Below, one piece after another: positions 1-64,000 of a stretch of DNA of 64,000 nucleotides (positions are counted from its first letter, which is position 1; each line of letters opens with the position of its first letter). Location of the stretch: NCBI RefSeq assembly GCF_002214525.1, contig NZ_CP015104.1:620001-684000 (forward strand). The letters run 5' to 3'. This DNA comes from Thermococcus sp. P6. GTDB lineage: Archaea; Methanobacteriota_B; Thermococci; Thermococcales; Thermococcaceae. A model generated the notes under the pieces. The model was given only the letters and a program-made list of their open reading frames with translations, was not told where the DNA came from and did no database searches. The position numbers and the translations under genes are program-made.

Positions 1-558
1 CAGTGTGTTGGGTGCCGCGAGTTCCATGCCAACACCGAGGGCTTCCCCGGGTGCAAGGTAGAAGCAGACATCTCCAACCGCGGTGTCCGAGTTGTAGGGA
101 ACGCCGCCACCGTTTGTGTTGTACATCATTCCGTCGGGGTTGTAGAAGGAGACCATTCCCGCGTTTGAGGACGTTACCTCAACAACTATCGGCTCCCCCT
201 CCCACAGGTGGTTGCTGACGTTGAAAACCTCGTCGAAGTTGTACCTGCTCTGCGGGCTGAGGCCGATTCCCCTTCCGGTGTAGCCGTCAAGCTCGCCCTG
301 GTATGTGGCCCAGCTTTCGTTCTCGTGCCCTGGCCAGTTGGGGTTGTTCATTGAGAAGTCAATAACGAGTTGCCCTCCATCGTTCAGGTAAGCGTAGGGC
401 TGAACCGGCGTCAGATCTATGAGCTCGCTGTCGTCTGGAACGACGGCGATGTGAACGCTCCTCTGGACCCTGTAGTCCCTGAAGGTTGCGCTCGTGCCCA
501 GTGCGAAGGCCGCCGCAAACACCAGCCCCAGCATACCAAGGGCAAAAATTTTCTTCAT
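1..558 (-). CDS. DUF1102-like secreted protein, C-terminus beyond window edge
   Basis: The reading frame starts with ATG at 558 behind a GGAGG Shine-Dalgarno and runs open to base 1, so 186 residues are visible and the C-terminus is missing. It begins with a hydrophobic signal peptide (MKKIFALGMLGLVFAAA) followed by an extracellular-looking beta-rich domain with VVPDDSELIDLTP near residue 50. This resembles the DUF1102 family of Thermococcales secreted or cell-surface proteins; the molecular function is unknown. A TATA-like element lies at 641-651 and an inverted repeat just upstream of it. The neighbouring membrane winged-helix protein on the same strand could be its regulator (inference). 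Confidence 0.75.
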   Translation of the reverse strand, partial: MKKIFALGMLGLVFAAAFALGTSATFRDYRVQRSVHIAVVPDDSELIDLTPVQPYAYLNDGGQLVIDFSMNNPNWPGHENESWATYQGELDGYTGRGIGLSPQSRYNFDEVFNVSNHLWEGEPIVVEVTSSNAGMVSFYNPDGMMYNTNGGGVPYNSDTAVGDVCFYLAPGEALGVGMELAAPNTL

Positions 559-640
559 GGTACATTCCTCCATTTTTTCAATCAGACATCCTCGGCGGAA
601 CCATCATAAGATGCCTCGTTCACAACTTGAGGGGTTCTCC

Positions 641-684
641 TATATAGTAAATTCCAGCTTACCAAAGGGTAACCCCACGTTACC
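641..684 (-). promoter_or_regulatory. Promoter and inverted repeat upstream of the secreted-protein gene
   Basis: On the minus strand a TATA-like TTTACTATATA lies at 641-651, which would give a leader of about 55 nt before the ATG at 558. Directly upstream (668-684) is a perfect 6-bp inverted repeat GGTAAC-CCCAC-GTTACC. It could be an operator for this gene or a weak hairpin after the upstream regulator gene that ends at 698. Confidence 0.45.
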
Positions 685-697
685 AGCGGATGGGGGT

Positions 698-1132
698 TCA
701 AAAGAGCTTCTTGACCTTCCAGTGGTGGATCAGGCCCATGGCCAAGTACACAAAGGCCGCCAGAAGCAGGTGCGTGCTACCAAAATACCAGCCCGCGAGT
801 ATGAACACCACGGACGTCCCGATGTAGAAGGAGCTCCAGCTTATGTCGTGCCTGCCGACGGTTTCCATGTAGACCGTGACGTTCTCCGGGACCTTCAGGA
901 GCGTGACCACGCCGTGGTCGAAGGTTATGACCCCCTCCCTCCTAAGGGTGGGGATGTGCGTCTGAACGAGGCTGACGTAGACGCTCTTCCTGTGCCTGCT
1001 ATCGCTCTTCCCTTCCTTCTCGGCAATGTACTCCACCAGATCCCGCAGGTCCGCCCGGCCGTTCGTATCCTTGAGGTACTCCACCATAAGCGTCCTTCTT
1101 TCGTTCCCGAGTATCAAGGTCGTTGCTCCCAT
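698..1132 (-). CDS. Membrane-anchored winged-helix regulator (DUF7344-like)
   Basis: A 144-residue protein. Residues about 1-90 form a winged-helix-like domain (HIPTLRREGVITFD) of the type seen in small archaeal DUF7344 proteins; residues about 95-138 hold two hydrophobic segments (SFYIGTSVVFILAGWYFG and LLLAAFVYLAMGL), so it is probably a membrane-attached transcription factor. The start at 1132 has GAGGTGAGAGAGG just upstream, which overlaps the stop of a 27-codon reading frame (1222-1139). Ligand and targets are unknown; the adjacent secreted-protein gene is the obvious candidate target. An alternative is that it is a sensor without DNA binding. Confidence 0.65.
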   Translation of the reverse strand: MGATTLILGNERRTLMVEYLKDTNGRADLRDLVEYIAEKEGKSDSRHRKSVYVSLVQTHIPTLRREGVITFDHGVVTLLKVPENVTVYMETVGRHDISWSSFYIGTSVVFILAGWYFGSTHLLLAAFVYLAMGLIHHWKVKKLF

Positions 1133-1138
1133 CCTCTC

Positions 1139-1222
1139 TCACCTCAACCCGCAGTGTTCTCTTCCGTTCCCTCTGGCTTCCCCGGGGGTTCTCTCTTCGG
1201 TCTCGCTTTTCAGTATCATCAT
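1139..1222 (-). CDS. Possible 27-aa leader peptide ahead of the winged-helix gene
   Basis: An ATG ATG start at 1222 opens 27 codons ending in a TGA (1139-1141) that lies inside the Shine-Dalgarno of the next gene (GAGGTGAGAGAGG-ATG). The TATA-like CTTAAATAG at 1251-1260 would start transcription only a few bases before this ATG, so ribosomes would meet it first. The peptide (MMILKSETEERTPGEARG...) is unrecognised. It may be a translational-coupling leader or chance. Confidence 0.3.
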   Translation of the reverse strand: MMILKSETEERTPGEARGNGREHCGLR

Positions 1223-1250
1223 TAATTCACCACTAAAGGATTGGGGGCAT

Positions 1251-1262
1251 ACTATTTAAGGC
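1251..1262 (-). promoter_or_regulatory. TATA-like promoter for the winged-helix gene
   Basis: CTTAAATAGTA on the minus strand about 30 bp before the mini-ORF start at 1222, the expected archaeal TATA-to-start spacing for a very short leader. Confidence 0.45.
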
Positions 1263-1585
1263 TACCTGAAAAGTCCGATTTTCGATTTTTGGAGGCTTGT
1301 AAACGTTCCATCCTTCTCTAACCTTAAATTCTCCAGAAAAACCCAAAAAAGAGGCCTTTCGTTCCTTCTTGTCCATACCATCCCTGGCCGGTTTTGAACA
1401 TCAGGCGGAGTTCTGGGAAAAGCATCCAGAAACCGGGGACGTTTTCCACCTCCTTGTGGATTAGACAGCCGAACGGTCAACCGTTGAACATCCGAAAGGG
1501 GCTCGGGGTTACGTGATAAAGTGTAATTCGAGGTTCGAAAAACGGGGGTATAAAGAAGGGGTTCGAGGGTCTGGAGCCCAGTTAA
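1263..1585. other. Intergenic stretch without a recognised gene
   Basis: Between the winged-helix promoter and tRNA-Gln. Both strands hold only short frames without Shine-Dalgarno or family resemblance. A short motif TTGAACATC recurs at about 1395 and 1482. The stretch would be the trailer of the tRNA-Gln transcript. Confidence 0.5.
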
Positions 1586-1661
1586 TGGTAGCCCCGCGGG
1601 GATTCGAACCCCGGTCGCGGGATCCAGAGTCCCGCATGATTGGCCGCTACACCACGGGGCT
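1586..1661 (-). tRNA. tRNA-Gln (anticodon CTG)
   Basis: Reading the minus strand, the acceptor stem AGCCCCG pairs with CGGGGCT, the anticodon loop is CTCTGGA between CGGGA and TCCCG, and the T-arm is CCGGGGTTCGAATCCCCG. The CCA end is encoded. A TATA-like TTTATAAAT at about 1689-1699 sits at promoter distance. No intron seen. Confidence 0.95.
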
Positions 1662-1741
1662 GTGCCCGCTGATAGCTTGGGGGATGGATTTATAAATTTT
1701 ATCCTCGAACGCAAAAGACCAAGAGAACCCCGCCCAGAATC

Positions 1742-1819
1742 TGGTGGGGCCGCCGAGATTCGAACTCGGGTCCCCGGCTCCCGAAGCCGGAAGGATAGGC
1801 CAAGCTACCCCACGGCCCC
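1742..1819 (-). tRNA. tRNA-Pro (anticodon CGG)
   Basis: On the minus strand the acceptor GGGGCCG pairs with CGGCCCC (the T-arm-side bases give GGCGGCCCC), the anticodon stem-loop is CCGGC-TTCGGGA-GCCGG, giving anticodon CGG, the T-loop is GTTCGAATC, and CCA is encoded. A TATA-like CTTTATAAG at 1849-1858 is close to palindromic and could also serve the divergent DPM synthase gene. Confidence 0.95.
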
Positions 1820-1886
1820 ATGCCCGGCTTAAGGCTCTTCGCAGAACTTATAAAGTTTACGGAGCAGCGAAGGTGGAGGGAGTGCC

Positions 1887-2945
1887 GTGAAGATCAGCGT
1901 CATAGTTCCCACTTACAACGAACGCGAGAACCTCGAGGAGCTTTTTGAGAGGATCGATCGGGCTTTGAGAGGTTACGATTACGAGATCGTTGTGGTGGAC
2001 GATGATTCCCCCGACGGAACGTGGAAGTTCGCAACCGGGCTTTCGGATAGGTATCCCGTTAAAGTGATAAGACGCACCCGGGAGAAGGGACTCTCCTCGG
2101 CGGTTATAAGGGGTTTCAGGGAAGCCGAAGGGGACGTTTTCGTGGTGATGGATGCAGACCTTCAGCATCCCCCCGAGGTGATACCCGAACTCCTGAGGGC
2201 CATTGAAGGGGGCGCTGACATTGCGGTGGCGAGCAGGTACGTTCCCGGGGGCGGCGTTAAGAACTGGTACTGGTACAGAAGGCTCATCTCCAGAGGGGCC
2301 ATAATGATAGGTCGCCTCGCCCTGCCCAAGATAAGGAACGTCAGGGACCCGGTAAGCGGTTTCTTCGCCCTCAGAAGGGAGGTCGTCGAGAACGTTGACC
2401 TGAACCCCGTCGGGTTCAAGATCCTGCTGGAGATCCTGATCAAGGGGAACTACGGGAAAGTTGCCGAGGTCCCCTTCACCTTCGGGCTTAGAAAGGCCGG
2501 CGAGAGCAAGCTCGGGACCGGAACGATCTTTAACTACCTCAGGCACATCTACAGGCTCATGCGCTGGGAAGGAGAAATGGACAGGCTGATTAAGTTCACC
2601 CTCGTCGGTCTCTCGGGGGTTCTGGTCAACGAGGGCTTCCTGTGGCTCTTCGTCAGCACGTTTGGATGGGACAAGGTTCTGGCCAACGTTCCGGCGACCG
2701 AGCTGGCGATCCTGAACAACTTCATCTGGAACGACCTCTGGACGTTCAGGGACCTTAAAAGAAAGCCCTTCTGGAGTAGAATCGCCAGCTTCCACGTGGC
2801 AGCCCTCACGGGGGCGATCTTCCAGTGGATCGTCTACGTTGCCCTGATGTTCCTTGGAATCCATTACCTGATCGCAAACCTGCTCGGAATAGTCGTCTCC
2901 TTCGTCGTGCGTTTCCTTTTCAACAGGCATGTAACGTGGGGTTAA
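1887..2945 (+). CDS. Dolichyl-phosphate mannose synthase with GtrA-like membrane domain
   Basis: A 352-residue polyprenyl-phosphate mannosyltransferase that moves mannose from GDP-mannose to dolichyl phosphate for archaeal glycosylation. Residues about 1-230 form the GT2 catalytic domain with PTYNERENL and the metal-binding DADLQ motif (D89, D91, Q93). Residues about 230-350 form a GtrA-type region of four membrane helices. Length and motif positions match the Pyrococcus furiosus enzyme of known structure (from memory). The start is GTG at 1887, chosen because GGTGGAGGG sits 7 bases upstream and residue 1 then opens directly on KISVIVPTYN. It stands alone, divergent from the tRNA genes. Confidence 0.92.
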   Translation: MKISVIVPTYNERENLEELFERIDRALRGYDYEIVVVDDDSPDGTWKFATGLSDRYPVKVIRRTREKGLSSAVIRGFREAEGDVFVVMDADLQHPPEVIPELLRAIEGGADIAVASRYVPGGGVKNWYWYRRLISRGAIMIGRLALPKIRNVRDPVSGFFALRREVVENVDLNPVGFKILLEILIKGNYGKVAEVPFTFGLRKAGESKLGTGTIFNYLRHIYRLMRWEGEMDRLIKFTLVGLSGVLVNEGFLWLFVSTFGWDKVLANVPATELAILNNFIWNDLWTFRDLKRKPFWSRIASFHVAALTGAIFQWIVYVALMFLGIHYLIANLLGIVVSFVVRFLFNRHVTWG

Positions 2946-3002
2946 CCCTCACGTCGGATTTTATACATTCTGGTCACTCGGGCGAACATACATGGTCCCT
3001 CA

Positions 3003-3014
3003 ATGTTTATATAC
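3003..3014 (+). promoter_or_regulatory. TATA-like promoter of the KaiC-like gene
   Basis: TGTTTATATACC lies 31-42 bp before the ATG at 3045. It overlaps an upstream in-frame ATG at 3003, which argues against that codon being the start. Confidence 0.6.
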
Positions 3015-3044
3015 CTCAGGTTCCAGCGGTATGGAGGGGTTGAG

Positions 3045-3758
3045 ATGTACGCGGGTGAGCTCCTCAAAAATCTCGACAGGGTTTCAACGGGAATTCCCGG
3101 ACTGGACGATATCATCGGAGGCGGGTTCATCCCGGGCAGGGTTTACATAGTGATAGGTCCTCCCGGAAGCGGTAAGACGACCTTTGGAGTTCAGTTCCTT
3201 GTGGAAGGAGCCCGGAATGGCGATAAGGGACTGTTCATATCCCTCCTCCATCACCCCCGGATAATAGTCCAGGATATGATGCGGTACAGCTTCGGTCTTC
3301 TCGACCACGTCAAGTCCGGGAGGATAATGTTCTACGATATGGGGGAGAGCATCTTCAGGGCCGGGAGGAGGTTTACGTGGATGGAGATGCTCGAGAACAT
3401 CCTCCGCATCATAGAGGCGCAGGACGTTAAGAGGGTCTTCATAGATTCCTTCACCTCGCTTGAGTACTCCGCCCTCGACCCGGATCACGAGAGGATGGCC
3501 CTTGGAAGGTTCATACGAAGGCTTCACGAGATGGAGATAACCTGTCTTATGGCCTCCGAGATGATGAGCTCTGAGAAGTACACGGAGCATCACTATCTCG
3601 CCGATGGGGTCATAATACTTCATCACTTCATGAAAAACTACAAAATGGTAAGGGCCCTGCAGGTCCTGAAGATGCACGGAGTTGACCATGATACCAACCT
3701 CAAGAAGCTCCGCTTCACGGTGGAGGGTCTGAAGGTCTACCCGGAGGCACCCTTCTGA
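3045..3758 (+). CDS. KaiC/RecA-superfamily ATPase, single domain
   Basis: A 237-residue RecA-fold ATPase of the KaiC/RadA-like group. It has the typical opening RVSTGIPGLDDIIGGG, Walker A GPPGSGKTT (about residues 38-46) and Walker B RVFIDSFTSLE near residue 140. The start is placed at 3045, with GGAGGGG upstream, because the promoter covers the earlier in-frame ATG. It is followed after 9 bp by a small charged protein, so the two probably form an operon. Archaeal single-domain KaiC homologues are often signalling ATPases; the target here is unknown. It lacks the second ATPase domain found in the larger homologue at 11.1-12.5 kb. Confidence 0.85.
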   Translation: MYAGELLKNLDRVSTGIPGLDDIIGGGFIPGRVYIVIGPPGSGKTTFGVQFLVEGARNGDKGLFISLLHHPRIIVQDMMRYSFGLLDHVKSGRIMFYDMGESIFRAGRRFTWMEMLENILRIIEAQDVKRVFIDSFTSLEYSALDPDHERMALGRFIRRLHEMEITCLMASEMMSSEKYTEHHYLADGVIILHHFMKNYKMVRALQVLKMHGVDHDTNLKKLRFTVEGLKVYPEAPF

Positions 3759-3767
3759 GGTGGGACC

Positions 3768-4175
3768 ATGGATGAGAAGGAGAAGATCCTCCGCCGGGCT
3801 TACGAATTCGGCTACTTCGTGGGCTACAAAGGACACACCGACTGGGCAGGATGGGTAAGGGAGCGCAGGGAGGAGCTTTACTCCAGAGCCTCTGAGCTCG
3901 GGATTTACGATCTCGTGAAAGAGGCCTACGCCCGTGGAAAACTGGACGGGGCCAAGAAGAGGGCTGAGGAGATAAACGAAGGCCTTGGGGAGACGGTCGC
4001 GGTTGAAAAGCACCCCGGAGGCAGGGAGAAAGCCGGGGAGGCCGGGGAAGCTGAAGAGGAGTTCGAGGAGGAGTTCATGGACTTCCTCGGGACAACGAAA
4101 ATCCTCCTCCCACCGGAGCTACTGAACACCCTTAAGAACCTTGAGACCCCAAAGATGCTCCGCCTCGGGCGTTGA
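3768..4175 (+). CDS. Small charged protein co-transcribed with the KaiC-like ATPase
   Basis: An unrecognised 135-residue protein. Residues 1-75 are predicted helical with aromatic patches (YEFGYFVGYKGHTDWAGWV); residues about 80-105 are an acidic, low-complexity linker (EAGEAEEEFEEEF); the C-terminus is a short amphipathic tail. GAGGTGG overlaps the stop of the upstream gene and places the start at 3768. The 9-bp gap suggests that it works with the KaiC-like ATPase, perhaps as an effector or adaptor; this is inference from position only. Confidence 0.7.
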   Translation: MDEKEKILRRAYEFGYFVGYKGHTDWAGWVRERREELYSRASELGIYDLVKEAYARGKLDGAKKRAEEINEGLGETVAVEKHPGGREKAGEAGEAEEEFEEEFMDFLGTTKILLPPELLNTLKNLETPKMLRLGR

Positions 4176-4230
4176 TGTTTTTCCACGGAGGGCTTAAATA
4201 TCCCCGGAATGAGTTTTCCCGGGGATAACC

Positions 4231-5910
4231 ATGAGGCACTTTCTGGAGGATGCCAGAGTTTTTGATCCCTCGCGGGTTCTTGATAACATAGCCGGGATAG
4301 GCAGGTTCCACAGGATACAGGGCTCGAAGGAGCTTCTCGAGGCGGTTCGCTTCATCAGGGAGGAGCTGAGAATACTTGGAATTAAGACCGAGCTCTACGA
4401 GGAGTTTTACGATGGAAAAAGTCGCTTCCTAACCCTGAAATCTCCGATAGCATGGGACCTTATAGGTGGAAGGGTGGAGCTCATGGGAGAAACCCTCACC
4501 ACATCCCTGACCCCTCTCGTTGTGATGGCCCATTCACCGGCCGGGAAAGCGAGGGCGAGAGTGGTTCACGTGAGCAGCGATGAGGACTGGAAAAACGTGC
4601 GTGGAAAGATCGTCCTCGTGGACAGGGACTGGCGCGACGCCTACCGGAAGGCTGTCGAGAACGGAGCGGCCGGCTTCATCGCGTATCGGAGGGGCACGGG
4701 AGATGCAATCCCCTACATCGGGCTATTCCTCACGAAGGAAGACCTCGAGCGGGCGAAGATACCTGCGGTCGCCGTTCCGGAGAGTCTGGCGATGAAGGTT
4801 ATTGAAAAACTGAACTCCGGCGAGGAGGTTGAAGCTTTTATCGAGGTCGAGGCAGAGGTAAGAGAGCGTCAGGTTCTTCCAATTCTCTATGCTGAGATCG
4901 GGAAGGAGCCCTTCATCCTCTTTACGGCCCACGTCTGCCATCCAAGGCCCGGCGCCAACGACAACGCCAGCGGAAGTGCCATGCTCATCGAACTGGCGAG
5001 GGTTCTCGGGCAGCTCTACGAGGAGTCATTCCGCTTCGGCTTTGCATTCCTGTGGGTGCCTGAATACTACGGCAGTCAGGCCTTCGTGGAGAGGCACGCC
5101 AGACTTGAGAGGTACTACGCGGTCATAAACCTCGACATGGTCGGGGGAAGTGAGGACAGGGCCGGCTCCACGATAATGCTCGTTAGGACACCGCTATCGA
5201 GGTTCTCGATAATCTCGGGTCTCCTCGAGTACTTCCTCGAGCTGGCGAACGGTGGAGAGGGGTTGAGCGGGATTCCTAAGATGAAGCTGAAGGCCTACCC
5301 CTACGAGATGGGAAGCGACCACGATGTTTTCAACTTCTTCGGGGTTCCGGCTACGATGCCGATAACGTGGCCCGACCGCTTTTACCACTCCAGTGAAGAC
5401 AGCATCGAAAAGGTGAGCAGGACCTCTCTGGAGGTTATAGGCCGGGCAGTTCTGGCTACCGCTCTGGCCCTTGCGAAGGCCGGGGAAGGGGAGCTAAGGC
5501 GCTTTGCACGGGGCTACGCTATGAGGTACCTCGGGGAGCTTTCCCTCGATAGAGACACGGAGGAGGCTGAAAAACTCGTAATGATGGGCCTCGCGAGGGA
5601 TTCCAGATTCCTGGGGATTGAAATGGGCCACCCCTTCGAGCGGAGGCCGTGGATAAGGTGGGTAGAGAAGGGACTGATCTCCGGTGAACTCGTGAGGAGC
5701 GTTGATGAAAAGGCCTACGGGGAATTCAGGGAACTCACCAGGGACAGGAAAACGCTCCTGCACCTCCATGAGCTTCTCATGCTCGGCGAGCTCCTCCCGG
5801 AGAAGGAGGCCATGGAAGCCCTGAAAGAGGAGTTCGGAGAGGTTGACACTGAGAAGCTCAAAAAACTCCTGAACCTTCTGGAGGGGATGGGGATCGTGGA
5901 AAGGCTTTAG
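4231..5910 (+). CDS. M28-family zinc aminopeptidase-like protein with PA insert
   Basis: A 559-residue cytoplasmic-type protein without signal peptide. The N-terminal third carries a protease-associated-like insert (VRGKIVLVD...GAAGFIAYRRG, about 125-155). Metal-ligand motifs of M28 peptidases follow: AHVCHPRPGANDNASG (about 230-246), INLDMVGG (about 300), YEMGSDHDVFNF (about 352-363) and YHSSEDS (about 382). A helical domain of about 150 residues with no clear match ends the protein. A TATA-like CTTAAATATCC at about 4192 puts the transcript start near 4220, so the leader is short. Its stop overlaps the convergent regulator gene by 4 bp. It probably cleaves peptides; substrate unknown. Confidence 0.82.
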   Translation: MRHFLEDARVFDPSRVLDNIAGIGRFHRIQGSKELLEAVRFIREELRILGIKTELYEEFYDGKSRFLTLKSPIAWDLIGGRVELMGETLTTSLTPLVVMAHSPAGKARARVVHVSSDEDWKNVRGKIVLVDRDWRDAYRKAVENGAAGFIAYRRGTGDAIPYIGLFLTKEDLERAKIPAVAVPESLAMKVIEKLNSGEEVEAFIEVEAEVRERQVLPILYAEIGKEPFILFTAHVCHPRPGANDNASGSAMLIELARVLGQLYEESFRFGFAFLWVPEYYGSQAFVERHARLERYYAVINLDMVGGSEDRAGSTIMLVRTPLSRFSIISGLLEYFLELANGGEGLSGIPKMKLKAYPYEMGSDHDVFNFFGVPATMPITWPDRFYHSSEDSIEKVSRTSLEVIGRAVLATALALAKAGEGELRRFARGYAMRYLGELSLDRDTEEAEKLVMMGLARDSRFLGIEMGHPFERRPWIRWVEKGLISGELVRSVDEKAYGEFRELTRDRKTLLHLHELLMLGELLPEKEAMEALKEEFGEVDTEKLKKLLNLLEGMGIVERL

Positions 5911-6290
5911 TCCAGGGATCCCTCGTCGAGTTCCCTTTGGAGTTCGTTTATCCTCGTTATCAGGTTCTCCTTTATCCTTTCGAGTACTTCACCCGGGGAG
6001 GCGGCGGTATAAACGTAGCCCAGCCATCCCCTCTGGATGAGCTTCCTTTTGAGCAGTCCCCTTCTGTAAAGGTTCATAACGTGCTCCCTGACGGAACGCT
6101 CGCTTATCCCGAGCTCTTGCCTTATCTCGGCTATCCTCATAGGCTCGTTTCTCTCGAGCAGGAGGCGGTATATTCTCAGCCCGGTCCTTTTAACGCCCAG
6201 CGAACGGAGCAGTGCCTCGAACCTCTCGTAAATCTCCCCCATTCCGAGCCACCCATCCCGCTTTACGTACCTATGAACTTTATTCTTCAT
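5907..6290 (-). CDS. Winged-helix transcriptional regulator
   Basis: A 127-residue protein with an archaeal HTH of the TrmB/Sugar-regulator type: TGLRIYRLLLERNEP, then RIAEIRQELGISERSVREHV as recognition region (about 52-71) and a basic wing (RRGLLKRKLIQRGWLGY). A short coiled-coil tail follows (IKENLITRINELQRELDEG), suitable for dimerisation. No effector domain is present. The start is uncertain: ATG at 6290 has a poor Shine-Dalgarno, and ATG at 6242 (MGEIYERF) is possible. It lies 3 bp after the metallophosphoesterase gene on the same strand, so the two may be co-transcribed. Confidence 0.75.
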   Translation of the reverse strand: MKNKVHRYVKRDGWLGMGEIYERFEALLRSLGVKRTGLRIYRLLLERNEPMRIAEIRQELGISERSVREHVMNLYRRGLLKRKLIQRGWLGYVYTAASPGEVLERIKENLITRINELQRELDEGSLD

Positions 6291-6293
6291 ACC

Positions 6294-6956
6294 TTAATAA
6301 GCTTTGCCCGCAGGGGTTCGGAACCGAAGGGAGCCAAGGTGAATGCCCTCCGGCAGGAAGAGCTCTCCTTCCTTCGCGTCCTTCAAAAAGGGCACCATTC
6401 TTATCCCCTTCTCAACGTCGAAGCCCTCTATGTAGGGATTGATCGTCGGTAGAACGAGGAACCTCTCCACCCTGAGAAAGACCTTAACCTTTCTCACCGT
6501 CCCCCCGTTCCTCAGGGTGTAAGCGGGGTGTATGTGGCCGAGGTAGGCCTCGGCAAACTCGAGGTCCGGCAGGTTCCTGTGGCCGTGGATGAACAGGGCA
6601 TCCCCCGTGAGGAAATGCTCGACCACCTCGACGTTGGGGAACCCTCTGGCCACCTCCTCTATCCTTCCGTCGTGGTTGCCCTTTGTGATAACGACAGGTA
6701 TTCCCCTGAGATCCGAAAAGAAGTCCTTCAGAAGTCTTTTCGTTGAGAAGCTCAAACCTATTGGTTCCTTAACGTCTCCGAGGATGACGAGAAGGTCCGG
6801 GTCCCTTTCGACGACGAACTCCGCGAGTCTCTCCTCGAAGCGGGTCCTCAGCCTTAGCCCCCTCGAGAACTCAAAGCCGATGTGGGGATCGGCTATCAAA
6901 AGGGTCCTCCCGCGGGGGGTTTCGAGCTCGAGGGACAGGGCCTCGAAGGAATCCAT
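6294..6956 (-). CDS. Metallophosphoesterase (calcineurin-like)
   Basis: A 220-residue calcineurin-like phosphoesterase with all five blocks of the dinuclear metal site in order: IADPHIGFE, ILGDVKE, TKGNHDG, FIHGHRN and YLGHIHPAY. It belongs to the compact archaeal group related to SbcD/Mre11 nucleases but lacks their capping domain, so it may act on nucleotides or nucleic acid; substrate not established. The start is taken at ATG 6956 (MDSFEALSLELETP), preceded by GGTGG. An in-frame extension upstream would run through the L41e gene on the same strand and is rejected. Confidence 0.85.
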   Translation of the reverse strand: MDSFEALSLELETPRGRTLLIADPHIGFEFSRGLRLRTRFEERLAEFVVERDPDLLVILGDVKEPIGLSFSTKRLLKDFFSDLRGIPVVITKGNHDGRIEEVARGFPNVEVVEHFLTGDALFIHGHRNLPDLEFAEAYLGHIHPAYTLRNGGTVRKVKVFLRVERFLVLPTINPYIEGFDVEKGIRMVPFLKDAKEGELFLPEGIHLGSLRFRTPAGKAY

Positions 6957-6967
6957 GGGACCACCGT

Positions 6968-6980
6968 ATAAAAAAGAAGA
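6968..6980 (-). terminator. T-rich terminator after L41e
   Basis: Minus-strand TTCTTCTTTTTTATAC immediately after the L41e stop matches the oligo-T terminators of Thermococcales. It lies only about 12 bases before the metallophosphoesterase start. Confidence 0.5.
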
Positions 6981-6985
6981 ATGGG

Positions 6986-7099
6986 TCAGATAAGCCCGCG
7001 CTCCTTCCTGCGCTGCTTCTTGATCCGCCTTATCCTCTTCTTGATCCACTTCCACCTCATCCGTCCCTTCTTCTTCCACTTCCTCGGCCTACGCTTCAT
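6986..7099 (-). CDS. rpl41e: Ribosomal protein L41e
   Basis: A 37-residue, extremely basic peptide ([20 protein letters not shown]..., ending [11 protein letters not shown]), the size and composition of eukaryotic/archaeal L41e, the smallest ribosomal protein. ATG at 7099 is preceded by GGTGATGAGG. It has its own TATA-like promoter at 7144-7155 and a T-rich terminator. The gene is easily missed because of its length and because another frame is open across it. Confidence 0.9.
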
Positions 7100-7143
7100 C
7101 CTCATCACCCCTGATTTTCTCCATGGCATCAGCTCCAGCGGTT

Positions 7144-7155
7144 CCTTTTTAAACC
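7144..7155 (-). promoter_or_regulatory. TATA-like promoter of L41e
   Basis: GGTTTAAAAAGG on the minus strand, 45-56 bp before the L41e start codon, giving a leader of about 20-25 nt. Confidence 0.55.
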
Positions 7156-7450
7156 TTTCCATATGGAGTTCGAGACCTTAAAAAACCTGAAAGGCCCTCC
7201 CGCTCATCCCTTCAACCCCAAAGGCCCTTCAACTTTGAGTTTCGGCCTTCAAAATTTCTCGCGTTTTAGCCCGTCTTTTGTGGCTTTCAACCGACCAGAA
7301 GAAACCTTGAGATTCAATGCGTTGTTTATACCATAGCAATAACCTAAAAACCTTTTCAAACGTTTTAAAACCTGAATTTAGCCGATTTGAGAAGTGGAAA
7401 ACCTTCCGCTAACCTTATTTACCTCACCGACAACCGGTGCTGGTGGTGGC
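7156..7450. other. AT-richer divergent intergenic region
   Basis: Lies between the L41e promoter and the nitrilase start. It holds several A/T runs and a repeated CTTCAA pattern but no reading frame with a ribosome binding site, and no tRNA or box C/D RNA that could be recognised. TTTATACC at about 7326 is a possible promoter for the nitrilase gene but is far from its start. Confidence 0.4.
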
Positions 7451-8245
7451 ATGAAGATAGCCTACGTTCAGATGGAACCCCTTTTCCTCGAGCCCGAGAG
7501 GAACTACTCCAGAGCGGAGGAGCTGATACGGGAAGCGGCCGATAGGGGGGCAGAACTAATCGTCCTGCCGGAGCTCTTCGACACAGGTTATAACTTCGAG
7601 AGCCGGGAGGAGGTGGAGGAGGTCGCAGGTGAGATCCCTGACGGCCCGACGACCGAGTTTCTGATGGAGCTTTCAAGGGAGCTCGGGGTGTTTCTGGTGG
7701 CGGGAACGGCGGAGAAGGACGAGAAGGGCAGGCTCTACAATTCGGCCGTGGTAACGGGTCCGATTGGAAGCAGCTACATTGGCAAATACCGCAAGGTTCA
7801 CCTCTTCCATCGCGAGAGGCTCTTCTTCAGCCCCGGTGACCTCGGCTTTCGGGTCTTCAACACGGGTACTGCCAAGATCGGGGTCATGATATGCTTCGAC
7901 TGGTTCTTCCCCGAATCGGCGAGAACCCTCGCCCTAAAGGGGGCCGAAGTAATAGCCCACCCGAGCAACCTCGTGATGCCCTACGCTCCAAGGGCTATGC
8001 CCATAAGAGCCCTCGAGAACCGTGTTTACACGATAACCGCCAACAGGGTGGGCGAGGAGAGGGGGTTGCGCTTCATAGGTAAGAGCACGATAGCCTCCCC
8101 CCGGGCGGAAGTTCTCGCAATGGGGAGCGAGGACAGCGAAGAGGTGGGGGTCGTTGACGTTGACCTGAGCGTCGCGAGGGATAAACGGCTCAACGACATC
8201 AACCACATCTTCCGGGACAGAAGGCCCGAGTTCTACTCGCTCTAA
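7451..8245 (+). CDS. Nitrilase-superfamily carbon-nitrogen hydrolase
   Basis: A 264-residue member of the nitrilase superfamily with the catalytic triad Glu41 (VLPELFDTGY), Lys115 (YRKVHLF) and Cys148 (GVMICFDWFFPE). The start at 7451 is set by GGTGGTGG directly upstream and by the family N-terminus (MKIAYVQMEP). It closely resembles the Pyrococcus abyssi nitrilase that hydrolyses small aliphatic nitriles (known from the literature; the substrate here is not shown). It acts in the cytoplasm and stands alone between divergent and convergent neighbours. Confidence 0.9.
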   Translation: MKIAYVQMEPLFLEPERNYSRAEELIREAADRGAELIVLPELFDTGYNFESREEVEEVAGEIPDGPTTEFLMELSRELGVFLVAGTAEKDEKGRLYNSAVVTGPIGSSYIGKYRKVHLFHRERLFFSPGDLGFRVFNTGTAKIGVMICFDWFFPESARTLALKGAEVIAHPSNLVMPYAPRAMPIRALENRVYTITANRVGEERGLRFIGKSTIASPRAEVLAMGSEDSEEVGVVDVDLSVARDKRLNDINHIFRDRRPEFYSL

Positions 8246-8306
8246 CTTCCCCGAACTTTACATTTTCGTGCCTTAAAACCGGGATAACGCTGGAAAATTA
8301 AAGGGG

Positions 8307-9011
8307 TCACCAGAGAACCCTCTCCTCCTCCGGGGGTTCCGCCTTCACCTTCGGAACGGTGAGGTAGAGCAGTCCCAGTGCCGAGAGGGCCACCACAACC
8401 TCAACCCCGTACAGGATGGCCGCGCTTTTCGTTAGCTGGTAATAGGCCGAAAGGGAATCGATGAGCGTGTGAAGCCCTATCATAGCCACAAGCCCCGTTC
8501 TTCCCCGCCCTTTCGTGTAGGAGTGAGCGAGGTAAATCCCTGTTCCAACGTGGAAGAGAACTGCAAAGTAGCGCTCAACCATCGAAAGCAGAGCCGTGCC
8601 GGGCTGTACTTCCAGCGCCTCCCCCGTCGTCAGGGAACCCACAACGCTCATAGCAACTATGAAGAAGACCTCCGTTATACCGAAGCCAAGCCCCATGAAA
8701 AGACCGGCGTTGAGGCTTTTTCCCTTCACCAGAAGGTACTTCACCCCCTCCTGCACGACCCCCGCAACGAGCCCGAGCCACAGGGAAACACCGGCGACGA
8801 AGGCCGTTCCTCTGGCAATCACATCCGCGTTGGACTTTATTCCCATTCCCAGAAGGGGCAACTGCTGGAGGGGGTTCTGGAGGATCATCGCGATGAAGAA
8901 AGCCGCCAGACCGAGGAGTAGCTCCCCCCACCTCTGCCTCTTAAACCCCATGAAGTAAATCGTTGCCCACGCGAGAAGGCCCCCCAGCACCGGGAAGGGA
9001 AGTAGATACAT
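8307..9011 (-). CDS. YhfC-family intramembrane glutamic/metalloprotease-like protein
   Basis: A 234-residue integral membrane protein with about seven hydrophobic segments. The conserved polar motifs sit inside membrane segments: VQEGVKY, GITEVFF, AVLFHVGTGIY and GLHTLIDSL, the E/E/H/H pattern of the YhfC/PrsW-like putative membrane proteases. ATG at 9011 is chosen over an in-frame GTG at 9017 because GGAGGAGTGAAC precedes it. The gene overlaps or abuts the YbjQ gene (stop 9014), so the two are translationally coupled. The substrate is unknown. Confidence 0.8.
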   Translation of the reverse strand: MYLLPFPVLGGLLAWATIYFMGFKRQRWGELLLGLAAFFIAMILQNPLQQLPLLGMGIKSNADVIARGTAFVAGVSLWLGLVAGVVQEGVKYLLVKGKSLNAGLFMGLGFGITEVFFIVAMSVVGSLTTGEALEVQPGTALLSMVERYFAVLFHVGTGIYLAHSYTKGRGRTGLVAMIGLHTLIDSLSAYYQLTKSAAILYGVEVVVALSALGLLYLTVPKVKAEPPEEERVLW

Positions 9012-9013
9012 GT

Positions 9014-9343
9014 TCACTCCTCCTTCTCGACGACCACCGCGGTTCCGTAGGCGTATATCTCCGCCATGCCCGATGCAACGGAGGAAGTCATAAAACGAAC
9101 TCCCACAACGGCGTTTGCACCCATCTCCTTGGCGTGGAGCATCATCCTCCTGAGGGCCTCCTCCCTCGCCTCGGCCAGCATCTGCGTGTACTCCTGAACC
9201 TCTCCTCCCTTGAGGTTCTTGAAGAAGGCCATTATGTCCCTCCCTATGTGGGTCGCCTTCACGATGCCACCCCGGGCGAGGCCTTTAATCTCCACCACCC
9301 GGTAGCCCGGAATCCCCTCGGTTGTCGTTAGGATAACGTCCAT
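9014..9343 (-). CDS. YbjQ/UPF0145 family protein
   Basis: A 109-residue protein of the YbjQ (UPF0145, heavy-metal-binding-like) family, which forms pentameric rings. Typical features are the opening VILTTTEGIPGYRVVEIKG, a helical middle (EEALRRMMLHAKEMGANAVVGVRF) and a strand-rich end (AEIYAYGTAVVVE). It is the first gene of a two-gene operon with the YhfC-like membrane protease. The promoter CCTTAAATACTT is at about 9374-9385. Function is not established; the family has been linked to small-molecule or envelope stress by analogy only. Confidence 0.85.
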   Translation of the reverse strand: MDVILTTTEGIPGYRVVEIKGLARGGIVKATHIGRDIMAFFKNLKGGEVQEYTQMLAEAREEALRRMMLHAKEMGANAVVGVRFMTSSVASGMAEIYAYGTAVVVEKEE

Positions 9344-9547
9344 AATCCCACCCCATTATCCTTCTTCAGGAAGTATTTAAGGGTTTCCGGGTTTGAAACT
9401 CTGGAAAAGAGAATAATGGAAAAGTCAGGAAGAGTGGTAGTATATCACGTAGGTGTCATCGTCGTCTTATACCTCCTGCGGTGCGGTAGATAGGGTCAAA
9501 CCGATGATGCTTTAAAGGGTATATCCCATCCCTTCCCGGTGGGTTCG

Positions 9548-10573
9548 ATGCACGAAATTCCGGATCGCGAGATACGGGAGGCCCTCAGGGAGCTTAAAGC
9601 CGAACGCGTTCTCATCCAGACCCCCGAGGGACTGAAGAGGGAAGCTCAATTCCTTGCAGATTTTCTTGAGGAGAACGGAATAGATGCCATAATAAGCGGC
9701 GAGGTAAATTACGGTGCCTGCGATCCGGCAGATAGGGAAGCAAAAATGCTCGGATGCGACGCTTTAATCCATCTCGGCCACTCCTACATGCAACTCAACC
9801 TTGAGGTTCCGACGATATTCGTTCCGGCCTTCGCCAAGGTCGATCCCCTTCCGGCCCTTGAGAAGAACCTCGACGAGATCCGGAAGCTCGGGAAGAGGAT
9901 AGCCCTCGTCACGACCGCACAGCACATCCACCGCCTCGAAGATATCAGGGAGTTCCTCAGAGAGAAAGGCTTCGTTGCACTCGTTGGCGAGGGCGATTCA
10001 AGGGTGAGCTGGCCCGGACAGGTCCTCGGGTGCAACTTCTCAGCTGCAAAGGTGGACGCCGAAGGGGTTCTCTTCGTTGGTGCGGGCTACTTCCATCCGC
10101 TGGGCGTTGCCCTCGCCACGGGAAAGCGGACTCTGGCGGTAAACCCCTACTCGGGTGACGCGACGTGGATGGACGAGGAAGCGGAGCGCCTTATAAGGAA
10201 GCGATGGGCGCAGATAGCGAAGGCGATGGATGCCCAGAGGTTCGGTATAGTAGTTAGCACGAAGAAGGGACAGCTCCGCCTTGCTGAGGCGAGAAAAACC
10301 CTTAAACTCCTCCGCGAGCACGGAAGGTACGCAAGGCTCATAGCTATGAACCACATAAACTATGCCTCCCTTGAAGGTTTTGACTTCGATGCCTACGTCG
10401 TCGTTGCCTGTCCGAGGGTGCCCATAGACGACGCTGAAAACTGGAGGAAACCCGTTTTAACCCCAAAAGAAGTTGAACTTTTGCTGGGATTGAGAGAAGA
10501 ATATGAGTTTGACGAGATTCCGGGGGGAGAGAGGAAGGGAGAGGAGCCCTTTGGAATCAGCGTTAAGCGATAG
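9548..10573 (+). CDS. dph2: Diphthamide synthase Dph2 (3-amino-3-carboxypropyl transferase)
   Basis: A 341-residue Dph2 homologue that moves the 3-amino-3-carboxypropyl group of SAM to a histidine of elongation factor 2, the first step of diphthamide synthesis, using a [4Fe-4S] cluster. The three cluster cysteines are visible at about C58 (YGACDPAD), C162 (VLGCNFS) and C288 (VVACPRV), matching the Pyrococcus horikoshii enzyme. ATG 9548 is preferred to GTG 9539 because GGTGGG lies just before it. The segment coding for residues about 251-276 has a decayed copy at 12.60-12.68 kb. Confidence 0.93.
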   Translation: MHEIPDREIREALRELKAERVLIQTPEGLKREAQFLADFLEENGIDAIISGEVNYGACDPADREAKMLGCDALIHLGHSYMQLNLEVPTIFVPAFAKVDPLPALEKNLDEIRKLGKRIALVTTAQHIHRLEDIREFLREKGFVALVGEGDSRVSWPGQVLGCNFSAAKVDAEGVLFVGAGYFHPLGVALATGKRTLAVNPYSGDATWMDEEAERLIRKRWAQIAKAMDAQRFGIVVSTKKGQLRLAEARKTLKLLREHGRYARLIAMNHINYASLEGFDFDAYVVVACPRVPIDDAENWRKPVLTPKEVELLLGLREEYEFDEIPGGERKGEEPFGISVKR

Positions 10574-10576
10574 GGC

Positions 10577-10837
10577 TTAAAGGCCCTGTAAGTGCCTGAT
10601 GATTGCAATAGCGTCTTCCTCGGTCCTGACCTTTATCTTTAGTCCTTTCTCGTCCGCTATCTCCTGTAGCATCCTTCTCGTTGGGAACTCCCCGAGGAAG
10701 TTTTTCATGATTTCGTATACTTTCTCGGGATCACTTTCCTCTCCCATTCGATTGATGGTCAGCTCTATAGCATCCATCACGCTCCTGAGAAACCTGTACC
10801 TACCCTTAAGGATAGTCAGGATCTCTTCGCCCATCAT
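10577..10837 (-). CDS. Small helical protein in the KaiC cassette (gene 3)
   Basis: An 86-residue soluble protein, unrecognised with certainty. Its middle (IMKNFLGEFPTRRMLQEIADEKGL) resembles the same region of the preceding protein (IRDLFGEFAAKMFIYNLVRELGI), so the two look like distant paralogues of a small archaeal output domain (the NitrOD5 type is possible). It is the last gene of the cassette, overlapping its neighbour by 4 bp, and its 3' end faces dph2 with only 3 bp between stops. Confidence 0.7.
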   Translation of the reverse strand: MMGEEILTILKGRYRFLRSVMDAIELTINRMGEESDPEKVYEIMKNFLGEFPTRRMLQEIADEKGLKIKVRTEEDAIAIIRHLQGL

Positions 10838-11133
10838 TCACCACCGAGATACTCCTCCAGACCTTTTAGAAGTTGCTCCGTCTCGCGTGATCTAACCGGA
10901 ATACCCAGTTCCCTCACAAGGTTGTAGATAAACATCTTGGCTGCGAACTCCCCGAAGAGATCTCTGATGGCTTCGTAGAACCTGCGGGGATCCTCTCCAA
11001 CGTACTCTATACCCTTCCCGTACTTGGATTCAAGGTAAGTACGTATGGTGATTTCGAAATATGGCCCGAGGGTTTTGAGAACCTCTTCGGCGGTGGCCAC
11101 TACTATGGCACTCTTCGCGTTGAATTTATTCAA
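10834..11133 (-). CDS. Small helical protein in the KaiC cassette (gene 2)
   Basis: A 99-residue helical protein (SAIVVATAEEVLKTLGPYFE at the N-terminus, LGEFAAK-like segment in the middle). It overlaps the 3' end of the double-KaiC gene by 8 bp and the next gene by 4 bp, so all three are almost certainly translated together. It may be a NitrOD5-type signalling output domain; this is a tentative memory-based guess. Function unknown; it probably binds or reads out the ATPase. Confidence 0.7.
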   Translation of the reverse strand: MNKFNAKSAIVVATAEEVLKTLGPYFEITIRTYLESKYGKGIEYVGEDPRRFYEAIRDLFGEFAAKMFIYNLVRELGIPVRSRETEQLLKGLEEYLGGE

Positions 11134-12475
11134 TTAGGATCCCCCCCTTCCCTATTCTGAACTCCCGGAGTGTGGTTTTATGTTCAGAGTGCCTCGACTT
11201 CAGGACGAGGATGTGTCTTCTCATCGATTCGCCCACATTCCGGGGGAGGGAGTAGTTAAGTACTATAATACCATCCACCAATGTGCTGAAGCCCGTTGAC
11301 GCCATCTCCATTGCATTCGAACCTATGTGCGTTAACAGCAGGGTTAAACCGGTATCCTTCGCTATAAGCTGGAGGTACCTTAATGTTTTCACAAAATCCG
11401 CCTCTTCCATGTGCCATTTCATGGCAGATATGGAGTCTATGACGAGAACCTCAGCATTCCTCTCCTTCACAAGGTTCATGATATTGACGTAATACTGGAG
11501 GGGAGTTCTCGCTTCCGGTACGAGTGCCACAACGTCAACAGCACCCTTGAGATCGAGTTTTCTCATGGTTTCCAGCAGTGCTCCCCTGCTTTCCTCGAAG
11601 GTTACGTAAAGGACGTTCTTCCCGCTTTCCGCAACGGCCGATGCTATGGTGAAGGCCAGTATCGTCTTGCCGCTCCCCGTGGGACCGGTTATCATTGTTA
11701 GGCTGCCCCTGTAAATGCCGCCTCCGAGCAGGTCATCCAGTTCTTTGATTCCTGTCGATATCCTCTCCGAGCTATTGAGGAGTTTTTTCGTGAACTTCAA
11801 CTCCGGTATTGGTAGTACTTCGATTCCGCTATTGGTTATCACGTACTCGTAAGCGCTTTTCGTTATCCCGCGGCCCCTCATCTTCGGGATCGTCAGGTAC
11901 CTCTTTATAACCTCACCCTTTCTCTCCATCTCGAGGAGTATCACCCCGTCAACAACGAACTCCTCCATACCGAAGCCTACCTTTTTCTCTCCGTATGGTA
12001 TTTCACCGATAAGTATCGCAACACTATTCAGGGCATTCACCAGCCTGCCCACTATGGAGTGCAGAAACAACCTGAGCATAACCCTGCCCAGAACCTGACC
12101 GAGAACCGTGATCGAGTCAAAAACGATCACATCAGGTTTCCACTCGACGATGTCCTCAATGAGGAAATCTATGAAACCTTTGATCTCCTCTTTAGGAAGG
12201 GTCAGCATATCGTAGAACCTGAAGAGGCCCTTCTTCTCCATCTCCTCGAGATCCACCCCGCTCTCGAGGGCGTTCTGGTAGAAATGGTTTTTGCCCTCGG
12301 CAAAGGAAACGTAAGCTCCTTTGAGACCCCTTTTCATGTTGTTGTAAAGAACGTGTATTGCCAGGTGAGTCTTTCCAGTTCCGGGGTTCCCGGCTATCAG
12401 GACACTCGTACCCCTAGAAAAGCCCCCGGATAATGCCCTATCCAGACCCGAAATGCCTGTTGGTATGAGTTCCAT
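11126..12475 (-). CDS. KaiC-like ATPase with two RecA domains
   Basis: A 449-residue protein with two tandem KaiC domains. Domain 1 has TGISGLDRALSGG and Walker A GNPGTGKTH (about 25-33) with Walker B DVIVFDSITVLG; domain 2 has TGIKELDDLLGGG and Walker A GPTGSGKTI with Walker B EVLVIDSISAMKW. ATG 12475 is chosen because GGGGGG-ATCC precedes it and a TATA-like element at 12509-12520 rules out longer forms. It heads a three-gene operon with two small helical proteins. Archaeal dual-domain KaiC proteins act as ATP-driven signalling scaffolds; the pathway here is unknown. Confidence 0.88.
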   Translation of the reverse strand: MELIPTGISGLDRALSGGFSRGTSVLIAGNPGTGKTHLAIHVLYNNMKRGLKGAYVSFAEGKNHFYQNALESGVDLEEMEKKGLFRFYDMLTLPKEEIKGFIDFLIEDIVEWKPDVIVFDSITVLGQVLGRVMLRLFLHSIVGRLVNALNSVAILIGEIPYGEKKVGFGMEEFVVDGVILLEMERKGEVIKRYLTIPKMRGRGITKSAYEYVITNSGIEVLPIPELKFTKKLLNSSERISTGIKELDDLLGGGIYRGSLTMITGPTGSGKTILAFTIASAVAESGKNVLYVTFEESRGALLETMRKLDLKGAVDVVALVPEARTPLQYYVNIMNLVKERNAEVLVIDSISAMKWHMEEADFVKTLRYLQLIAKDTGLTLLLTHIGSNAMEMASTGFSTLVDGIIVLNYSLPRNVGESMRRHILVLKSRHSEHKTTLREFRIGKGGILIE

Positions 12476-12508
12476 GGATCCCCCCCGTTTCATGGGTTTT
12501 CTCTCAAA

Positions 12509-12520
12509 GATATAAATACT
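12509..12520 (-). promoter_or_regulatory. TATA-like promoter of the KaiC cassette
   Basis: AGTATTTATATC on the minus strand, 34-45 bp upstream of the ATG at 12475, the usual distance for a short leader carrying GGGGGG. Confidence 0.6.
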
Positions 12521-12544
12521 TTTCGTAAGATTTTGGGGGGGGGC

Positions 12545-12691
12545 GTGATAGATGAATTGGCAATCGGGCATCCATCAACCTCACTCTACGATGAAAAGAC
12601 TGTAAATCTCTTAAGGGAACAAAAAGGCCACCCCATAGCGATGAACCACATAAACTACGCCTCCAAGGTTTTGAGGTGGCATTCGCAGTAG
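12545..12691 (+). pseudogene. Decayed fragment of dph2
   Basis: Reading from 12602, the frame gives TVNLLREQKGHP-IAMNHINYAS, which matches Dph2 TLKLLREHGRYARLIAMNHINYAS (residues about 251-274). At the DNA level TAGCGATGAACCACATAAAC and its following bases agree with dph2 at about 10339-10367 in 27 of 29 positions. After that the similarity fades and a stop is met at 12689. The fragment is in the same orientation as dph2, 2.2 kb away, with the KaiC cassette between them. The part before 12602 (IDELAIGHPSTSLYDEK) has no clear match. Confidence 0.6.
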
Positions 12692-12831
12692 AGTTTGGAT
12701 TTATTCCTGGATTGGTTGTGGTAATGTTTATATTAACAACCGCTGGCACTGCATCTGGTATAGAGGGGTTGGAATTCAACATGACATGGGAAGAGCTCTT
12801 CCGATACATGGCAACCATCCCAGGTGATAAA

Positions 12832-13443
12832 ATGAAAAAGAAGCATCTTGCGATGATTCTCTCAAAACTGGAGGGGTTTAAGGACCCCAAACCGGAGCTT
12901 GAGCAGTATAGAACGCCCGGGGATGTTGCCGCGGAAATGCTGTGGCTGGCCCTCTCGATGGGGGACTTAGAGGGTAGGGTGATTGCCGATCTCGGTGCAG
13001 GTACTGGAATTTTGACGGTCGGTGCGTGCCTTCTGGGGGCAAAGAAAGTTTACGCCGTTGAGGTTGATAGGCCCGCTCTCAAGGTTCTTGAGAGAAACGT
13101 GGGGCTTTACGGTTTTGAGGATCGCGTCGAGGTAATTCAATCGGACGTCTCGGAATTTTCGGAGGGGGTGGATAGCGTTATAATGAACCCGCCCTTTGGC
13201 AGTCAGAATCCAAAGGCGGACAGAAAGTTCCTTTTAAAGGCCTTTGAGATAAGCGACGTGGTTTATTCAATCCACCTCGCCAAACCCGAGGTCAGGCGCT
13301 TCATCGAAAGGTTCGCCGGGGACTTCAGCTTTTCAATAACGCACAAAATAACGGTTCCATTTGAGATTCCGGCCCAGTTCTTCTTCCACAGGAAAAAGCT
13401 GGAAAGAATAAAGGTGGACATATACCGATTCTCCAGAGTTTAG
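12832..13443 (+). CDS. METTL5-like N6-adenine rRNA/DNA methyltransferase
   Basis: A 203-residue Rossmann-fold methyltransferase. SAM-binding motif I is VIADLGAGTGILTVGACLLG; the catalytic NPPF motif (MNPPFGSQNPKADRKF) marks an amino methyltransferase of the archaeal METTL5 group, which modifies adenine in small-subunit rRNA in eukaryotes. The start is set at ATG 12832 with GGTGAT four bases upstream and the typical MKKKHLAMILSKL opening; an in-frame ATG at 12781 (MTWEELF) with a TATA-like GTTTATATTAA at 12726 is a possible alternative. Its stop overlaps the convergent mscS stop by 4 bp. Confidence 0.85.
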   Translation: MKKKHLAMILSKLEGFKDPKPELEQYRTPGDVAAEMLWLALSMGDLEGRVIADLGAGTGILTVGACLLGAKKVYAVEVDRPALKVLERNVGLYGFEDRVEVIQSDVSEFSEGVDSVIMNPPFGSQNPKADRKFLLKAFEISDVVYSIHLAKPEVRRFIERFAGDFSFSITHKITVPFEIPAQFFFHRKKLERIKVDIYRFSRV

Positions 13444-14501
13444 TCCTTCTCGACCTTAACTCTGAGCTCCTCCGCGAACCAGTTCACCCTCTGCGGGAAG
13501 GGTATCTCTATACCTGCCTCGTCAAGGGCTTCCTTGATCTTCTGAACCATCCCCATCCTCACGTCGAACCACTTCTCGCTCGGCGCCCACGCCCTAACCG
13601 CTATGTTCACACTGTTATCCCCGAGGTTGTCCACGAATACAACCGGCTCGGGCTCCGCAAGAACGTAGGGCATCTCATCGAGCACCTCTTTTATAACTTC
13701 CACCGCCCTCTGGGCATCTTCTTTATAGGCTATTCCAACAAGAACATCGACCCTCCTCGCTGGATACCTCTGCAGGTTCTTTATCTCGCTGTTGAAGAGC
13801 TTCTCGTTTGGAATCCTGACGAGGGTTCCATCCCACGTTCTTATGCGCGTTGAAAGGATCCTTATGTCGTGGACTACCCCCGAGTAGCCGGCAACCTCCA
13901 CGGGATCGCCTATCTTCAGGGGTCTGTCAAAATACATGAATATGCCCGAGATGAAGTTGGCCACCACCGTCTGCGAGGCGAAACCGAGGACGATACCCGT
14001 TATGCCCGCCGCCGCCAGAAGGGTCGTTAGCTTTCCGCTGAAGCCGGCGATGTTAAGGGCTATGAAAAAGGCAAGGGTGACCACGGTGTAATAGAAGAGC
14101 TTGGCCTTAACCTGAACCTCCGGGAGCTTCTTTTGAGGGGTGCGCATTATCATGTAGTCCTTAGAACGTCTGGCGAGCAGGTAGGAGAAGTAGAACACGA
14201 GAACGGCGCTTATAATGTTGCTAATGCTCGTCCCGGCGATTCTGTACGACAGTAAACCGATCGTGTCGAGGGCATAAACGAGCGAGGTTATCACGATCAG
14301 GTTGTGGAGAGTGTCGGCGGTATCCTCGTTCACTATCCACACGTACTTCGTGGTTCCCGATAGTTTTACGATGTAGCGGCGGATGAATCTGGCGATTAAG
14401 TATCCAAAAAACAGGATTAGAAGCGCCTTAACCGCCCCGCCGATCGTTATCTTCCATACCAGTTCTCCACCGAGCAACGAAGACGTGGAGTTTGAAAGCA
14501 T
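13440..14501 (-). CDS. MscS-type mechanosensitive channel
   Basis: A 353-residue membrane protein of the small-conductance mechanosensitive channel family. It has about four N-terminal hydrophobic helices, the pore-lining helix with AAAGITGIVLGFASQTVVAN, the signature SGIFMYFDRPLKIGD, then the soluble beta and alpha/beta vestibule domains to the C-terminus. ATG 14501 is used because GAGGTGGTGAAG lies right before it. It overlaps the end of the DUF432 gene's coupling region, so the two form an operon; the same pairing is known in other Thermococcales (from memory). Confidence 0.9.
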   Translation of the reverse strand: MLSNSTSSLLGGELVWKITIGGAVKALLILFFGYLIARFIRRYIVKLSGTTKYVWIVNEDTADTLHNLIVITSLVYALDTIGLLSYRIAGTSISNIISAVLVFYFSYLLARRSKDYMIMRTPQKKLPEVQVKAKLFYYTVVTLAFFIALNIAGFSGKLTTLLAAAGITGIVLGFASQTVVANFISGIFMYFDRPLKIGDPVEVAGYSGVVHDIRILSTRIRTWDGTLVRIPNEKLFNSEIKNLQRYPARRVDVLVGIAYKEDAQRAVEVIKEVLDEMPYVLAEPEPVVFVDNLGDNSVNIAVRAWAPSEKWFDVRMGMVQKIKEALDEAGIEIPFPQRVNWFAEELRVKVEKD

Positions 14502-14503
14502 CT

Positions 14504-15145
14504 TCACCACCTCATGGGGACGTTGGGCAGAGATCTGGCCTCTCCGGTTGCGTTGAGTCCCTCCTTCGGAGGCCTTCCAGTGTTGTTTACCTCCGGAATG
14601 TGGCTCTTCATCGTAACGATGAGGAGCGGGTAGTAGCCTTTTTCAGGGGAATAATACATCGTGGAGCTGGCTATGGGGAAGACGACCCTCTCAAGGCGCT
14701 TCCATTCCTCCGATGGGTTCACGATGATCAATCCCGCCACGCCATGGGAAGGGGGCTCCTCCGTGTAGAAGGGACTGGGGTGGTAGCGCGCTATGAACCC
14801 GGCCTCAAGGGTCCCGTAGAGGGCGTACTTTTCCCTGCCCGCGGGGAACCTGTCAACCCTCACCCTGCCGAGCTTAACCTCCACCTCAACGGGAGCCTCC
14901 ACAAAACCCCTTATGGAATCCCGCGGGGGCACGACCACCGGGGCTTTGAACTTTACCATCAGGAACCGGACGCCGTAGCCCACAGCTGGAGCGGGGAAGA
15001 CGCCGAGCTTTCCATCGCCCTTCTTGATGAGAACTTCGACGTCATCCCGGCGGTATCTCACAGTATCATCTCCCTCCTCGAGAAGGTGAATGCGTTTATC
15101 CCCGATTTTAATGAACTTTGTCTTGAGTTCATGCTCCCCAAACAT
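14504..15145 (-). CDS. DUF432-like protein
   Basis: A 213-residue soluble protein, probably of the DUF432 family found in archaea. It is rich in beta strands with motifs FMVKFKAPVVVPPRDS, VEVEVKLGRVRVDRFPAG and KYALYGTLEAGFIARY. No enzyme motif is visible. It is the first gene of an operon with the MscS channel: its stop is 2 bp from the mscS start. This suggests a role linked to the channel or to osmotic response, which is inference. The N-terminus MFGEHELKTKFIKIG is taken at 15145. Confidence 0.75.
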   Translation of the reverse strand: MFGEHELKTKFIKIGDKRIHLLEEGDDTVRYRRDDVEVLIKKGDGKLGVFPAPAVGYGVRFLMVKFKAPVVVPPRDSIRGFVEAPVEVEVKLGRVRVDRFPAGREKYALYGTLEAGFIARYHPSPFYTEEPPSHGVAGLIIVNPSEEWKRLERVVFPIASSTMYYSPEKGYYPLLIVTMKSHIPEVNNTGRPPKEGLNATGEARSLPNVPMRW

Positions 15146-15180
15146 GTGGAAAGATGGGAGAAAAAGGATATAAACTTTGC

Positions 15181-16263
15181 TCAGGCCTTTTCAAACCCTA
15201 TATCCTCGATCTTCATGTGGGTGAATATGTTCGTACCGCTTTGCTCGATGAATACCCCCTGGGCTTCGATGGGCACCGGGAGGTTTGCGGTTAGTGTGGC
15301 CTCACCCTGACCCTGCATGTTGCCGAACGTGTAAGTCCACTTGACGTTTGAGACCCTGAAGCTTTTTCCACCGAGGTTCATGGTTCCATCCGGGTCGATC
15401 TCGTAGTTGTACTGGTAACCCATAGAGCCCCATGAGTCCTTCTTGGCTTCATAAAGGTCTTCTCCCGAAATCACCTCCCATATTCCGAAGGTGTAGAACC
15501 CGTACCAGCTCGTGTAGATGTTCCCTATGTCCGGAACTTTGTTCACTATTTCAACGTCCCCCTCCTGATAGGGCATCGCGCTCATATCACCGACGGCGGC
15601 GGGGTTGTAGTAGAGGAACTTTTGATCCCCGTAGGTTATTGATATCCCCACCACGTCCCCGCTTCCCCCGTAGACGGACATGTAAAGGGTCATGAAGTCC
15701 AGCGATGGGAAGAGGAAGAACGTATCGCTGTCCTCGGTCCTCTCCTTCATCCAGACCCTGTATTCGAGCGTCGCGTTCATGTTCTCGCCCTTGACGGGGG
15801 TTATCTTCCCGTAGTACTCGTAGACCTCGAATTCACCCAGATCAGCCGTCTCCTGCTCCCCTGTTTCCATGTTCACCTTCTTTCCATAGACGTGTATCTT
15901 CTTACTCCCGCGCCTTTTCTCCACTTCGTACTCGTATATGGGACCGCCCTCTTCGGTTCTTACGCGGAGGTGGTACTTTATGTAGGTTATGAGGTACCTC
16001 TCCCCGTCTATCTCCACGGGATGGTAAGCGTCCCAGGGTTCTTCCCACGTTGAATAGGCCGAAGTTGAGGTCTCCGTTTCGCTCTCCGTACCTGTTTCGC
16101 TTTCGGTGTACGATGGGGTCTGTGATGAGGTCTGGCTTTCGCTGTAGCTCTCAATGGCACTGCTCGCCTTTTCCTTGATCGTCTCCGTTCCGATGCATCC
16201 GCTTGCGCTTACAAAAACCAGAAGTGTCAGGAAAATTGCAAATACAAATCTGGACCTTCTCAT
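15181..16263 (-). CDS. Surface lipoprotein, paralogue A
   Basis: A 360-residue lipoprotein: signal peptide with lipobox VSASGCIG, then a Ser/Thr/Glu-rich linker of about 50 residues (SESQTSSQTPSYTESETG), then a beta-rich domain of about 280 residues starting WEEPWDAYHPVEIDGERYLI. ATG 16263 follows GGGGAG; the in-frame TTG upstream is rejected. A TATA-like CTTAAATATATCC is at about 16308-16320. It is clearly paralogous to the next gene (shared PVEIDG-RY-ITY-K, EYEVEK, KIHVYGK). Function unknown; a ligand-binding or structural role outside the membrane is likely. Confidence 0.8.
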   Translation of the reverse strand: MRRSRFVFAIFLTLLVFVSASGCIGTETIKEKASSAIESYSESQTSSQTPSYTESETGTESETETSTSAYSTWEEPWDAYHPVEIDGERYLITYIKYHLRVRTEEGGPIYEYEVEKRRGSKKIHVYGKKVNMETGEQETADLGEFEVYEYYGKITPVKGENMNATLEYRVWMKERTEDSDTFFLFPSLDFMTLYMSVYGGSGDVVGISITYGDQKFLYYNPAAVGDMSAMPYQEGDVEIVNKVPDIGNIYTSWYGFYTFGIWEVISGEDLYEAKKDSWGSMGYQYNYEIDPDGTMNLGGKSFRVSNVKWTYTFGNMQGQGEATLTANLPVPIEAQGVFIEQSGTNIFTHMKIEDIGFEKA

Positions 16264-16436
16264 AGTTTCCAACTCCCCTTTGCATTAATTTATATGTACT
16301 ACGGACTGGATATATTTAAGCATTGGCCTACCTCAGTTGAGGAGGTATGGGGAGAAGATGAAGGAGAAGCGGAGTTTCCGGATCCAATGCGGGCCGCCGG
16401 GAACGCAACAACCGAAAGAAATAGAAAAGAAACGCT

Positions 16437-17609
16437 TCATGGGTTCACCTTCTCGAGTTTGAGATCCTCGAGTTTTATGTAGCCGTAGATGACCGTTGTC
16501 TCGCCCGTGCTGGAATCCTTGTAGGCGTAGTGGCCTTCGCTCTCAACCGCCAGGGGCAGATCCGGGGAGAACTTCCCTTTTCCCTGAAGCTGGACGCCCT
16601 CAACCGTCCCCTCGTACTTCCACGAGAAATCGACGAGCTTAAAGGAGTGGCCGCCGTAGGTCGCGCTTCCATCTGGACTCGTGCTCCACTCATAGCTGTG
16701 TCCTTCCATGTCCGTCCACGCCCCGCTCTGGGGAACAAGGACGTTAACATCGCTCCATTCATACCAGAGTCCGAGGTTGATGACGGCGACCCATCCCATG
16801 TAGAGGTAACCGAGATCCTCGTTGATATCGTTGAAAACCTCCTGATCTCCCTCGAAGTAGGGGAAGAGGCCGCTCTGGAAGGGATTCGGGTTCGTAACCG
16901 TGAAGCTCTTTCCGCCGTACTCGAGTTTTATCCCAACGAAGACGTCGCTGGTGGTTCCTGTGGGTGAGGCGTAGGAGAGCCACATCACGTCCCACGGGTA
17001 CAAGAAGGCCCTGCTCTCGTTGGAAACGTACCAGACCGTTACGGTCAGGGTATCCTCAAGTCCTGCCGCTTTGACGGGCGTCACCACGGTCTTGTAGGCG
17101 TAAACCTCGTGCTCACCCGCATCAACCCTGTTGCCCTGCATGTCCATTCCGTATACGTGGATCTTCTCCTTTCCGACGCTCTTCTCAACTACATACTCAT
17201 AGGTGGGTGCGCTCTGGTTGGGCTGAACTCTATAATCATATTTGTAATATGTGATGATGTATCTGTCCCCATCAATCTCGACGGGGGCGTACTCCCACGG
17301 GTTCGTCCAGTAGGCTTCCTCCGCTGGAGTTTGTGTCGTAGTGGTAGTGGTGGTCGTTGTAGTCGAAGGTGTTGAGGATGTGGTTGTTGTGGTTGAAGTG
17401 GTTGTGGTGGCTGTTGAGGTTTCCGTCGTGGAGGTGGTTTCGGTTGGGATCGAGGTGTAGGTGGTGGAACTTCCGGTTGTTGAGGTTCCGGCTGTGGAGC
17501 TTCCAGAGGTTGAGATGGAAGAACTCGAGCCCTCTCCACCAAGACAGCCGCTCGCAACGACCATCCCGAGGAGCAACAACACCAGCGTGGCAGTCAGGAT
17601 ACGTTTCAT
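16437..17609 (-). CDS. Surface lipoprotein, paralogue B
   Basis: A 390-residue lipoprotein with signal peptide and lipobox VVASGCLG, followed by about 70 residues almost entirely Thr and Ser (positions about 27-93), a probable O-glycosylated stalk, and then the same beta-rich domain as paralogue A (APVEIDGDRYIITYYKYDY, EKIHVYGMD, GHSFKLVDFSWKYEG). It lies 173 bp upstream on the same strand, so the pair arose by tandem duplication. Function unknown. The low-complexity stalk makes exact length strain-variable. Confidence 0.8.
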   Translation of the reverse strand: MKRILTATLVLLLLGMVVASGCLGGEGSSSSISTSGSSTAGTSTTGSSTTYTSIPTETTSTTETSTATTTTSTTTTTSSTPSTTTTTTTTTTQTPAEEAYWTNPWEYAPVEIDGDRYIITYYKYDYRVQPNQSAPTYEYVVEKSVGKEKIHVYGMDMQGNRVDAGEHEVYAYKTVVTPVKAAGLEDTLTVTVWYVSNESRAFLYPWDVMWLSYASPTGTTSDVFVGIKLEYGGKSFTVTNPNPFQSGLFPYFEGDQEVFNDINEDLGYLYMGWVAVINLGLWYEWSDVNVLVPQSGAWTDMEGHSYEWSTSPDGSATYGGHSFKLVDFSWKYEGTVEGVQLQGKGKFSPDLPLAVESEGHYAYKDSSTGETTVIYGYIKLEDLKLEKVNP

Positions 17610-17704
17610 AGAGACCCCTCCAGACCCGCAAAGAAGAAAGCGGGTTGTAAAGGCATTATCCTAAGATCATTATGCCTTCCATCTACTTAAACCTTTTCAA
17701 CGCT

Positions 17705-18364
17705 TCAAACAGAACTGAAGTTTTCTGGAAACAGGAAATCGGAAAAGGGTCTGGCCTTTATTCCCAGCCTGAGGGCCGTGTAAGCGGCAAGATCGAAGAC
17801 GTGGGGGACCTTCTGGATTATACCAGCGTCGGCCGTTGCCACCGTATCGTAGGTCTTGAGTTCGAAGTCGGGGCTCCTGACGAGGGCCACCTCACAGGGA
17901 ACCCTCGAGCCGAGCGCTTTTTCGGTGAGTTTCTTCACGATACCGCTCTTTGGAACGTTCTTACCGTAGAAAAAGACCACTTTTTCAGGACCGACATCGG
18001 TCAGAGAGAGGGCCATCTCCTTCAACAGGTCCCCTGTTCTTTCCTTTAGCCGGTACCTTCCTAAGTACTTGAGGTCTCTTACGAGTCCGTCCTCGCAGAG
18101 TATGGCCTCCCCATCGAGGAGGGATTCGAGGGTTATCAGGACGTTGAACCCATCAACCGCCAGAACCCTTCCCCTGAGATCCCCCGGTTCGAGGAGCTTT
18201 TTCCTTACCTTCTCTATCCATGCGTCCGGAAAAACGCACCTCGCGAGCAGGTGCCTCTCTCCCGCGGTCAGCCTGTAGTGGTTGGCCACGAATTCCAGTG
18301 CGTACTTCTTCCGGTAGCCCCTGTTGAGCAGGTACTTCACGTCCATGTAGGCATCGTGGAGCAT
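17705..18364 (-). CDS. DUF434-like protein
   Basis: A 219-residue protein of the archaeal/bacterial DUF434 group. The N-terminal helical part (YLLNRGYRKKYALEFVANHY) is followed by a Rossmann/PIN-like core with conserved acidic positions (LAVDGFNVLITLESLLDGE, VVFFYGKNVPKSG, DAGIIQKVPHVFDLA). This suggests a nuclease-like fold but no activity is established. The start is uncertain: ATG 18364 gives the usual MLHDAYMDVKYLL opening with a poor Shine-Dalgarno, whereas an ATG at 18415 would overlap the upstream HD gene. It follows that gene by 22 bp. Confidence 0.7.
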   Translation of the reverse strand: MLHDAYMDVKYLLNRGYRKKYALEFVANHYRLTAGERHLLARCVFPDAWIEKVRKKLLEPGDLRGRVLAVDGFNVLITLESLLDGEAILCEDGLVRDLKYLGRYRLKERTGDLLKEMALSLTDVGPEKVVFFYGKNVPKSGIVKKLTEKALGSRVPCEVALVRSPDFELKTYDTVATADAGIIQKVPHVFDLAAYTALRLGIKARPFSDFLFPENFSSV

Positions 18365-18386
18365 ATAACAGGAAAGAACCCGGGGG

Positions 18387-19154
18387 TTAAATAACCTTCT
18401 CCATGATCTCGCCATCACTGTGTATCCTCAGTCTGATCTTCCCGGCAAGCAGGGAACTCTTGACCTTTTTCGTGAGCACCTCGTCCACCTGAAAGATCCC
18501 TGCGGGATGCTTCATCCATATCTCAATCTCTATGGGCTGTTCCTCGTTTCCTTCCCTTATCTCCACCCTCTCGATGGCCAGAGCGGATACAGAGTGTATG
18601 TCCACCCTGTCCTTCCTGTAAACGAGCCTGCTCCTTCCGGCCTCCATATCGCAGCCATCCGCTATGGTGACGAGCGAGCCCTCAATGGTGGTGCACGGAA
18701 CGGCTTCGTCATGGGTATAGATGGCGTTAAGCGTCAGGGCCTTGAGGAGAAGATGGTCATCCGTGAATTCCCTCACGAGCTCATCAACTATAGGCTCCGC
18801 AAGGAAAACGCTGAATTCGTAGTGGTTCTGCCTGTGTATCATGTTCCCGATGTCGTGCAACAGCGCCCCGAAGGCCACTATGAACTTGCTCCAGCGTAGG
18901 GGTTTGCCGAGCTTTTCAGCGGTGGTTTCCATTCCGAACCTCTTGATTATGCCGAGCAGTTCGAGCGCCCTCCGGGTGGTGAGCAGGACGTGAATCGGTC
19001 CGTGATCGTTGAAGCCGTAAACGTTCAGGACTATGTAATTGGTGGTATCGAAGTACCGGTGGTACTTCCTGAAGGTCCTCTCGTAGAGTTCGTAGAGTTC
19101 CCCGTCATCGATGAGCTCCTTTATCTCCCCGAGAAGCTCTTCTTCCGTGTACAT
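18387..19154 (-). CDS. HD-domain phosphohydrolase
   Basis: A 255-residue protein with an HD metal-dependent phosphohydrolase domain: GPIHVLLTTRRALELL (first His), AFGALLHDIGNMIHRQNHYE (HD pair, about 96-115) and TIADGCDMEAGRS (final Asp). Such proteins hydrolyse nucleotides or cyclic nucleotides. The C-terminal 60 residues carry a separate beta-rich region. It precedes DUF434 in a likely operon and lies downstream of the PIN-aIF2 gamma genes on the same strand. The substrate is unknown. Confidence 0.8.
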   Translation of the reverse strand: MYTEEELLGEIKELIDDGELYELYERTFRKYHRYFDTTNYIVLNVYGFNDHGPIHVLLTTRRALELLGIIKRFGMETTAEKLGKPLRWSKFIVAFGALLHDIGNMIHRQNHYEFSVFLAEPIVDELVREFTDDHLLLKALTLNAIYTHDEAVPCTTIEGSLVTIADGCDMEAGRSRLVYRKDRVDIHSVSALAIERVEIREGNEEQPIEIEIWMKHPAGIFQVDEVLTKKVKSSLLAGKIRLRIHSDGEIMEKVI

Positions 19155-19193
19155 GCTTTCACCCCCTATCCAAAGGCAACGGGATTTTAAGGC

Positions 19194-19607
19194 TTATCCG
19201 ACCATCCCCTCGAGCTCGAGGATCTTCTTCGAACGCAGGTAAACCACGGGGACGCCCTTCTCCCTTAGCCGCTTCCTGAGCTTTCGGTCGTTGGTGCAGA
19301 CGATGGTGCGCCCCCTCTTCACGGCAAACTCGAGGATCTGGTCGTCCGTGGGTCCGTCGCCGAAGCGACCAACGTCAACCACCTCAAACCTTTCGGCGAG
19401 CTTTCTAGCCATCCTGATGGCCATCAGGTCCCTTCCCCTCGACTTCCTCTCTATGAGCTCGAGCTCCTGTAGAACGACGTTGGGGACGGCCACCCTGAAC
19501 TTCACGTCCAGGATCCTGTTCAGCTCGGAGATCACGTCAACGCCGAACTGTCCGGGCACGAGGAGGAAGTTGGTGTCCGGAATGACGAGCCATTCCTCCT
19601 TTATCAT
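19194..19607 (-). CDS. PIN-domain nuclease of the FCF1/Nob-like archaeal group
   Basis: A 137-residue PIN-domain protein with the acidic metal-binding pattern: VIPDTNFLL (Asp), LQELELIERK (Glu), GPTDDQILEFA (Asp pair) and IVCTNDRKLRKRL (Asp). ATG 19607 follows GGTGGGAGCA; the in-frame GTG 9 bases upstream is part of the Shine-Dalgarno. It sits 27 bp after aIF2 gamma and belongs to a translation cluster, so a role in rRNA processing, like eukaryotic Fcf1/Utp23, fits better than a toxin. No partner antitoxin gene is present. Confidence 0.85.
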   Translation of the reverse strand: MIKEEWLVIPDTNFLLVPGQFGVDVISELNRILDVKFRVAVPNVVLQELELIERKSRGRDLMAIRMARKLAERFEVVDVGRFGDGPTDDQILEFAVKRGRTIVCTNDRKLRKRLREKGVPVVYLRSKKILELEGMVG

Positions 19608-19634
19608 TGCTCCCACCGAAAAGGGAAAGAGAGT

Positions 19635-20864
19635 TCAGTCCTTTATGAACCCGTAGCCGATGAGGCGCCACCTGCTGCCGACCTGCCGGCTTATGGCCAC
19701 CCTGTCGCCGGCTTCAGCACATACCGGCACCTGAAGTTTGAGCTCCACCTCGTCCTTCCCGAGGCCGGTCACGAGCCCCATGGTTCTGGCCGTTCCGACG
19801 TTGAGAAGGAGCACTTCCCTCCTCTTTATCGGCTCGACCCTGAGCTCTTTCTCCGTACCGACAACGCGCTCGAGAAGGTGAACCTCGAGCCTTAAATCGT
19901 TCCACACGGGCGGCAGCTCCCCGGGTTTTCCGACGACGTTTCCGGCCATGATGTCGCCCTTGGTGAGGTATGGATCGAGCAGGGTCCCCACCCCCACGAG
20001 CCCGCCGGGGTAGGCTTCCTCCACGAACTTTCCACCCGCCTGGAGGGAGACTATCTCGGTGCTTATCGGTTCGTACTTTATCCTGCCGTGCTCCTCGTAG
20101 GGAACGCCCGGCCTTATCTCGATCTCGTCCCCCACCTTCAGCTTTCCCTGTACTATCGAACCCCCGATGACACCGCCCACGAGCTTTTCGGGTCTGGTTC
20201 CGGGCTTGTTGACGTCGAAGCTCCTCAGAACCAGCATTTTCGGAGGCAGGTCCGGGTTTCGTTTCGGCGTTGGAATAAACTCCTCTATTGCCTTGAGGAG
20301 AACGTCGACGTTGGCCCCGTGAAGGGCCGAGATGGGGATTATAGGAGCATTCTCAGCCACGGTGCCCTTAACGAACTCCTTTACCTCGCGGTAGCGTTCC
20401 AGAACCTTCTCCCTGTCCACGAGCTCTATCTTGTTAAGGGCTATCACAACGTTTTTGTTGCCCACTATCTGGAGGGCCATCAGGTGCTCCCGGGTCTGGG
20501 GCATTACCCCCTCGTTGGCAGCTATAACGAGAACCGCGCCGTCCATCAGGGCGGCCCCGGCGAGCATCGTCGTCATGAGGGCCTCGTGACCGGGGGCATC
20601 TATGAAAGAAACGCGCCTTTCGAAATCTGTCTTGGCTCCGCAGTAGGGACATACGGGCGAGGTGGAGTACCTTCCACACTCGGGGCACTTCCTTACCTCG
20701 GCATCGGCGAAGCCTATCTTGATGGTGATCCCCCTTCTAAGCTCCTCGCTGTGGGTGTCCGTCCATATCCCCGTCAGAGCCCTCGTGAGCGTCGTTTTAC
20801 CATGATCAACGTGACCCACCATCCCGATGTTGACCTCAGCCTGCTTAAATTTCTCTTTCGCCAT
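19635..20864 (-). CDS. eif2g: Translation initiation factor aIF2, gamma subunit
   Basis: A 409-residue GTPase that delivers initiator Met-tRNA to the small ribosomal subunit. It has G1 [12 protein letters not shown]3 [10 protein letters not shown]4 NKIELV and G5 SALHGAN, plus the gamma-specific zinc knuckle [17 protein letters not shown] (about 60-76) and two beta-barrel domains. The length and motifs are typical of archaeal aIF2 gamma. It lies between S6e upstream and the PIN nuclease downstream, all on the minus strand, an arrangement common in Thermococcales. Confidence 0.97.
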
Positions 20865-20957
20865 CTTCTCTCACCTCTAACCCTAAAGGGACGGGCGGTT
20901 TATTAAGGTTACCTCGAAGATGCCCCAAAGAAAAGCGTAAGTTAAGGGAGGAAGAGG

Positions 20958-21335
20958 TCAGAAGACGAGCTTCATGTTGACCTGAACGATCTCGGGACTG
21001 ATGGTGTTGCCCCTGACGGTTTTCTTTCTCCTCTCTCCCTTCTCCTTCGGCCTGAAGCCGGGACCACGGGAGACGAGGATCTTGACCCTCCTCGGACCGT
21101 GAACGTCCGGACGCATGGGGAAGCCGTCCCTGTCGGTTCCTCCCGTTATCCTGAGCCTGACGTTGCCCGGTACCTCCTCGCCGAATATCTCGGAGAGGTT
21201 GAGTCCGAGCTCGCCCGCCGGTATTTCCTCACCTATGCGCTTTCCTATCAGTTTTTCGGCACTTTCTCCGCTTACCTCAACCTGCCTTGCAACCCCGGTC
21301 TTCGGGTTGGATATAACGAGCTTAAAGGTCGCCAT
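20958..21335 (-). CDS. rps6e: Ribosomal protein S6e
   Basis: A 125-residue S6e homologue of the 30S subunit ([54 protein letters not shown]). It lacks the C-terminal phosphorylated extension of eukaryotic S6, as archaeal forms do. GGAGGTGGG lies upstream of the start at 21335. It is followed by aIF2 gamma after about 93 bp, the two probably co-transcribed. Confidence 0.96.
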
Positions 21336-21436
21336 TTCCTCCCACCTCCTCTGTCATTAGCGGGATTCATTGGGTAAACCCCTTATCCAGTGAGCGCTGT
21401 GATATGGCCTTTAAAAACGTTTCCTCCCGAACCCAA

Positions 21437-21450
21437 AACTTTTTTATACC
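21437..21450 (+). promoter_or_regulatory. TATA-like promoter of Sec61 beta
   Basis: ACTTTTTTATACCT on the plus strand, 31-44 bp before the ATG at 21481. Confidence 0.6.
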
Positions 21451-21480
21451 TCAAAGGCACGAACTCAGTGGGTGAGGTAA

Positions 21481-21654
21481 ATGGCAAAGGAGAAAACAAC
21501 GCTTCCACCAACGGGTGCCGGTTTAATGCGCTTCTTCGACGAGGACACGAGGGCAATAAAGGTAACCCCGAGGGGAGTTATAGCGATCACGCTTATCCTT
21601 ATCGCCTTTGAGATACTCCTCCACGCCTTCGGTTCGCAGATTTTCGGCGTTTAA
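21481..21654 (+). CDS. secG: Preprotein translocase subunit Sec61 beta
   Basis: A 57-residue tail-anchored protein of the archaeal Sec61 beta type: a short polar N-terminus (MAKEKTTLPPTGAGLMRFFD), DEDTRAIKVTP and one C-terminal membrane helix (GVIAITLILIAFEILLHAFG). It is the small non-essential subunit of the SecYE channel. GGTGAGGTAA precedes the ATG. Its TAA overlaps the TAA of the convergent PRC-barrel gene. Confidence 0.93.
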   Translation: MAKEKTTLPPTGAGLMRFFDEDTRAIKVTPRGVIAITLILIAFEILLHAFGSQIFGV

Positions 21655-22307
21655 ATAAAGCCCGTTCTTTTCAATCCCCTCGCGTTCAGTTCCTCGTTTA
21701 TTATGCTCCTTACGACGTCTTCCAGCTGCCTGCCGATGAGCCCCTCCACGTCCCCTTTTATCTTATCGATGTCGTGTCTGAGTCCCTCGAGCAGTTTTAT
21801 GTAATCCCTGGCCATCTCAAGCTCCCCCTCCTGTTTCAGCAGCTGTTCCTTGAGGTGCGAAAAGTCCTCCTTCATCACCTGAAGCTTTCTGATTTCCCCC
21901 TGCAGTTCTTCGAGCTTTCTGGTGAGCTTGTAGTTCTCCTCCCTGAGCCTCTCTATCTCCTTCTCCTTCTTCTCGAGTTCCCTTACGAGGGAGTTGTACT
22001 CCGTTGCTATCTGGTTGAGTCGCTCTATCTCCCTTAAAGGTGGGACCTTGCCGTCCCCGAGGATTATAACGTCCCTCCCCACGTTGACTATATCGTCCGG
22101 CTTTATCTTGAGCTTTTTCTCGCTCGAGAACATGCTCTGCCCCTTGCCGAGGTTTTCAATTTCCCTCATCTTCAGGATGAAGTAGAACTGATCCTCCTCG
22201 ACTTCGACGTTTATGTCCGTCACGTAGCCGAGTATCTTCCCGCCCGTCAGTGACACCACGAACTTGTTAACGAGCTGGTTGGCCCTGGCCTGACCACCCT
22301 CTGCCAT
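21651..22307 (-). CDS. PRC-barrel protein with long coiled coil (CdvA-like architecture)
   Basis: A 218-residue protein. Residues about 8-80 form a PRC-barrel-like beta domain (NKFVVSLTGGKILGYVTDINVE); residues about 95-175 are a long coiled coil (ELEKKEKEIERLREENYKLTRKLEEL); the C-terminus is helical. This layout recalls CdvA of crenarchaeal cell division, but Thermococcales use FtsZ, so the role is open: a cytoskeletal or chromosome-linked scaffold is a guess. ATG 22307 has GGTGGTG upstream. It is convergent with, and overlaps by 4 bp, Sec61 beta. Confidence 0.75.
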   Translation of the reverse strand: MAEGGQARANQLVNKFVVSLTGGKILGYVTDINVEVEEDQFYFILKMREIENLGKGQSMFSSEKKLKIKPDDIVNVGRDVIILGDGKVPPLREIERLNQIATEYNSLVRELEKKEKEIERLREENYKLTRKLEELQGEIRKLQVMKEDFSHLKEQLLKQEGELEMARDYIKLLEGLRHDIDKIKGDVEGLIGRQLEDVVRSIINEELNARGLKRTGFI

Positions 22308-22397
22308 GGAACACCACCTGAGGGATTTATCCCTTACTCTACTTAACCTTTCCGCCAAGGCTTATAAATCGACCCTCCAACTCCCGGCGGTGAGAGG

Positions 22398-22952
22398 ATG
22401 ATAATATTCGTGGGACGTTCCAACGTTGGAAAGAGTACCCTCATATTCCGCCTTACCGGGAAGTGGGTTAAACGGGGAAAAAGACCCGGGGTAACGAGGA
22501 GACCCGTTGAGGTGAACTGGCGCGGGAAGGTTATCGTGGACATGCCGGGCTTCGGGTTCATGAGCGGTGTTCCAAGGCACGTTCAGGAGCGCATAAAGGA
22601 CGAGATAGTGCACTTCATCGAGGACAACGCCGAGGGAATCGAGCTCGCCGTTCTCGTGGTGGACGGAAAGGCCGCTCCGGAGATAATCGAGCGGTGGGAG
22701 AAGCGCGGTGAGATACCCATAGACGTGGAGTTCTACGGGTTCCTGAGGGAGCTCGGGATACCCGTGGTGGTGGCCGTCAACAAGATGGACAGAATAAGGA
22801 ACGTGGGGAAAACGATAAACTTCCTCGCCGAAAAGTTCGGGGTCCCTCCCGGGGAGATTGAAAGTACTTTCGTTCCAATTTCGGCGAAGTTCGGGAAGAA
22901 CCTCCTCGAGCTGAGAAAACTGATGGAGGAGAAACTCAAAAGGGAAAGGTGA
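22398..22952 (+). CDS. engB: EngB/YihA-family ribosome-associated GTPase
   Basis: A 184-residue GTP-binding protein of the EngB group, linked in bacteria to large-subunit assembly. It has G1 GRSNVGKST (about residues 6-14), G2/switch I RPGVTRRPVEV, G3 DMPGFGFMSG, G4 NKMD and G5 ISAKFGKN. Start at ATG 22398 after GGTGAGAGG. It stands alone between divergent and convergent neighbours; the next gene is convergent with one base between stops. Confidence 0.9.
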   Translation: MIIFVGRSNVGKSTLIFRLTGKWVKRGKRPGVTRRPVEVNWRGKVIVDMPGFGFMSGVPRHVQERIKDEIVHFIEDNAEGIELAVLVVDGKAAPEIIERWEKRGEIPIDVEFYGFLRELGIPVVVAVNKMDRIRNVGKTINFLAEKFGVPPGEIESTFVPISAKFGKNLLELRKLMEEKLKRER

Positions 22953-22953
22953 A

Positions 22954-23418
22954 TCAGATAACCTCGAGGACGATGTGGGTGATGGTCTCCCTGACGCCGT
23001 CGAGTGAGGCTATCTCCTCGAGTATCTCGTCGAGCCGGGATTTGTCGGTCTCTATTATGAGGTCTATGTCCCCGGTAACTCTGTATATCCTCCTTATCCT
23101 GAGCTCCCTTATGCGCTCGTAAACGGTCTTCCTTTTCGTGGGGTCTATCTTCACGAAAACGAACACGTCTCCCTTCTTCTCGCCGAGGAGGGTGAGGGCC
23201 TTCTCCGTAAGGTCTATAAAGCCCCGTCCCGTCCTTATGTAGCCGAGCTCCTTGAGGGCCTTAAGATGGTTACTGAGGGCCTGTCTGGTGATTCCAAGCT
23301 CTTTCGCGAGTTCATCCTGTGTCTTCTCAACGGTGTGCACCTCTATGGTCCTTCCCTCCTCGTAGAACTTCCTGAGCAGTTTTATCTGCCTCGGAGTGAC
23401 GTCCCGTTCTTTCGCCAT
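22954..23418 (-). CDS. Lrp-like regulator with winged helix and RAM-type domain
   Basis: A 154-residue regulator. Residues about 5-75 form a winged helix with TQDELAKELGITRQALSNHLKAL as recognition part, closer to the general archaeal HTH than to classic Lrp; residues about 80-154 form a ligand-sensing alpha/beta domain (VFVFVKIDPTKRKTVYERIRELR, RVTGDIDLIIETD, VRETITHIVLEV) of RAM type. ATG 23418 follows AGGAGTGAAA; a longer start is rejected. Effector and targets are unknown. Divergent from the RNA kinase gene, whose shared upstream region it may bind. Confidence 0.82.
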   Translation of the reverse strand: MAKERDVTPRQIKLLRKFYEEGRTIEVHTVEKTQDELAKELGITRQALSNHLKALKELGYIRTGRGFIDLTEKALTLLGEKKGDVFVFVKIDPTKRKTVYERIRELRIRRIYRVTGDIDLIIETDKSRLDEILEEIASLDGVRETITHIVLEVI

Positions 23419-23577
23419 TTTCACTCCTCCTTTATGCTCCTTTGACAAAGATTCCGTGGACTATGTAAAATTTTCTTTCCGGACGCCCCTATCTGAAGGC
23501 AGGACTTTATAAATTTTGTCCGGATTCCTTTCCCCAATTTCCGTTAGATTTTAAAGTTATCGCCCCAACCCGGTACC

Positions 23578-24636
23578 ATGAACAAGGCGACCTACACCGA
23601 GGATGTTCCTCCTGACAGGCCGGAACTTCTTGAAAAACTCCTAAGAATGGAGAAGCCTGCCACGGTTATGCTGATCGGTTCAACCGACAGCGGAAAGACC
23701 ACGCTTTTAACCTTTCTGGCCAACGGGCTCCTCAAAGAGGGCCTTCGGGTTGCGGTCGTTGACGGCGACGTCGGTCAGAAGGGCATCCTTCCCCCGGCCA
23801 CTTTAAGCCTCGCCTTTCCCGAGAGACCCTTCGTGTCTATCGGCGAGCTTGAAGCTTATGCCCACTACTTCGTGGGCACGATCTCCCCGGCCGGCTACGT
23901 CGGTGAGATGGCCGTTGGGGTTAAGAGGCTGGTGGATATTGCCGTTGAAAAGGCCGACATCGTTCTCGTGGATACCACGGGCTTCGTCACGGCTCAGGGG
24001 GCCGAGATGAAGCGCCTCAAGGCCGAACTCCTGAGGCCGGACCTGATGGTCTTCCTTGAAAGGGCCGGTGAACTATCCCACCTCAGGAGACTCCTCTCGG
24101 CCTATGGCGAAACCACGGTTCTCCGAGTCAGCGAGGGGGCGAGGGAACACTCCCCGGAAGAACGCAAAGCCCTTAGAAGGGAGAAGTGGCGGGAGTACTT
24201 CTCCGGGGCTTCAACGGTCGAGGTTGACCTCTCGAAGGTAACGCCATCGGGGACGGGGCTTTTCAGGGGCAGACCCCTCATCCCGGAAGAACGGGAGCTA
24301 CTGGCGGCCATTTTCCGATGGTTAGTCGTGGCCGGATGGAAGGACGAAAAGTACTACGTCGTAACGGCCGGGTTCGGCGGAGAGGGTCACCCTTCCACCG
24401 TCCATGCGGTCGACTTCGAGAAACTCAGCAACCTCCTCGTGGGGTTCATCGACGGCGAGGGCCTGTGTCCCGGTGTGGGAATAATAAAGTGGATAAACTT
24501 CTCGGAGATGAAAGCGCAGGTTCTAACGCCCCTTTCCGCAGAAGAACTTGAGAGAACCGTTGAGCTTCGCTTTGGAAGGATCAGGGTGCTCGAAGGGGGA
24601 GAGGAGCTCGGCCTCCTCAGGAGAAACGAGATCTAA
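23578..24636 (+). CDS. Clp1/Grc3-type polynucleotide 5'-hydroxyl kinase
   Basis: A 352-residue RNA/DNA 5'-kinase related to eukaryotic Clp1 and to the Pyrococcus horikoshii enzyme PH0197 (from memory). Walker A is GSTDSGKTTLL (about residues 34-44), the clasp/substrate region has VDGDVGQKGILPPATLSL and Walker B is ADIVLVDTTGFVT. The C-terminal domain (about 240-352) is beta-rich as in Clp1. It phosphorylates 5'-OH ends, probably in tRNA or other RNA processing. A TATA-like GATTTTAAAG lies at about 23548. Confidence 0.9.
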   Translation: MNKATYTEDVPPDRPELLEKLLRMEKPATVMLIGSTDSGKTTLLTFLANGLLKEGLRVAVVDGDVGQKGILPPATLSLAFPERPFVSIGELEAYAHYFVGTISPAGYVGEMAVGVKRLVDIAVEKADIVLVDTTGFVTAQGAEMKRLKAELLRPDLMVFLERAGELSHLRRLLSAYGETTVLRVSEGAREHSPEERKALRREKWREYFSGASTVEVDLSKVTPSGTGLFRGRPLIPEERELLAAIFRWLVVAGWKDEKYYVVTAGFGGEGHPSTVHAVDFEKLSNLLVGFIDGEGLCPGVGIIKWINFSEMKAQVLTPLSAEELERTVELRFGRIRVLEGGEELGLLRRNEI

Positions 24637-24682
24637 ACCAAAGATTTTTAAGAGGACGAACCAAATGAGTTAGGTGACCCTA

Positions 24683-25513
24683 ATGGAGCTCAGGGCCTTC
24701 GTGGAAATAACCAGACCCCATAACTGCCTTCTTGCCGGAATAGTGGGTCTTCTCGGTTCCGTCGTTGCCGTGGGTCACTTTCCGGATCCCGTTACGGCCC
24801 TTCTCGTGTTCCTCGTGGTTACACTCGGCTGTGGCGGGGGCAACACGATAAACGACTACTTCGACTACGAGATAGACAGGATCAACAGGCCGGAGCGACC
24901 GATTCCGAGGGGTGCGATCGAGAGGAGGACGGCCCGCCACTACTCCCTGTTCCTCTTCGGTACCGGACTCCTACTCGCTGGCTTCATAAACCTCCCGTCC
25001 TTTTTGCTGGCGGCTCTGGCCTACGTGATGATGGTTGTCTACGCATGGAAGCTCAAACCCCTTCCCCTCCTGGGAAACCTCGTGGTGGCGGCCCTGACCG
25101 CGGCCACACCGCTCTACGGTGCCCTTGCAGTTGGACGCATCGGACTGGCAGGCTATCTGGCCATCTGTGCCTTCCTTGTGAACGTTGCCCGGGAGATCAT
25201 CAAGGACGTTGAGGACGTTGAGGGCGATCTCATCAAAGGCGCCAGAACCCTACCCATAGTCTGGGGGAAGAAAAAAGCGTCCTACCTCGGGGCCTTCTTC
25301 GCCTTCCTGACCGTCGTGGCATCTTTCCTGCCCGTGAAGGCTGGTGTGGGCCCCGGCTACTACGCGATGCTTCCCGTTGACCTGATGATCCTCTACGCGG
25401 GTTACCTCGTACTTAGGAATCAGGACAGGGAATCGGCGCACAGGTCGCAGTTAATCCTTAAATTGAGTATATTCCTTGCGGTGATCGCCTTCATGGTTGC
25501 CGCCATAGTTTGA
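24683..25513 (+). CDS. Digeranylgeranylglyceryl phosphate synthase (UbiA family)
   Basis: A 276-residue UbiA-type prenyltransferase with about nine membrane helices. The two aspartate-rich motifs are NDYFDYEIDRINRPERPIPR (about residues 64-83) and KDVEDVEGD (about 179-187). It attaches the second geranylgeranyl chain in archaeal ether-lipid synthesis at the membrane. ATG 24683 follows AGGTGAC; the in-frame GTG 9 bases earlier is part of that Shine-Dalgarno. Followed by a small hypothetical gene after 12 bp. Confidence 0.92.
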   Translation: MELRAFVEITRPHNCLLAGIVGLLGSVVAVGHFPDPVTALLVFLVVTLGCGGGNTINDYFDYEIDRINRPERPIPRGAIERRTARHYSLFLFGTGLLLAGFINLPSFLLAALAYVMMVVYAWKLKPLPLLGNLVVAALTAATPLYGALAVGRIGLAGYLAICAFLVNVAREIIKDVEDVEGDLIKGARTLPIVWGKKKASYLGAFFAFLTVVASFLPVKAGVGPGYYAMLPVDLMILYAGYLVLRNQDRESAHRSQLILKLSIFLAVIAFMVAAIV

Positions 25514-25525
25514 GGAGGTGGTCCT

Positions 25526-25906
25526 ATGGAGTTTGAAAAGGAAATCCTGAAGAATCTCGAATCCGAGGAGCTCTGGACGATCGTTACGTTTAAAACGCCC
25601 GATGGGCCGACCAAAACCCTTGAAAAGCTCATCGGGATCCTGAAGGACTCCGGCTGGAGGGTCACCTTTAAGGCCAACTGGTGGACTGCTGACGTCCCCT
25701 ACGGCATCGCAAGGCTCGACCTCCGGAAGGATGGGAGGGAAAAGATACTGCTGGGAAGGTGGATACTCGGCCGGAGGTACGAGCTCATAGGGGTGGAGAA
25801 CATGCCCCTCGAGACGGGAAAGGAGGAGTTCTTCCGCCTCGTGGACGGGATAACTTCCACGCTCATACACGACCCGGTCATAAGGACCATGAGGGAACAG
25901 TATTAA
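25526..25906 (+). CDS. Conserved small protein of unknown function
   Basis: A 126-residue soluble protein with mixed alpha/beta pattern and several aromatic residues (ELWTIVTFKTPDGPTKTL, WRVTFKANWWTADVPYG, LLGRWILGRRYELIGVEN). Starts at ATG 25526 after GAGGAGGTGG, 12 bp downstream of the DGGGP synthase gene, so it is probably in the same operon. It resembles no family I can name. No cysteine, signal peptide or membrane segment is present. Confidence 0.65.
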   Translation: MEFEKEILKNLESEELWTIVTFKTPDGPTKTLEKLIGILKDSGWRVTFKANWWTADVPYGIARLDLRKDGREKILLGRWILGRRYELIGVENMPLETGKEEFFRLVDGITSTLIHDPVIRTMREQY

Positions 25907-25910
25907 AAAA

Positions 25911-26708
25911 TCAAAGGGGCTCGTAGTAGCCTATCTCGGGCTCGTATATCTCCCCCTCAGCAAGGAGCCGGGTTATGGCTTCCTCGATCAGTTCCTCGTC
26001 CAGTTCCCCGGAGAGCTTCTTTACTATGAACTTGCGGGAGAGGGCCCTACCCTTTTCCCTGAGCAGCTCAAGGACGGCTTTCTTGGCCTTCTCAAGCTCG
26101 GGATTTTCCTCGGACTCTTCCGGGAGCTCCTCCTCGAAGATCTCCTCCTCGGCGTTCTTCTGTTCGAGCATCAGGGTGTAGAGCTCGTCTATGGTCATGA
26201 GAAGGTCCTCGCTTATCCCCTTGTTCTTGGCTATTACCCTTGCCTTGGCGGTTATTCCGTACCTGTCGTATATCTCGAAGGCCGTTCTGGCCTTTAGCGC
26301 GTGTTCCGCCTTCTCCTTGAGGGTCTCAAAGCGGTGGAGTATCCACATGTTGGGTTCGACTTTCGATACCCCCTCGACGAGTATCTGCCTGTCGTCGCGC
26401 CACTCGGAGATCTTTCCCACTATCTGAACGAGGTCGCCCTTCTTCACGAGCTTCACGAAACGCGTGTCCTCCCTGAAACCGAAGACCCAGAGGGTTCCGG
26501 TGCCATCGTCTATCTGGAACCTCCCGTAGGTTTCGTCCTCGCTCATGATGGGGTCCCTGACGACGGTTGCCACAACCTTGGCCCTGTGGATCTTCCTCGC
26601 GTCCCGGGTTATCAGGTAGTTGGGCTCGAAGTCGCCCTCGCTCCTGACGTAGTAGCCCTCCAGAAGGTCTTTGATGTAAACCCTGCTTGCCGGGAGTCGC
26701 TTTCTCAT
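25911..26708 (-). CDS. rpa32: Replication protein A, 32-kDa subunit
   Basis: A 265-residue subunit of the archaeal heterotrimeric RPA single-stranded DNA-binding complex. An OB-fold lies at about 38-125 (AKVVATVVRDPIM, FQIDDGTGTLWVFGF, VGKISEWRDDRQILVEG); a linker rich in Glu (about 180-205) joins a C-terminal winged helix (KAVLELLREKGRALSRKFIVKKLSG). It overlaps the RPA14 stop by 4 bp (ATGA), the last gene of the RPA operon. Confidence 0.93.
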   Translation of the reverse strand: MRKRLPASRVYIKDLLEGYYVRSEGDFEPNYLITRDARKIHRAKVVATVVRDPIMSEDETYGRFQIDDGTGTLWVFGFREDTRFVKLVKKGDLVQIVGKISEWRDDRQILVEGVSKVEPNMWILHRFETLKEKAEHALKARTAFEIYDRYGITAKARVIAKNKGISEDLLMTIDELYTLMLEQKNAEEEIFEEELPEESEENPELEKAKKAVLELLREKGRALSRKFIVKKLSGELDEELIEEAITRLLAEGEIYEPEIGYYEPL

Positions 26709-27079
26709 GGCTCCTCACCTCCGAAGAACTCGATGACACCCTCGACCTTCGGGATAACCTTCCTCTCGAGCTCCCTGATCTCCTCCAGCGCCTCGAGGTC
26801 CGCGGAGCTGAAATCCTGAACGACCTCTCCGTAGACGTGGATCTCCTCGTTCCTGATGAGCCTTCCGATAACACGGACCGTCTGCCCTTCCGCGGGAAGA
26901 ACGTTCTCCTCGCTCTCTACGAGTATGACCCCCGTCCCGTCGTCGAGCCAGAAGGTGTAGTCCATCTTATCGACCTTGAAGGCCTTTCCTATGAGGGAAA
27001 CCCTCGTATCGTCCTCCCTTATCTCGGAGATCTTCCTTTCAACGGCGGGCTTTCTGCGCCTGAACCTTACTTCCTCCAC
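26705..27079 (-). CDS. rpa14: Replication protein A, 14-kDa subunit
   Basis: A 124-residue single OB-fold protein (SLIGKAFKVDKMDYTFWLDD, ENVLPAEGQTVRVIGRLIRN, IHVYGEVVQDF) with a C-terminal helix for trimerisation. The start is a GTG at 27079, chosen because GAGGTGGTTGAA lies right before it; no ATG is available and a TTG at 27097 would overlap the RPA41 stop. It is the middle gene of the operon. Confidence 0.88.
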   Translation of the reverse strand: MEEVRFRRRKPAVERKISEIREDDTRVSLIGKAFKVDKMDYTFWLDDGTGVILVESEENVLPAEGQTVRVIGRLIRNEEIHVYGEVVQDFSSADLEALEEIRELERKVIPKVEGVIEFFGGEEP

Positions 27080-27089
27080 TTCAACCACC

Positions 27090-28154
27090 TCACACAAGCT
27101 CCCTGAGGATCCCCTTCAGCTCGGCCCTGACCCTGCTTATCTCCCGCCGGGGATCGACCTCGTCCCAGCCTGAAGCCCTGAGCATGAGTCCCAGAAACTT
27201 GTCCTCCAGAACGTTTCCCCTGACCACTATCTCCTTTCCAAGAAGGTGGTAGTACTCCTCCTCGGCCATCTTCCTTCCGGCTTCCCTCAGGGTCAGCCCA
27301 TCCTCAACGAGTTTCTTAAGCTTCCCGGCTATCTCCTCGGGGTTCTCTCCGATCAGCTCGGCCGCAGCGTCCCCGAAGAGCGTGACCCTTATGTAACCCG
27401 TGGAATCGTCGATTCCGAAGTCGAATATGACCACCTTCACGGGCTGAACCTCGCCGTGCTCGGGACAGATCCACGCATCGGTCGAGGGGTCGTAATCGAC
27501 CTTCTTCCTGCACTGCGGGCAGGCATCGTAAGCGGTCACACGGTAGAGCCTCACTATGGTTCCGCGCACTTCCACGAACCTGTCACCGTCCACGAGATCC
27601 CCTATGCTCTTCCTCTGATAACTGTAGCTCCGTACCTCCTCGATGGGAGGTATCTCAGCAACGCGCGGGTCATCGGGATCGATGATTATCCTCGTCCTGA
27701 AGTTGGCGTGGAGCTCCACCCCGTTCCTGCCCTCTTTAACCACCGGGTCTATGATCTTAACCACGCTCCCCCGGTCGAGCTCGTTGTAGTACTTGGTCAC
27801 GAGCCCGTCCCAGAGAACGAGCCTCGTCTTTCCCGTTGAATCGTACAGTATTACGTTGGCCACCAGTCCCTTTGAACCGTCCTTCTTCGTGTATTCCCTC
27901 GGCGGGTACTTCCTCAGAACTCCGGCTACTACGTTGACTCCCCTCATCCCCGGAACGAGATCCGCTATGTGGAGGGTCTCTCCCTCGGTCTCAAGGTTTA
28001 CCCCGAGTTCCTCGGCAAGGATAAGGGCCGCGGCGTGCTCTGAGATGCCCTCTCTGGAGGCTATCTCCCGTATTCTCCTCTCGACCTCATTCTTTGAGAG
28101 GCCCCCACGCTCCCGTATCATCTCGATGATCTGCTCCTTCGTCAGAACTCCCAT
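27090..28154 (-). CDS. rpa41: Replication protein A, 41-kDa subunit
   Basis: A 354-residue RPA70-like subunit. Residues 1-55 hold a helical N-terminal domain (TKEQIIEMIRERGGLSKNEV), then an OB-fold at about 65-170 (VNVVAGVLRKYPPREYT) and a second OB-fold with a zinc site CPQC...CPEHGE (about 211-230). It binds ssDNA in replication, repair and recombination. ATG 28154 follows AGGTGAGTGTT. A TATA-like GGTTTAAATAG at about 28187-28198 starts the RPA41-RPA14-RPA32 operon. Confidence 0.94.
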   Translation of the reverse strand: MGVLTKEQIIEMIRERGGLSKNEVERRIREIASREGISEHAAALILAEELGVNLETEGETLHIADLVPGMRGVNVVAGVLRKYPPREYTKKDGSKGLVANVILYDSTGKTRLVLWDGLVTKYYNELDRGSVVKIIDPVVKEGRNGVELHANFRTRIIIDPDDPRVAEIPPIEEVRSYSYQRKSIGDLVDGDRFVEVRGTIVRLYRVTAYDACPQCRKKVDYDPSTDAWICPEHGEVQPVKVVIFDFGIDDSTGYIRVTLFGDAAAELIGENPEEIAGKLKKLVEDGLTLREAGRKMAEEEYYHLLGKEIVVRGNVLEDKFLGLMLRASGWDEVDPRREISRVRAELKGILRELV

Positions 28155-28185
28155 AACACTCACCTTGATAGTAATAACTCCGGAT

Positions 28186-28230
28186 ACTATTTAAACCTTT
28201 CTCCGGGCTTTCTGGAAGCCATGCTTCCGG
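28186..28230 (-). promoter_or_regulatory. RPA operon promoter and adjacent hairpin
   Basis: TATA-like GGTTTAAATAG at 28187-28198 on the minus strand drives the RPA genes. At 28214-28228 is a perfect inverted repeat GGAAGC-CAT-GCTTCC between the end of scpB (28282) and this promoter. It could form a hairpin in the scpB trailer or act as an operator. Confidence 0.4.
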
Positions 28231-28281
28231 AAAAGGCGCCGTCCTATCCTTCGGGTGAAAAGGATATTCGAGAGGTCCGGA

Positions 28282-28857
28282 TCACTCCGCCTCGGTCTGA
28301 TCACCGGGTTCCCCTTCGAGTTTCGCTATGAGGTCACGGTACTCGGCGTGGACGACCTTTCCGAAGGCCTCCTTTATGATAGCCGGATCGTTCTCGGGGA
28401 AGCCGTAGAGCTCGGCGAACTTCGGCGTGGTCCCGAGGAGCACCGTTCTCTCGTAGGGTTCTGCGTAGACGAGCCCCATCTCGCGGAGCTTCTTAATGTG
28501 CTCGTAGACGTGGCTCCCCCTGAGCTTCACGATCTTGCTCTGCTCTATAGGCTGGAGGTAGGCTATCAGGGCGAGGGTTTTCAGCTCGCCGGTCCTCAGT
28601 TCGGGCTGGGGCATCAGGTGGACGACGCGCTGGCTGTATTCTGCCTTCACCTGCATAACGTACTTATCCCCAAGGACCCTGACAACTTCCACGGCGCTCT
28701 TCCTCTCCTCGTACTCCGCGGCTATTAGTTCTATCAGCTTCTCAAGGTAATCGAGGGACCTTATCCCGAGGGCCTTTGAAAGCTCCTTCAGGCTGAGCGG
28801 TCTTCCGGAAACGAAGAGCGCGGCCTCGACGAGCGCCTTGTCCTCAATGAGTCCCAT
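28282..28857 (-). CDS. scpB: ScpB-like segregation and condensation protein
   Basis: A 191-residue ScpB homologue, partner of SMC-ScpA in chromosome condensation. Two winged-helix domains are visible: residues about 5-75 (KALVEAALFVSGRPLSLKEL) and 85-150 (RTGELKTLALIAYLQPIEQS, GSHVYEHIKKLREMGLV). ATG 28857 follows GGTGGTGATT. A TATA-like AACCCTATAAGAACC is at about 28885-28899, immediately beside the CRISPR 1 leader. The scpA partner is not in this window. Confidence 0.88.
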   Translation of the reverse strand: MGLIEDKALVEAALFVSGRPLSLKELSKALGIRSLDYLEKLIELIAAEYEERKSAVEVVRVLGDKYVMQVKAEYSQRVVHLMPQPELRTGELKTLALIAYLQPIEQSKIVKLRGSHVYEHIKKLREMGLVYAEPYERTVLLGTTPKFAELYGFPENDPAIIKEAFGKVVHAEYRDLIAKLEGEPGDQTEAE

Positions 28858-28906
28858 GGCAATCACCACCGTAGGTTCACACAGGTTCTTATAGGGTTTA
28901 CCCCCC

Positions 28907-29107
28907 GAAGGTTTTTCTTTACTCGTTGTGGAGGACTTTTATCGGGTTTGGGGTTTTGAAGGAGGTTCTTTTTTGGATTCCGAAAAATTACAGAACGGCC
29001 CGAATCGAGGGCTTTTTAGGGAGTTTTTATTGACTCCTCACCGAAAGGCTTTTATAATTCGGGGTTCATTAGAGTATTACTGAGGAAACAAAGCAAAATT
29101 CCCTCCT
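28907..29107 (+). promoter_or_regulatory. CRISPR 1 leader, shortened form
   Basis: Two blocks match the leader of array 2: 28907-28976 (like 47907-47976) and 29002-29107 (like 48281-48386, both 106 bp). Only 25 bp separate them here versus 304 bp in array 2. The TATA-like GGCTTTTATAATTC is at 29047-29060, 61 bp from the first repeat, the same distance as in array 2, so transcription towards the array is expected. Confidence 0.8.
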
Positions 29108-29874
29108 GTTCCAATAAGACTCTAGGAGAATTGAAAGAAAACCGAAAAATCAAAGGCGCCCTCGTCGATTATTATCGTTCCAATAAGACTCTAGGAGAAT
29201 TGAAAGGTAACTATTTCAATTTCAAGAATTTTTTCGAGACCTAGTTCCAATAAGACTCTAAGAGAATTGAAACTGGCTAAGGTTTCAAATATTGGTAATC
29301 CCCACGCTTCGGTTCCAATAAGACTCTAAGAGAATTGAAAGGACGTAAATGTTTTTTGTATCCAACCTGCCGAGTCTATGTTCCAATAAGACTCTAAGAG
29401 AATTGAAAGCTGTTTTTAAATCTATCCGTTCACGGCGCATTTTTGTTCCAATAAGACTCTAAGAGAATTGAAAGGGCTGTTCATTGGTGTTCGGGATTGT
29501 TCATTATTGTAGTTCCAATAAGACTCTAAGAGAATTGAAAGGAAGATAGGGGGTGGAAAGAGATGAGGGATTGGGATGTTCCAATAAGACTCTAAGAGAA
29601 TTGAAAGATCACTATGGGGCCCACGAGGGTGTGAGGCCCAGCGCGTTCCAATAAGACTCTAAGAGAATTGAAAGTCTGGAAGGATTGGAGAGCGGGGCTG
29701 GTCGATTAAGGTTCCAGTAAGACTCTAAGAGAATTGAAAGTTAGAAGCTTCTTATCAAGCTTAAACGCCGGTTCAGTGTTCCAATAAGACTCTAAGAGAA
29801 TTGAAAGAACGAGAAGTATTCTAAATAAACTGTAATTCCCTTGTGTTCCAATAAGACTCTAAGAGAATTGAAAC
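29108..29874 (+). CRISPR. CRISPR array 1: 12 repeats of 30 nt, 11 spacers
   Basis: The consensus repeat reads GTTCCAATAAGACTCTAAGA followed by GAATTGAAAG, 30 nt, a Thermococcales type. Repeat starts are 29108, 29177, 29244, 29312, 29380, 29445, 29512, 29578, 29645, 29711, 29778 and 29845; spacers are 35-39 nt. The first two repeats carry CTAGGAG instead of CTAAGAG; repeat 3 and the last end in C instead of G; repeat 10 has CCAGTAAG. The leader on the left gives plus-strand transcription. No cas genes are adjacent. Confidence 0.98.
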
Positions 29875-30005
29875 CCCTCCGGTTCATCCCCGGGTCAGCA
29901 AACCCGCTTCTGGTGGGGACCTCTGGGGCCCGCGGACATCGTTTCCCGGACTGTTATCCCGTAGCTTCGGGTTATTTACGGGCTTCTTAGCGGATTTCTG
30001 GAGAA
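29875..30005. other. GC-rich stretch after CRISPR 1, no gene recognised
   Basis: Contains a possible hairpin CCCGTA...TACGGG at about 29960-29987. No complete box C/D or H/ACA signature could be found on either strand. TTTTTAAACC at about 30009-30018 is the promoter of the next gene. Confidence 0.4.
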
Positions 30006-30063
30006 AAAGTTTTTAAACCAATCATTCAAACATGGGAAGCCCCAGAGCGGGGCGGTGATGGAT

Positions 30064-30261
30064 ATGTACCCCCCAAAGAAGAAGGTAAGGCCCAGAGTTG
30101 AGGAAGAGGAGGAGTTCGACCCACTCAGAGAAGTCGAGGAAGCCTATGAGAACGAGTGGGAAGAAGACGAGGAATGGGAAGAGGACTGGGAAGAAGAGGA
30201 AGAGGACTGGGACCTCGACGAGGATGAGGAAGACTGGGACATAGATGATGACGAGGAGTGA
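30064..30261 (+). CDS. Very acidic small protein
   Basis: A 65-residue protein in which 38 residues are Asp or Glu. A short basic head (MYPPKKKVRPRV) is followed by an acidic tail with regularly spaced tryptophans (EWEEDEEWEEDWEEEEEDW). The start is set by GGCGGTGATGG, close to the ideal Shine-Dalgarno, before ATG 30064. TATA-like GTTTTTAAACC is at about 30008-30018. The stop is followed by a pyrimidine-rich run that looks like a terminator. Not recognised; it could be a DNA-mimic or a chaperone-like tail protein (guess). Confidence 0.75.
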   Translation: MYPPKKKVRPRVEEEEEFDPLREVEEAYENEWEEDEEWEEDWEEEEEDWDLDEDEEDWDIDDDEE

Positions 30262-30314
30262 CTCCTCTTCCTCCTTACACTCTCTCTCTTGCCCCTTTTC
30301 TTCCCTTCTTCTGG
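30262..30314 (+). terminator. Pyrimidine-rich run after the acidic protein
   Basis: C/T-rich tract with several T clusters (CTCCTCTTCCTCC, CCCCTTTTCTTCCC, TTCTTCT) right after the stop at 30261, of the type that ends transcripts in Thermococcales. It is directly before the Shine-Dalgarno of the MFS gene, so termination may be partial. Confidence 0.4.
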
Positions 30315-30326
30315 AAGGTGGGAGCC

Positions 30327-31610
30327 TTGAGACAGCGCCCCCGGAAGAGAAAGAAGGCAACGCTAAAAAGCATCGAAAAAAGCAAACAGATGCGCCACAG
30401 GTACGATCCTGCCAGATGGTTCTCTTCATTTATCCCCTTCAAGGTCTCAACGGGTGGAGCCGCTCCGCTGATACCCCTGCTCACGATGGCCCTCGGAGGG
30501 GGTCCTTCCGAGGTTGGGATCGTAAACGCCATTGGGAGTACAGCTTCAATGCTCGGCGGCCTCTTCTGGGGGAAGCTCAGCGATAAGCTCAACAGGAGGA
30601 AGGTGTTTCTCATAGTCGGCTTCCTGGGAACCGCCATCTCGACCATTCTGTTTCCCCTTGCTAGAAGTGTGTATCAGGTAATGGTCATCAACGCGGTGTA
30701 CACCTTCTTCATAGCAGCAACGATTCCTATACCCATCCTGATCATTACGAAGGCGTTCCGGCTGGAGGACTGGGATTGGGCGATAGGCCGCTTCAACGAG
30801 ATAGGTGGATGGGCGTGGGTTGCGGGGATGGTAATAGGTCTTCTCCTCGGCCAGTTCCTGAGTTTGAGGGGGATGCTCATCGTTTTCGGGTTAATTGGAC
30901 TGCTCTCTGTTCCCCATGGCCTAAACACCATCAGGGAAGTTCCCCTCCATCTCAACAGGGAGAAACTCGGTGTTTACGCCGGTTACGTGGTGGAGAAGTT
31001 CCGTTACATACCGAACATGATAACCCATCTCCCCCGCTTTTCCACGAAGGGTTTCGGAGCCCTGTACCTCTCTTCCCTGCTCTTCTGGGTAGGTGCAATG
31101 CTCTACTTCACCCAGTTCCCGGTCCTGCTAAAGGAGAAGGGTTTTACCACCTCCGGGATTTATCTGATGAGCATCGGTAATTCAGCCATCTCGGCCTTCA
31201 TGTACACCCGGGTGGGGAAAAAGCTGAGGAATAGGAGCGGCTACGGGGTCCTCATCAGGGGCCTCCTCCTGCGCGCCCTCGCCTTCGCCCTTGTGCCTGT
31301 GGCTATATACCTGAATTGGACCTTCACCCCCCTTACCTTCCTTTCATACCTGCTCGCCGGCTACACGTGGGCCTTCATAGGGATATCAACGACGTCCATA
31401 ATCTCCCGGAAGGCGAAGGCGAGGGAGAGGGGTGCCCTCATAGGGGCCTACAACATGATAAGCTCGGTGGGTGCGATCCTCGGGAACTTCGCCAGTGGCT
31501 TCGTAGCTCAGTCCTTTGGGTTCTTCGCGGACTTTTCGCTGGCTTCCCTGCTTGTTGCCCTCTCCGTAATCCCGCTCATCGGGGAGAAATTTAAAAGTCG
31601 AGGGGAGTGA
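30327..31610 (+). CDS. Major facilitator superfamily transporter
   Basis: A 427-residue MFS protein with about twelve hydrophobic segments. The loop 2-3 motif is GGLFWGKLSDKLNRRK. The start is a TTG at 30327, chosen because GGAAGGTGGGAGCC lies at the right distance and no ATG upstream of residue 22 has a Shine-Dalgarno; an ATG at 30390 would also leave the transmembrane part intact. A basic N-terminal tail (RQRPRKRKKATLKSIEKSK) precedes helix 1. Substrate unknown. It may be transcribed by read-through from the acidic-protein gene. Confidence 0.82.
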   Translation: MRQRPRKRKKATLKSIEKSKQMRHRYDPARWFSSFIPFKVSTGGAAPLIPLLTMALGGGPSEVGIVNAIGSTASMLGGLFWGKLSDKLNRRKVFLIVGFLGTAISTILFPLARSVYQVMVINAVYTFFIAATIPIPILIITKAFRLEDWDWAIGRFNEIGGWAWVAGMVIGLLLGQFLSLRGMLIVFGLIGLLSVPHGLNTIREVPLHLNREKLGVYAGYVVEKFRYIPNMITHLPRFSTKGFGALYLSSLLFWVGAMLYFTQFPVLLKEKGFTTSGIYLMSIGNSAISAFMYTRVGKKLRNRSGYGVLIRGLLLRALAFALVPVAIYLNWTFTPLTFLSYLLAGYTWAFIGISTTSIISRKAKARERGALIGAYNMISSVGAILGNFASGFVAQSFGFFADFSLASLLVALSVIPLIGEKFKSRGE

Positions 31611-31701
31611 ATCCAGACGGCGATTTCGATGTTACGGCTGAAGGGGTAATCAGGGCAGGGAAGCCCACGGGTAAAAACGTTAAGAGGGCATCAAGCACCT
31701 G

Positions 31702-32670
31702 CTACAGCCATCCCTTTCTCCTGAAGTAGTACAGCATACCCAGCGCTATGATGAGCATCGTCAGGAGAACCGCCGGGTAGCCGTAGCGCCACCCAAGCTC
31801 GGGCATGTAGCGGAAATTCATTCCGTAGAGTCCCGTTATAAACGTCAGGGGTATGAATATCGTCGAGACAACCGTTAAAATCCTCATTATGTCGTTTATC
31901 CTGAGGGAGAGCGTTGAGTAGTACATTTCCACGAGTCCGTTTGCCATGTCCCTCTGGCTCTCGATTATGTCCAGAACCTCCATAACATGGCTGTGGAGCT
32001 CCTCTATGTAGCCCCGCGTCTCCCCCTCAAAGAATCCGCCCCCTTCAAGCTGCAGCCTCCTGAAAACCTCGAGCAGGGAAAATATGGTCCGCCTTATGAA
32101 CAGGACCCTCCTCCTTATCCCGTGAACCCTGCGGAGGATTTCCCTGTCGCCGTCCTTGAGTATCCTGCTCTCAAGTTCCTCCATCCGAGCGCTTATCCTT
32201 TCGAGGATCGGGAGGTAATTCTCGACTATGGCATCCAGAAGGGCAAAAACCAGATACTCCGCACCCTTTTCCCGGAAGAGTCCCTCCCCGGTTCTTATCG
32301 CCTCCCTCACCGGGTTGAAAACATCCCCCGGACGCTCCTGAAGGGTTATCACGAAGTTACCCCTGAGGAATATCCCGATCCTTTCCTTCTTCAACCCCTC
32401 CTTTACCTCGTAGATCTGATAAAGAAGGAGGAAGAGGTAATCCTCACGGAGGCTCACCCTCGCCCTGCTCCTCGACCTCAGGAGGGCCTTAATCGATGCT
32501 TCGTGAAAGCCGAAGATCTCCCTGAGCTCGTCGATGTAGGCGATGCCGTCCACGTTAACCCAGACGACGCGGTATTCTTTAAATTCCAGAGCCTCCCGCA
32601 GGCTTTCTATTCTCCTTTCCTCGAACTCCCCCGGTGAATACGCAAAAACCGTGATCCCCGGTTTTTCCAT
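31702..32670 (-). CDS. corA: CorA-like magnesium/divalent metal transporter
   Basis: A 322-residue CorA family protein. The cytoplasmic N-terminal domain (about 1-255) includes the long stalk helices (LERISARMEELESRIL, EVLDIIESQRDMANGLVEMYY); the C-terminus has two membrane helices (ILTVVSTIFIPLTFITGLYG and GYPAVLLTMLIIALGMLYYF) separated by the GMN motif (GLYGMNF). ATG 32670 follows AGGTGTTGAGC. It transports Mg2+ or related ions across the membrane. Its 3' end overlaps a short unassigned plus-strand frame (31607-31729). Confidence 0.92.
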   Translation of the reverse strand: MEKPGITVFAYSPGEFEERRIESLREALEFKEYRVVWVNVDGIAYIDELREIFGFHEASIKALLRSRSRARVSLREDYLFLLLYQIYEVKEGLKKERIGIFLRGNFVITLQERPGDVFNPVREAIRTGEGLFREKGAEYLVFALLDAIVENYLPILERISARMEELESRILKDGDREILRRVHGIRRRVLFIRRTIFSLLEVFRRLQLEGGGFFEGETRGYIEELHSHVMEVLDIIESQRDMANGLVEMYYSTLSLRINDIMRILTVVSTIFIPLTFITGLYGMNFRYMPELGWRYGYPAVLLTMLIIALGMLYYFRRKGWL

Positions 32671-32692
32671 GCTCAACACCTAATCTCTATCC

Positions 32693-33514
32693 CTAATCCC
32701 TGAACTCCATTACCATCCCTGAATGGAGCCTGTGAAAGCTTTCCCCGTAGGCCTCAAGAAACGCAGCTTCGGCCCTCAATCCCGTGCAGTGCCCGGTGTA
32801 GACCTCCTCCACCCCAAGCTTCTTGAATTCCTCGACCGTTCTCCTTATCCTCTCTTCGCTCGCCCCTATGAGATGGAAGCCGCCGATAACCGCTTTGACC
32901 CTCTTCTCTCCCGTGATTTTAATGGCCCTCTTGACGATGCTCACTATTCCCGCGTGCGAGCATCCGCTCACTACCACGAGCCCCTGAGACGTTTTCACGA
33001 CAACGCTCATGTCATCCAGAAGCTCGTCCCTTACAATGCTCCCGTTTTTGAGGGTGTAGACCTCCAGAGGGGTCCTTTCAAAATCCTCCCTCTCCCTGAT
33101 CTCGCCCGTTGAGTAGAGGTTCTCAACTATCTGAAAGGGCTCCGCGGTTAAAAAGAGCCCTTTAACGTCCTCCCTGCTGAAGGGAACGCCCACCTCCCTG
33201 AGGTACGGCCTGATAACGAAGTGCCTCCTGAACAGGGTGGGGTGGGCTATCACCGGAACATCTCTCCCAATCGCCTTCAGGATCCCCGGCAGTCCTCCCG
33301 TGTGGTCGTAGTGGCAGTGGGAGAGGAAGATGTAGTCTATATCCTTTGGATCGAGCCCGAGGAGGGCCATGTTGTGGAGAACCGGCTTTTCGCTCTGTCC
33401 GGTATCGAAGAGGAGCCTTTTGCCCCTGTACTCTATGAGGAAGCTGACCCCGTGCTGGGCCAGAAAGGGGCTCTCATAACCGGAATAATCCTCGACCAGC
33501 GTGTATACCCTCAT
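32693..33514 (-). CDS. MBL-fold hydrolase, MJ0301-like
   Basis: A 273-residue metallo-beta-lactamase-fold enzyme with the metal motif FLSHCHYDHTGGLPG (about 64-78), VVVSGCSHAGIV, and a final VIGGFHLIG and EEVYTGHCTG. It resembles the archaeal pterin-related family of which Methanocaldococcus MJ0301 is described as a ribofuranosylaminobenzene 5'-phosphate/dihydropterin joining enzyme. The exact substrate in Thermococcales, which lack methanopterin-dependent methanogenesis, is uncertain. It lies 22 bp upstream of corA on the same strand. Confidence 0.8.
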   Translation of the reverse strand: MRVYTLVEDYSGYESPFLAQHGVSFLIEYRGKRLLFDTGQSEKPVLHNMALLGLDPKDIDYIFLSHCHYDHTGGLPGILKAIGRDVPVIAHPTLFRRHFVIRPYLREVGVPFSREDVKGLFLTAEPFQIVENLYSTGEIREREDFERTPLEVYTLKNGSIVRDELLDDMSVVVKTSQGLVVVSGCSHAGIVSIVKRAIKITGEKRVKAVIGGFHLIGASEERIRRTVEEFKKLGVEEVYTGHCTGLRAEAAFLEAYGESFHRLHSGMVMEFRD

Positions 33515-33583
33515 GGAACCACCGGTAAAACTTGACGTTTCTGGTAATTATGCTTTTCCATGGGGATCCGAAGGTATACCGTA

Positions 33584-33596
33584 AGATTTATAAACC
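33584..33596 (+). promoter_or_regulatory. TATA-like promoter of 5S rRNA
   Basis: AGATTTATAAACC on the plus strand, 22-34 bp upstream of the 5S start. Confidence 0.7.
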
Positions 33597-33617
33597 CTCA
33601 CCAGTAGGTTCGTACCG

Positions 33618-33741
33618 GTACGGCGGTCATAGCGGCGGGGTCACACCCGGTCTCGTTTCGACCCCGGAAGTTAAGCCCGCCAGCGATCCCGGTTGTACTG
33701 CCCTCCGGGAGGGAGCGGGAACCCGGGGACGCCGCCGGCCA
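33618..33741 (+). rRNA. 5S ribosomal RNA
   Basis: About 124 nt. The ends pair (GTACGGCGGTC with GACGCCGCCGGCC), and the conserved internal blocks are GTCACACCCGGTCTCGTTTC, ACCCCGGAAGTTAAGCCCGC and GCGATCCCGGTTGTACTGCC. It lies alone here, away from 16S and 23S genes, as in other Thermococcales. Confidence 0.95.
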
Positions 33742-33763
33742 TTAAACTTCTCGTAAACCTTAA

Positions 33764-34459
<696 letters not shown>

Positions 34460-34498
34460 GCTTTTAAGCTCTCTTCCCTTCGCTCCCCTGGTGGTATC

Positions 34499-35122
34499 AT
34501 GGTAAGGCTGGCGGCCTTTGACCTTGAGGGAACACTCGTAAGGTCCGTGTCGAGCTGGGTTGAACTCCACAAACGTTTTGGGACGTGGAAGAAGGGAAAG
34601 GAATACGCCGAGCTCTTCTTCTCCGGAAGGATAGACTACGTAAAGTGGGCCGAACTGGACGCGTCCCTGTGGAAGGGCCGGAGGCGCGAGGAGATAATGG
34701 AGTGGGCGAACTCGGTTGAGTACATGGATGGAGCGAAGGAACTCGTGGAATTCCTAAGGGAGAACGACTTCAGGATCGCCATACTCTCGAGCGGTCTCCG
34801 ATGCCTGACCGAGAGGATCGCAAAGGAGCTTGACGTCGATTACTTCTTCGCCAACGAACTGATCTTCGATGAAACCGGCACCGTAACCGGGAGGGTAAAC
34901 CCTGTGGTGGACTTCAGAAGCAAGGGTAAGATCCTGAGGGAGCTGAAGGAGAAGCTCAAACCCGAGCTGACCGTGGCGGTGGGCGACTGCTACAACGACC
35001 TGAGCATGTTCCGGGAGGCGGACGTGAGCATAGCCATAAACCCCCACGAGGGCGTTGAGGGGGACCACAATGCAGGGAGCCTCTACGAGGTCATGGAGAT
35101 AATAAGGGAACTCCTGAGTTAA
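34499..35122 (+). CDS. HAD-family phosphatase, SerB-like
   Basis: A 207-residue HAD subfamily IB phosphatase with motif I AAFDLEGTL (nucleophile Asp at about residue 8), motif II ILSSGL, motif III Lys in SKGKILREL and motif IV VGDCYNDLSMF. It resembles phosphoserine phosphatase but motif I has DLEGT rather than DMDGT, so the substrate is not certain. Its stop overlaps the convergent prepilin peptidase gene by 4 bp. Confidence 0.82.
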   Translation: MVRLAAFDLEGTLVRSVSSWVELHKRFGTWKKGKEYAELFFSGRIDYVKWAELDASLWKGRRREEIMEWANSVEYMDGAKELVEFLRENDFRIAILSSGLRCLTERIAKELDVDYFFANELIFDETGTVTGRVNPVVDFRSKGKILRELKEKLKPELTVAVGDCYNDLSMFREADVSIAINPHEGVEGDHNAGSLYEVMEIIRELLS

Positions 35123-36315
35123 AGGCCCGCGAGCTTGAGCTCGATCCACCAGAAGATGTCCCCCCAGAAGTAGCTTATCAGGAAGCCGAGGAAGAGAGCC
35201 GGGGCGAAGGGCATCGACTTCTTCCTCAAAAACCTGTTTTCGAGCTTGCCCTCCTCAACGAGGCGCTTCAGTTCCTCAATCTGCCCGGCCGTCAATCCCT
35301 CGGCCGTCGGGGAGACTATAACGCGTCCGTAGTCCGGTTTGAGAGCGTTCAGATCCGCACTCGAGATGGCCTTCTTTATCCTCGTGAAGGAATCCGTCCG
35401 GTCCCTGAGGATTCTGCCATCCTTCTCGAAGATGGTCTCCCCGAGGATGTCCCACTCCCTGAGGTCTTCAACGGTTACCTCCTCCATCAGAACCTCCCTG
35501 CGCATGAACTTCACGAGGGAGAAGAAGACCTTGAAGAGGTAAAGTACAGTTAGGAGCTTCAGGAACACCGGTACCGTCGTGGGATCCCGGTAGATGAGGT
35601 AGGCGACCGTTACGAAACCCAGAACATCTCCTACTCTTCTGAACTTTCCGAACAGGGTTATCACGATGAGGGTGAATAGCCAGGCGTAGAGCCCCCCGAA
35701 GAGGATCCCGGTTACGTCGTAGATTACCAGCCTGAGGCCGAGGGCCCCCATTATCCATAGGGAAGCCTCCAGCGTGAGCTTCGCCCCTCCCGTGAAGACC
35801 TCCTTCAACTCCCAGAACTTCCTTCTGAGGAGGAGCACGATGAGGGCGTAGATGAATATGAAGGGGAACACCGCGATGAGGCTGTTGAGAAGTATGCTCA
35901 CCGGATAGAGAGGGTAATCAACGGCGTAGGGAGGAACAACCCTTGCCGCCGGGGGAGCGTAGGGCAGGAGGGCCGAAAAGCCCGCGAGTATGAGGGCGTC
36001 ACCGCTCGCCCATGCACCCACGTAATAGAGCATCATGCCGAGGAAAAGGCCAAGCAGGAAGGCGAGGATGCCCGAGAGGGCTAAAAGGATGTTCCCCTCC
36101 CGAATTCCGAGGTAGAGGTGGTAGAGTATTCCCCCCTCAACGGCCGGCACGACGAGCTTCGGAAGCCACCCCCCGTCCTCTTCCTCCCATCCAAGGAGTT
36201 TACCTATGAGAGTAAGCGTTGGGAACACGTGGTTGTCGAAAATGAACCCAGTTCTGGCGTCGGTGTAGGAGGTGAGGACTCCCATTATCAGACCCAGAAG
36301 AAGGAGGAGGTCCAT
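35119..36315 (-). CDS. A24-family prepilin (class III signal) peptidase
   Basis: A 398-residue polytopic membrane aspartic peptidase. The catalytic aspartates are in SYTDARTGFIFD (about residue 19) and in YVGAWASGDALILAGF (about residue 105), the usual TD/GxGD-like pair. Residues about 280-370 form a cytoplasmic insert with LREWDILGETIFEKDGR, then a final hydrophobic helix. It processes class III signal peptides of archaeal pilins. Start at 36315 after GAGGTGACACC, 9 bp downstream of a small pilin gene. Confidence 0.87.
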   Translation of the reverse strand: MDLLLLLGLIMGVLTSYTDARTGFIFDNHVFPTLTLIGKLLGWEEEDGGWLPKLVVPAVEGGILYHLYLGIREGNILLALSGILAFLLGLFLGMMLYYVGAWASGDALILAGFSALLPYAPPAARVVPPYAVDYPLYPVSILLNSLIAVFPFIFIYALIVLLLRRKFWELKEVFTGGAKLTLEASLWIMGALGLRLVIYDVTGILFGGLYAWLFTLIVITLFGKFRRVGDVLGFVTVAYLIYRDPTTVPVFLKLLTVLYLFKVFFSLVKFMRREVLMEEVTVEDLREWDILGETIFEKDGRILRDRTDSFTRIKKAISSADLNALKPDYGRVIVSPTAEGLTAGQIEELKRLVEEGKLENRFLRKKSMPFAPALFLGFLISYFWGDIFWWIELKLAGL

Positions 36316-36324
36316 GGTGTCACC

Positions 36325-36489
36325 TCATAGGTTCTCGAGGATCTTCTTCCTCATCTGGGTTGTGTAGTTCGATATCTCCACGTTTAGGTTTCTGGTGCCG
36401 TTGAGGACCACCCTGGTGGCCACGAGCACCAGCACGAGAACCGCCGCCAGCATGAAGAGGTACTCAATCGCTGCCTGAGCCCTTCTCAT
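36325..36489 (-). CDS. Class III signal-peptide pilin-like protein
   Basis: A 54-residue type IV pilin-like protein: a short basic leader MRRA, then the class III cleavage context QAAIEYLFMLAAVLVLVL with Glu at +5, a single membrane/assembly helix and a short polar tail (NYTTQMRKKILENL) with two possible N-glycosylation sites (NGT, NYT). ATG 36489 follows GGTGTGATGG. TATA-like CTTTTAAATCC is at about 36520-36531. It is the first gene of an operon with its probable processing peptidase. Confidence 0.85.
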   Translation of the reverse strand: MRRAQAAIEYLFMLAAVLVLVLVATRVVLNGTRNLNVEISNYTTQMRKKILENL

Positions 36490-36576
36490 CCATCACACCC
36501 GAATCGGGTAGGGCACTGAAGGATTTAAAAGTTTCCATCGGTAGGCTTTTAAACGCCCGGGCTTAGGGGGCTTGAA

Positions 36577-36915
36577 ATGAGGGTGCACCACCTGAGGGTT
36601 CGCGAGGAATACCTGAATCACATAAAGTCGGGCGAGAAGAGGATAGAGGTTAGAATAGCCTACCCGAGGTTCAGGGGCATTAAACCCGGGGACAGAATCG
36701 TCTTCAACGGTTCAATACCGGCGGTGGTCACGGAGGTGAAGCGCTACGAGACCTTCCGGCAGGTTCTGAGGGAAGAACCCATAGAGAAGATATTCCCCGA
36801 CAGGCCGGGTTTTGAGAGGGCCGTTAGGAGGTTCCACGACATGTACTCGCGGTGGAAGGAGAACCGTTACGGCGTCGTGGCCATAAAGTTCAGGCTCCTC
36901 GGTGGGGAGCGATGA
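36577..36915 (+). CDS. ASCH-domain (PUA-like) protein
   Basis: A 112-residue protein of the ASCH superfamily, a small RNA-binding beta-barrel related to PUA. The family pattern is visible in [32 protein letters not shown] and [15 protein letters not shown] 36577 is within a GGGGGCTTGAA context; a TATA-like GGCTTTTAAACG is at about 36544. Its stop overlaps the start of a second ASCH gene (ATGA), so both are translated together. The RNA target or enzymatic activity is unknown. Confidence 0.8.
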
Positions 36916-37481
36916 AGCATCTGGAGTTCGATGGGCGCTACGCGGAGGCCATACTGAGCGGAAGGAAGAGGGCCACGGTAAGGCTCGGAAGGAGGCCAAG
37001 ACTGAAACCCGGGGAGGAAGTTCTGATTCACGCGGGTGGTTACGTCCTCGGAAAGGCCATCGTGGAGCGGGTGGAGGAAAGGCGCGTTGGAGAGCTGACG
37101 GACGAGGATGCTTTTCTCGACGGGTTCTCAAGCAGGGAGGAGCTAATCGAGGCCCTCAGATCCCATTATAAGCACGTCAGCGACGATTCCATGGCCCATG
37201 TCGTGGTGTTTCGCCTCGTTGAACGCTTTGAGAGGCCCGTTACGAGTTCCGAGCATGCCTACGAGGGCAACTCACCGCTGGAGATAGGGGAGAAGGCCCT
37301 CAGGTACCTCGACCTTCCGGAGGAGGACAGGGAACTCATAGAGCTCTTCCTGAAGACCGGGAGCCTGAGGAGGGCAGCCTACAGGCTTGGGGGCCTCAAC
37401 AGGAGGTACCTTATCAGAAACGCCCTGAGGAGGGCCTATAAAGAGCTGAAAAAGAGGGGCCTTATGGGGCCGAAAGTTTGA
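36912..37481 (+). CDS. ASCH-domain protein with C-terminal helical/HTH domain
   Basis: A 189-residue protein. Residues 1-105 are an ASCH domain ([50 protein letters not shown]); residues about 115-185 are helical with [20 protein letters not shown] and [17 protein letters not shown], an HTH-like pattern. The ASCH-HTH combination with a stand-alone ASCH protein in the same operon suggests RNA- or nucleotide-responsive regulation (inference). Its 3' end overlaps the convergent RAM-domain gene by 20 bp. Confidence 0.75.
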
Positions 37482-37722
37482 CGCCTTCAAGCACGCTCGT
37501 TTCCTTTCCGTTCTTGACCCCTGAAACGAGGATCGGAATGAGCTTGAAGGTTCCGCCGTTTATTGTTCTCCTCAACTCCCTTGAGAAATCTTCCATCTCA
37601 AACTCGTCCCTGAATTCGAGCCTTGCTATGAAATCGTACTCTCCGTAAAGCCAGTATCCCTCCACGGGAAGTTTCTCCAGAACCTCGTCGCGGACGCCCC
37701 AGACGAGGAGTATGGCCTCGAT
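37462..37722 (-). CDS. Stand-alone RAM (Lrp ligand-binding) domain protein, apparent ATC start
   Basis: The open frame runs from a TGA at 37729-37731 to 37462. No ATG, GTG or TTG occurs before a GTG at 37665, which would cut the domain in half. A strong Shine-Dalgarno GGGTGATGGG ends 5 bases before ATC (37722-37720), so the protein would be 86 residues: EAILLVWGVRDEVLEKLPVEG then YWLYGEYDFIARLEFRDEF, a complete Lrp/AsnC ligand-sensing domain without DNA-binding part. Such proteins bind amino acids or modulate Lrp regulators. The start needs experimental support; a sequencing error ATG to ATC is the simplest alternative. Confidence 0.65.
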   Translation of the reverse strand: MEAILLVWGVRDEVLEKLPVEGYWLYGEYDFIARLEFRDEFEMEDFSRELRRTINGGTFKLIPILVSGVKNGKETSVLEGVKLSAP

Positions 37723-37877
37723 TTCCCATCACCCGGGACCGCTTTTCGACCCTAAAGAAAAGTTTTTCTAACATTTTTCCGTCAAAAAAGCAACTTTTTA
37801 AAAAATTCTTCTACGAGTTTCGTCGTTCTTCCAGTCAACGTTTTAAACCTCTCCCCCAACTGTTTCCGGTGATAGCG

Positions 37878-38621
37878 ATGGTCAGGGCGGTTTTCTTCGA
37901 CTTCGTGGGCACGCTCATAACCAAGGAGGGCGAGAACGTCACCCACCAGAACATCGTGAGGGAAGTCCTGAAGAGGGCAGGGAGGTCCGACCTCGATCCC
38001 ATCGAAATATGGAGGGAGTACGAGGAAGAGAACTCCGCCATGTTTAAAGAGCTCGCCGGAGGGCCCTACGTGAAGATCAGGGACGTTGATGCTGAAGCCA
38101 TGAGGCGGGTTGGCGAGCGCCACGGGTTTGGCCTTCCGGAGGACTTCTGGGAGATAAGCATAGCCATGCACGGACGGTACGGCCGTCTCTTTGAGGGAGC
38201 CGTTGAGACAATTAAGGCCCTGAAGGAACTCGGCCTGCACGTTGGAATCGTAACGGACTCCGATAACGACTACATAGAGGCCCACCTGAGGGCCCTTGGT
38301 ATACACGATCTCTTCGATTCCATAACCACCAGCGAGGAGGCGGGCTTCTACAAACCCCATGAGAGACCCTTCAGGCTGGCCCTCGAAAAGGCGAACGTTG
38401 AACCCGGGGAGGCGATTTATGTCGGCGATAACCCGGCAAAGGACTGCGTCGGTGCCAGGAACGTCGGCATGATGGCGGTTCTCCTCGACCCTAAGGGGGA
38501 GAAGAGACGCCTCTGGGAAAACTGCGATTTCGTGGTTTCAAAGTTGGTGGAGGTTGTTGAGATCGTGAAGGGACTGGGGGTCGGCAACGGCAGGGCTCTT
38601 CATCGGGAAGGCCTCGTTTAG
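37878..38621 (+). CDS. HAD-family phosphatase, PH1421-like
   Basis: A 247-residue HAD hydrolase (subfamily IA). Motif I is VFFDFVGTL (Asp nucleophile about residue 8), motif II VGIVTDSDND, motif III GFYKPHERPF and motif IV YVGDNPAKDCVGARN. The cap domain is helical. It resembles the Pyrococcus horikoshii PH1421 Mg-dependent phosphatase (from memory). ATG 37878 follows GGTGATAGCG; a GTG 9 bases earlier belongs to the Shine-Dalgarno. Substrate unknown. Confidence 0.85.
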   Translation: MVRAVFFDFVGTLITKEGENVTHQNIVREVLKRAGRSDLDPIEIWREYEEENSAMFKELAGGPYVKIRDVDAEAMRRVGERHGFGLPEDFWEISIAMHGRYGRLFEGAVETIKALKELGLHVGIVTDSDNDYIEAHLRALGIHDLFDSITTSEEAGFYKPHERPFRLALEKANVEPGEAIYVGDNPAKDCVGARNVGMMAVLLDPKGEKRRLWENCDFVVSKLVEVVEIVKGLGVGNGRALHREGLV

Positions 38622-38642
38622 CGAAATTCTCGTCATCCCCCC

Positions 38643-39209
38643 TCAATCCCTGAGCCTCAGGTAGGCCACGTAGAACCTCTGGAGAACGGTCACCCATGCC
38701 AGAACCGCCACCGTGTAAACGCCGTAGTCAACGTGATTGAAGAGCGCGGCTATGATTATTACCAGCAGCCTCTCGGCCCTCTCGCCGATGCCCACGGCCA
38801 TTCTTCCCGAGCCCGCCAGCTCGGCTCTGCACCTCTCGTAGCTCACCAGATAGCTCCCCATGAAGGTCACAAAGGCCACGCTCCAGTCCACGAGGTTCCC
38901 GAGGGCTATTCCGAAGAGCACCGCCCCGTCGCTTATCCTGTCGAGCGTTGAGTCGAGGAAGGCCCCGAACCTGCTCGTCCTCCCCGTGAGCCTTGCGAGG
39001 GTTCCGTCGAGGGCATCCACGAGCGAGCCGAGGAGCAGAACGAGTGCAGCGGTAACCTGCTCGCCCCGGTAGAAGAGGTAGGCCCCGAGGAGGCTCAGGA
39101 GAAGGCCGATTACTGTTATCTGGTTTGGAGTAAGGCCGGCCTTCGCGAGGGGCCTTACGATCGCCTCAAGGTAAACCCTCACGTTCTCCCGGTAGCGGTT
39201 GAGGACCAT
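38643..39209 (-). CDS. CDP-alcohol phosphatidyltransferase, AIP-synthase-like
   Basis: A 188-residue membrane enzyme with the CDP-alcohol phosphotransferase signature DALDGTLARLTGRTSRFG followed by AFLDSTLDR (about residues 65-91), all catalytic aspartates present, and about six membrane helices. In archaea this subfamily makes archaetidylinositol phosphate from CDP-archaeol and inositol phosphate. ATG 39209 is taken because GGAGTGATGGGA precedes it; the coding overlap with the aTrm56 stop (39215) shows tight coupling. The serine-utilising paralogue is a possible alternative. Confidence 0.85.
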   Translation of the reverse strand: MVLNRYRENVRVYLEAIVRPLAKAGLTPNQITVIGLLLSLLGAYLFYRGEQVTAALVLLLGSLVDALDGTLARLTGRTSRFGAFLDSTLDRISDGAVLFGIALGNLVDWSVAFVTFMGSYLVSYERCRAELAGSGRMAVGIGERAERLLVIIIAALFNHVDYGVYTVAVLAWVTVLQRFYVAYLRLRD

Positions 39210-39214
39210 TCCCA

Positions 39215-39742
39215 TCACTCCAGTTCGATTATCCTCTTGCCCCTCTCCTGCGGGACTATCCTGAGCTTTGCGTTCTCAAATTCCCTTCTAAGGCCTTCAC
39301 CATCGAGGAGCCTGTCAAGGAAGACCGCCAGAGCGGCGACCTCGCTGTGGGGCTGGTTTCCAACGCCCACGTTGTAATCGGCGATTTCGTAGACCTCCCT
39401 CGGAACCTTCTCGGCGCCGACCACGATGAGGATGTCCAGTCCCTCCCTGAGCCTTTCCCTGATCGGGGGCATCGCGTCGTCGATGTGAATCCCGTACATG
39501 GTGAGATGGACGATTACCCCCTTCCACTCCTTCAGGATCTTCCTCCACGCCGGGTCGAAGGTTATCTCGAAGGGTCCTCCCCATCTTCTGACCACGTCCT
39601 CAACGCTTTCCCTTACGTGCTCGTCCTCTTCGGCCGCTATTATTATTTTATCGGCCCCGAAGGCCCTCGCCGTTAGCGCCACGTGGGTGGTTATCCTCTT
39701 GTCCCTCTCAGGTCTGTGTCCGAGTCTCAGAACGGCTATCAT
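39215..39742 (-). CDS. tRNA (cytidine-56-2'-O)-methyltransferase aTrm56
   Basis: A 175-residue SPOUT-class methyltransferase of the archaeal Trm56 family, which methylates the ribose of C56 in the T-loop of tRNA. It has the opening [20 protein letters not shown], the knot region [16 protein letters not shown] and [22 protein letters not shown] 39742 is preferred over ATG 39745 because of spacing from GGGGGAGGT. It overlaps the preceding lipoprotein stop and is followed by the CDP-alcohol transferase. Confidence 0.93.
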
Positions 39743-41346
39743 CATACCTCCCCCGCGAAGATCCTCCAGTATCTGGTGAAGTCGTCCCTCCACGTCAAGT
39801 TCTTATAGAAATCGTACAGGGTTTTTACGTATTCCTCTATCCTGTCCGTGCTGTATTCACCGAGCACCCTGTTGAGATCGTCACCGGGTGCCGAGGCGAA
39901 GAGGAAGAGGGCGTAGAGCCTCTCCTTCTCGTTGAGGTCGTTCATGACCACCATGAGCTTTGAGCGAAGCCCCGGGTCAAGCCTTCCGGTGATCACCCTC
40001 AGGAGCCTGTCCTCAAGGTTCGAAAGGAAGTCGGCCGTTACGTCTATGTGTTCGTGGCCCTTCAGCTCCGTCGGTGCCTGCGCCACTATCCTGTACCCCT
40101 CCACCGTCACGAGCTGGTAGATCCGGGGAAAGTAGGGGCTCGCTATGTACTCATCAACCGGACCGACGAAGCCGTGTCTGAGGTCCACAACGTACCAGCC
40201 GTCGACGGTGTAGAACTCCGTCATCGGTCTGAAGGTGCAGTCCGTGCCGTTTGAGAGCGTTATAATCCTCGCCGGAACGTTCAATGAGCGGAGCATGGCC
40301 GTGAAGAGTATCTGTCCCTCGGCGTAGCTTATCCTGTCCTGCGGGAGTATATCCCGGACTTTGAGGCTTGAGGTCGTGTCGCCCAACGAATACCTCTCCA
40401 TCGTCCAGTTGTATATCCTTCTGGCCGCCTCGGCTTCGGAAGTTGAGTTTCCGATTATCTTCAGCGCCACTTCCCTCAGCTCCGTCCGGTTGAAGATGGG
40501 GGTTGAGTTGTAAAGCTCCATCCAGTAGGCATCAACCAGATAGCCGTCGGTTATCCAGTGGTACTTCAGCCCGTAGGCGTCCTTTAGCGCGTTCTCCCCC
40601 CTTTCCCACGGGCGCCACAGTACTTCCATCGGGAAGCTCTTTATGGAGCGGTATTCCCTTCCGTTCACCGCGTACCTCACGATGGTTGAAGCGTAGCCCT
40701 CGCGATGCGCGTAGGGGGTTTTTATGAGGTAGCTAACCCTGACCTCCCCCTTTCCTTCAACGCTCTCAGGGAGGGCGCTGCTTCCCACGATCTCCATGCC
40801 CTCCAGCAGCTCGAGGTCGACTCCCCGGAGCTCCACGGGAACGTCGAGCCTGTTCTTTATGATGACGGTCAGTCTCGTGGTATTCCCGCCGGTGACGGAA
40901 TCGGGCGCTTCGACCTCCAGTTCCACCCCCTCGGGGGGGATCTCCTCCATGGATACCCTTATCCTGAACTGACCGTAGAAACCGGTCCATGAGCGTCTTA
41001 ACTCGTCGGTAAGCTCCAGTGACAGCTTCAGGTCGTAGACGCCGGGCCTGGCCGGTGCCCTCAGAATCCAGACGAGCTGCACCGTTTCCCCCACTGGAAG
41101 AACGTCCGGAAACTTCGGCTCCTGAAGTATCTGAAAATCCCCTCCGCTGAGAACGAGGGTGGCCCCGGTGAGGCCGACCTTTCCGGTGTTGTTGACGGTT
41201 ACGATAACGTGAACCTTTTCCCCCGGGCCCACGACGGTCCTATCGACCGAGAACCTTACCTCGGCCGGTGGCCTGAAGAGGCAGCCCGAGGCCACAACCA
41301 TAACCATGAGAATCAGCAGGAGGGGGGTTGGCTTTCTCATGGCCAT
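39742..41346 (-). CDS. Lipoprotein with transglutaminase-like domain
   Basis: A 534-residue exported protein: signal peptide with lipobox VVASGCLF; residues about 30-130 and 145-240 look like two immunoglobulin-like (CARDB-type) domains ([33 protein letters not shown]); residues about 290-420 form a transglutaminase-like core with [20 protein letters not shown], but the usual catalytic Cys in that core is replaced by Gly-Gln (AEGQ), and a His-Asp pair may be in [12 protein letters not shown]. It is probably an inactive or atypical surface protein. It starts the operon with aTrm56. Confidence 0.75.
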
Positions 41347-41356
41347 CGTCCAAACC

Positions 41357-41381
41357 CTTTAAAGCATGACCGTTAATAAGC
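41357..41381. promoter_or_regulatory. Overlapping divergent promoters
   Basis: Plus-strand CCTTTAAAGC (about 41357-41366) lies about 35 bp before ATG 41396, and minus-strand GCTTATTAACGG (about 41370-41381) about 30 bp before ATG 41346, so both genes appear to have near-leaderless transcripts from face-to-face promoters. Confidence 0.5.
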
Positions 41382-41386
41382 TTTAG

Positions 41387-42169
<783 letters not shown>

Positions 42170-42181
42170 GGGGGTGGTTGG

Positions 42182-42742
42182 ATGAGACGCGGTCTCTTCG
42201 TCGGGCGCTTTCAGCCCGTTCACAAAGGCCACATAAAGGCCCTCGAGTTCGTTTTTTCGCAGGTTGACGAGGTCATCATCGGAATCGGAAGCGCTCAGGC
42301 AAGCCACACGCTGAAGAACCCATTCACGACGAGCGAGAGGATGGAGATGCTCATCAGGGCGCTGGACGAGGCGGGACTTGACAAGCGCTACTACCTGATC
42401 CCCCTCCCGGACATCAACTTCAACGCCATCTGGGCGACCTACGTGGTAAGCATGATTCCACGCTTTGACGTGGTCTTCACGGGCAACTCACTTGTCGCAC
42501 AGCTCTTCCGGGAGAAGGGTTACGAGGTGGTGGTCCAGCCCATATTCAGGAAGGACATACTCTCGGCCACGGAGATAAGGAAGCGCATGATCGAGGGAGA
42601 GCCATGGGAGGAGCTGGTTCCAGAGAGCGTTGTGGAATACATCAGGGAGATTAAGGGCGTTGAGCGAATAAAGATGCTCGCCACGAACCTCGAGAAGAAC
42701 GAGAAGGAGCTGCAGGCCCCGATAAGAATCCCGGAGTTTTGA
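42182..42742 (+). CDS. nadM: Nicotinamide-nucleotide adenylyltransferase
   Basis: A 186-residue archaeal NMN adenylyltransferase that makes NAD from NMN and ATP. The nucleotidyl-transfer motif GRFQPVHKGHIKALEFV (about 8-24) contains the HxGH-type HKGH; the second signature is ILSATEIRKRM (ISxTxxR-like, about 130-140). The start follows GGGGGTGGTTGG. It is the second gene after the SAM hydrolase. Confidence 0.94.
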   Translation: MRRGLFVGRFQPVHKGHIKALEFVFSQVDEVIIGIGSAQASHTLKNPFTTSERMEMLIRALDEAGLDKRYYLIPLPDINFNAIWATYVVSMIPRFDVVFTGNSLVAQLFREKGYEVVVQPIFRKDILSATEIRKRMIEGEPWEELVPESVVEYIREIKGVERIKMLATNLEKNEKELQAPIRIPEF

Positions 42743-42778
42743 GCTTTAACCCTTTTTAGATGTCCATCTTAACCGACA

Positions 42779-42790
42779 AATATTTATAGT
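42779..42790 (+). promoter_or_regulatory. TATA-like promoter of the ABC exporter operon
   Basis: AAATATTTATAG about 23-34 bp before ATG 42813, implying a leaderless or nearly leaderless transcript; no clear Shine-Dalgarno precedes the ATG. Confidence 0.55.
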
Positions 42791-42812
42791 AGTGCACCCA
42801 AGGAAAACCGCC

Positions 42813-44549
42813 ATGGGTGGATCGTTGAAACAACTAACGAGGTTGATGGGTTACCTCAGGGAGCATAGCCTGTACTTCTCGGCCGGAATAGTCATGGTTA
42901 TCCTGATGTCCTACACCAACGGCGTAATCCCCGTCCTGATAAGGGAAGCCGTCGATAGGGGCATAACCACAGGAAACTACATGCTTGGGATACGTTACGG
43001 TTTACTTGTGCTTTTTGCTGCAGTTCTGAACGGCGCCTTCAGTTTTGCCGGAAGATACCTCCTCGTGAAATCCGCCCAGCACGCCGTTTACAACCTCAGG
43101 ATGGACGCCTTCAGGGCCATCGGGAGGCAGAAGATGGAGTTCTTTGACAGGACCTTCTCGGGCCAGCTGATAAGCAGGATAACCAACGACACGGAAAGGA
43201 TAACCCGTTTCCTCTCTTTCAGGCTGAGGATGTTCGTCTATTCCATCTTTTTGATACTGGTGTCGCTGTATTACATGATCAGAATGAACATCCTCCTTTC
43301 CCTCGTGGCCCTGCTCACGATAGCCGTGGCGGTTTCGATAAACGCGACCTACGCGATGAAGATCAGACCCATCTACGATAAAATAAGGCACCAGACCGGT
43401 GTTGTGGCGTCACTTGCGACGGGAACCATCTCCGGGGTAAAAACGGTGAAGGCCCTCTCCGTGGAGGAAAATATCCAGAAAAAGTTCTCCACGGAGAACG
43501 AGGAGCTCTACTCCATGAACGTTGAGGCGACGAAGATAACGGCCCTCTACGGAAACGCCTCGTTTCTCATCCTCGGGCTGGCGATGAGCGCTATGCTCTA
43601 CTACGGCGGAAGGGCCATCATAGGGAAGACCCTCACCGTGGGCGAGCTCGTGGCCTTCTTAACCTACATGCTGACCCTTATGTGGCCCCTGAGAGCATTG
43701 GGTTTCACGATAGGCGACATCCAGAGAAGTTTGGCCGCTGCTTCGAGGCTCTTCGAGGTCATAGACTCCGCTCCTGAAGTCGATGCCCCGGATGCCGTTG
43801 AGATTGAGAACCCGAGGGGCGAGGTGGAGTTCAGGGATGTTCACTTCACCTACCACACGGGAAGAACCGTGCTCAGGGGTGTGAGCTTCAGGATCTCCCC
43901 CGGTGAGAGGGTCCTCGTAACAGGTCCCCCAGGATCCGGAAAGAGTACGTTGATTAAGCTGATCGCAAGGTTCTACGAGCCTGAGGGTGGAGAGGTTCTC
44001 ATAGACGGAATCGATGTGAGGAAGATAAAAACGAAGAGCCTGAGGAAGATCGTGGCGTACGTTCCCCAGGAGCCCTTCATCTTCAACAGGAGTTTGAGGG
44101 AGAACATAGCACTCGCAAAGCCCGATGCCACGATGGAAGAGGTGATAAGGGCCGCGAAGATGGCGAAAATACACGACTTCATAGCCTCCCTTCCCAGCGG
44201 ATACGACACGGTCGTGGGTGAGAAGGGAATAACGCTCTCGGGCGGCCAGAGGCAGAGGATAGCCCTTGCCAGAGCCCTCCTCCTGAACCCGAAGATAATA
44301 CTCCTCGACGACCCGTTTTCGAACCTCGATGCCGAAACCGAGAAGGAGATCCTTAACGACCTTCAGGAAATCCTCCGGGACAGGACAGCCATACTGGTCT
44401 CCCAGAGGCTTTCTCCTGTAAAGATCTCAGACAGGGTAATCGTTATGGAGAACGGCTCGATAGTCGAGGACGGACGGCCGGAAGAGCTCATCAGGAAGGG
44501 TGGAGTTTTCGCAAAGATGCTTGAAGCGGGTGGAGCCCATGGAGAATAA
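42813..44549 (+). CDS. ABC exporter half-transporter A (degenerate site)
   Basis: A 578-residue fused membrane-ATPase protein. Six membrane helices (about 20-300) precede an ATPase domain with Walker A GPPGSGKSTLI, Q-loop YVPQEPF, signature LSGGQRQRIALARALL and Walker B IILLDDPFSNLD. The residue after the Walker B Asp is Asp instead of the catalytic Glu, as in one half of heterodimeric exporters such as TM287/288. It overlaps the start of half-transporter B by 11 bp. The substrate is unknown; lipids, drugs or peptides are usual. Confidence 0.9.
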   Translation: MGGSLKQLTRLMGYLREHSLYFSAGIVMVILMSYTNGVIPVLIREAVDRGITTGNYMLGIRYGLLVLFAAVLNGAFSFAGRYLLVKSAQHAVYNLRMDAFRAIGRQKMEFFDRTFSGQLISRITNDTERITRFLSFRLRMFVYSIFLILVSLYYMIRMNILLSLVALLTIAVAVSINATYAMKIRPIYDKIRHQTGVVASLATGTISGVKTVKALSVEENIQKKFSTENEELYSMNVEATKITALYGNASFLILGLAMSAMLYYGGRAIIGKTLTVGELVAFLTYMLTLMWPLRALGFTIGDIQRSLAAASRLFEVIDSAPEVDAPDAVEIENPRGEVEFRDVHFTYHTGRTVLRGVSFRISPGERVLVTGPPGSGKSTLIKLIARFYEPEGGEVLIDGIDVRKIKTKSLRKIVAYVPQEPFIFNRSLRENIALAKPDATMEEVIRAAKMAKIHDFIASLPSGYDTVVGEKGITLSGGQRQRIALARALLLNPKIILLDDPFSNLDAETEKEILNDLQEILRDRTAILVSQRLSPVKISDRVIVMENGSIVEDGRPEELIRKGGVFAKMLEAGGAHGE

Positions 44550-46275
44550 ATCTTCCCTTTCACTCCTCAGGAGGTTCATCGGAGAGGCGCTTTCCGAAAG
44601 GAAGACCCTCGTGATAGTCGTGGTAAGCATAGTCGGTTCCGCCCTCGCCACCCTCGTTTCCCCCTACATCCTCAGCATCGTCATAGACCGCTACATAGTT
44701 CCGGGAAGGTACGAGAAACTCGGCTTAGTGGTCTTCCTCTACCTCCTATCCCTCGTCGCCCAGTGGTTCTTCGCAACGCTCCAAACGTTTTACACCGAGG
44801 TTTTTGGACAGAGGGTCTTGAGGAACCTTCGCGACAGGCTCCACGAAAAGATACTTGCTTCAAACCTCGATTTCTTCAAGGAGCAATCGGCGGGCGATCT
44901 GGTATCAAGAATAATCAACGACACGAGCGTGGTCAACGACGTTCTGGTCTCGGGGCTTTTGGGAGGTCTGGGAAGCATCCTGAGCCTTGTCGGTATAATC
45001 ATCGCCATGTTCCTTCTGGACGTTAAACTAACCCTTGTAACCCTCGGCAGCGTTCCGCTGATGGTCTTTGTGGCCCTTTACTTCGGCACAAGGATGAGGA
45101 GGGCCTACAGGGAGACGAGGCAGAAGATAGCGAAGATCTCGAGCGTGGTCGAGGAGAGCGTCGCCGGGATCGAGACCATAAAGGCTTTTGGAACCGAAGA
45201 AAAAGCCGAGAGGGAATTCTCCAGAGTCTCAACGGAGACCATCAAAGCCTATCTAAAAGTGGCGGTTTACATGGGCTTCTTCTGGCCTCTCATGAACATA
45301 ACCAGCCTGCTGTCGGTGATACTGGTAATAGGCTACGGTGGTTATCTGGCCCACGCCGGGGAGGTGAGCATTGGGGTTGTGGTTGCGTTTATTCAATACG
45401 CCCAGAGGTTCAGGGGGCCCATAAACAACGTGGTGAGCATGTACGACAGCCTGCAATCGGCCCTCGCCGCGCTGGAGAGGATATATGAGGTACTCGACGA
45501 TGAGAACGTGGAAGACTACGGCGGGATGGACGTTGATCGCTTAAAGGGCGAACTCGAGTTCCGCGACGTCTGGTTCGCCTACGAGGAGGGAAGACCCGTT
45601 CTCAAAGGCATAAACCTCCACATACCTCCCGGATCGAAGGTGGCGATAGTGGGGAGAACCGGGGCTGGAAAAACGACCATCGCGAACCTGATAATGCGCT
45701 TCTACGATCCCACCGAAGGGAGCCTCCTCTACGATGGTATAGACGGAAGGAGGATAAGCAGGAAGAGCCTCAGGAGGAGGATCGGCTACGTACCGCAGGA
45801 AACCTACCTCTTCCCGGGAACCATAATGGAAAACATACTGATGGCGAACCCCGAGGCCACGGAGGAGGATGTTGTAAGGGTTTGCAGGAACCTTGGAGTT
45901 CACGATTTCATAACCCGGCTTCCAGAGGGCTACGAAACTTCGGCCGGGGAGGCTGGAAAGCTCCTTTCCGTTGGAGAGAGACAGCTCATATCCCTCGCAA
46001 GGGCCCTTCTCAAGGATCCGGATATCGTCATACTCGACGAGGCCCTCTCGAGTGTCGATCCAAAGACCGAAAGGCTCGTGCAGGACGCCATGATAAGGCT
46101 TATGGAAGGGAGAACGAGCATAATAATAGCCCACAGGCTTTCTATAACCCGCTTCGTGGATGAGATTGTAGTCGTTGAAAACGGAGAGATAGTGGAAAAA
46201 GGAGCCCTCGAAGAGCTTCTCGAGAGGGGAGGATACTTCCACAGGCTCTATACCTCTCAAATGCAGGAGGGTTAG
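44539..46275 (+). CDS. ABC exporter half-transporter B (catalytic site)
   Basis: A 578-residue partner with six membrane helices and an ATPase domain: Walker A GRTGAGKTTIA, Q-loop YVPQETY, Walker B VILDEALSSVD with the normal catalytic Glu, H-loop IIAHRL. Its signature motif reads LSVGERQLISLARAL rather than LSGGQ, the complementary asymmetry expected in a heterodimer. ATG 44539 follows GGTGGAGCCC inside the end of gene A. After its stop the frame stays open for another 66 codons (see findings). Confidence 0.9.
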   Translation: MENKSSLSLLRRFIGEALSERKTLVIVVVSIVGSALATLVSPYILSIVIDRYIVPGRYEKLGLVVFLYLLSLVAQWFFATLQTFYTEVFGQRVLRNLRDRLHEKILASNLDFFKEQSAGDLVSRIINDTSVVNDVLVSGLLGGLGSILSLVGIIIAMFLLDVKLTLVTLGSVPLMVFVALYFGTRMRRAYRETRQKIAKISSVVEESVAGIETIKAFGTEEKAEREFSRVSTETIKAYLKVAVYMGFFWPLMNITSLLSVILVIGYGGYLAHAGEVSIGVVVAFIQYAQRFRGPINNVVSMYDSLQSALAALERIYEVLDDENVEDYGGMDVDRLKGELEFRDVWFAYEEGRPVLKGINLHIPPGSKVAIVGRTGAGKTTIANLIMRFYDPTEGSLLYDGIDGRRISRKSLRRRIGYVPQETYLFPGTIMENILMANPEATEEDVVRVCRNLGVHDFITRLPEGYETSAGEAGKLLSVGERQLISLARALLKDPDIVILDEALSSVDPKTERLVQDAMIRLMEGRTSIIIAHRLSITRFVDEIVVVENGEIVEKGALEELLERGGYFHRLYTSQMQEG

Positions 46276-46476
46276 TTCTACTCCAGGACCCCAGGGAAAA
46301 TAAGAACGGCAAAATTAGTAAGGGCAAGTAAAGATGGTGGAGGGCAAGAGTACTCGATAGAGAAACAGATCCAGAGTTCTGTATTGATGTGGCCCGCAAG
46401 AGGAAGACTTAGAAAAACATCATTCTCCTGGATAGAGTTCACAAAAGCATTAGTTAACACCTTTTTGTTCTTATGA
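46276..46476 (+). pseudogene. In-frame open tail after the exporter, possible gene remnant
   Basis: Directly after the TAG of half-transporter B the same frame runs open for 66 codons to a TGA at 46474 (SIEKQIQSSVLMWPARGRLR, WIEFTKALVNTFLFL). It has no start of its own and is unlike known ABC C-termini. The composition and AT-richer codons differ from the transporter. It could be a remnant of a lost gene or of a longer transporter tail, or chance. Confidence 0.3.
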
Positions 46477-46531
46477 TAACAGAAAACCTTTTGTAATCCT
46501 TTGTTGTTCTTATGACTGAAAAGGTGATGAT

Positions 46532-46881
46532 ATGCCGATAAATTTGGACGATTTAAAAGCCAACGTTCAGGAATACATAGATGTGGGGGAGCTAGCATAA
46601 TTCAGCTCTTATTATGTATTTCAAAGCTTTAGTTGGAATATGCGATTACATCATTAAGAGGAACTTAGGACTTGAGCCAAAGAATCACGCCGAGCGGTTC
46701 GTGATTCTGAGACGTAATTACCGGGACTTGTATAAAACCACGAGTTTTCGAGTTCTACCGTGACGCTTACGAGAAGGGGATCAAAAAAGAAGAAGTGGGG
46801 GAGCTGGCGAGGGAGCTGGGTGTTAATTATTCGGATAGGTTGCACATTAGAGTGTTTGGTGAAAGTGTTATGGGGGTGTGA
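46532..46881 (+). pseudogene. Frameshifted HEPN-like small gene
   Basis: ATG 46532 with GGTGATGAT opens MPINLDDLKANVQEYIDVGE and stops after 22 codons. Downstream, other frames continue what reads as one protein: KALVGICDYIIKRNLGLEPK then NHAERFVILRRNYRDLYKTT, then after another shift FYRDAYEKGIKKEEVGELAR and ELGVNYSDRLHIRVFGESVM to a TGA at 46879. At least two frameshifts and an internal gap are needed. The all-helical pattern suggests a HEPN-type toxin-like protein, but this is tentative. Confidence 0.55.
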
Positions 46882-46884
46882 TGT

Positions 46885-47208
46885 ATGGGTTCGTCAAAAG
46901 AAAATACTAAACATAAGGTGGATGAATGGGTTGAGTACATGAAGGCCAAGTATTTTGTTAAGGATGGTAGTGAAGAGGAGCAGTTTTTGAAAGAAATGGC
47001 TGAAGAGATTAAGGAGAGAGCAAAGTCAGAGGCGTGGTTTTGGTTCATAGTGATGATTTTGGGGTATTCGCCATTGCTTATTGGGTTCTTTGTGATGCTG
47101 TATGCATTGTATAGGTTAGATAATTTGTATTCACCGTATTTTGAGAAAGCAGAGGAAAAGTTTGCGTTATGGAAGCTGATAAAAGATGGAGGTGTGAAGA
47201 ATGAGTAG
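46885..47208 (+). CDS. Small single-span membrane protein, unknown
   Basis: A 107-residue protein: a charged N-terminal coiled-coil-like half (VDEWVEYMKAKYFVKDGSEE, EMAEEIKERAKSEA), one strong hydrophobic segment (FWFIVMILGYSPLLIGFFVM) and a charged tail. Starts at ATG 46885 after GGGGGTGTGATGT, 3 bp past the pseudogene. Codon use is AT-rich compared with the surrounding genome. It could be part of a decaying toxin-antitoxin or defence unit; no family is recognised. Confidence 0.55.
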   Translation: MGSSKENTKHKVDEWVEYMKAKYFVKDGSEEEQFLKEMAEEIKERAKSEAWFWFIVMILGYSPLLIGFFVMLYALYRLDNLYSPYFEKAEEKFALWKLIKDGGVKNE

Positions 47209-47293
47209 ATTGAAGAGTCTTATGGAATATTACACACCCTTAAAACAGGTCTTCCAGACCAAGCTGTCTTATAGCCAGTTCAACGTCTTTTAA
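47201..47293 (+). CDS. Truncated 30-aa reading frame coupled to the membrane protein gene
   Basis: ATG 47201 overlaps the end of the membrane-protein gene and has GGAGGTGTGAAG just upstream, an excellent ribosome site. The product starts MSRLKSLMEYYTPLKQVFQT and stops after 30 codons within the antisense neighbour. The strong signal for so short a product suggests the 5' stub of a longer gene cut off by recombination near 47240-47290. Confidence 0.4.
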   Translation: MSRLKSLMEYYTPLKQVFQTKLSYSQFNVF

Positions 47294-47419
47294 AGCCTCA
47301 TCCACGGGTTTTATCTGTCTTAGAATCTTGATCTCAGCAACCGTAACTTCAGCGTAATCGTCGGTGTGGAGGCCGTAAATCTGCATTCTCTTGATCCAAT
47401 CATCTTTCTTTTTATTCAT
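47240..47419 (-). CDS. Orphan small protein of unknown function
   Basis: A 59-residue protein (MNKKKDDWIKRMQIYGLHTD at the N-terminus, ILRQIKPVDEALKDVELAIR towards the end) that is probably helical. ATG 47419 follows GAGGTGGATAAT, a strong Shine-Dalgarno. The stop lies inside the plus-strand stub. Not recognised; its size and location fit an antitoxin-like or orphan islet gene (guess). Confidence 0.55.
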   Translation of the reverse strand: MNKKKDDWIKRMQIYGLHTDDYAEVTVAEIKILRQIKPVDEALKDVELAIRQLGLEDLF

Positions 47420-47477
47420 ATTATCCACCTCACGGGTTTTTCTTTATATTCCGAACTCCAAACTGAAAAGACAGTAA

Positions 47478-47507
47478 CTTTCAATTCTCGTTGAGGCTTG
47501 TTTGAAC
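47478..47507 (-). repeat. Solitary CRISPR-like repeat
   Basis: The plus strand reads CTTTCAATTCTCGTTGAGGC followed by TTGTTTGAAC, 30 bp. This is the reverse complement of a 30-nt unit that matches the array 2 repeat at 25 of 30 positions, with both ends (GTTC and GAATTGAAAG) conserved. It lies between two small minus-strand genes, 9 bp after the stop of one, about 880 bp before array 2 and in the opposite orientation. No second copy is near it. Confidence 0.6.
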
Positions 47508-47515
47508 TCCAACAA

Positions 47516-47683
47516 TCACTTTCTGTCCTTCAGAAAGTGCTCTAGAATCTTTTCCGGTGATGGTATTTCACCAACTTCTATCGAGTGGTCTTTAACGATA
47601 ATTACTTTGATCTTATCCTCTGGAAGGTTTTTGTCGTACATAAATCTCGTGCCATACTTTGTCTGAATTATAACATCTCCCAT
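47516..47683 (-). CDS. Orphan 55-aa protein
   Basis: A 55-residue protein with a strand-strand-helix pattern (MGDVIIQTKYGTRFMYDKNL, KIKVIIVKDHSIEVGEIPSP, EKILEHFLKD). ATG 47683 follows GGGGTGATT. A possible TATA-like CCTTATGTA lies at about 47737-47746. Its ends abut the solitary CRISPR-like repeat. It resembles small uncharacterised Thermococcales proteins but no named family. Confidence 0.6.
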   Translation of the reverse strand: MGDVIIQTKYGTRFMYDKNLPEDKIKVIIVKDHSIEVGEIPSPEKILEHFLKDRK

Positions 47684-47746
47684 AGCAATCACCCCTTTCA
47701 CGCTCACACCACACAGCAGGTATACTGCCACATCGTACATAAGGTT

Positions 47747-47906
47747 TTTGGACCCTCCAAAACAAGCATCAAATCAACAGAGCATCCTATAAGGGTGCCA
47801 CAAAATAAAAAGCATATTATTTCATACCTTAACTGTTAAAATAGCCGGACAAGGTGGCAGGCGACATTCCGCTCAATTTTGGAGATTCTTATAAAAACAT
47901 GATGCT
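47747..47906. other. AT-rich region between orphan gene and CRISPR 2 leader
   Basis: No reading frame with a ribosome site and no RNA gene is recognised. It includes A/T runs around 47800-47835 and leads directly into the conserved leader block at 47907. Confidence 0.4.
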
Positions 47907-48386
47907 GAAGGTTTTTCGTTACTCGCTTTGAGAGGTTCTTATCGGGTTTGGGGTTTTGGAGGGGGTTCTTTTTTGGTTTTGGGGTTTTTGGAGCTTTTGG
48001 AAGTCTTTAGTAATGAAAAGTTATCATCTAACAGAAAGTTATAAAAACTTGAGTTTTTGTTACGAATTTTTTTCGAAGTTCTGGGAGGGGGGCTTTCGAG
48101 GGAGCTTTTATGCATTCTCCCCGTGGAAAGCGTGTCTTTTAGATTTTCGAGATGTTTAAAAGCTTTGTTTTTGTTTTACTCCTCTCGGAAAGCTTGGGAA
48201 GTCTCGTGGACGTTTTTGTGCATGGTGAAATTCGGGCTTTTTGAGGGGTTCAAGGGTTCTGAAGGACTACAAGATAGCTTGAATCAGGGGCTTTTTGGGG
48301 AGTTTTTATTGACCCCTCACCGAAAGGCTTTTATAATTCGAGGGTTAACAGGGTATTGCTGGATAAACAGGACAAAATTCCCGCCG
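47907..48386 (+). promoter_or_regulatory. CRISPR 2 leader, long form
   Basis: About 480 bp of T- and G-rich sequence on the plus strand with runs such as GGTTTGGGGTTTTGG. The outer block (47907-47976) and the repeat-proximal block (48281-48386) match the array 1 leader; the 304 bp between them are missing there. TATA-like GGCTTTTATAATTC at 48326-48339 is 61 bp before the first repeat. The length is that expected of an intact Thermococcales leader. Confidence 0.8.
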
Positions 48387-49347
48387 GTTCCAATAAGACT
48401 CCAAGAGAATTGAAAGAAAAGCCACCCCTGAAGCACCAGGGGTTTGGGGGGGTTCCAATAAGACTCCAAGAGAATTGAAAGTGAGCCGGGCGTGGATGTG
48501 CCCCTGAACTTCTCCGCCGAGTTCCAATAAGACTCCAAGAGAATTGAAAGATCATTAAGGTCTACGATGCCTCGACGTATGAGGATAGTTCCAATAAGAC
48601 TCCAAGAGAATTGAAAGGTCGATGTAAACGATAGCGTTAAGGTCAACTCCTGAGGTTCCAATAAGACTCCAAGAGAATTGAAAGCCTGCTCGGGAGGGTC
48701 AAGCATGTAACAGTTCACCTGTTCCAATAAGACTCCAAGAGAATTGAAAGTAACTTCTTCTTCAATTTCGGGGCTTAATTGAACCCCGTTCCAATAAGAC
48801 TCCAAGAGAATTGAAAGTCGTTTACATAGACCGCGGTATGGTAGTGTTCACCAGTTCCAATAAGACTCCAAGAGAATTGAAAGAAAGAGCGTAAAAACTT
48901 TAATAACAGTGCTTTACAGTGTTCCAATAAGACTCCAAGAGAATTGAAAGTTCTTAATATCGATTGTGATGTTATAGAGCAGGGTGTGTTCCAATAAGAC
49001 TCCAAGAGAATTGAAAGTGCTATCACCACCTGAACTATTGAGACTATAATAAGGGGTTCCAATAAGACTCCAAGAGAATTGAAAGTTTTTATCTCCTCTT
49101 CTACACGACAAACTATATAAACAGGTTCCAATAAGACTCCAAGAGAATTGAAAGATCGCAACACCGTTTAACATGTTGTGGTGAAAGTGCGGTTCCAATA
49201 AGACTCCAAGAGAATTGAAAGTTGACACGTCAAAGACGTATAACACTTACTTGAGCGTTCCAATAAGACTCCAAGAGAATTGAAAGGTAGGCCTCCTCCC
49301 GGTGGATGGGCCTCGGGGTATTTAGTTCCAATAAGACTCCAAGAGAA
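48387..49347 (+). CRISPR. CRISPR array 2: 14 full repeats plus a truncated one, 14 spacers
   Basis: The repeat is GTTCCAATAAGACTCCAAGA plus GAATTGAAAG, differing from array 1 by T to C at position 16. Repeat starts are 48387, 48452, 48521, 48588, 48655, 48721, 48788, 48854, 48921, 48988, 49056, 49125, 49192, 49257 and 49325; spacers are 35-39 nt. All full copies are identical. The last copy breaks off after 23 nt (49325-49347). The leader lies on the left, so transcription is on the plus strand. No cas genes are adjacent; a Cas6-like gene is 7 kb away. Confidence 0.98.
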
Positions 49348-49438
49348 CATAAGAACCCTAAGGGGGGAGTGGACTGGTATCCCCCGCCCAAAGCTTCTTT
49401 CATAGCGGTTGAAGTTTCCGGTGCTCTGGGTGATGTTC

Positions 49439-50713
49439 TCAGGGGGATCTCCTCCCCCAGCGGACGTTCGCCGTGAGGACCCTCTCCGTGGAGAAGAGCC
49501 GGGCCGTCGCGTAGAGTATCGCAACCGCGATAAGGCCCAGATACAGGATGCTCGCCCCCATGGAACCGTAATCGCTCAGGAGCACGTGCCTGTAATCAAC
49601 AACCGGATGCGTGAAGGGTATCGCCAGCAGCAGGTACCTGAAGGCCACCGGAAGGTCGTTGATGTCGGTGTACATCAGCAGGAAGGCCGGGAAGGCGAGC
49701 GGGAGCACAACGGCACTGACGAGGCTTGTGGCGGTCTGGACGTCCTCCGCGAAGGTGGCCACTATCATGGCAAGGCTCAGGGCGATTATTATCGTCAGGA
49801 AGACGACGAGCGAGAACATCAGCGCCCCGAGGGGGGTAATGCTCAGCCCGAGGTCCTCGAGGGTTACGCCGGTCGAGCCCAGACCGAAGGATCCCAGATA
49901 GTACCTCATGCCCACCATGTAGGCTATCGCCGCCACCAGACCCATCACGGCGGTGCCAAATATCTTGGCCGCAACTATCTTCGTCCTTGCCACTGGGAGG
50001 GTGAGGAGCGTCTCAAGGGTTTTGTTCTCCTTCTCGCTGGCTATCGCCCCGGCGGCCATCTGGGACGTTACCATGATCATTATGAAGACTATGAGGGGTA
50101 TCGTGAAGGCCTGGGCGGCCACAACGCTCGAAACCATCGCCGGGGAAACGTCAACCACCCTGCCGTTGATCACGGACCTGCTCTCGACCCGTATCGGATG
50201 GAGCACCGCATCCGGGTTGCCCGCCCCGAGCTTCTCCACCTTTATCCTCGCTATCTCCTCGCTGAGTATCTCGAGAACGGCGTTTATCCTGCCCTCGCTG
50301 ACGCTCTCCTTTATCCCCGTGCCCACGCTGGTGAAGATGCCGTATAACTCAACCGTGGCCGTCTCGTTGGACGTCAGTCTGGCCGAGAAGTCCGGGGGAA
50401 CGACAACGAGGACGTTCTGCTTCATCAGAAGGGCCTTTGTTACGGCCTCATCGAGGCTCGTGGCGTTGACCACACTTACCGTTACGTTTGGAGCCACTTC
50501 AAGGGACTTTATCAACGCCCTTCCGTACGGACCGTCGTCGAAGCTGACTATCGCAACGCGGGTCTCGCCCTGAGCGTGTTCCATGCCAACGCTAATCGCC
50601 TTGCCCATCGCCGGAAGGAGGATGAGCGGCAGGACCACGAGTCCAAAAACGAGCTTCCTGTCCCTGAACAGGTTCCGGAGCTCCTTCTTTGCCATAACCC
50701 AGAAGTCACTCAA
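49439..50713 (-). CDS. ABC-2 type exporter permease (NatB-like)
   Basis: A 424-residue membrane protein of the ABC-2/NatB type: an N-terminal helix (LVFGLVVLPLILLPAMGKAI), a large extracytoplasmic domain (about 45-200), then five or six helices (AFTIPLIVFIMIMVTSQMAA, the SEKENKTLETLLTLP motif typical of this family, LGALMFSLVVFLTIIIALSL). The start is TTG 50713, supported by GGGTGAAGGATC in the end of the ATPase gene; ATG 50695 is an alternative. Together with the next gene it forms an exporter for ions or small molecules. Confidence 0.87.
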   Translation of the reverse strand: MSDFWVMAKKELRNLFRDRKLVFGLVVLPLILLPAMGKAISVGMEHAQGETRVAIVSFDDGPYGRALIKSLEVAPNVTVSVVNATSLDEAVTKALLMKQNVLVVVPPDFSARLTSNETATVELYGIFTSVGTGIKESVSEGRINAVLEILSEEIARIKVEKLGAGNPDAVLHPIRVESRSVINGRVVDVSPAMVSSVVAAQAFTIPLIVFIMIMVTSQMAAGAIASEKENKTLETLLTLPVARTKIVAAKIFGTAVMGLVAAIAYMVGMRYYLGSFGLGSTGVTLEDLGLSITPLGALMFSLVVFLTIIIALSLAMIVATFAEDVQTATSLVSAVVLPLAFPAFLLMYTDINDLPVAFRYLLLAIPFTHPVVDYRHVLLSDYGSMGASILYLGLIAVAILYATARLFSTERVLTANVRWGRRSP

Positions 50714-51468
50714 GATCCTTCACCCCCGATCGGCTCGTCCGCTTCAACTCCAAGGGCCCTCATGAAGACCTCCTCGAGGTTTCTGGCACCGTAACGCTCC
50801 TTAAGCTCGGATGGCGTTCCCACCTCGATTATCCTGCCACGGTCTATGAGCGCAACCCTGTCGCACAGGAACTCCACTTCGAGCATGTTGTGGCTCGAAA
50901 TAAGGAAGGTAATCCCTTCCTCCTCCGAAAAGCGCCTTATTGTCCTCCTTATGGTGTAGGCGTTGACTATGTCCAGACCGCTCGCAGGCTCGTCGAGTAC
51001 GGCCAGCTTTGGCCTCACCATCAGGGCCCTCGCTATAAGGAGCTTCCTCGTCATGCCCTTGGAGTAGGTAGAGACCCTGTCGTAGAGCCTCTCACCAAGG
51101 TCCGAAAGCTTCACGCCGAGCTCCAGCATCTCCGAGGCTCTTTCCCGGTCCTTGGCGTATAGCTTCGCCATGAACTCGAGGTACTCGTAGCCCGTGAGGT
51201 TCCTGTAGGCCCCGGCCTCCTCGGGAAGGTAACTGATGACCTCCCTCACCCTGTCGGCTTCCCTCACCACATCGTGGCCGTCTATCGTCGCCCTTCCACC
51301 GGTGGGCTTCAGTAGGGTCGACAGTATCTTCAGCGTCGTGCTCTTCCCGGCCCCGTTGGGACCGATGAGACCGAAGATCTCCCCCTCGTTGATGGAGAAG
51401 CTTATCCCCCTGAGGGCCTTAACCTTTCTGTATTCCTTTTCAAGGTTCGTAACCTCGACGATGGGCAT
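50710..51468 (-). CDS. ABC transporter ATPase (NatA-like)
   Basis: A 252-residue ATPase with Walker A GPNGAGKSTTL, Q-loop YLPEEAGAYRN, signature YSKGMTRKLLIARAL and Walker B LAVLDEPASGLD, H-loop SSHNMLEVEFLCD. The N-terminal MPIVEVTNLEKEYRKVKALR opening is standard. It overlaps the permease start by 4 bp (TTG within the stop region), the first gene of the exporter operon. Confidence 0.93.
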   Translation of the reverse strand: MPIVEVTNLEKEYRKVKALRGISFSINEGEIFGLIGPNGAGKSTTLKILSTLLKPTGGRATIDGHDVVREADRVREVISYLPEEAGAYRNLTGYEYLEFMAKLYAKDRERASEMLELGVKLSDLGERLYDRVSTYSKGMTRKLLIARALMVRPKLAVLDEPASGLDIVNAYTIRRTIRRFSEEEGITFLISSHNMLEVEFLCDRVALIDRGRIIEVGTPSELKERYGARNLEEVFMRALGVEADEPIGGEGS

Positions 51469-51552
51469 GGATACCTCCCGACACTCGATCGCTCCTTCAT
51501 CTTATAACCTTCTCCCTCAAAGTTTTTAAATGGAGCGGGGAACTGAATCCGT

Positions 51553-51640
51553 GCGGGGGTTGCCGAGCCTGGCCAAAGGCGCGGGATTTAGGGTCCCGTC
51601 CCGCAGGGGTTCCGGGGTTCGAATCCCCGCCCCCGCACCA
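51553..51640 (+). tRNA. tRNA-Leu (anticodon TAG)
   Basis: 88 nt with a long variable arm typical of tRNA-Leu. Acceptor GCGGGGG pairs with CCCCCGC, the anticodon stem-loop is CGGGA-TTTAGGG-TCCCG (anticodon TAG), variable arm GTCCCGCAGGGGTTC region, T-arm CGGGGTTCGAATCCCCG, and CCA is encoded. TATA-like AAGTTTTTAAATGG is at about 51518-51531. Confidence 0.95.
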
Positions 51641-51712
51641 GTAAACACCGGAGAAAAGTCGAAGGGAGCTTCTTCTTGTCTTTAAATCAGGTTTCAAGCT
51701 CGAAGAATTTTC

Positions 51713-51790
51713 TGGCGGGCCGGGCGGGATTTGAACCCGCGACCTTCGGCTCCGGAGGCCGACGCCCCGTCCTGGCTAGGCCACCGGCCC
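51713..51790 (-). tRNA. tRNA-Arg (anticodon CCG)
   Basis: On the minus strand the acceptor GGGCCGG pairs with CCGGCCC, the anticodon stem-loop is TCGGC-CTCCGGA-GCCGA (anticodon CCG), T-arm GCGGGTTCAAATCCCGC and encoded CCA. A TATA-like GATTTTTAAAGCC is at about 51813-51826. Confidence 0.95.
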
Positions 51791-51921
51791 ACACCCGTGG
51801 TTGTTTCACGGGAGGCTTTAAAAATCTAACCGCTCGCTGGGGATCAAGATGTTCATAAGGGTTCAGCAAAGCTTTTTAGCTCCTGCAACTTAATCGTTTC
51901 AGGGGTAGGGGGAGTGATAGC

Positions 51922-52287
51922 ATGGAACCACAGGAGTTCAAACTCACCGAAGAGGGTATAAAAGCGGTTCTTCCACCTCTCGAGGCCGAGATAATGGAGC
52001 ACATGTGGGAGGTCAGGGTCGCCACGGCAGGGGAGGTCTACAGGCACATGAAGGAGAAACACCCGGACCTGAGGCGCTCCACCGTAAGCATCCTCATGAA
52101 CCGCCTGTGCGAGCGTGGACTCCTGAGGAGGAGCATCGAAAGGGGCAGGGGCGGAATGAGGTACGTTTATTCGATAACCTCAACCCGGGAGGAGTTCGAG
52201 AAGAAGGTTGTTGAGAGTATCCTCGATGCGCTGATGACGAACTTCAAGGAGGCGACCTACGCCTACCTCTCAAGGATCAAGAAGTGA
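51922..52287 (+). CDS. BlaI/MecI/CopY-like transcriptional repressor
   Basis: A 121-residue protein of the BlaI/MecI/CopY (penicillinase-repressor) type: a winged helix with LPPLEAEIMEHMWEVRVATA and KHPDLRRSTVSILMNRLCER as recognition region, and a C-terminal dimerisation helix (EEFEKKVVESILDALMTNFK). ATG 51922 follows GGGGGAGTGATAGC. It directly precedes, and is coupled to, a membrane zinc peptidase gene, the arrangement of BlaI-BlaR1 systems, in which the peptidase cleaves the repressor. Confidence 0.87.
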   Translation: MEPQEFKLTEEGIKAVLPPLEAEIMEHMWEVRVATAGEVYRHMKEKHPDLRRSTVSILMNRLCERGLLRRSIERGRGGMRYVYSITSTREEFEKKVVESILDALMTNFKEATYAYLSRIKK

Positions 52288-52292
52288 TGGCG

Positions 52293-53072
52293 ATGCTCCT
52301 CGTTGTCCTGGTCCTCGAGGTCATGCTGGCCTTGATGGCCCTGAAGGAACTGGGTCTCGAAATGGTCATGGCATCACTGGGGTTCATAGTACTGCTGAAC
52401 CTATGGGTCTCAACGAGGGACGTTAAGGGCAGCTACATAAACCTCGAAAGGAAGGAGGCCCCCTGGCTTTACGATGGAATAGCAAGAATGGCCAGAAAGG
52501 CGGGAATTCCAATGCCCAGGGTGCTCATTCTGGACGACTATATACCCAACGCCTACTCCTTCAAGAACACCGTGGTACTCTCCATGGGACTCTTCGAGGT
52601 GCTCGAGGAGGGGGAAATACTGGCGGTGGCGGCCCACGAGATAGGCCACATAAAGAACGGGGACACGAGGATGTTTCCGATGCTGGCCTACGGCAGGTAC
52701 CTGACGATGATATTCACCGCTGCGCTCATCATTCTGGCCGACAGCTGGATCGTTACGCTGGGAGCCATCTCACTCTACGCCCTCTACGAGGTCGCCAGGG
52801 CGGACTTCCTCAAGGACAGGGAGTTCAAAGCCGACGAGACAGCCCTCAGGCTTCTCGATGCACCCATGAGCCTCAAGAGGGCCCTCGAAGAGCTCAAGTA
52901 CTACGAAGACCTGCGCGTGAAGGTCAAACAGAGCGCACTGCCGAGCATAGAACCCTCCATAGAGAGGAAACAGAAGAAGCCGGTGGTGAACACCCATCCG
53001 AGCTACGACGAGAGGATACTCAGAATACTCATGGAGCTTAACAGCAACATGTTCAACCAGAAGGTGCAGTGA
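52293..53072 (+). CDS. M48-type membrane zinc metallopeptidase
   Basis: A 259-residue membrane protease. Two N-terminal hydrophobic segments precede LERKEAPWLYDGIARMARKA, and the zinc motif is AVAAHEIGHIKNGDTR (HEIGH, about residue 117) with the third ligand in DREFKADETALRLL. Another hydrophobic stretch (MIFTAALIILADSWIVTLG) follows the motif, as in HtpX. The start is ATG 52293 with GTGAT upstream; ATG 52287 is possible. It lacks the BlaR1 sensor domain; a role in cleaving its BlaI-like partner is inference. Confidence 0.85.
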   Translation: MLLVVLVLEVMLALMALKELGLEMVMASLGFIVLLNLWVSTRDVKGSYINLERKEAPWLYDGIARMARKAGIPMPRVLILDDYIPNAYSFKNTVVLSMGLFEVLEEGEILAVAAHEIGHIKNGDTRMFPMLAYGRYLTMIFTAALIILADSWIVTLGAISLYALYEVARADFLKDREFKADETALRLLDAPMSLKRALEELKYYEDLRVKVKQSALPSIEPSIERKQKKPVVNTHPSYDERILRILMELNSNMFNQKVQ

Positions 53073-53073
53073 T

Positions 53074-53604
53074 ATGCCCGTTGAGATAATCCTCGATGGG
53101 GAGAAGGCGGAGAGGATAAAGCGCCTGCGCCCAACCAAGGACGAGTACTTCATGCTGATAGCCAAGCTCGTCTCCCTCAGGGCCACGTGCCCGCGCCTCC
53201 GGGTCGGTGCGGTAGCGGTAAAGGACGGCTACATCCTTGCCACGGGTTACAACGGCGCCCCGAGGGGCATGGACCACTGCGTAGACGTGGGATGCCTCAT
53301 CGTCGACGGCCACTGCCACAGGGCGGTGCATGCGGAACAGAACGTCATAGCCATGGCGGCCAGAAAGGGCATAAGCCTCGAGGGGGCGACGCTTTACGTT
53401 ACCCACTTCCCCTGCGACACCTGCTTCAAGATAGTCATAAACGCCGGCATAACGGAGATAGTCTACGAGGAGATGTACCCGAACGAGGCAACGGAGATAC
53501 TGCTCAGGGAAGCGCAGGAGAAGGGGATAGTAAAGATAAGGCAGTTCAAACTTTCAAAGGAAAGGGTCAGGGCGTTTCTGGAAGAGCTGTTCGAAGGGTT
53601 CTAA
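53074..53604 (+). CDS. dCMP deaminase-family protein
   Basis: A 176-residue cytidine/deoxycytidylate deaminase-like zinc enzyme. The zinc site is CHRAVHAEQNVIAMAA (His-Ala-Glu) and THFPCDTCFKIV (PCxxC); an additional cysteine/histidine site MDHCVDVGCLI precedes. In deoxynucleotide metabolism it would convert dCMP to dUMP. It follows the M48 peptidase by 1 bp, so may be in the same transcript. Its stop overlaps the convergent DUF2304 gene by 4 bp. Confidence 0.9.
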   Translation: MPVEIILDGEKAERIKRLRPTKDEYFMLIAKLVSLRATCPRLRVGAVAVKDGYILATGYNGAPRGMDHCVDVGCLIVDGHCHRAVHAEQNVIAMAARKGISLEGATLYVTHFPCDTCFKIVINAGITEIVYEEMYPNEATEILLREAQEKGIVKIRQFKLSKERVRAFLEELFEGF

Positions 53605-53963
53605 GGCTTTTCCTTCTCCCTAAGGAGTTCCCTTATTTCCTCCAGCTCTATGGCCATCTTCCTCGTCAGTTCGGTTATCTCCCTCTCGGTCCTGTCAACG
53701 GCGAGGTAGACCTTAAAGATCATGAGGTAGGCCAGCCCTATGGCCACGACGAAGAGCGAGTCAAGACCCCTGCCGAGGCCGAGCAGTCGCCGTATGGTCA
53801 TGGCTATCTCCACAGGAAAAACCGAGACGATCAGAAGGCCTACGAGGATGGCCTCCCAGAAGAGAAAATCGCCCCATTCAAGTTCCTTCCTTCCGTACTT
53901 CCCGAGCACGTAAAGCATAAGGGCCAGCACAACGGTTATGGCCATGTACTGAACCGCATACAT
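53601..53963 (-). CDS. DUF2304-like membrane protein
   Basis: A 120-residue protein with three hydrophobic segments (YMAITVVLALMLYVLG, FLFWEAILVGLLIVSV, LFVVAIGLAYLMIFKVYLAV) and a charged coiled tail (TEREITELTRKMAIELEEIR). The pattern is that of DUF2304 proteins, commonly found next to GT2 polyprenyl-phosphate glycosyltransferases, as here. ATG 53963 follows GAGGTGATGAGG. Probably a membrane partner of the upstream HAD-GT2 protein. Confidence 0.8.
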   Translation of the reverse strand: MYAVQYMAITVVLALMLYVLGKYGRKELEWGDFLFWEAILVGLLIVSVFPVEIAMTIRRLLGLGRGLDSLFVVAIGLAYLMIFKVYLAVDRTEREITELTRKMAIELEEIRELLREKEKP

Positions 53964-53968
53964 CCTCA

Positions 53969-55291
53969 TCACCTCATCTTGTCGAGCAGTAGATTAAGGG
54001 CTATCTTCATGCCCTCAAGAACGTTCGTCCCCTTCTTCATCGAGTAATCCGTATAAACCGCACTTATGGGGACCTCAACTATCCTGCATCCGTTCTTTGC
54101 CGCCTCGATTATTATCTCGCTCGAAACGGCGTAACGGTCGCAGGTTATCCTTATCCGGGAGGCGCAGTCTCCGTTAAGGCACCTGAGCCCGCTCTGGCTG
54201 TCGCTCACGTATCTGCGTGCAAAGAGGGCAGTTATGGCATCAAGAACAAAGTTCCCAAGGCGCTTAACGGGGGGCATCTGGCTGACGTCCCCCTTAAGCC
54301 TCGAGCCAACGGCGAAGTCCGCCCTCCCCTCGGCAACCGGCTTCATCACCCTGAGAGCATCGCTCACGAGGTGCTGGCCGTCGGCGTCAAAGGTGAGGAT
54401 GAGCCGGGCGCCCTTCCTGAGGGCGTAGGCGATGCCGGTTCCAAGGGCACCACCGAGGCCCCTGTTGACGAGATGGGTAAGAACGTGAACGCCTCTGGAA
54501 CGGGCTATATCGGGGGTTCTATCGCTGGAACCGTCGTTGACGACCACCATCTCCTCGGGTTTGAAGTGGAGGAGGAGGTCATCGAGAACCCTCCCGATGG
54601 TCGGTTCCTCGTTGTAGGCCGGAACCACAACGCAGGTGCTGAGGAGGTTTTTAAGGAGCTCCAGGAGGTCTTCCATGGTTTCAACCTCAAAATCCGGGCT
54701 GGAATCCACCGAGAAGCTCATCCTGCCCGAGGAGTGCCCCGTCACCATTACGCTCAACGCACCGAGCTCACGGGCGGGGATCACGTCGTAGCCGTGATCT
54801 CCAACCACGAGAACCTTCGCCGGCTCAACTCCAGAGGCCTCGATTATCCTCCTGAGCTGTCCCGGGCTGGGCTTGAGCTCCTCCGGTGGAACGTCGTCCC
54901 TCGTTGAGATAACATCGAAGTAATCCTTTATTCCATGGATTTCAAGGGCCCTGAGAGCTGCCCTCCGGGAGCTCCTCGTCATTATCGCCATCCTGACATT
55001 TTTCTCCCTCAGGAAGTTCAGCACCTCCAGAGTTCCGTCAAAGAGGAAGCTGTTGTTCAGCCTTTCCGTCTCAAGCTCCACGAGGATGGAGTGCAGTTCA
55101 TTGAAGTCCCTGCCGGTTTCGCGGGAGATCCTCAGGAGGCCCTCGTACATCGGTGTAAGGTCACCTATCGTATCCCCGGATAAGCCTGACTCGATGAGCC
55201 GGGATCTTAGTTCCTTCTTGATCTCCGAGAAGGATCCCGGTGCACCCACGAGGGTACCGTCGAGGTCAAAGACCACAAGTCTTACGTCCAT
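53969..55291 (-). CDS. Fusion of HAD phosphatase and GT2 glycosyltransferase
   Basis: A 440-residue two-domain protein. Residues 1-215 are a HAD hydrolase: motif I VVFDLDGTLVG, motif III/IV region KPSPGQLRRIIEASG and VVGDHGYDVIPARE. Residues about 218-440 are a GT2 domain: VVPAYNEEPTIGRVL, FDADGQHLV and DSQSGLRCLNGD. GT2 domains of this kind make polyprenyl-phosphate sugars. The HAD part may process the lipid phosphate or a nucleotide-sugar by-product (inference). ATG 55291 follows GGTGAGAGC. Overlaps DUF2304 coupling region downstream. Confidence 0.85.
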   Translation of the reverse strand: MDVRLVVFDLDGTLVGAPGSFSEIKKELRSRLIESGLSGDTIGDLTPMYEGLLRISRETGRDFNELHSILVELETERLNNSFLFDGTLEVLNFLREKNVRMAIMTRSSRRAALRALEIHGIKDYFDVISTRDDVPPEELKPSPGQLRRIIEASGVEPAKVLVVGDHGYDVIPARELGALSVMVTGHSSGRMSFSVDSSPDFEVETMEDLLELLKNLLSTCVVVPAYNEEPTIGRVLDDLLLHFKPEEMVVVNDGSSDRTPDIARSRGVHVLTHLVNRGLGGALGTGIAYALRKGARLILTFDADGQHLVSDALRVMKPVAEGRADFAVGSRLKGDVSQMPPVKRLGNFVLDAITALFARRYVSDSQSGLRCLNGDCASRIRITCDRYAVSSEIIIEAAKNGCRIVEVPISAVYTDYSMKKGTNVLEGMKIALNLLLDKMR

Positions 55292-55346
55292 GCTCTCACC
55301 GAAGGGTTTATTTTTGAAGGATCCGAAGGTGATCCGGTGTTCGGAT

Positions 55347-56255
55347 ATGATAACGGTTGCACCGCTTATAGGTTTAACCCTCGGTCTCCTGCTCACCCCC
55401 TACGTGGCCGGAAGGATGAGGAGGGCTGGAATCACGGGAAGGGACATCCATAAGAAGGATCTCCCCCAAGTACCCGAAATGGGGGGAGTGGCGATTCTCA
55501 TAGCCCTCCCGCTGGCTCTCGCACCCTTCCTCGGGAAGTCCGGCCCGGAGGTTCTCACGGTTTTTCTGCTCTTCGGGATCGTTGGGATACTCGATGACCT
55601 CACCGGTCTGAGACAGTCCCACAAGGTCCTCCTCTCCCTGATGGTGTCCCTTCCGGTGGCCTTCTTTGACGTCTCCCCCTCGCTGGACTTCTTTGGCCAC
55701 ACCTTAAAGCTGGGCCTCCTTTATCCCCTCTTCGCAGTGCTCTTCGTCACCGGTTCCGCCAACCTCGTCAACATGCTCGCCGGCTTCAACGGGCTTGAGA
55801 TCGGAACGTCGGCGATAATCCTCGGTATCCTTGGGGCCTTAACGGAGGGGGAGGCCAGAATCATGGCCCTGACGGGAATGGGGGTGGCCCTCGGCTTCCT
55901 CTGGTGGAACCGCTATCCGGCGAGGGTCTTTCCGGGCGATACCGGAACCCTCGGGATGGGTGCTCTCATAGGACTGGTGGGGATAACCGGAAAGGTCGAG
56001 GTCTACACGGCCGTCCTCCTCCTGCCGCATTTCCTCGACTTCCTCGTAAAGGCATGGGGCGTTCGATTTGGCGTCAGAAGGTACGGGAGGACGGTCCTTC
56101 TCCCCGATGGAAGGCTTCAGGCCCCGCCCTACCCGAGCTTTCTGGGCTTTATAATGAGAAGAATCAGGGTCACGGAACCTCAGCTGGTGGCCGTTGTCTG
56201 GACGATAGAACTCAGCCTTGGCCTCCTCCTTCTGGCCCTTCATCTATTAACTTGA
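55347..56255 (+). CDS. Alg7/MraY-like UDP-sugar:polyprenyl-phosphate sugar-1-phosphate transferase
   Basis: A 302-residue membrane protein with about ten helices. Family motifs are DIHKKDLPQVPEMGG (near residue 35), GILDDLTGLRQSHK (Asp pair), NMLAGFNGLEIG and VFPGDTGTLGMG, the hallmarks of Alg7/GPT and MraY. It likely transfers GlcNAc-1-phosphate to dolichyl phosphate at the start of N-glycosylation. ATG 55347 is used; the near-perfect GGTGATCC lies 13 bases upstream, a long spacing. Its 3' end overlaps the convergent Cas6 gene by 44 bp. Confidence 0.87.
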   Translation: MITVAPLIGLTLGLLLTPYVAGRMRRAGITGRDIHKKDLPQVPEMGGVAILIALPLALAPFLGKSGPEVLTVFLLFGIVGILDDLTGLRQSHKVLLSLMVSLPVAFFDVSPSLDFFGHTLKLGLLYPLFAVLFVTGSANLVNMLAGFNGLEIGTSAIILGILGALTEGEARIMALTGMGVALGFLWWNRYPARVFPGDTGTLGMGALIGLVGITGKVEVYTAVLLLPHFLDFLVKAWGVRFGVRRYGRTVLLPDGRLQAPPYPSFLGFIMRRIRVTEPQLVAVVWTIELSLGLLLLALHLLT

Positions 56256-56961
56256 CCATTCCAAAACCGTAGCGTGTTTTCTCCCCAAAACCGTTCTCGT
56301 ACCCAAAACGGGCTATCTCCCGGGAGCCGTGATAACGGAATATCATGAGGGAACCGCGGTAGTAGCCCTCCCTGATCATGATCCTGACGGGCTTGAACTT
56401 GATAACGTCGATTGAGAAGTCCCTGTCCTCGGGCATGGAGCCGTTTATGGCAGAATACCTCCTCAGCATCACCTTGCGGAGCTTGTCGAAGAAGGCATCG
56501 TCGTCCGGGTAGAGGTCCCAGACCTTCATCCGATCCCTGACGAGCTTAACCGTCCTCACCACCACCGGACTGAGCGTTGAGAAGAGCGCCCCATCCTTTA
56601 TGGGAGGTTCCTTGAGGATCTTAACGTCCTCGGCCATGAAGGAACTATCGCCCAGCCGTAGAGCTGGAGCCTGTATGAAGCCCTCAACAATCGCCTTCAT
56701 CAGCTCGGCCGATGAGGAGGAAACGTAGAGGGAAACCTCGTCGGAGAGGACCTTTATTCCCCTGTCGGGAATCAGCTGGCGCTCCCGGACCATGACCCTT
56801 GAGAAGGTGAAGTAATCAACGTTACTCACCTCGACCTGATGGGCGAGCTCGGGGGAGACGATCGCCATCTTCTCGAGTATCTGTGTGTAAACGTCGTAGT
56901 TGTAATTGAAAGGGAGAACCGTGCCCTCTTCCAGAGGCCTGAATTTTAACTGAACCCTCAT
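56212..56961 (-). CDS. Cas6-like CRISPR RNA-binding protein, non-catalytic type
   Basis: A 249-residue protein with the double ferredoxin-like fold of Cas6 and its C-terminal glycine-rich signature YENGFGEKTRYGFGMVKLID. The Pyrococcus furiosus Cas6 residues Tyr31, His46 and Lys52 are not found at matching positions (31 is Lys; the segment VEVSNVDYFTFS replaces LHEVKGPKLFTYS), as in the non-catalytic Pyrococcus paralogue Cas6nc (from memory). It stands alone without other cas genes; start at 56961 after GGGGTGGG. It may bind repeat RNA without cutting it. Confidence 0.85.
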   Translation of the reverse strand: MRVQLKFRPLEEGTVLPFNYNYDVYTQILEKMAIVSPELAHQVEVSNVDYFTFSRVMVRERQLIPDRGIKVLSDEVSLYVSSSSAELMKAIVEGFIQAPALRLGDSSFMAEDVKILKEPPIKDGALFSTLSPVVVRTVKLVRDRMKVWDLYPDDDAFFDKLRKVMLRRYSAINGSMPEDRDFSIDVIKFKPVRIMIREGYYRGSLMIFRYHGSREIARFGYENGFGEKTRYGFGMVKLIDEGPEGGGQG

Positions 56962-57070
56962 TATAACCCACCCCTCTGCAACAGGGTGCTATTAACACCC
57001 AAAGTTAATAAGGATTTCGCAGATGAATCAACCACGTTGACTTAACACCAAAGGACGAATCGGAAGATAT

Positions 57071-57084
57071 CAAAAGGTATATAA
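57071..57084 (+). promoter_or_regulatory. TATA-like promoter of PAN
   Basis: CAAAAGGTATATAAG, a good BRE/TATA match, 76-89 bp before ATG 57160, giving a leader of about 50 nt. Confidence 0.65.
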
Positions 57085-57159
57085 GTGGGGGGAGAGAAAA
57101 TATAGTAGGTAGAGTTAAAAGGCCCTTCTTCATAGTTTAAAGCGGGAGAGGTGAGGATT

Positions 57160-58356
57160 ATGGGTGTCGAAGACTTTGATGTTGAAAGACCGAACGAGTA
57201 CGATGATTACGTCACTTACCTGAAAAGGCGCATAAGGCAGCTTGAACTACAGGTGAGAACGCTTGAGGCCGATAAGGAGAGGCTTGAGAAGGAACTCTCC
57301 CGCCTCAGGATGGAGATGTCCAGACTGAGGCAGCCGCCGGCCTTCGCCGGAACCCTCATAGAACTCCTCGATGAGGACAGGGCGATAGTTCAGAACCACA
57401 ACGGGCCGAGGTTCGTGGTAAGGATAGCGCCGTGGATAGAGAGGGAAAACCTGAAACCCGGAGCGAGGGTGGCCCTCGACCAGAGGACGATGGCGGTGGT
57501 GGAACTCCTTCCGAACGAAAAGGACCCGAGTGTCCTCGGCTTCGAGGTCATCGAAAGACCCGAGATCAGCTACAAGGACATCGGAGGCCTCGAAGAACAG
57601 CTTCGGGAGTTAAGGGAAGCGATAGAACTGCCCCTGAAACACCCAGAGCTCTTCGAGAAGGTTGGGATCGAACCGCCCAAGGGGGTTCTCCTCTACGGGC
57701 CACCCGGATGCGGGAAGACCCTCATGGCAAAGGCCCTGGCACACGAGGTTGAAGGCACGTTCATAAGGGTCGTTGGCAGCGAGCTGGTGAGGAAGTTCAT
57801 CGGCGAGGGTGCCCGTCTGGTTCACGAGCTTTTTGAACTCGCCAAGGAGAAGGCACCTACGATAGTCTTCATCGACGAGATAGACGCCATAGGCGCCAAA
57901 AGGATGGACGAGACAACCGGCGGCGAGAGGGAGGTCAATAGAACGCTCATGCAACTTCTGGCCGAGATGGACGGCTTCGACCCGAGGGGCAACGTGAAGA
58001 TCATAGCGGCAACCAACAGGCCGGACATCCTCGATCCGGCTCTACTCAGGCCCGGAAGGTTCGACAGGATAATAGAGGTTCCGCTCCCGGACTTCCGCGG
58101 AAGGCTGGAGATACTCAAAGTCCACACGAGGAAGATGAACCTCCGGAACGTTGACCTGAACGCCATAGCGGAGATGACGGAGGGAGCGAGCGGGGCCGAT
58201 CTAAAGGCCATAGTGACGGAGGCAGGGATGTTCGCCATAAGGAACAGGCGGGAAGAGATAACCCACGAGGATTTCCTGAAGGCCGTGGAGAAGGTGCTCG
58301 GGAGTGAGCAGAAGCTCGCCCAGAAGATGGCCCTTCACGAGGTCATGTACGGCTGA
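57160..58356 (+). CDS. pan: Proteasome-activating nucleotidase PAN
   Basis: A 398-residue AAA ATPase that unfolds proteins for the 20S proteasome. Residues about 15-60 form a coiled coil ([20 protein letters not shown]), about 65-125 an OB domain, followed by the AAA domain with Walker A GPPGCGKT, Walker [12 protein letters not shown], the SRH region [20 protein letters not shown] and a C-terminal MYG, the HbYX motif that docks into the proteasome. ATG 57160 follows GAGAGGTGAGGATT; the in-frame GTG before it is rejected. Confidence 0.96.
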
Positions 58357-58465
58357 TTTTCTTCCCCACCTTTTCTTCCACCGGATCATCAGCATGAAGG
58401 CGTCCGGCCAAACCAATGGGCTATGTTTATAAATCCCCGTTGAAGATGAACCCGGGAGGCGGGTA

Positions 58466-59404
58466 ATGGTAAGCAAGCTGCTGGCACTCGAGGCGTATCC
58501 CGAGCTGAAGGATCTCGATTTCAGGATACTCAGGGGAGTAGAGCTGAACATGAAACACCACAGGTGGGTTCCACTGGAGGACGTGGCGAGGTTCGCGAGG
58601 GTTGACGTTGAAACGGCTTCCTTCAGACTGGGCAAACTGGACGAGCTGTCCCTCGTCAGGAGGAGGAGCGATATCGGCTACATCGGCTACCAGCTAACGA
58701 TCCACGGCTACGATGCGCTCGCAATAAGGGCGCTGGCCAGAAAGGGGATCATAGCTTCCATAGGCACGACCCAGATTGGGGTGGGAAAGGACGCCGACGT
58801 TTACCCGGGAGTAACCCCGACCGGCGAAAGGGTGGCTGTGAAGTTCAACAGGATAGGCGGAAGGGTGGCCTCGAGGAAAGCCGGCTACCACGGGGACGTT
58901 TTCAACGACAAGCATCACACGAGCTGGCTCTACGTTTCCAGATTGATAGCCAAAAAGGAGTACGACGCCCTCGTGTTGCTAAGCCCGATCGTTAGAGTCC
59001 CGAGGCCGATAGCGTGGAACAGGCACGTTCTGGTGATGGAGTTCATAGAGGGAACCGAACTGTCGGAGCTCCGCGAGGGTGAGCTCTCCACGAGAGAGGC
59101 TGGGAAGATACTCGAGGAGGTCCTGAAGGATTACCTCAAGGCGGTCCGCTTCGGCATAGTTCACTCGGATATGAGCGAGTTCAACATCGTCCTGACGGGG
59201 GAGGGCGATATCCTTATAATAGACTGGGCCCAGTACACTTCAACGATCGATCCCGAAAGCTACGATCTCCTCAGGAGGGACGTAACCGTTCTGCTGAACG
59301 CCTTCAGGAGAAGATGGGGCGTGGAAAAGAGGTTTGAAGAGGTGTGGCCGGAGTTTGAGAGGGCATGGCTCGAGAGCAGGGGTGAGAAACATGATGAAAC
59401 GTGA
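58466..59404 (+). CDS. rio2: RIO2 atypical serine kinase
   Basis: A 312-residue RIO2-type protein kinase/ATPase. Residues 1-85 are the RIO2-specific winged helix (KHHRWVPLEDVARFARVDVE), then the kinase core: P-loop region IGVGKDADVYPG, Lys in VAVKFNRIG, catalytic loop FGIVHSDMSEFNIV and metal loop LIIDWAQY. It acts in maturation of the small ribosomal subunit. TATA-like TGTTTATAAATCC is at about 58424-58436. It overlaps the next gene by 14 bp. Confidence 0.96.
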   Translation: MVSKLLALEAYPELKDLDFRILRGVELNMKHHRWVPLEDVARFARVDVETASFRLGKLDELSLVRRRSDIGYIGYQLTIHGYDALAIRALARKGIIASIGTTQIGVGKDADVYPGVTPTGERVAVKFNRIGGRVASRKAGYHGDVFNDKHHTSWLYVSRLIAKKEYDALVLLSPIVRVPRPIAWNRHVLVMEFIEGTELSELREGELSTREAGKILEEVLKDYLKAVRFGIVHSDMSEFNIVLTGEGDILIIDWAQYTSTIDPESYDLLRRDVTVLLNAFRRRWGVEKRFEEVWPEFERAWLESRGEKHDET

Positions 59405-59870
59405 GGAGATGGAGGAGATCATGGGGCTCTTCCGGGAGGCCCTGACGGCCGAGAACGCGGGTAACTTAAGCGAGGCAAAGAGGAAGCTTGACAGGATAAT
59501 GGAGCTGAGCCGGGAGAGAGAACCCGTGATTTACTTCGAGGCCTGTTTCAGGCTCGCTGAAATATTCCTTCAGGAGGAGAACTACAGGGGAGCCGTTAAG
59601 TGCGCCATCAGGGGTATCCACAGCGCCCCGAATGAAGAGTTCTACAGAATAGGCGTAAAGAGGCTCGGAGACATTCTTTTCATAATGAAAAGGGAAGGAC
59701 GGCTAAAGGACCTCTCGGAGGGCATGGAGGTAACCCTGAAGCTTGTGGAGGACGAGGAGGAACTCCACCGCTTCGTGCTGACGCTCCTGAAGATGGCAGG
59801 GGGAGAAGAGGTCGCGGAGGAGTTCAATCTAAAGGAGTTCAATGAGATCCTCGAGAGCCTAAGAGGGTAG
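59391..59870 (+). CDS. TPR-like helical protein coupled to RIO2
   Basis: A 159-residue all-helical protein with TPR-like spacing (GLFREALTAENAGNLSEAKR, YFEACFRLAEIFLQEENYRG, AVKCAIRGIHSAPNEEFYRI). ATG ATG at 59391 and 59394, inside the end of the RIO2 gene, with GGGGTGAGAAAC upstream; either may be used. Co-translation with RIO2 suggests a helper role in ribosome biogenesis (inference). The 3' end overlaps the convergent radical SAM gene by 32 bp. Confidence 0.75.
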   Translation: MMKREEMEEIMGLFREALTAENAGNLSEAKRKLDRIMELSREREPVIYFEACFRLAEIFLQEENYRGAVKCAIRGIHSAPNEEFYRIGVKRLGDILFIMKREGRLKDLSEGMEVTLKLVEDEEELHRFVLTLLKMAGGEEVAEEFNLKEFNEILESLRG

Positions 59871-60798
59871 AGAGAACCTCCATAACGTACCCCCTTCCCG
59901 GGCTCCTGGGGAAGTTGTAGGGCTCTTTTGATGGCCTCTCATTGTAGTAAGGCCTGTTGCACCCCGGACAGCCATAGGTGGCGAAAGTTCCGGGGGGGAT
60001 CAGGGGGGCGAGTTCTTCAACGCCCATCCCGAACCCAACGAGGTCGTCGCCCTCGAACTCGAAGTCATCGGGAGAGAATCCCTCCCTTATGAGATGATGG
60101 GCCACCTGAATCCTCCTGTACCGGAGAACATCAGGTGGTTTTCTATTTTCAAGGCGGGTTCCCTTCACGGGCGTGAAGGCGAAGAGGGAAACCTCAGCGC
60201 CCGTAGAATAGGCCCTCCAGATTGTTTCCACCGCTTCCCTGTCCGTCTCCCCGAGGCCGATTATGAGGTGGACGAAGGCCCTGCCCTCCCCAAAAACCTC
60301 AACGACGTCCCGGGTGAAGCGCCACATGTCCTCCCACGAGTAGAGGGAGTCCTTAATGAGCGGATAGAGACGCTCGCTGGCAACGTCCAGACCCACCCCT
60401 ATGTAGTCAACGTTCCTCGATTTAAACTCCTCGAGGATACGACGTTCCACGGGGGTTATCGAAAGGGACACCGGAATTCCCAGCGGCTGGAAGGCCTCGA
60501 GGAGCTCGAAAACGTCATCCACGAGCCCGGGATAATCCACGGTCTGAAGGCATATCCTCGCGAACCTGCCCGAGGGAAGGGCCTCCACAACTTCATCCAC
60601 CTCAAAGGAGGGCCACGTTACCCTCGAGAGCCTCCTCAGATCGGCCCGGCTTTCCCTCGCCTGCGGACAGAAGGCGCAGTTGTTCCTGCAGCGACCGTTG
60701 TGGTGGGTCATCAGGTACGCCGTGGTGGGTTTGACCATCATCCGGCCCCTTACGAGCCCCATGGCTATCGCCGTTCCGTAAGAAACCCTAACCTTCAT
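59839..60798 (-). CDS. Radical SAM protein, probable lipoyl synthase component
   Basis: A 319-residue radical SAM enzyme. The cluster motif is CRNNCAFCPQARES (CxxxCxxC with C at about 37, 41 and 44), then the TIM-barrel strands (ICLQTVDYPGL, VSLSITPVERR, DYIGVGLDVASERLY); a second cysteine group is in ATYGCPGCNRPYYNE near the C-terminus. The gene order with an MFS and a plant-type asparaginase fits the Thermococcus kodakarensis TK2246-TK2248 region, where TK2248 is one of two radical SAM proteins needed for lipoyl synthesis (from memory). ATG 60798 follows GGAGGCAGGGAGG. Confidence 0.78.
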   Translation of the reverse strand: MKVRVSYGTAIAMGLVRGRMMVKPTTAYLMTHHNGRCRNNCAFCPQARESRADLRRLSRVTWPSFEVDEVVEALPSGRFARICLQTVDYPGLVDDVFELLEAFQPLGIPVSLSITPVERRILEEFKSRNVDYIGVGLDVASERLYPLIKDSLYSWEDMWRFTRDVVEVFGEGRAFVHLIIGLGETDREAVETIWRAYSTGAEVSLFAFTPVKGTRLENRKPPDVLRYRRIQVAHHLIREGFSPDDFEFEGDDLVGFGMGVEELAPLIPPGTFATYGCPGCNRPYYNERPSKEPYNFPRSPGRGYVMEVLSTLLGSRGSH

Positions 60799-61969
60799 CC
60801 TCCCTGCCTCCGATTGCAAGGGGGGCGTGGATGATTATAAGCGATACGATCGCTATGAAGGGTAAGAGTGGAAAGACCCCGGAGTAGCCTCTAAGATCGG
60901 CGACGTAGCCAAGGGATATCTGTCCCCCGAGCATTCCGAGATCGAAGAACATCGTGTAGACGCTCGAACCCATGGTTCTAACCCGGGCAGGGAGGTTGCC
61001 CAGTGCCATCAGCTGCATTGCGGGAACCGCGAGGCCGAACCCGGCACCCACGAGGGCCGCGCTGAGGTAGGAGTAAGGAGGAAGCTCCTCAAAGAGAAGG
61101 GAAACGTAACCGGCTATGACGAGCAACATGCCAATCCTTATCACCGGGATCGGGCCCATCCTGTCGGCACCCCTACCGCCAAAGAGCCTCATAACGAAGC
61201 TCGCCGCACCCACGACCATCATGTAGAAACCGAAGACCCGCTGGGGCATTCCGAGCACCTTGTAGAGCGCCGGCAGATAGGTCACTACTCCCGCGTAGGA
61301 GAAGGAGAAGAAGAAAAGGGACAGGGACGCCGCCACGAAGGTGACCCTCAAAAGACCCGAGTAGTCCCTTTCGGTACCCATGTGGGTTTCCTTCCTGCCA
61401 GCGTTCTTGAATTCCATCCATACGGGAAGAATCAAAAGACCGCCAGCGAGGGAAAAGAGGATGGTGAAGGAGAAGGTTCCGGTAAAGCCAAGGACGTCTG
61501 AAAGGTATCCCCCGAGGGCCGGGCCGATTATGTTGCCCAGCGAGAACATCATGCCACGCCATCCGAGTGTTTCACCGACGCGGCCTTCAGGAGCCAGATC
61601 AACAGCTGTAGCAAGGCTTGAGGGAAAGAACACTCCCATGGAGAAGCCGTGAATAACCCTACCGAACCCGAACAGAGGCAGATTTCCGAGGAATGCAGAG
61701 GCCACGTAAAGGGCACCGGCCAGTATTCCGAGGACGTTGCCCAGAATCATGGCCTGAATCCGGTAGCCCCTGTCCCCCATGAGGCCCCCGATGGGCTTCG
61801 AGAAGAGCGATACCACCGAGGCGGCACCGGCGATCAGGCCGACGAGGAAGGGACCTGCCCCCAGGGTTATCGCAAAGGGAGAGATTATGGGGTTGACTAG
61901 GCTTATCCCGAGGAAGAAGAAGAGGGTTGAGAGGTTCAGGAGCCAGATGTCCCTGAAGGAACTTCCGAT
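60788..61969 (-). CDS. MFS transporter with apparent ATC start
   Basis: The open frame runs from TGA 61975-61973 (the asparaginase stop) to 60788. The first usual start codon is GTG 61816, which would delete the first 51 residues, including helix 1 (IWLLNLSTLFFFLGISLV) and part of helix 2. With ATC at 61969 and GGGGGTTTGA upstream the protein has 393 residues and twelve helices, typical for MFS (motif KPIGGLMGDRG after helix 2). Translation is then coupled to the asparaginase stop. Substrate unknown. Sequencing error at the start codon is the alternative. Confidence 0.72.
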   Translation of the reverse strand: MGSSFRDIWLLNLSTLFFFLGISLVNPIISPFAITLGAGPFLVGLIAGAASVVSLFSKPIGGLMGDRGYRIQAMILGNVLGILAGALYVASAFLGNLPLFGFGRVIHGFSMGVFFPSSLATAVDLAPEGRVGETLGWRGMMFSLGNIIGPALGGYLSDVLGFTGTFSFTILFSLAGGLLILPVWMEFKNAGRKETHMGTERDYSGLLRVTFVAASLSLFFFSFSYAGVVTYLPALYKVLGMPQRVFGFYMMVVGAASFVMRLFGGRGADRMGPIPVIRIGMLLVIAGYVSLLFEELPPYSYLSAALVGAGFGLAVPAMQLMALGNLPARVRTMGSSVYTMFFDLGMLGGQISLGYVADLRGYSGVFPLLPFIAIVSLIIIHAPLAIGGREDEG

Positions 61970-61972
61970 GGC

Positions 61973-62893
61973 TCAAACCCCCGCTACGGGTTCCTTCATG
62001 CCCTCCTTCATGAAGGCGTGGCTCATGTGCTTCGTGTTCTTTGCAAAACCGACGTTACCCCTGTGATCAACCATGATGATGCCCATGGTGTCCCTTCCGA
62101 AATACCGGGTCGCGAGGCTTATGGCAGCTTCACTGGCCGCCTGAGCATCCATCCCGAGTCTTACGAAATCTGTGGCGCTTTTCGCCAGAACGAGCCTCAT
62201 GGCGACCTCTCCAAGACCCGTGCAGGAGGCCCCGGCCACCTCGTTGGCGTAGGTTCCGCCGCCGATCATCGGCGTATCGCCCACCCTGCCGAAGACCTTG
62301 AGGAACACGCCACCGGTGGAGGTTCCCGCGACCACCTCCTCCCCATCGAAGGCCACGGCACCAACGGTGCTCCTGAGGACCTCGGGGTAGCGCTTAACCA
62401 GATCGTTGAGCTTCTTCCAGTGCTTAACCTCTCCCTTTTCGAGCAGCTTTTTCCTGAGCTCCTCCCACTGCCTCCGCCTCTCCTCGGTTACGGGATCGTA
62501 CTCTTCGAAGCCCATGATCCTCGCGAACCTCACCGCCCCTTCACCGCTGAGCAGGACGTGATCGGTTTCCTCCATCACCTTTCTCGCAACGCTTATCGGG
62601 TTTTTGACCCCCTGTATACCTGCAACGGCGCCAGCTTCCAGCGTTCTCCCGCGCATTATGGCCGCGTCCATCTCGACCCTGCCGTCAAGGGTCAGAACGC
62701 TTCCGGTGCCCGCGTTGAAGAGGGGATTGTCCTCCAGAACCTTAACAGCCTCCTCCACGGCATCGAGGGCCGAACCGTTCCCGAGCTCCTTCCAGCCAGC
62801 AAGAACGGCCTCCCTGACGCCCTCGATTACCTTCGGAATGCGCTCATCCTTCTTTATTGTGCCCGCACCACCGTGAACTATTATCGCCCGCAT
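61973..62893 (-). CDS. Plant-type L-asparaginase / isoaspartyl aminopeptidase
   Basis: A 306-residue Ntn hydrolase precursor. The nucleophile is Thr176 in RSTVGAVAFD, with the autocleavage between Ser175 and Thr176 giving two chains; GTSTGGVFLK and RVGDTPMIGGGTYANE form the active-site walls. It resembles the characterised Thermococcus kodakarensis TK2246 enzyme (from memory). ATG 62893 follows GGTGGTTCC. TATA-like GTTTTTAACC is at about 62925-62934. It releases ammonia from asparagine or removes isoaspartyl peptides. Confidence 0.92.
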   Translation of the reverse strand: MRAIIVHGGAGTIKKDERIPKVIEGVREAVLAGWKELGNGSALDAVEEAVKVLEDNPLFNAGTGSVLTLDGRVEMDAAIMRGRTLEAGAVAGIQGVKNPISVARKVMEETDHVLLSGEGAVRFARIMGFEEYDPVTEERRRQWEELRKKLLEKGEVKHWKKLNDLVKRYPEVLRSTVGAVAFDGEEVVAGTSTGGVFLKVFGRVGDTPMIGGGTYANEVAGASCTGLGEVAMRLVLAKSATDFVRLGMDAQAASEAAISLATRYFGRDTMGIIMVDHRGNVGFAKNTKHMSHAFMKEGMKEPVAGV

Positions 62894-63016
62894 GGAACCA
62901 CCGTTGTTCAAAAAAATCAAAAGGTTAAAAACATTATGGAAACGAGAAGATGGTAAGCTTATTCAATGGGGCCATTCTGTTCTGACGAATGTGACAACAT
63001 TCGTTCTATTCGGTGG

Positions 63017-63931
63017 TTATCCAACTGCCATATTTATTATGGTCTCCCCTATGTTCTCGAGGTACTCCAGTATCCTGCGGTAGCTCTCAAGGGCTATGGA
63101 CCGGCGGTAGTCTATGGAGTCTATCTCCCTCCTGAGCTCGAGCATGAGGTTGTCTATCCTGCTCAGGTCCCTTTCCTCGATCTGCGCTATCATCTGGTCG
63201 AATTTCTCCCTCAGATGGGGCACGTTAACCTCCTCGGGGTTCTCGGCGATTCTCATTACGTGGTCCCCTATGCGCTCGATGTTCCTTACTATGAAGAGTA
63301 TGCCGAGCAGATCAAAGGTCCTCCTGATTATGCCGCTCCCCTCGGTGACCTCCCTCTTGTTGAGGAGCCTGTTTACCGCCCGGATGATGAGGAAGTAAAA
63401 CCTGTCCAGCTCGTTTTCCAGATCGTTTATGTCCCTCAGTATCTCCCTCTCCCCCGGTGAGCTCACGAGCAGCTCGAGGTCGCCGAACATCGAGAGAACC
63501 AGAGAGCGAATCCTGTTGAGGATCTCGGCAAGGTTGATCTCGTCCTCATCGAGGAGGCTCTTCGCGACGATGCGCTGGGGTTCATCGAGTATTATCTCAA
63601 CGCCGGGGAGACTCTGGAGGATCTTTCGCATTTTGACCTTGTAAACGGGCATCTCGTCCTTGAGCCGGATCTCCAGAACGTCGTAACCCTGAATATAAGC
63701 AGAAATCACGAGCCTCACCGCCATTTCCGGGGAGTACTCACCGGAGACCTCGAGGACTTTCTTCTCACTCGCCTCCCTAAACTCCCTCGGGAATACCGTT
63801 AGGCTACCGTCAGGGTTGAGGAGGAGGGGAACGCTATCGCCCTGTTTGAGACCGTGCTCCTTCACCCACTTCTTCGGGAGTGAGATTATGTAGGAACTCC
63901 TACCCGTGAACTGAATCTTCCGGAACTCCAT
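63017..63931 (-). CDS. PhoU-like regulator with N-terminal AbrB/SpoVT domain
   Basis: A 304-residue protein. Residues 1-45 match a swapped-hairpin AbrB-type DNA-binding domain (RKIQFTGRSSYIISLPKKWV, GLKQGDSVPLLLN); residues about 95-300 are helical with PhoU-like metal-binding repeats (DINDLENELDRFYFLIIRAV, IVRNIERIGDHVMRIAE). Such proteins regulate phosphate uptake in archaea. ATG 63931 follows GGTGG. A TATA-like CTTTTATAAC at about 63964-63974 precedes it. No phosphate transport genes are in the window. Confidence 0.87.
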   Translation of the reverse strand: MEFRKIQFTGRSSYIISLPKKWVKEHGLKQGDSVPLLLNPDGSLTVFPREFREASEKKVLEVSGEYSPEMAVRLVISAYIQGYDVLEIRLKDEMPVYKVKMRKILQSLPGVEIILDEPQRIVAKSLLDEDEINLAEILNRIRSLVLSMFGDLELLVSSPGEREILRDINDLENELDRFYFLIIRAVNRLLNKREVTEGSGIIRRTFDLLGILFIVRNIERIGDHVMRIAENPEEVNVPHLREKFDQMIAQIEERDLSRIDNLMLELRREIDSIDYRRSIALESYRRILEYLENIGETIINMAVG

Positions 63932-63962
63932 AGATGCCACCGTCGATATATAGAGTCCGGGA

Positions 63963-63974
63963 GTTATAAAAGGT
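63963..63974 (-). promoter_or_regulatory. TATA-like promoter of the PhoU/AbrB gene
   Basis: CCTTTTATAACT on the minus strand, about 32-43 bp upstream of ATG 63931. Confidence 0.55.
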
Positions 63975-64000
63975 TTTAGGTTCGATCTTCCTGAAGTAGG

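Follow-up and report, generated by a model that had tools for sequence, protein, structure and literature searches.

Candidate AUC start codons of two genes in a Thermococcus genome

The arrangement and conservation of two start regions in a 64,000-nucleotide stretch of DNA (the window) suggest that AUC probably begins translation in this Thermococcus, at least at low level. That both genes concerned, one for an MFS transporter and the other for a RAM-like protein, are AUC-initiated and rely on a Shine-Dalgarno-like sequence is the somewhat favoured reading of the pair. The ATC at 61969 is a stronger case than the ATC at 37722: AUC initiation appears likely for the MFS gene, and for the RAM gene it is plausible, with the arguments about evenly balanced. 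The preliminary description had proposed that the window may use AUC initiation, or else that both sites carry substitutions. The first proposal is upheld at 61969 by an ATC in 14/14 genomes and the absence of a canonical alternative, and stands as a possibility at 37722, where an insertion broke the GTG/ATG frame of the relatives; the second is not supported, in that the change at the first site is an insertion and the ATC at 61969 is common to the whole clade. The source genome is a single 1.52-Mb contig of the Thermococcaceae, and the named relatives of its RAM gene are from Thermococcus. The other near-complete genomes searched in the family are larger (about 1.7-2.4 Mb) than this one (G000, 1.52 Mb).

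Start region of the MFS transporter gene

The features of this region are:
60788..61972, minus strand: open frame of an MFS transporter (PF07690, 162.9 bits)
61967..61969, minus strand: ATC, conserved candidate start of the MFS gene (ATC in 14/14 clade members)
61973..62893, minus strand: plant-type asparaginase gene (PF01112), upstream of the MFS gene, with its TGA (61975-61973) in the MFS frame
61966..61984, minus strand: 19-nt block GCGGGGGTTTGAGCCATCG, invariant in 14 genomes, containing the Shine-Dalgarno-like GGGGGT, the stop TGA (61975-61973) and the ATC

The second site had been described earlier as an ATC at 61969-61967 in the minus-strand frame 60788-61972, and the sequence agrees. 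The product scores 162.9 bits against PF07690 (cut-off 33.4) over residues 13-347, a match that includes the first helix. Each of the 14 genomes in the window's clade, which are also the 14 best matches, has ATC here, directly after GTT TGA GCC; in 16 other relatives, the homologous position is GTG. No canonical start was observed between the asparaginase stop and the conserved N-terminus of the transporter in any of the 14 clade genomes, and the next canonical in-frame start comes, depending on the species, at codon 24, 43, 46, 52 or 74, which places it within the first transmembrane helices or past them. The block GCGGGGGTTTGAGCCATCG is the longest run observed to be invariant among the 14 genomes within about 900 nt, the second longest being 11 nt, and the codons immediately after the ATC vary mainly at third positions. 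GGGGGT ends 7 nt upstream of the ATC and can pair, with one G-U, with the archaeal anti-Shine-Dalgarno sequence of the 16S tail. Such conservation is hard to account for without initiation at the AUC or directly beside it. Translation would probably begin at the conserved AUC, three nucleotides past the asparaginase stop, by termination-reinitiation guided by the Shine-Dalgarno-like sequence.

The main rival explanation is readthrough of the asparaginase UGA, yielding an asparaginase-transporter fusion with no AUC initiation. The asparaginase TGA lies in phase two codons before the MFS ATC in all 14 genomes, and UGA GCC AUC is invariant among them, as such a fusion would have it; however, the asparaginase and MFS genes of other species overlap out of phase (the stop TAG overlaps the GTG) and therefore make separate proteins there, and a Shine-Dalgarno-like GGGGGT at the proper distance fits initiation instead. 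No case of UGA readthrough in Thermococcales is known to us, and a fusion protein seems quite improbable.

The RAM gene and its orthologues

The features of this region are:
37462..37728, minus strand: open frame of a RAM-like (Lrp/AsnC ligand-domain) stand-alone protein, 86 amino acids if ATC-initiated
37663..37665, minus strand: GTG, first canonical in-frame start of the RAM gene
37720..37722, minus strand: ATC, candidate start of the RAM gene
37727..37732, minus strand: GTG (37732-37730) and ATG (37729-37727), out of frame in the window and in frame in the nearest relatives
37728..37734, minus strand: Shine-Dalgarno-like GGGTGAT, 5 nt upstream of the ATC at 37722
37755..37762, minus strand: TATA-like box CTTTTCTT, for which relatives have CTTTTATC or CTTTTATT, i.e. 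CTTTTAT[C/T]

Checking of the sequence confirmed the frame, its coordinates and the GGGTGAT placed 5 nt before the ATC at 37722 in the preliminary description. The minus-strand frame 37728-37462 is open and is closed on its upstream side by an in-frame TGA (37731-37729), after which it reads TGG GAA ATC (37722-37720) GAG GCC ATA. When the frame was read back to this TGA, no ATG, GTG or TTG was observed upstream of the GTG at 37665. At its 3′ end, the gene overlaps a convergent plus-strand orf (36852-37481) by 20 nt (37462-37481).

The predicted product, earlier called a Lrp-type ligand domain, bears out that name by its predicted fold and falls short of it by profile score, with 17.6 bits against PF01037 (curated cut-off 25); all 18 of the 18 aligned family members match PF01037 weakly, and a profile search with the family finds the stand-alone RAM proteins 2e1a and 2cvi. 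The best PDB matches of an AlphaFold model of the product (mean pLDDT 76.7) are to proteins of the Lrp/AsnC kind and to three stand-alone RAM modules, 2e1a, 2zbc and 2cvi, with probabilities of 0.95-1.00, TM of about 0.5-0.6 and modest E values (about 0.01-0.04), which supports a ferredoxin-like RAM fold for the modelled protein. It resembles FFRP-DM1 (2e1a), STS042 (2zbc) and PHS023 (2cvi) in size and predicted fold, with a weak profile match, and differs from them in sequence identity (22-30%) and in its PF01037 score under the cut-off. In the model, the domain has its strand 1 and helix 1 ahead of the GTG at 37665, and a start there would delete both; therefore, that GTG would give no whole domain, as had been argued previously.

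The search recovered the gene from 77 of 94 genomes of the family, and 64 distinct Thermococcaceae start regions were read. The codon aligned with the ATC at 37722 (position 0) was the subject of an earlier suggestion that orthologues be compared for an ATG; alignment gave a divided answer, with ATG, GTG or TTG in 11/64 start regions and ATC, ACG or CTC in 53/64. Position 0 is preceded by a G-rich leader, commonly GRGGTG, six bases and then ATC. An in-frame GTG or ATG stands 6 to 12 nt upstream in 49/53 of the orthologues with ATC, ACG or CTC versus 4/11 of those with a canonical codon (Fisher p = 1.4e-4, a value not corrected for relatedness). Therefore, most relatives probably start at the upstream GTG/ATG rather than at ATC, and the ATC of most orthologues probably lies inside the coding sequence, after an in-frame GTG/ATG. 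An AUC start at 37722 is thus, on the alignment, not the conserved mechanism of the RAM family. ACG or CTC stands behind an in-frame GTG at L032, L038, L064, L079 and L080 and at L068, L076-L078, L081, L083 and L087, which shows how variable the position-0 codon is. The invariance of ATC in 32/32 sequences was dropped as evidence for a start codon, as the adjacent isoleucine codon is equally invariant.

A universal start of the Thermococcaceae family at the Shine-Dalgarno-spaced position-0 codon (AUC, ACG, CUC, AUG, GUG or UUG), the in-frame GTG being part of the ribosome binding site, was not accepted, given the in-frame GTG/ATG retained in 49/53. Although unlikely, it keeps some standing because the commonest Shine-Dalgarno spacing would itself put GTG in frame: among ordinary genes of the window's genome, the GTG of the GGTG motif lies at -9 from the start in 40%, at -8 in 35% and at -10 in 13%. 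If true, the whole family would exemplify non-canonical initiation in archaea, perhaps under regulation, beside the MFS AUC. The GTG-to-ATC spacing of the RAM gene in the window is -10, which is also found in ordinary GGTG genes and should therefore be usable.

What sets the window apart from its nearest relatives is a one-base insertion: they have GTGATGGAA-ATC and the window has GTGATGGGAA-ATC, and positions 37720-37735 of the minus strand contain GTGATGGGAAATC, the insertion form. Sequence comparison thus attributes the displacement of the GTG/ATG out of frame to this insertion and not to substitution of a start codon. Loss of an ancestral ATG at 37722 by substitution was ruled out, as ATC stands there in the nearest relatives too and the difference from them is the indel. 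The ancestral gene would have held an in-frame GTG/ATG within the conserved G-rich leader; in this genome, a base inserted in the spacer would have pushed GTG/ATG out of frame, leaving AUC, properly spaced from GGGTGAT, as the sole start that gives the whole domain, with output probably reduced. Both the start of ribosomes at AUC and the low output are what we infer from these sequences.

The state in which ATC alone is available occurs in the window and in five further genomes of three other lineages, six genomes altogether. It requires four changes on the protein tree, at least three of them forced by well-supported branches, and three of the four lineages are single genomes. In G028 (L018) and G020 (L033), the GTG is one base further out and so out of frame. 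Three species of another genus (G099, G103 and G108) have the AUC-only state in common, and the relatives in the window's clade retain the in-frame GTG/ATG. All three read ATATGACTTCATTGTGGAGGGATAGAC-ATC, with a stop eight codons upstream, a Shine-Dalgarno-like GGAGGG and no canonical start observed between that stop and the ATC; the 27 nt before the ATC are identical among them, whereas the G103 and G108 proteins share 76-89% identity with the G099 protein. Their dN/dS of 0.36-0.50 indicates that these genes are less constrained than the family as a whole. At L239, L240 and L241 (of G099, G103 and G108, respectively) and at L088, the leader GGAGGGATAGAC-ATC is invariant and a canonical start upstream is absent, the three species having TGA...GGAGGGATAGAC-ATC in common; the RAM frame of L240 contains no ATG, GTG or TTG anywhere.

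Integrity and putative promoter of the RAM gene

A possible but less favoured explanation is that the RAM gene of the window is newly broken, by the insertion together with a degenerate TATA-like box, so that it is silenced or yields a truncated product and its AUC is unused, the MFS gene being a separate matter. The insertion does destroy the in-frame GTG/ATG of the relatives, the box reads CTTTTCTT in place of CTTTTATC, and single genomes in three of four AUC-only lineages are what recent breakage would give. However, the body of the gene is intact and is observed to be under purifying selection (dN/dS of 0.06-0.20 between the window and clade members), the Shine-Dalgarno-like sequence and its spacing to the ATC are retained, and the AUC-only state is conserved in three species of the other genus. 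By this dN/dS, any inactivation in the window would therefore be recent.

With the TATA box placed about 23 bp upstream of the transcription start (PMC4247193), the start predicted from the degenerate box lies about 9 nt upstream of the ATC, and therefore part of the Shine-Dalgarno-like sequence may be outside the transcript. Among T. kodakarensis mRNAs, 14% are leaderless and the 5′ UTR has a median length of 16 nt, and GTG starts have been annotated a few codons upstream of a better ATG (PMC4247193); therefore, a leaderless GTG start and a Shine-Dalgarno-led start at position 0 are both possible in the RAM family.

Another explanation, sequencing or assembly error, would make one G or A of GGGAAA at 37723-37727 spurious, the true sequence being GTGATGGAAATC (37732-37720) with an ordinary start. 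The difference is a single base within a short G/A run, in a genome assembled as one contig. Against this, broken genes are not in excess: raw split hits, which are noisy and include overlapping-frame artefacts, number 36 in 706 genes versus 45 in 692 in the reverse direction (G007), and therefore poor sequence quality of the window's genome is not indicated. An error here is improbable, and it would leave the conserved MFS case untouched.

Frequency and precedents of possible AUC starts

A screen of 699 real orthologue pairs from 864 kb of the window's genome and 1.6 Mb of G007 left the MFS gene, among the matches listed, as the only clear case of a coding N-terminus for which both genomes lack a canonical start; non-canonical starts with a canonical codon nearby escape this screen, and the RAM gene of G007 is outside the part covered. 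Widespread AUC initiation was accordingly not borne out, the MFS gene standing alone in about 700 pairs among the matches listed. Other flagged pairs, as far as inspected, were shadow frames, BLAST over-extension, inteins or RNA genes. Gene finders usually disallow AUC, and genes that start with it are thus lost, truncated or called pseudogenes.

E. coli infC, which starts with AUU under autogenous control by IF3, is likewise a natural gene with a conserved AUN start; its regulation by IF3 sets it apart from the RAM and MFS genes, which show no sign of autoregulation. The archaeal initiation factor set (aIF1, aIF1A and aIF2) differs from that of E. coli. An MFS AUC start in 14 archaeal species would be a clean natural test of how strictly aIF1, aIF1A and aIF2 select the start codon, and of whether Shine-Dalgarno pairing or termination-reinitiation offsets a third-position mismatch.

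Reconstructions of start-codon switches include single prokaryotic switches to AUU or CUG (PMC5622118), alike in that the orthologous start carries a codon other than AUG, GUG or UUG; the text of that study yielded no reference to AUC. The literature searched yielded nothing on AUC starts in Thermococcus and one archaeal precedent, also inferred: ribosomal protein L12ae of Staphylothermus marinus, a gene without a valid start for which alignment puts ATC at the start (PMC2678158). That precedent is a single gene in one genome, whereas here a transporter keeps its ATC in 14 species, within an initiation region that does not vary among them, and a RAM gene family is involved as well.
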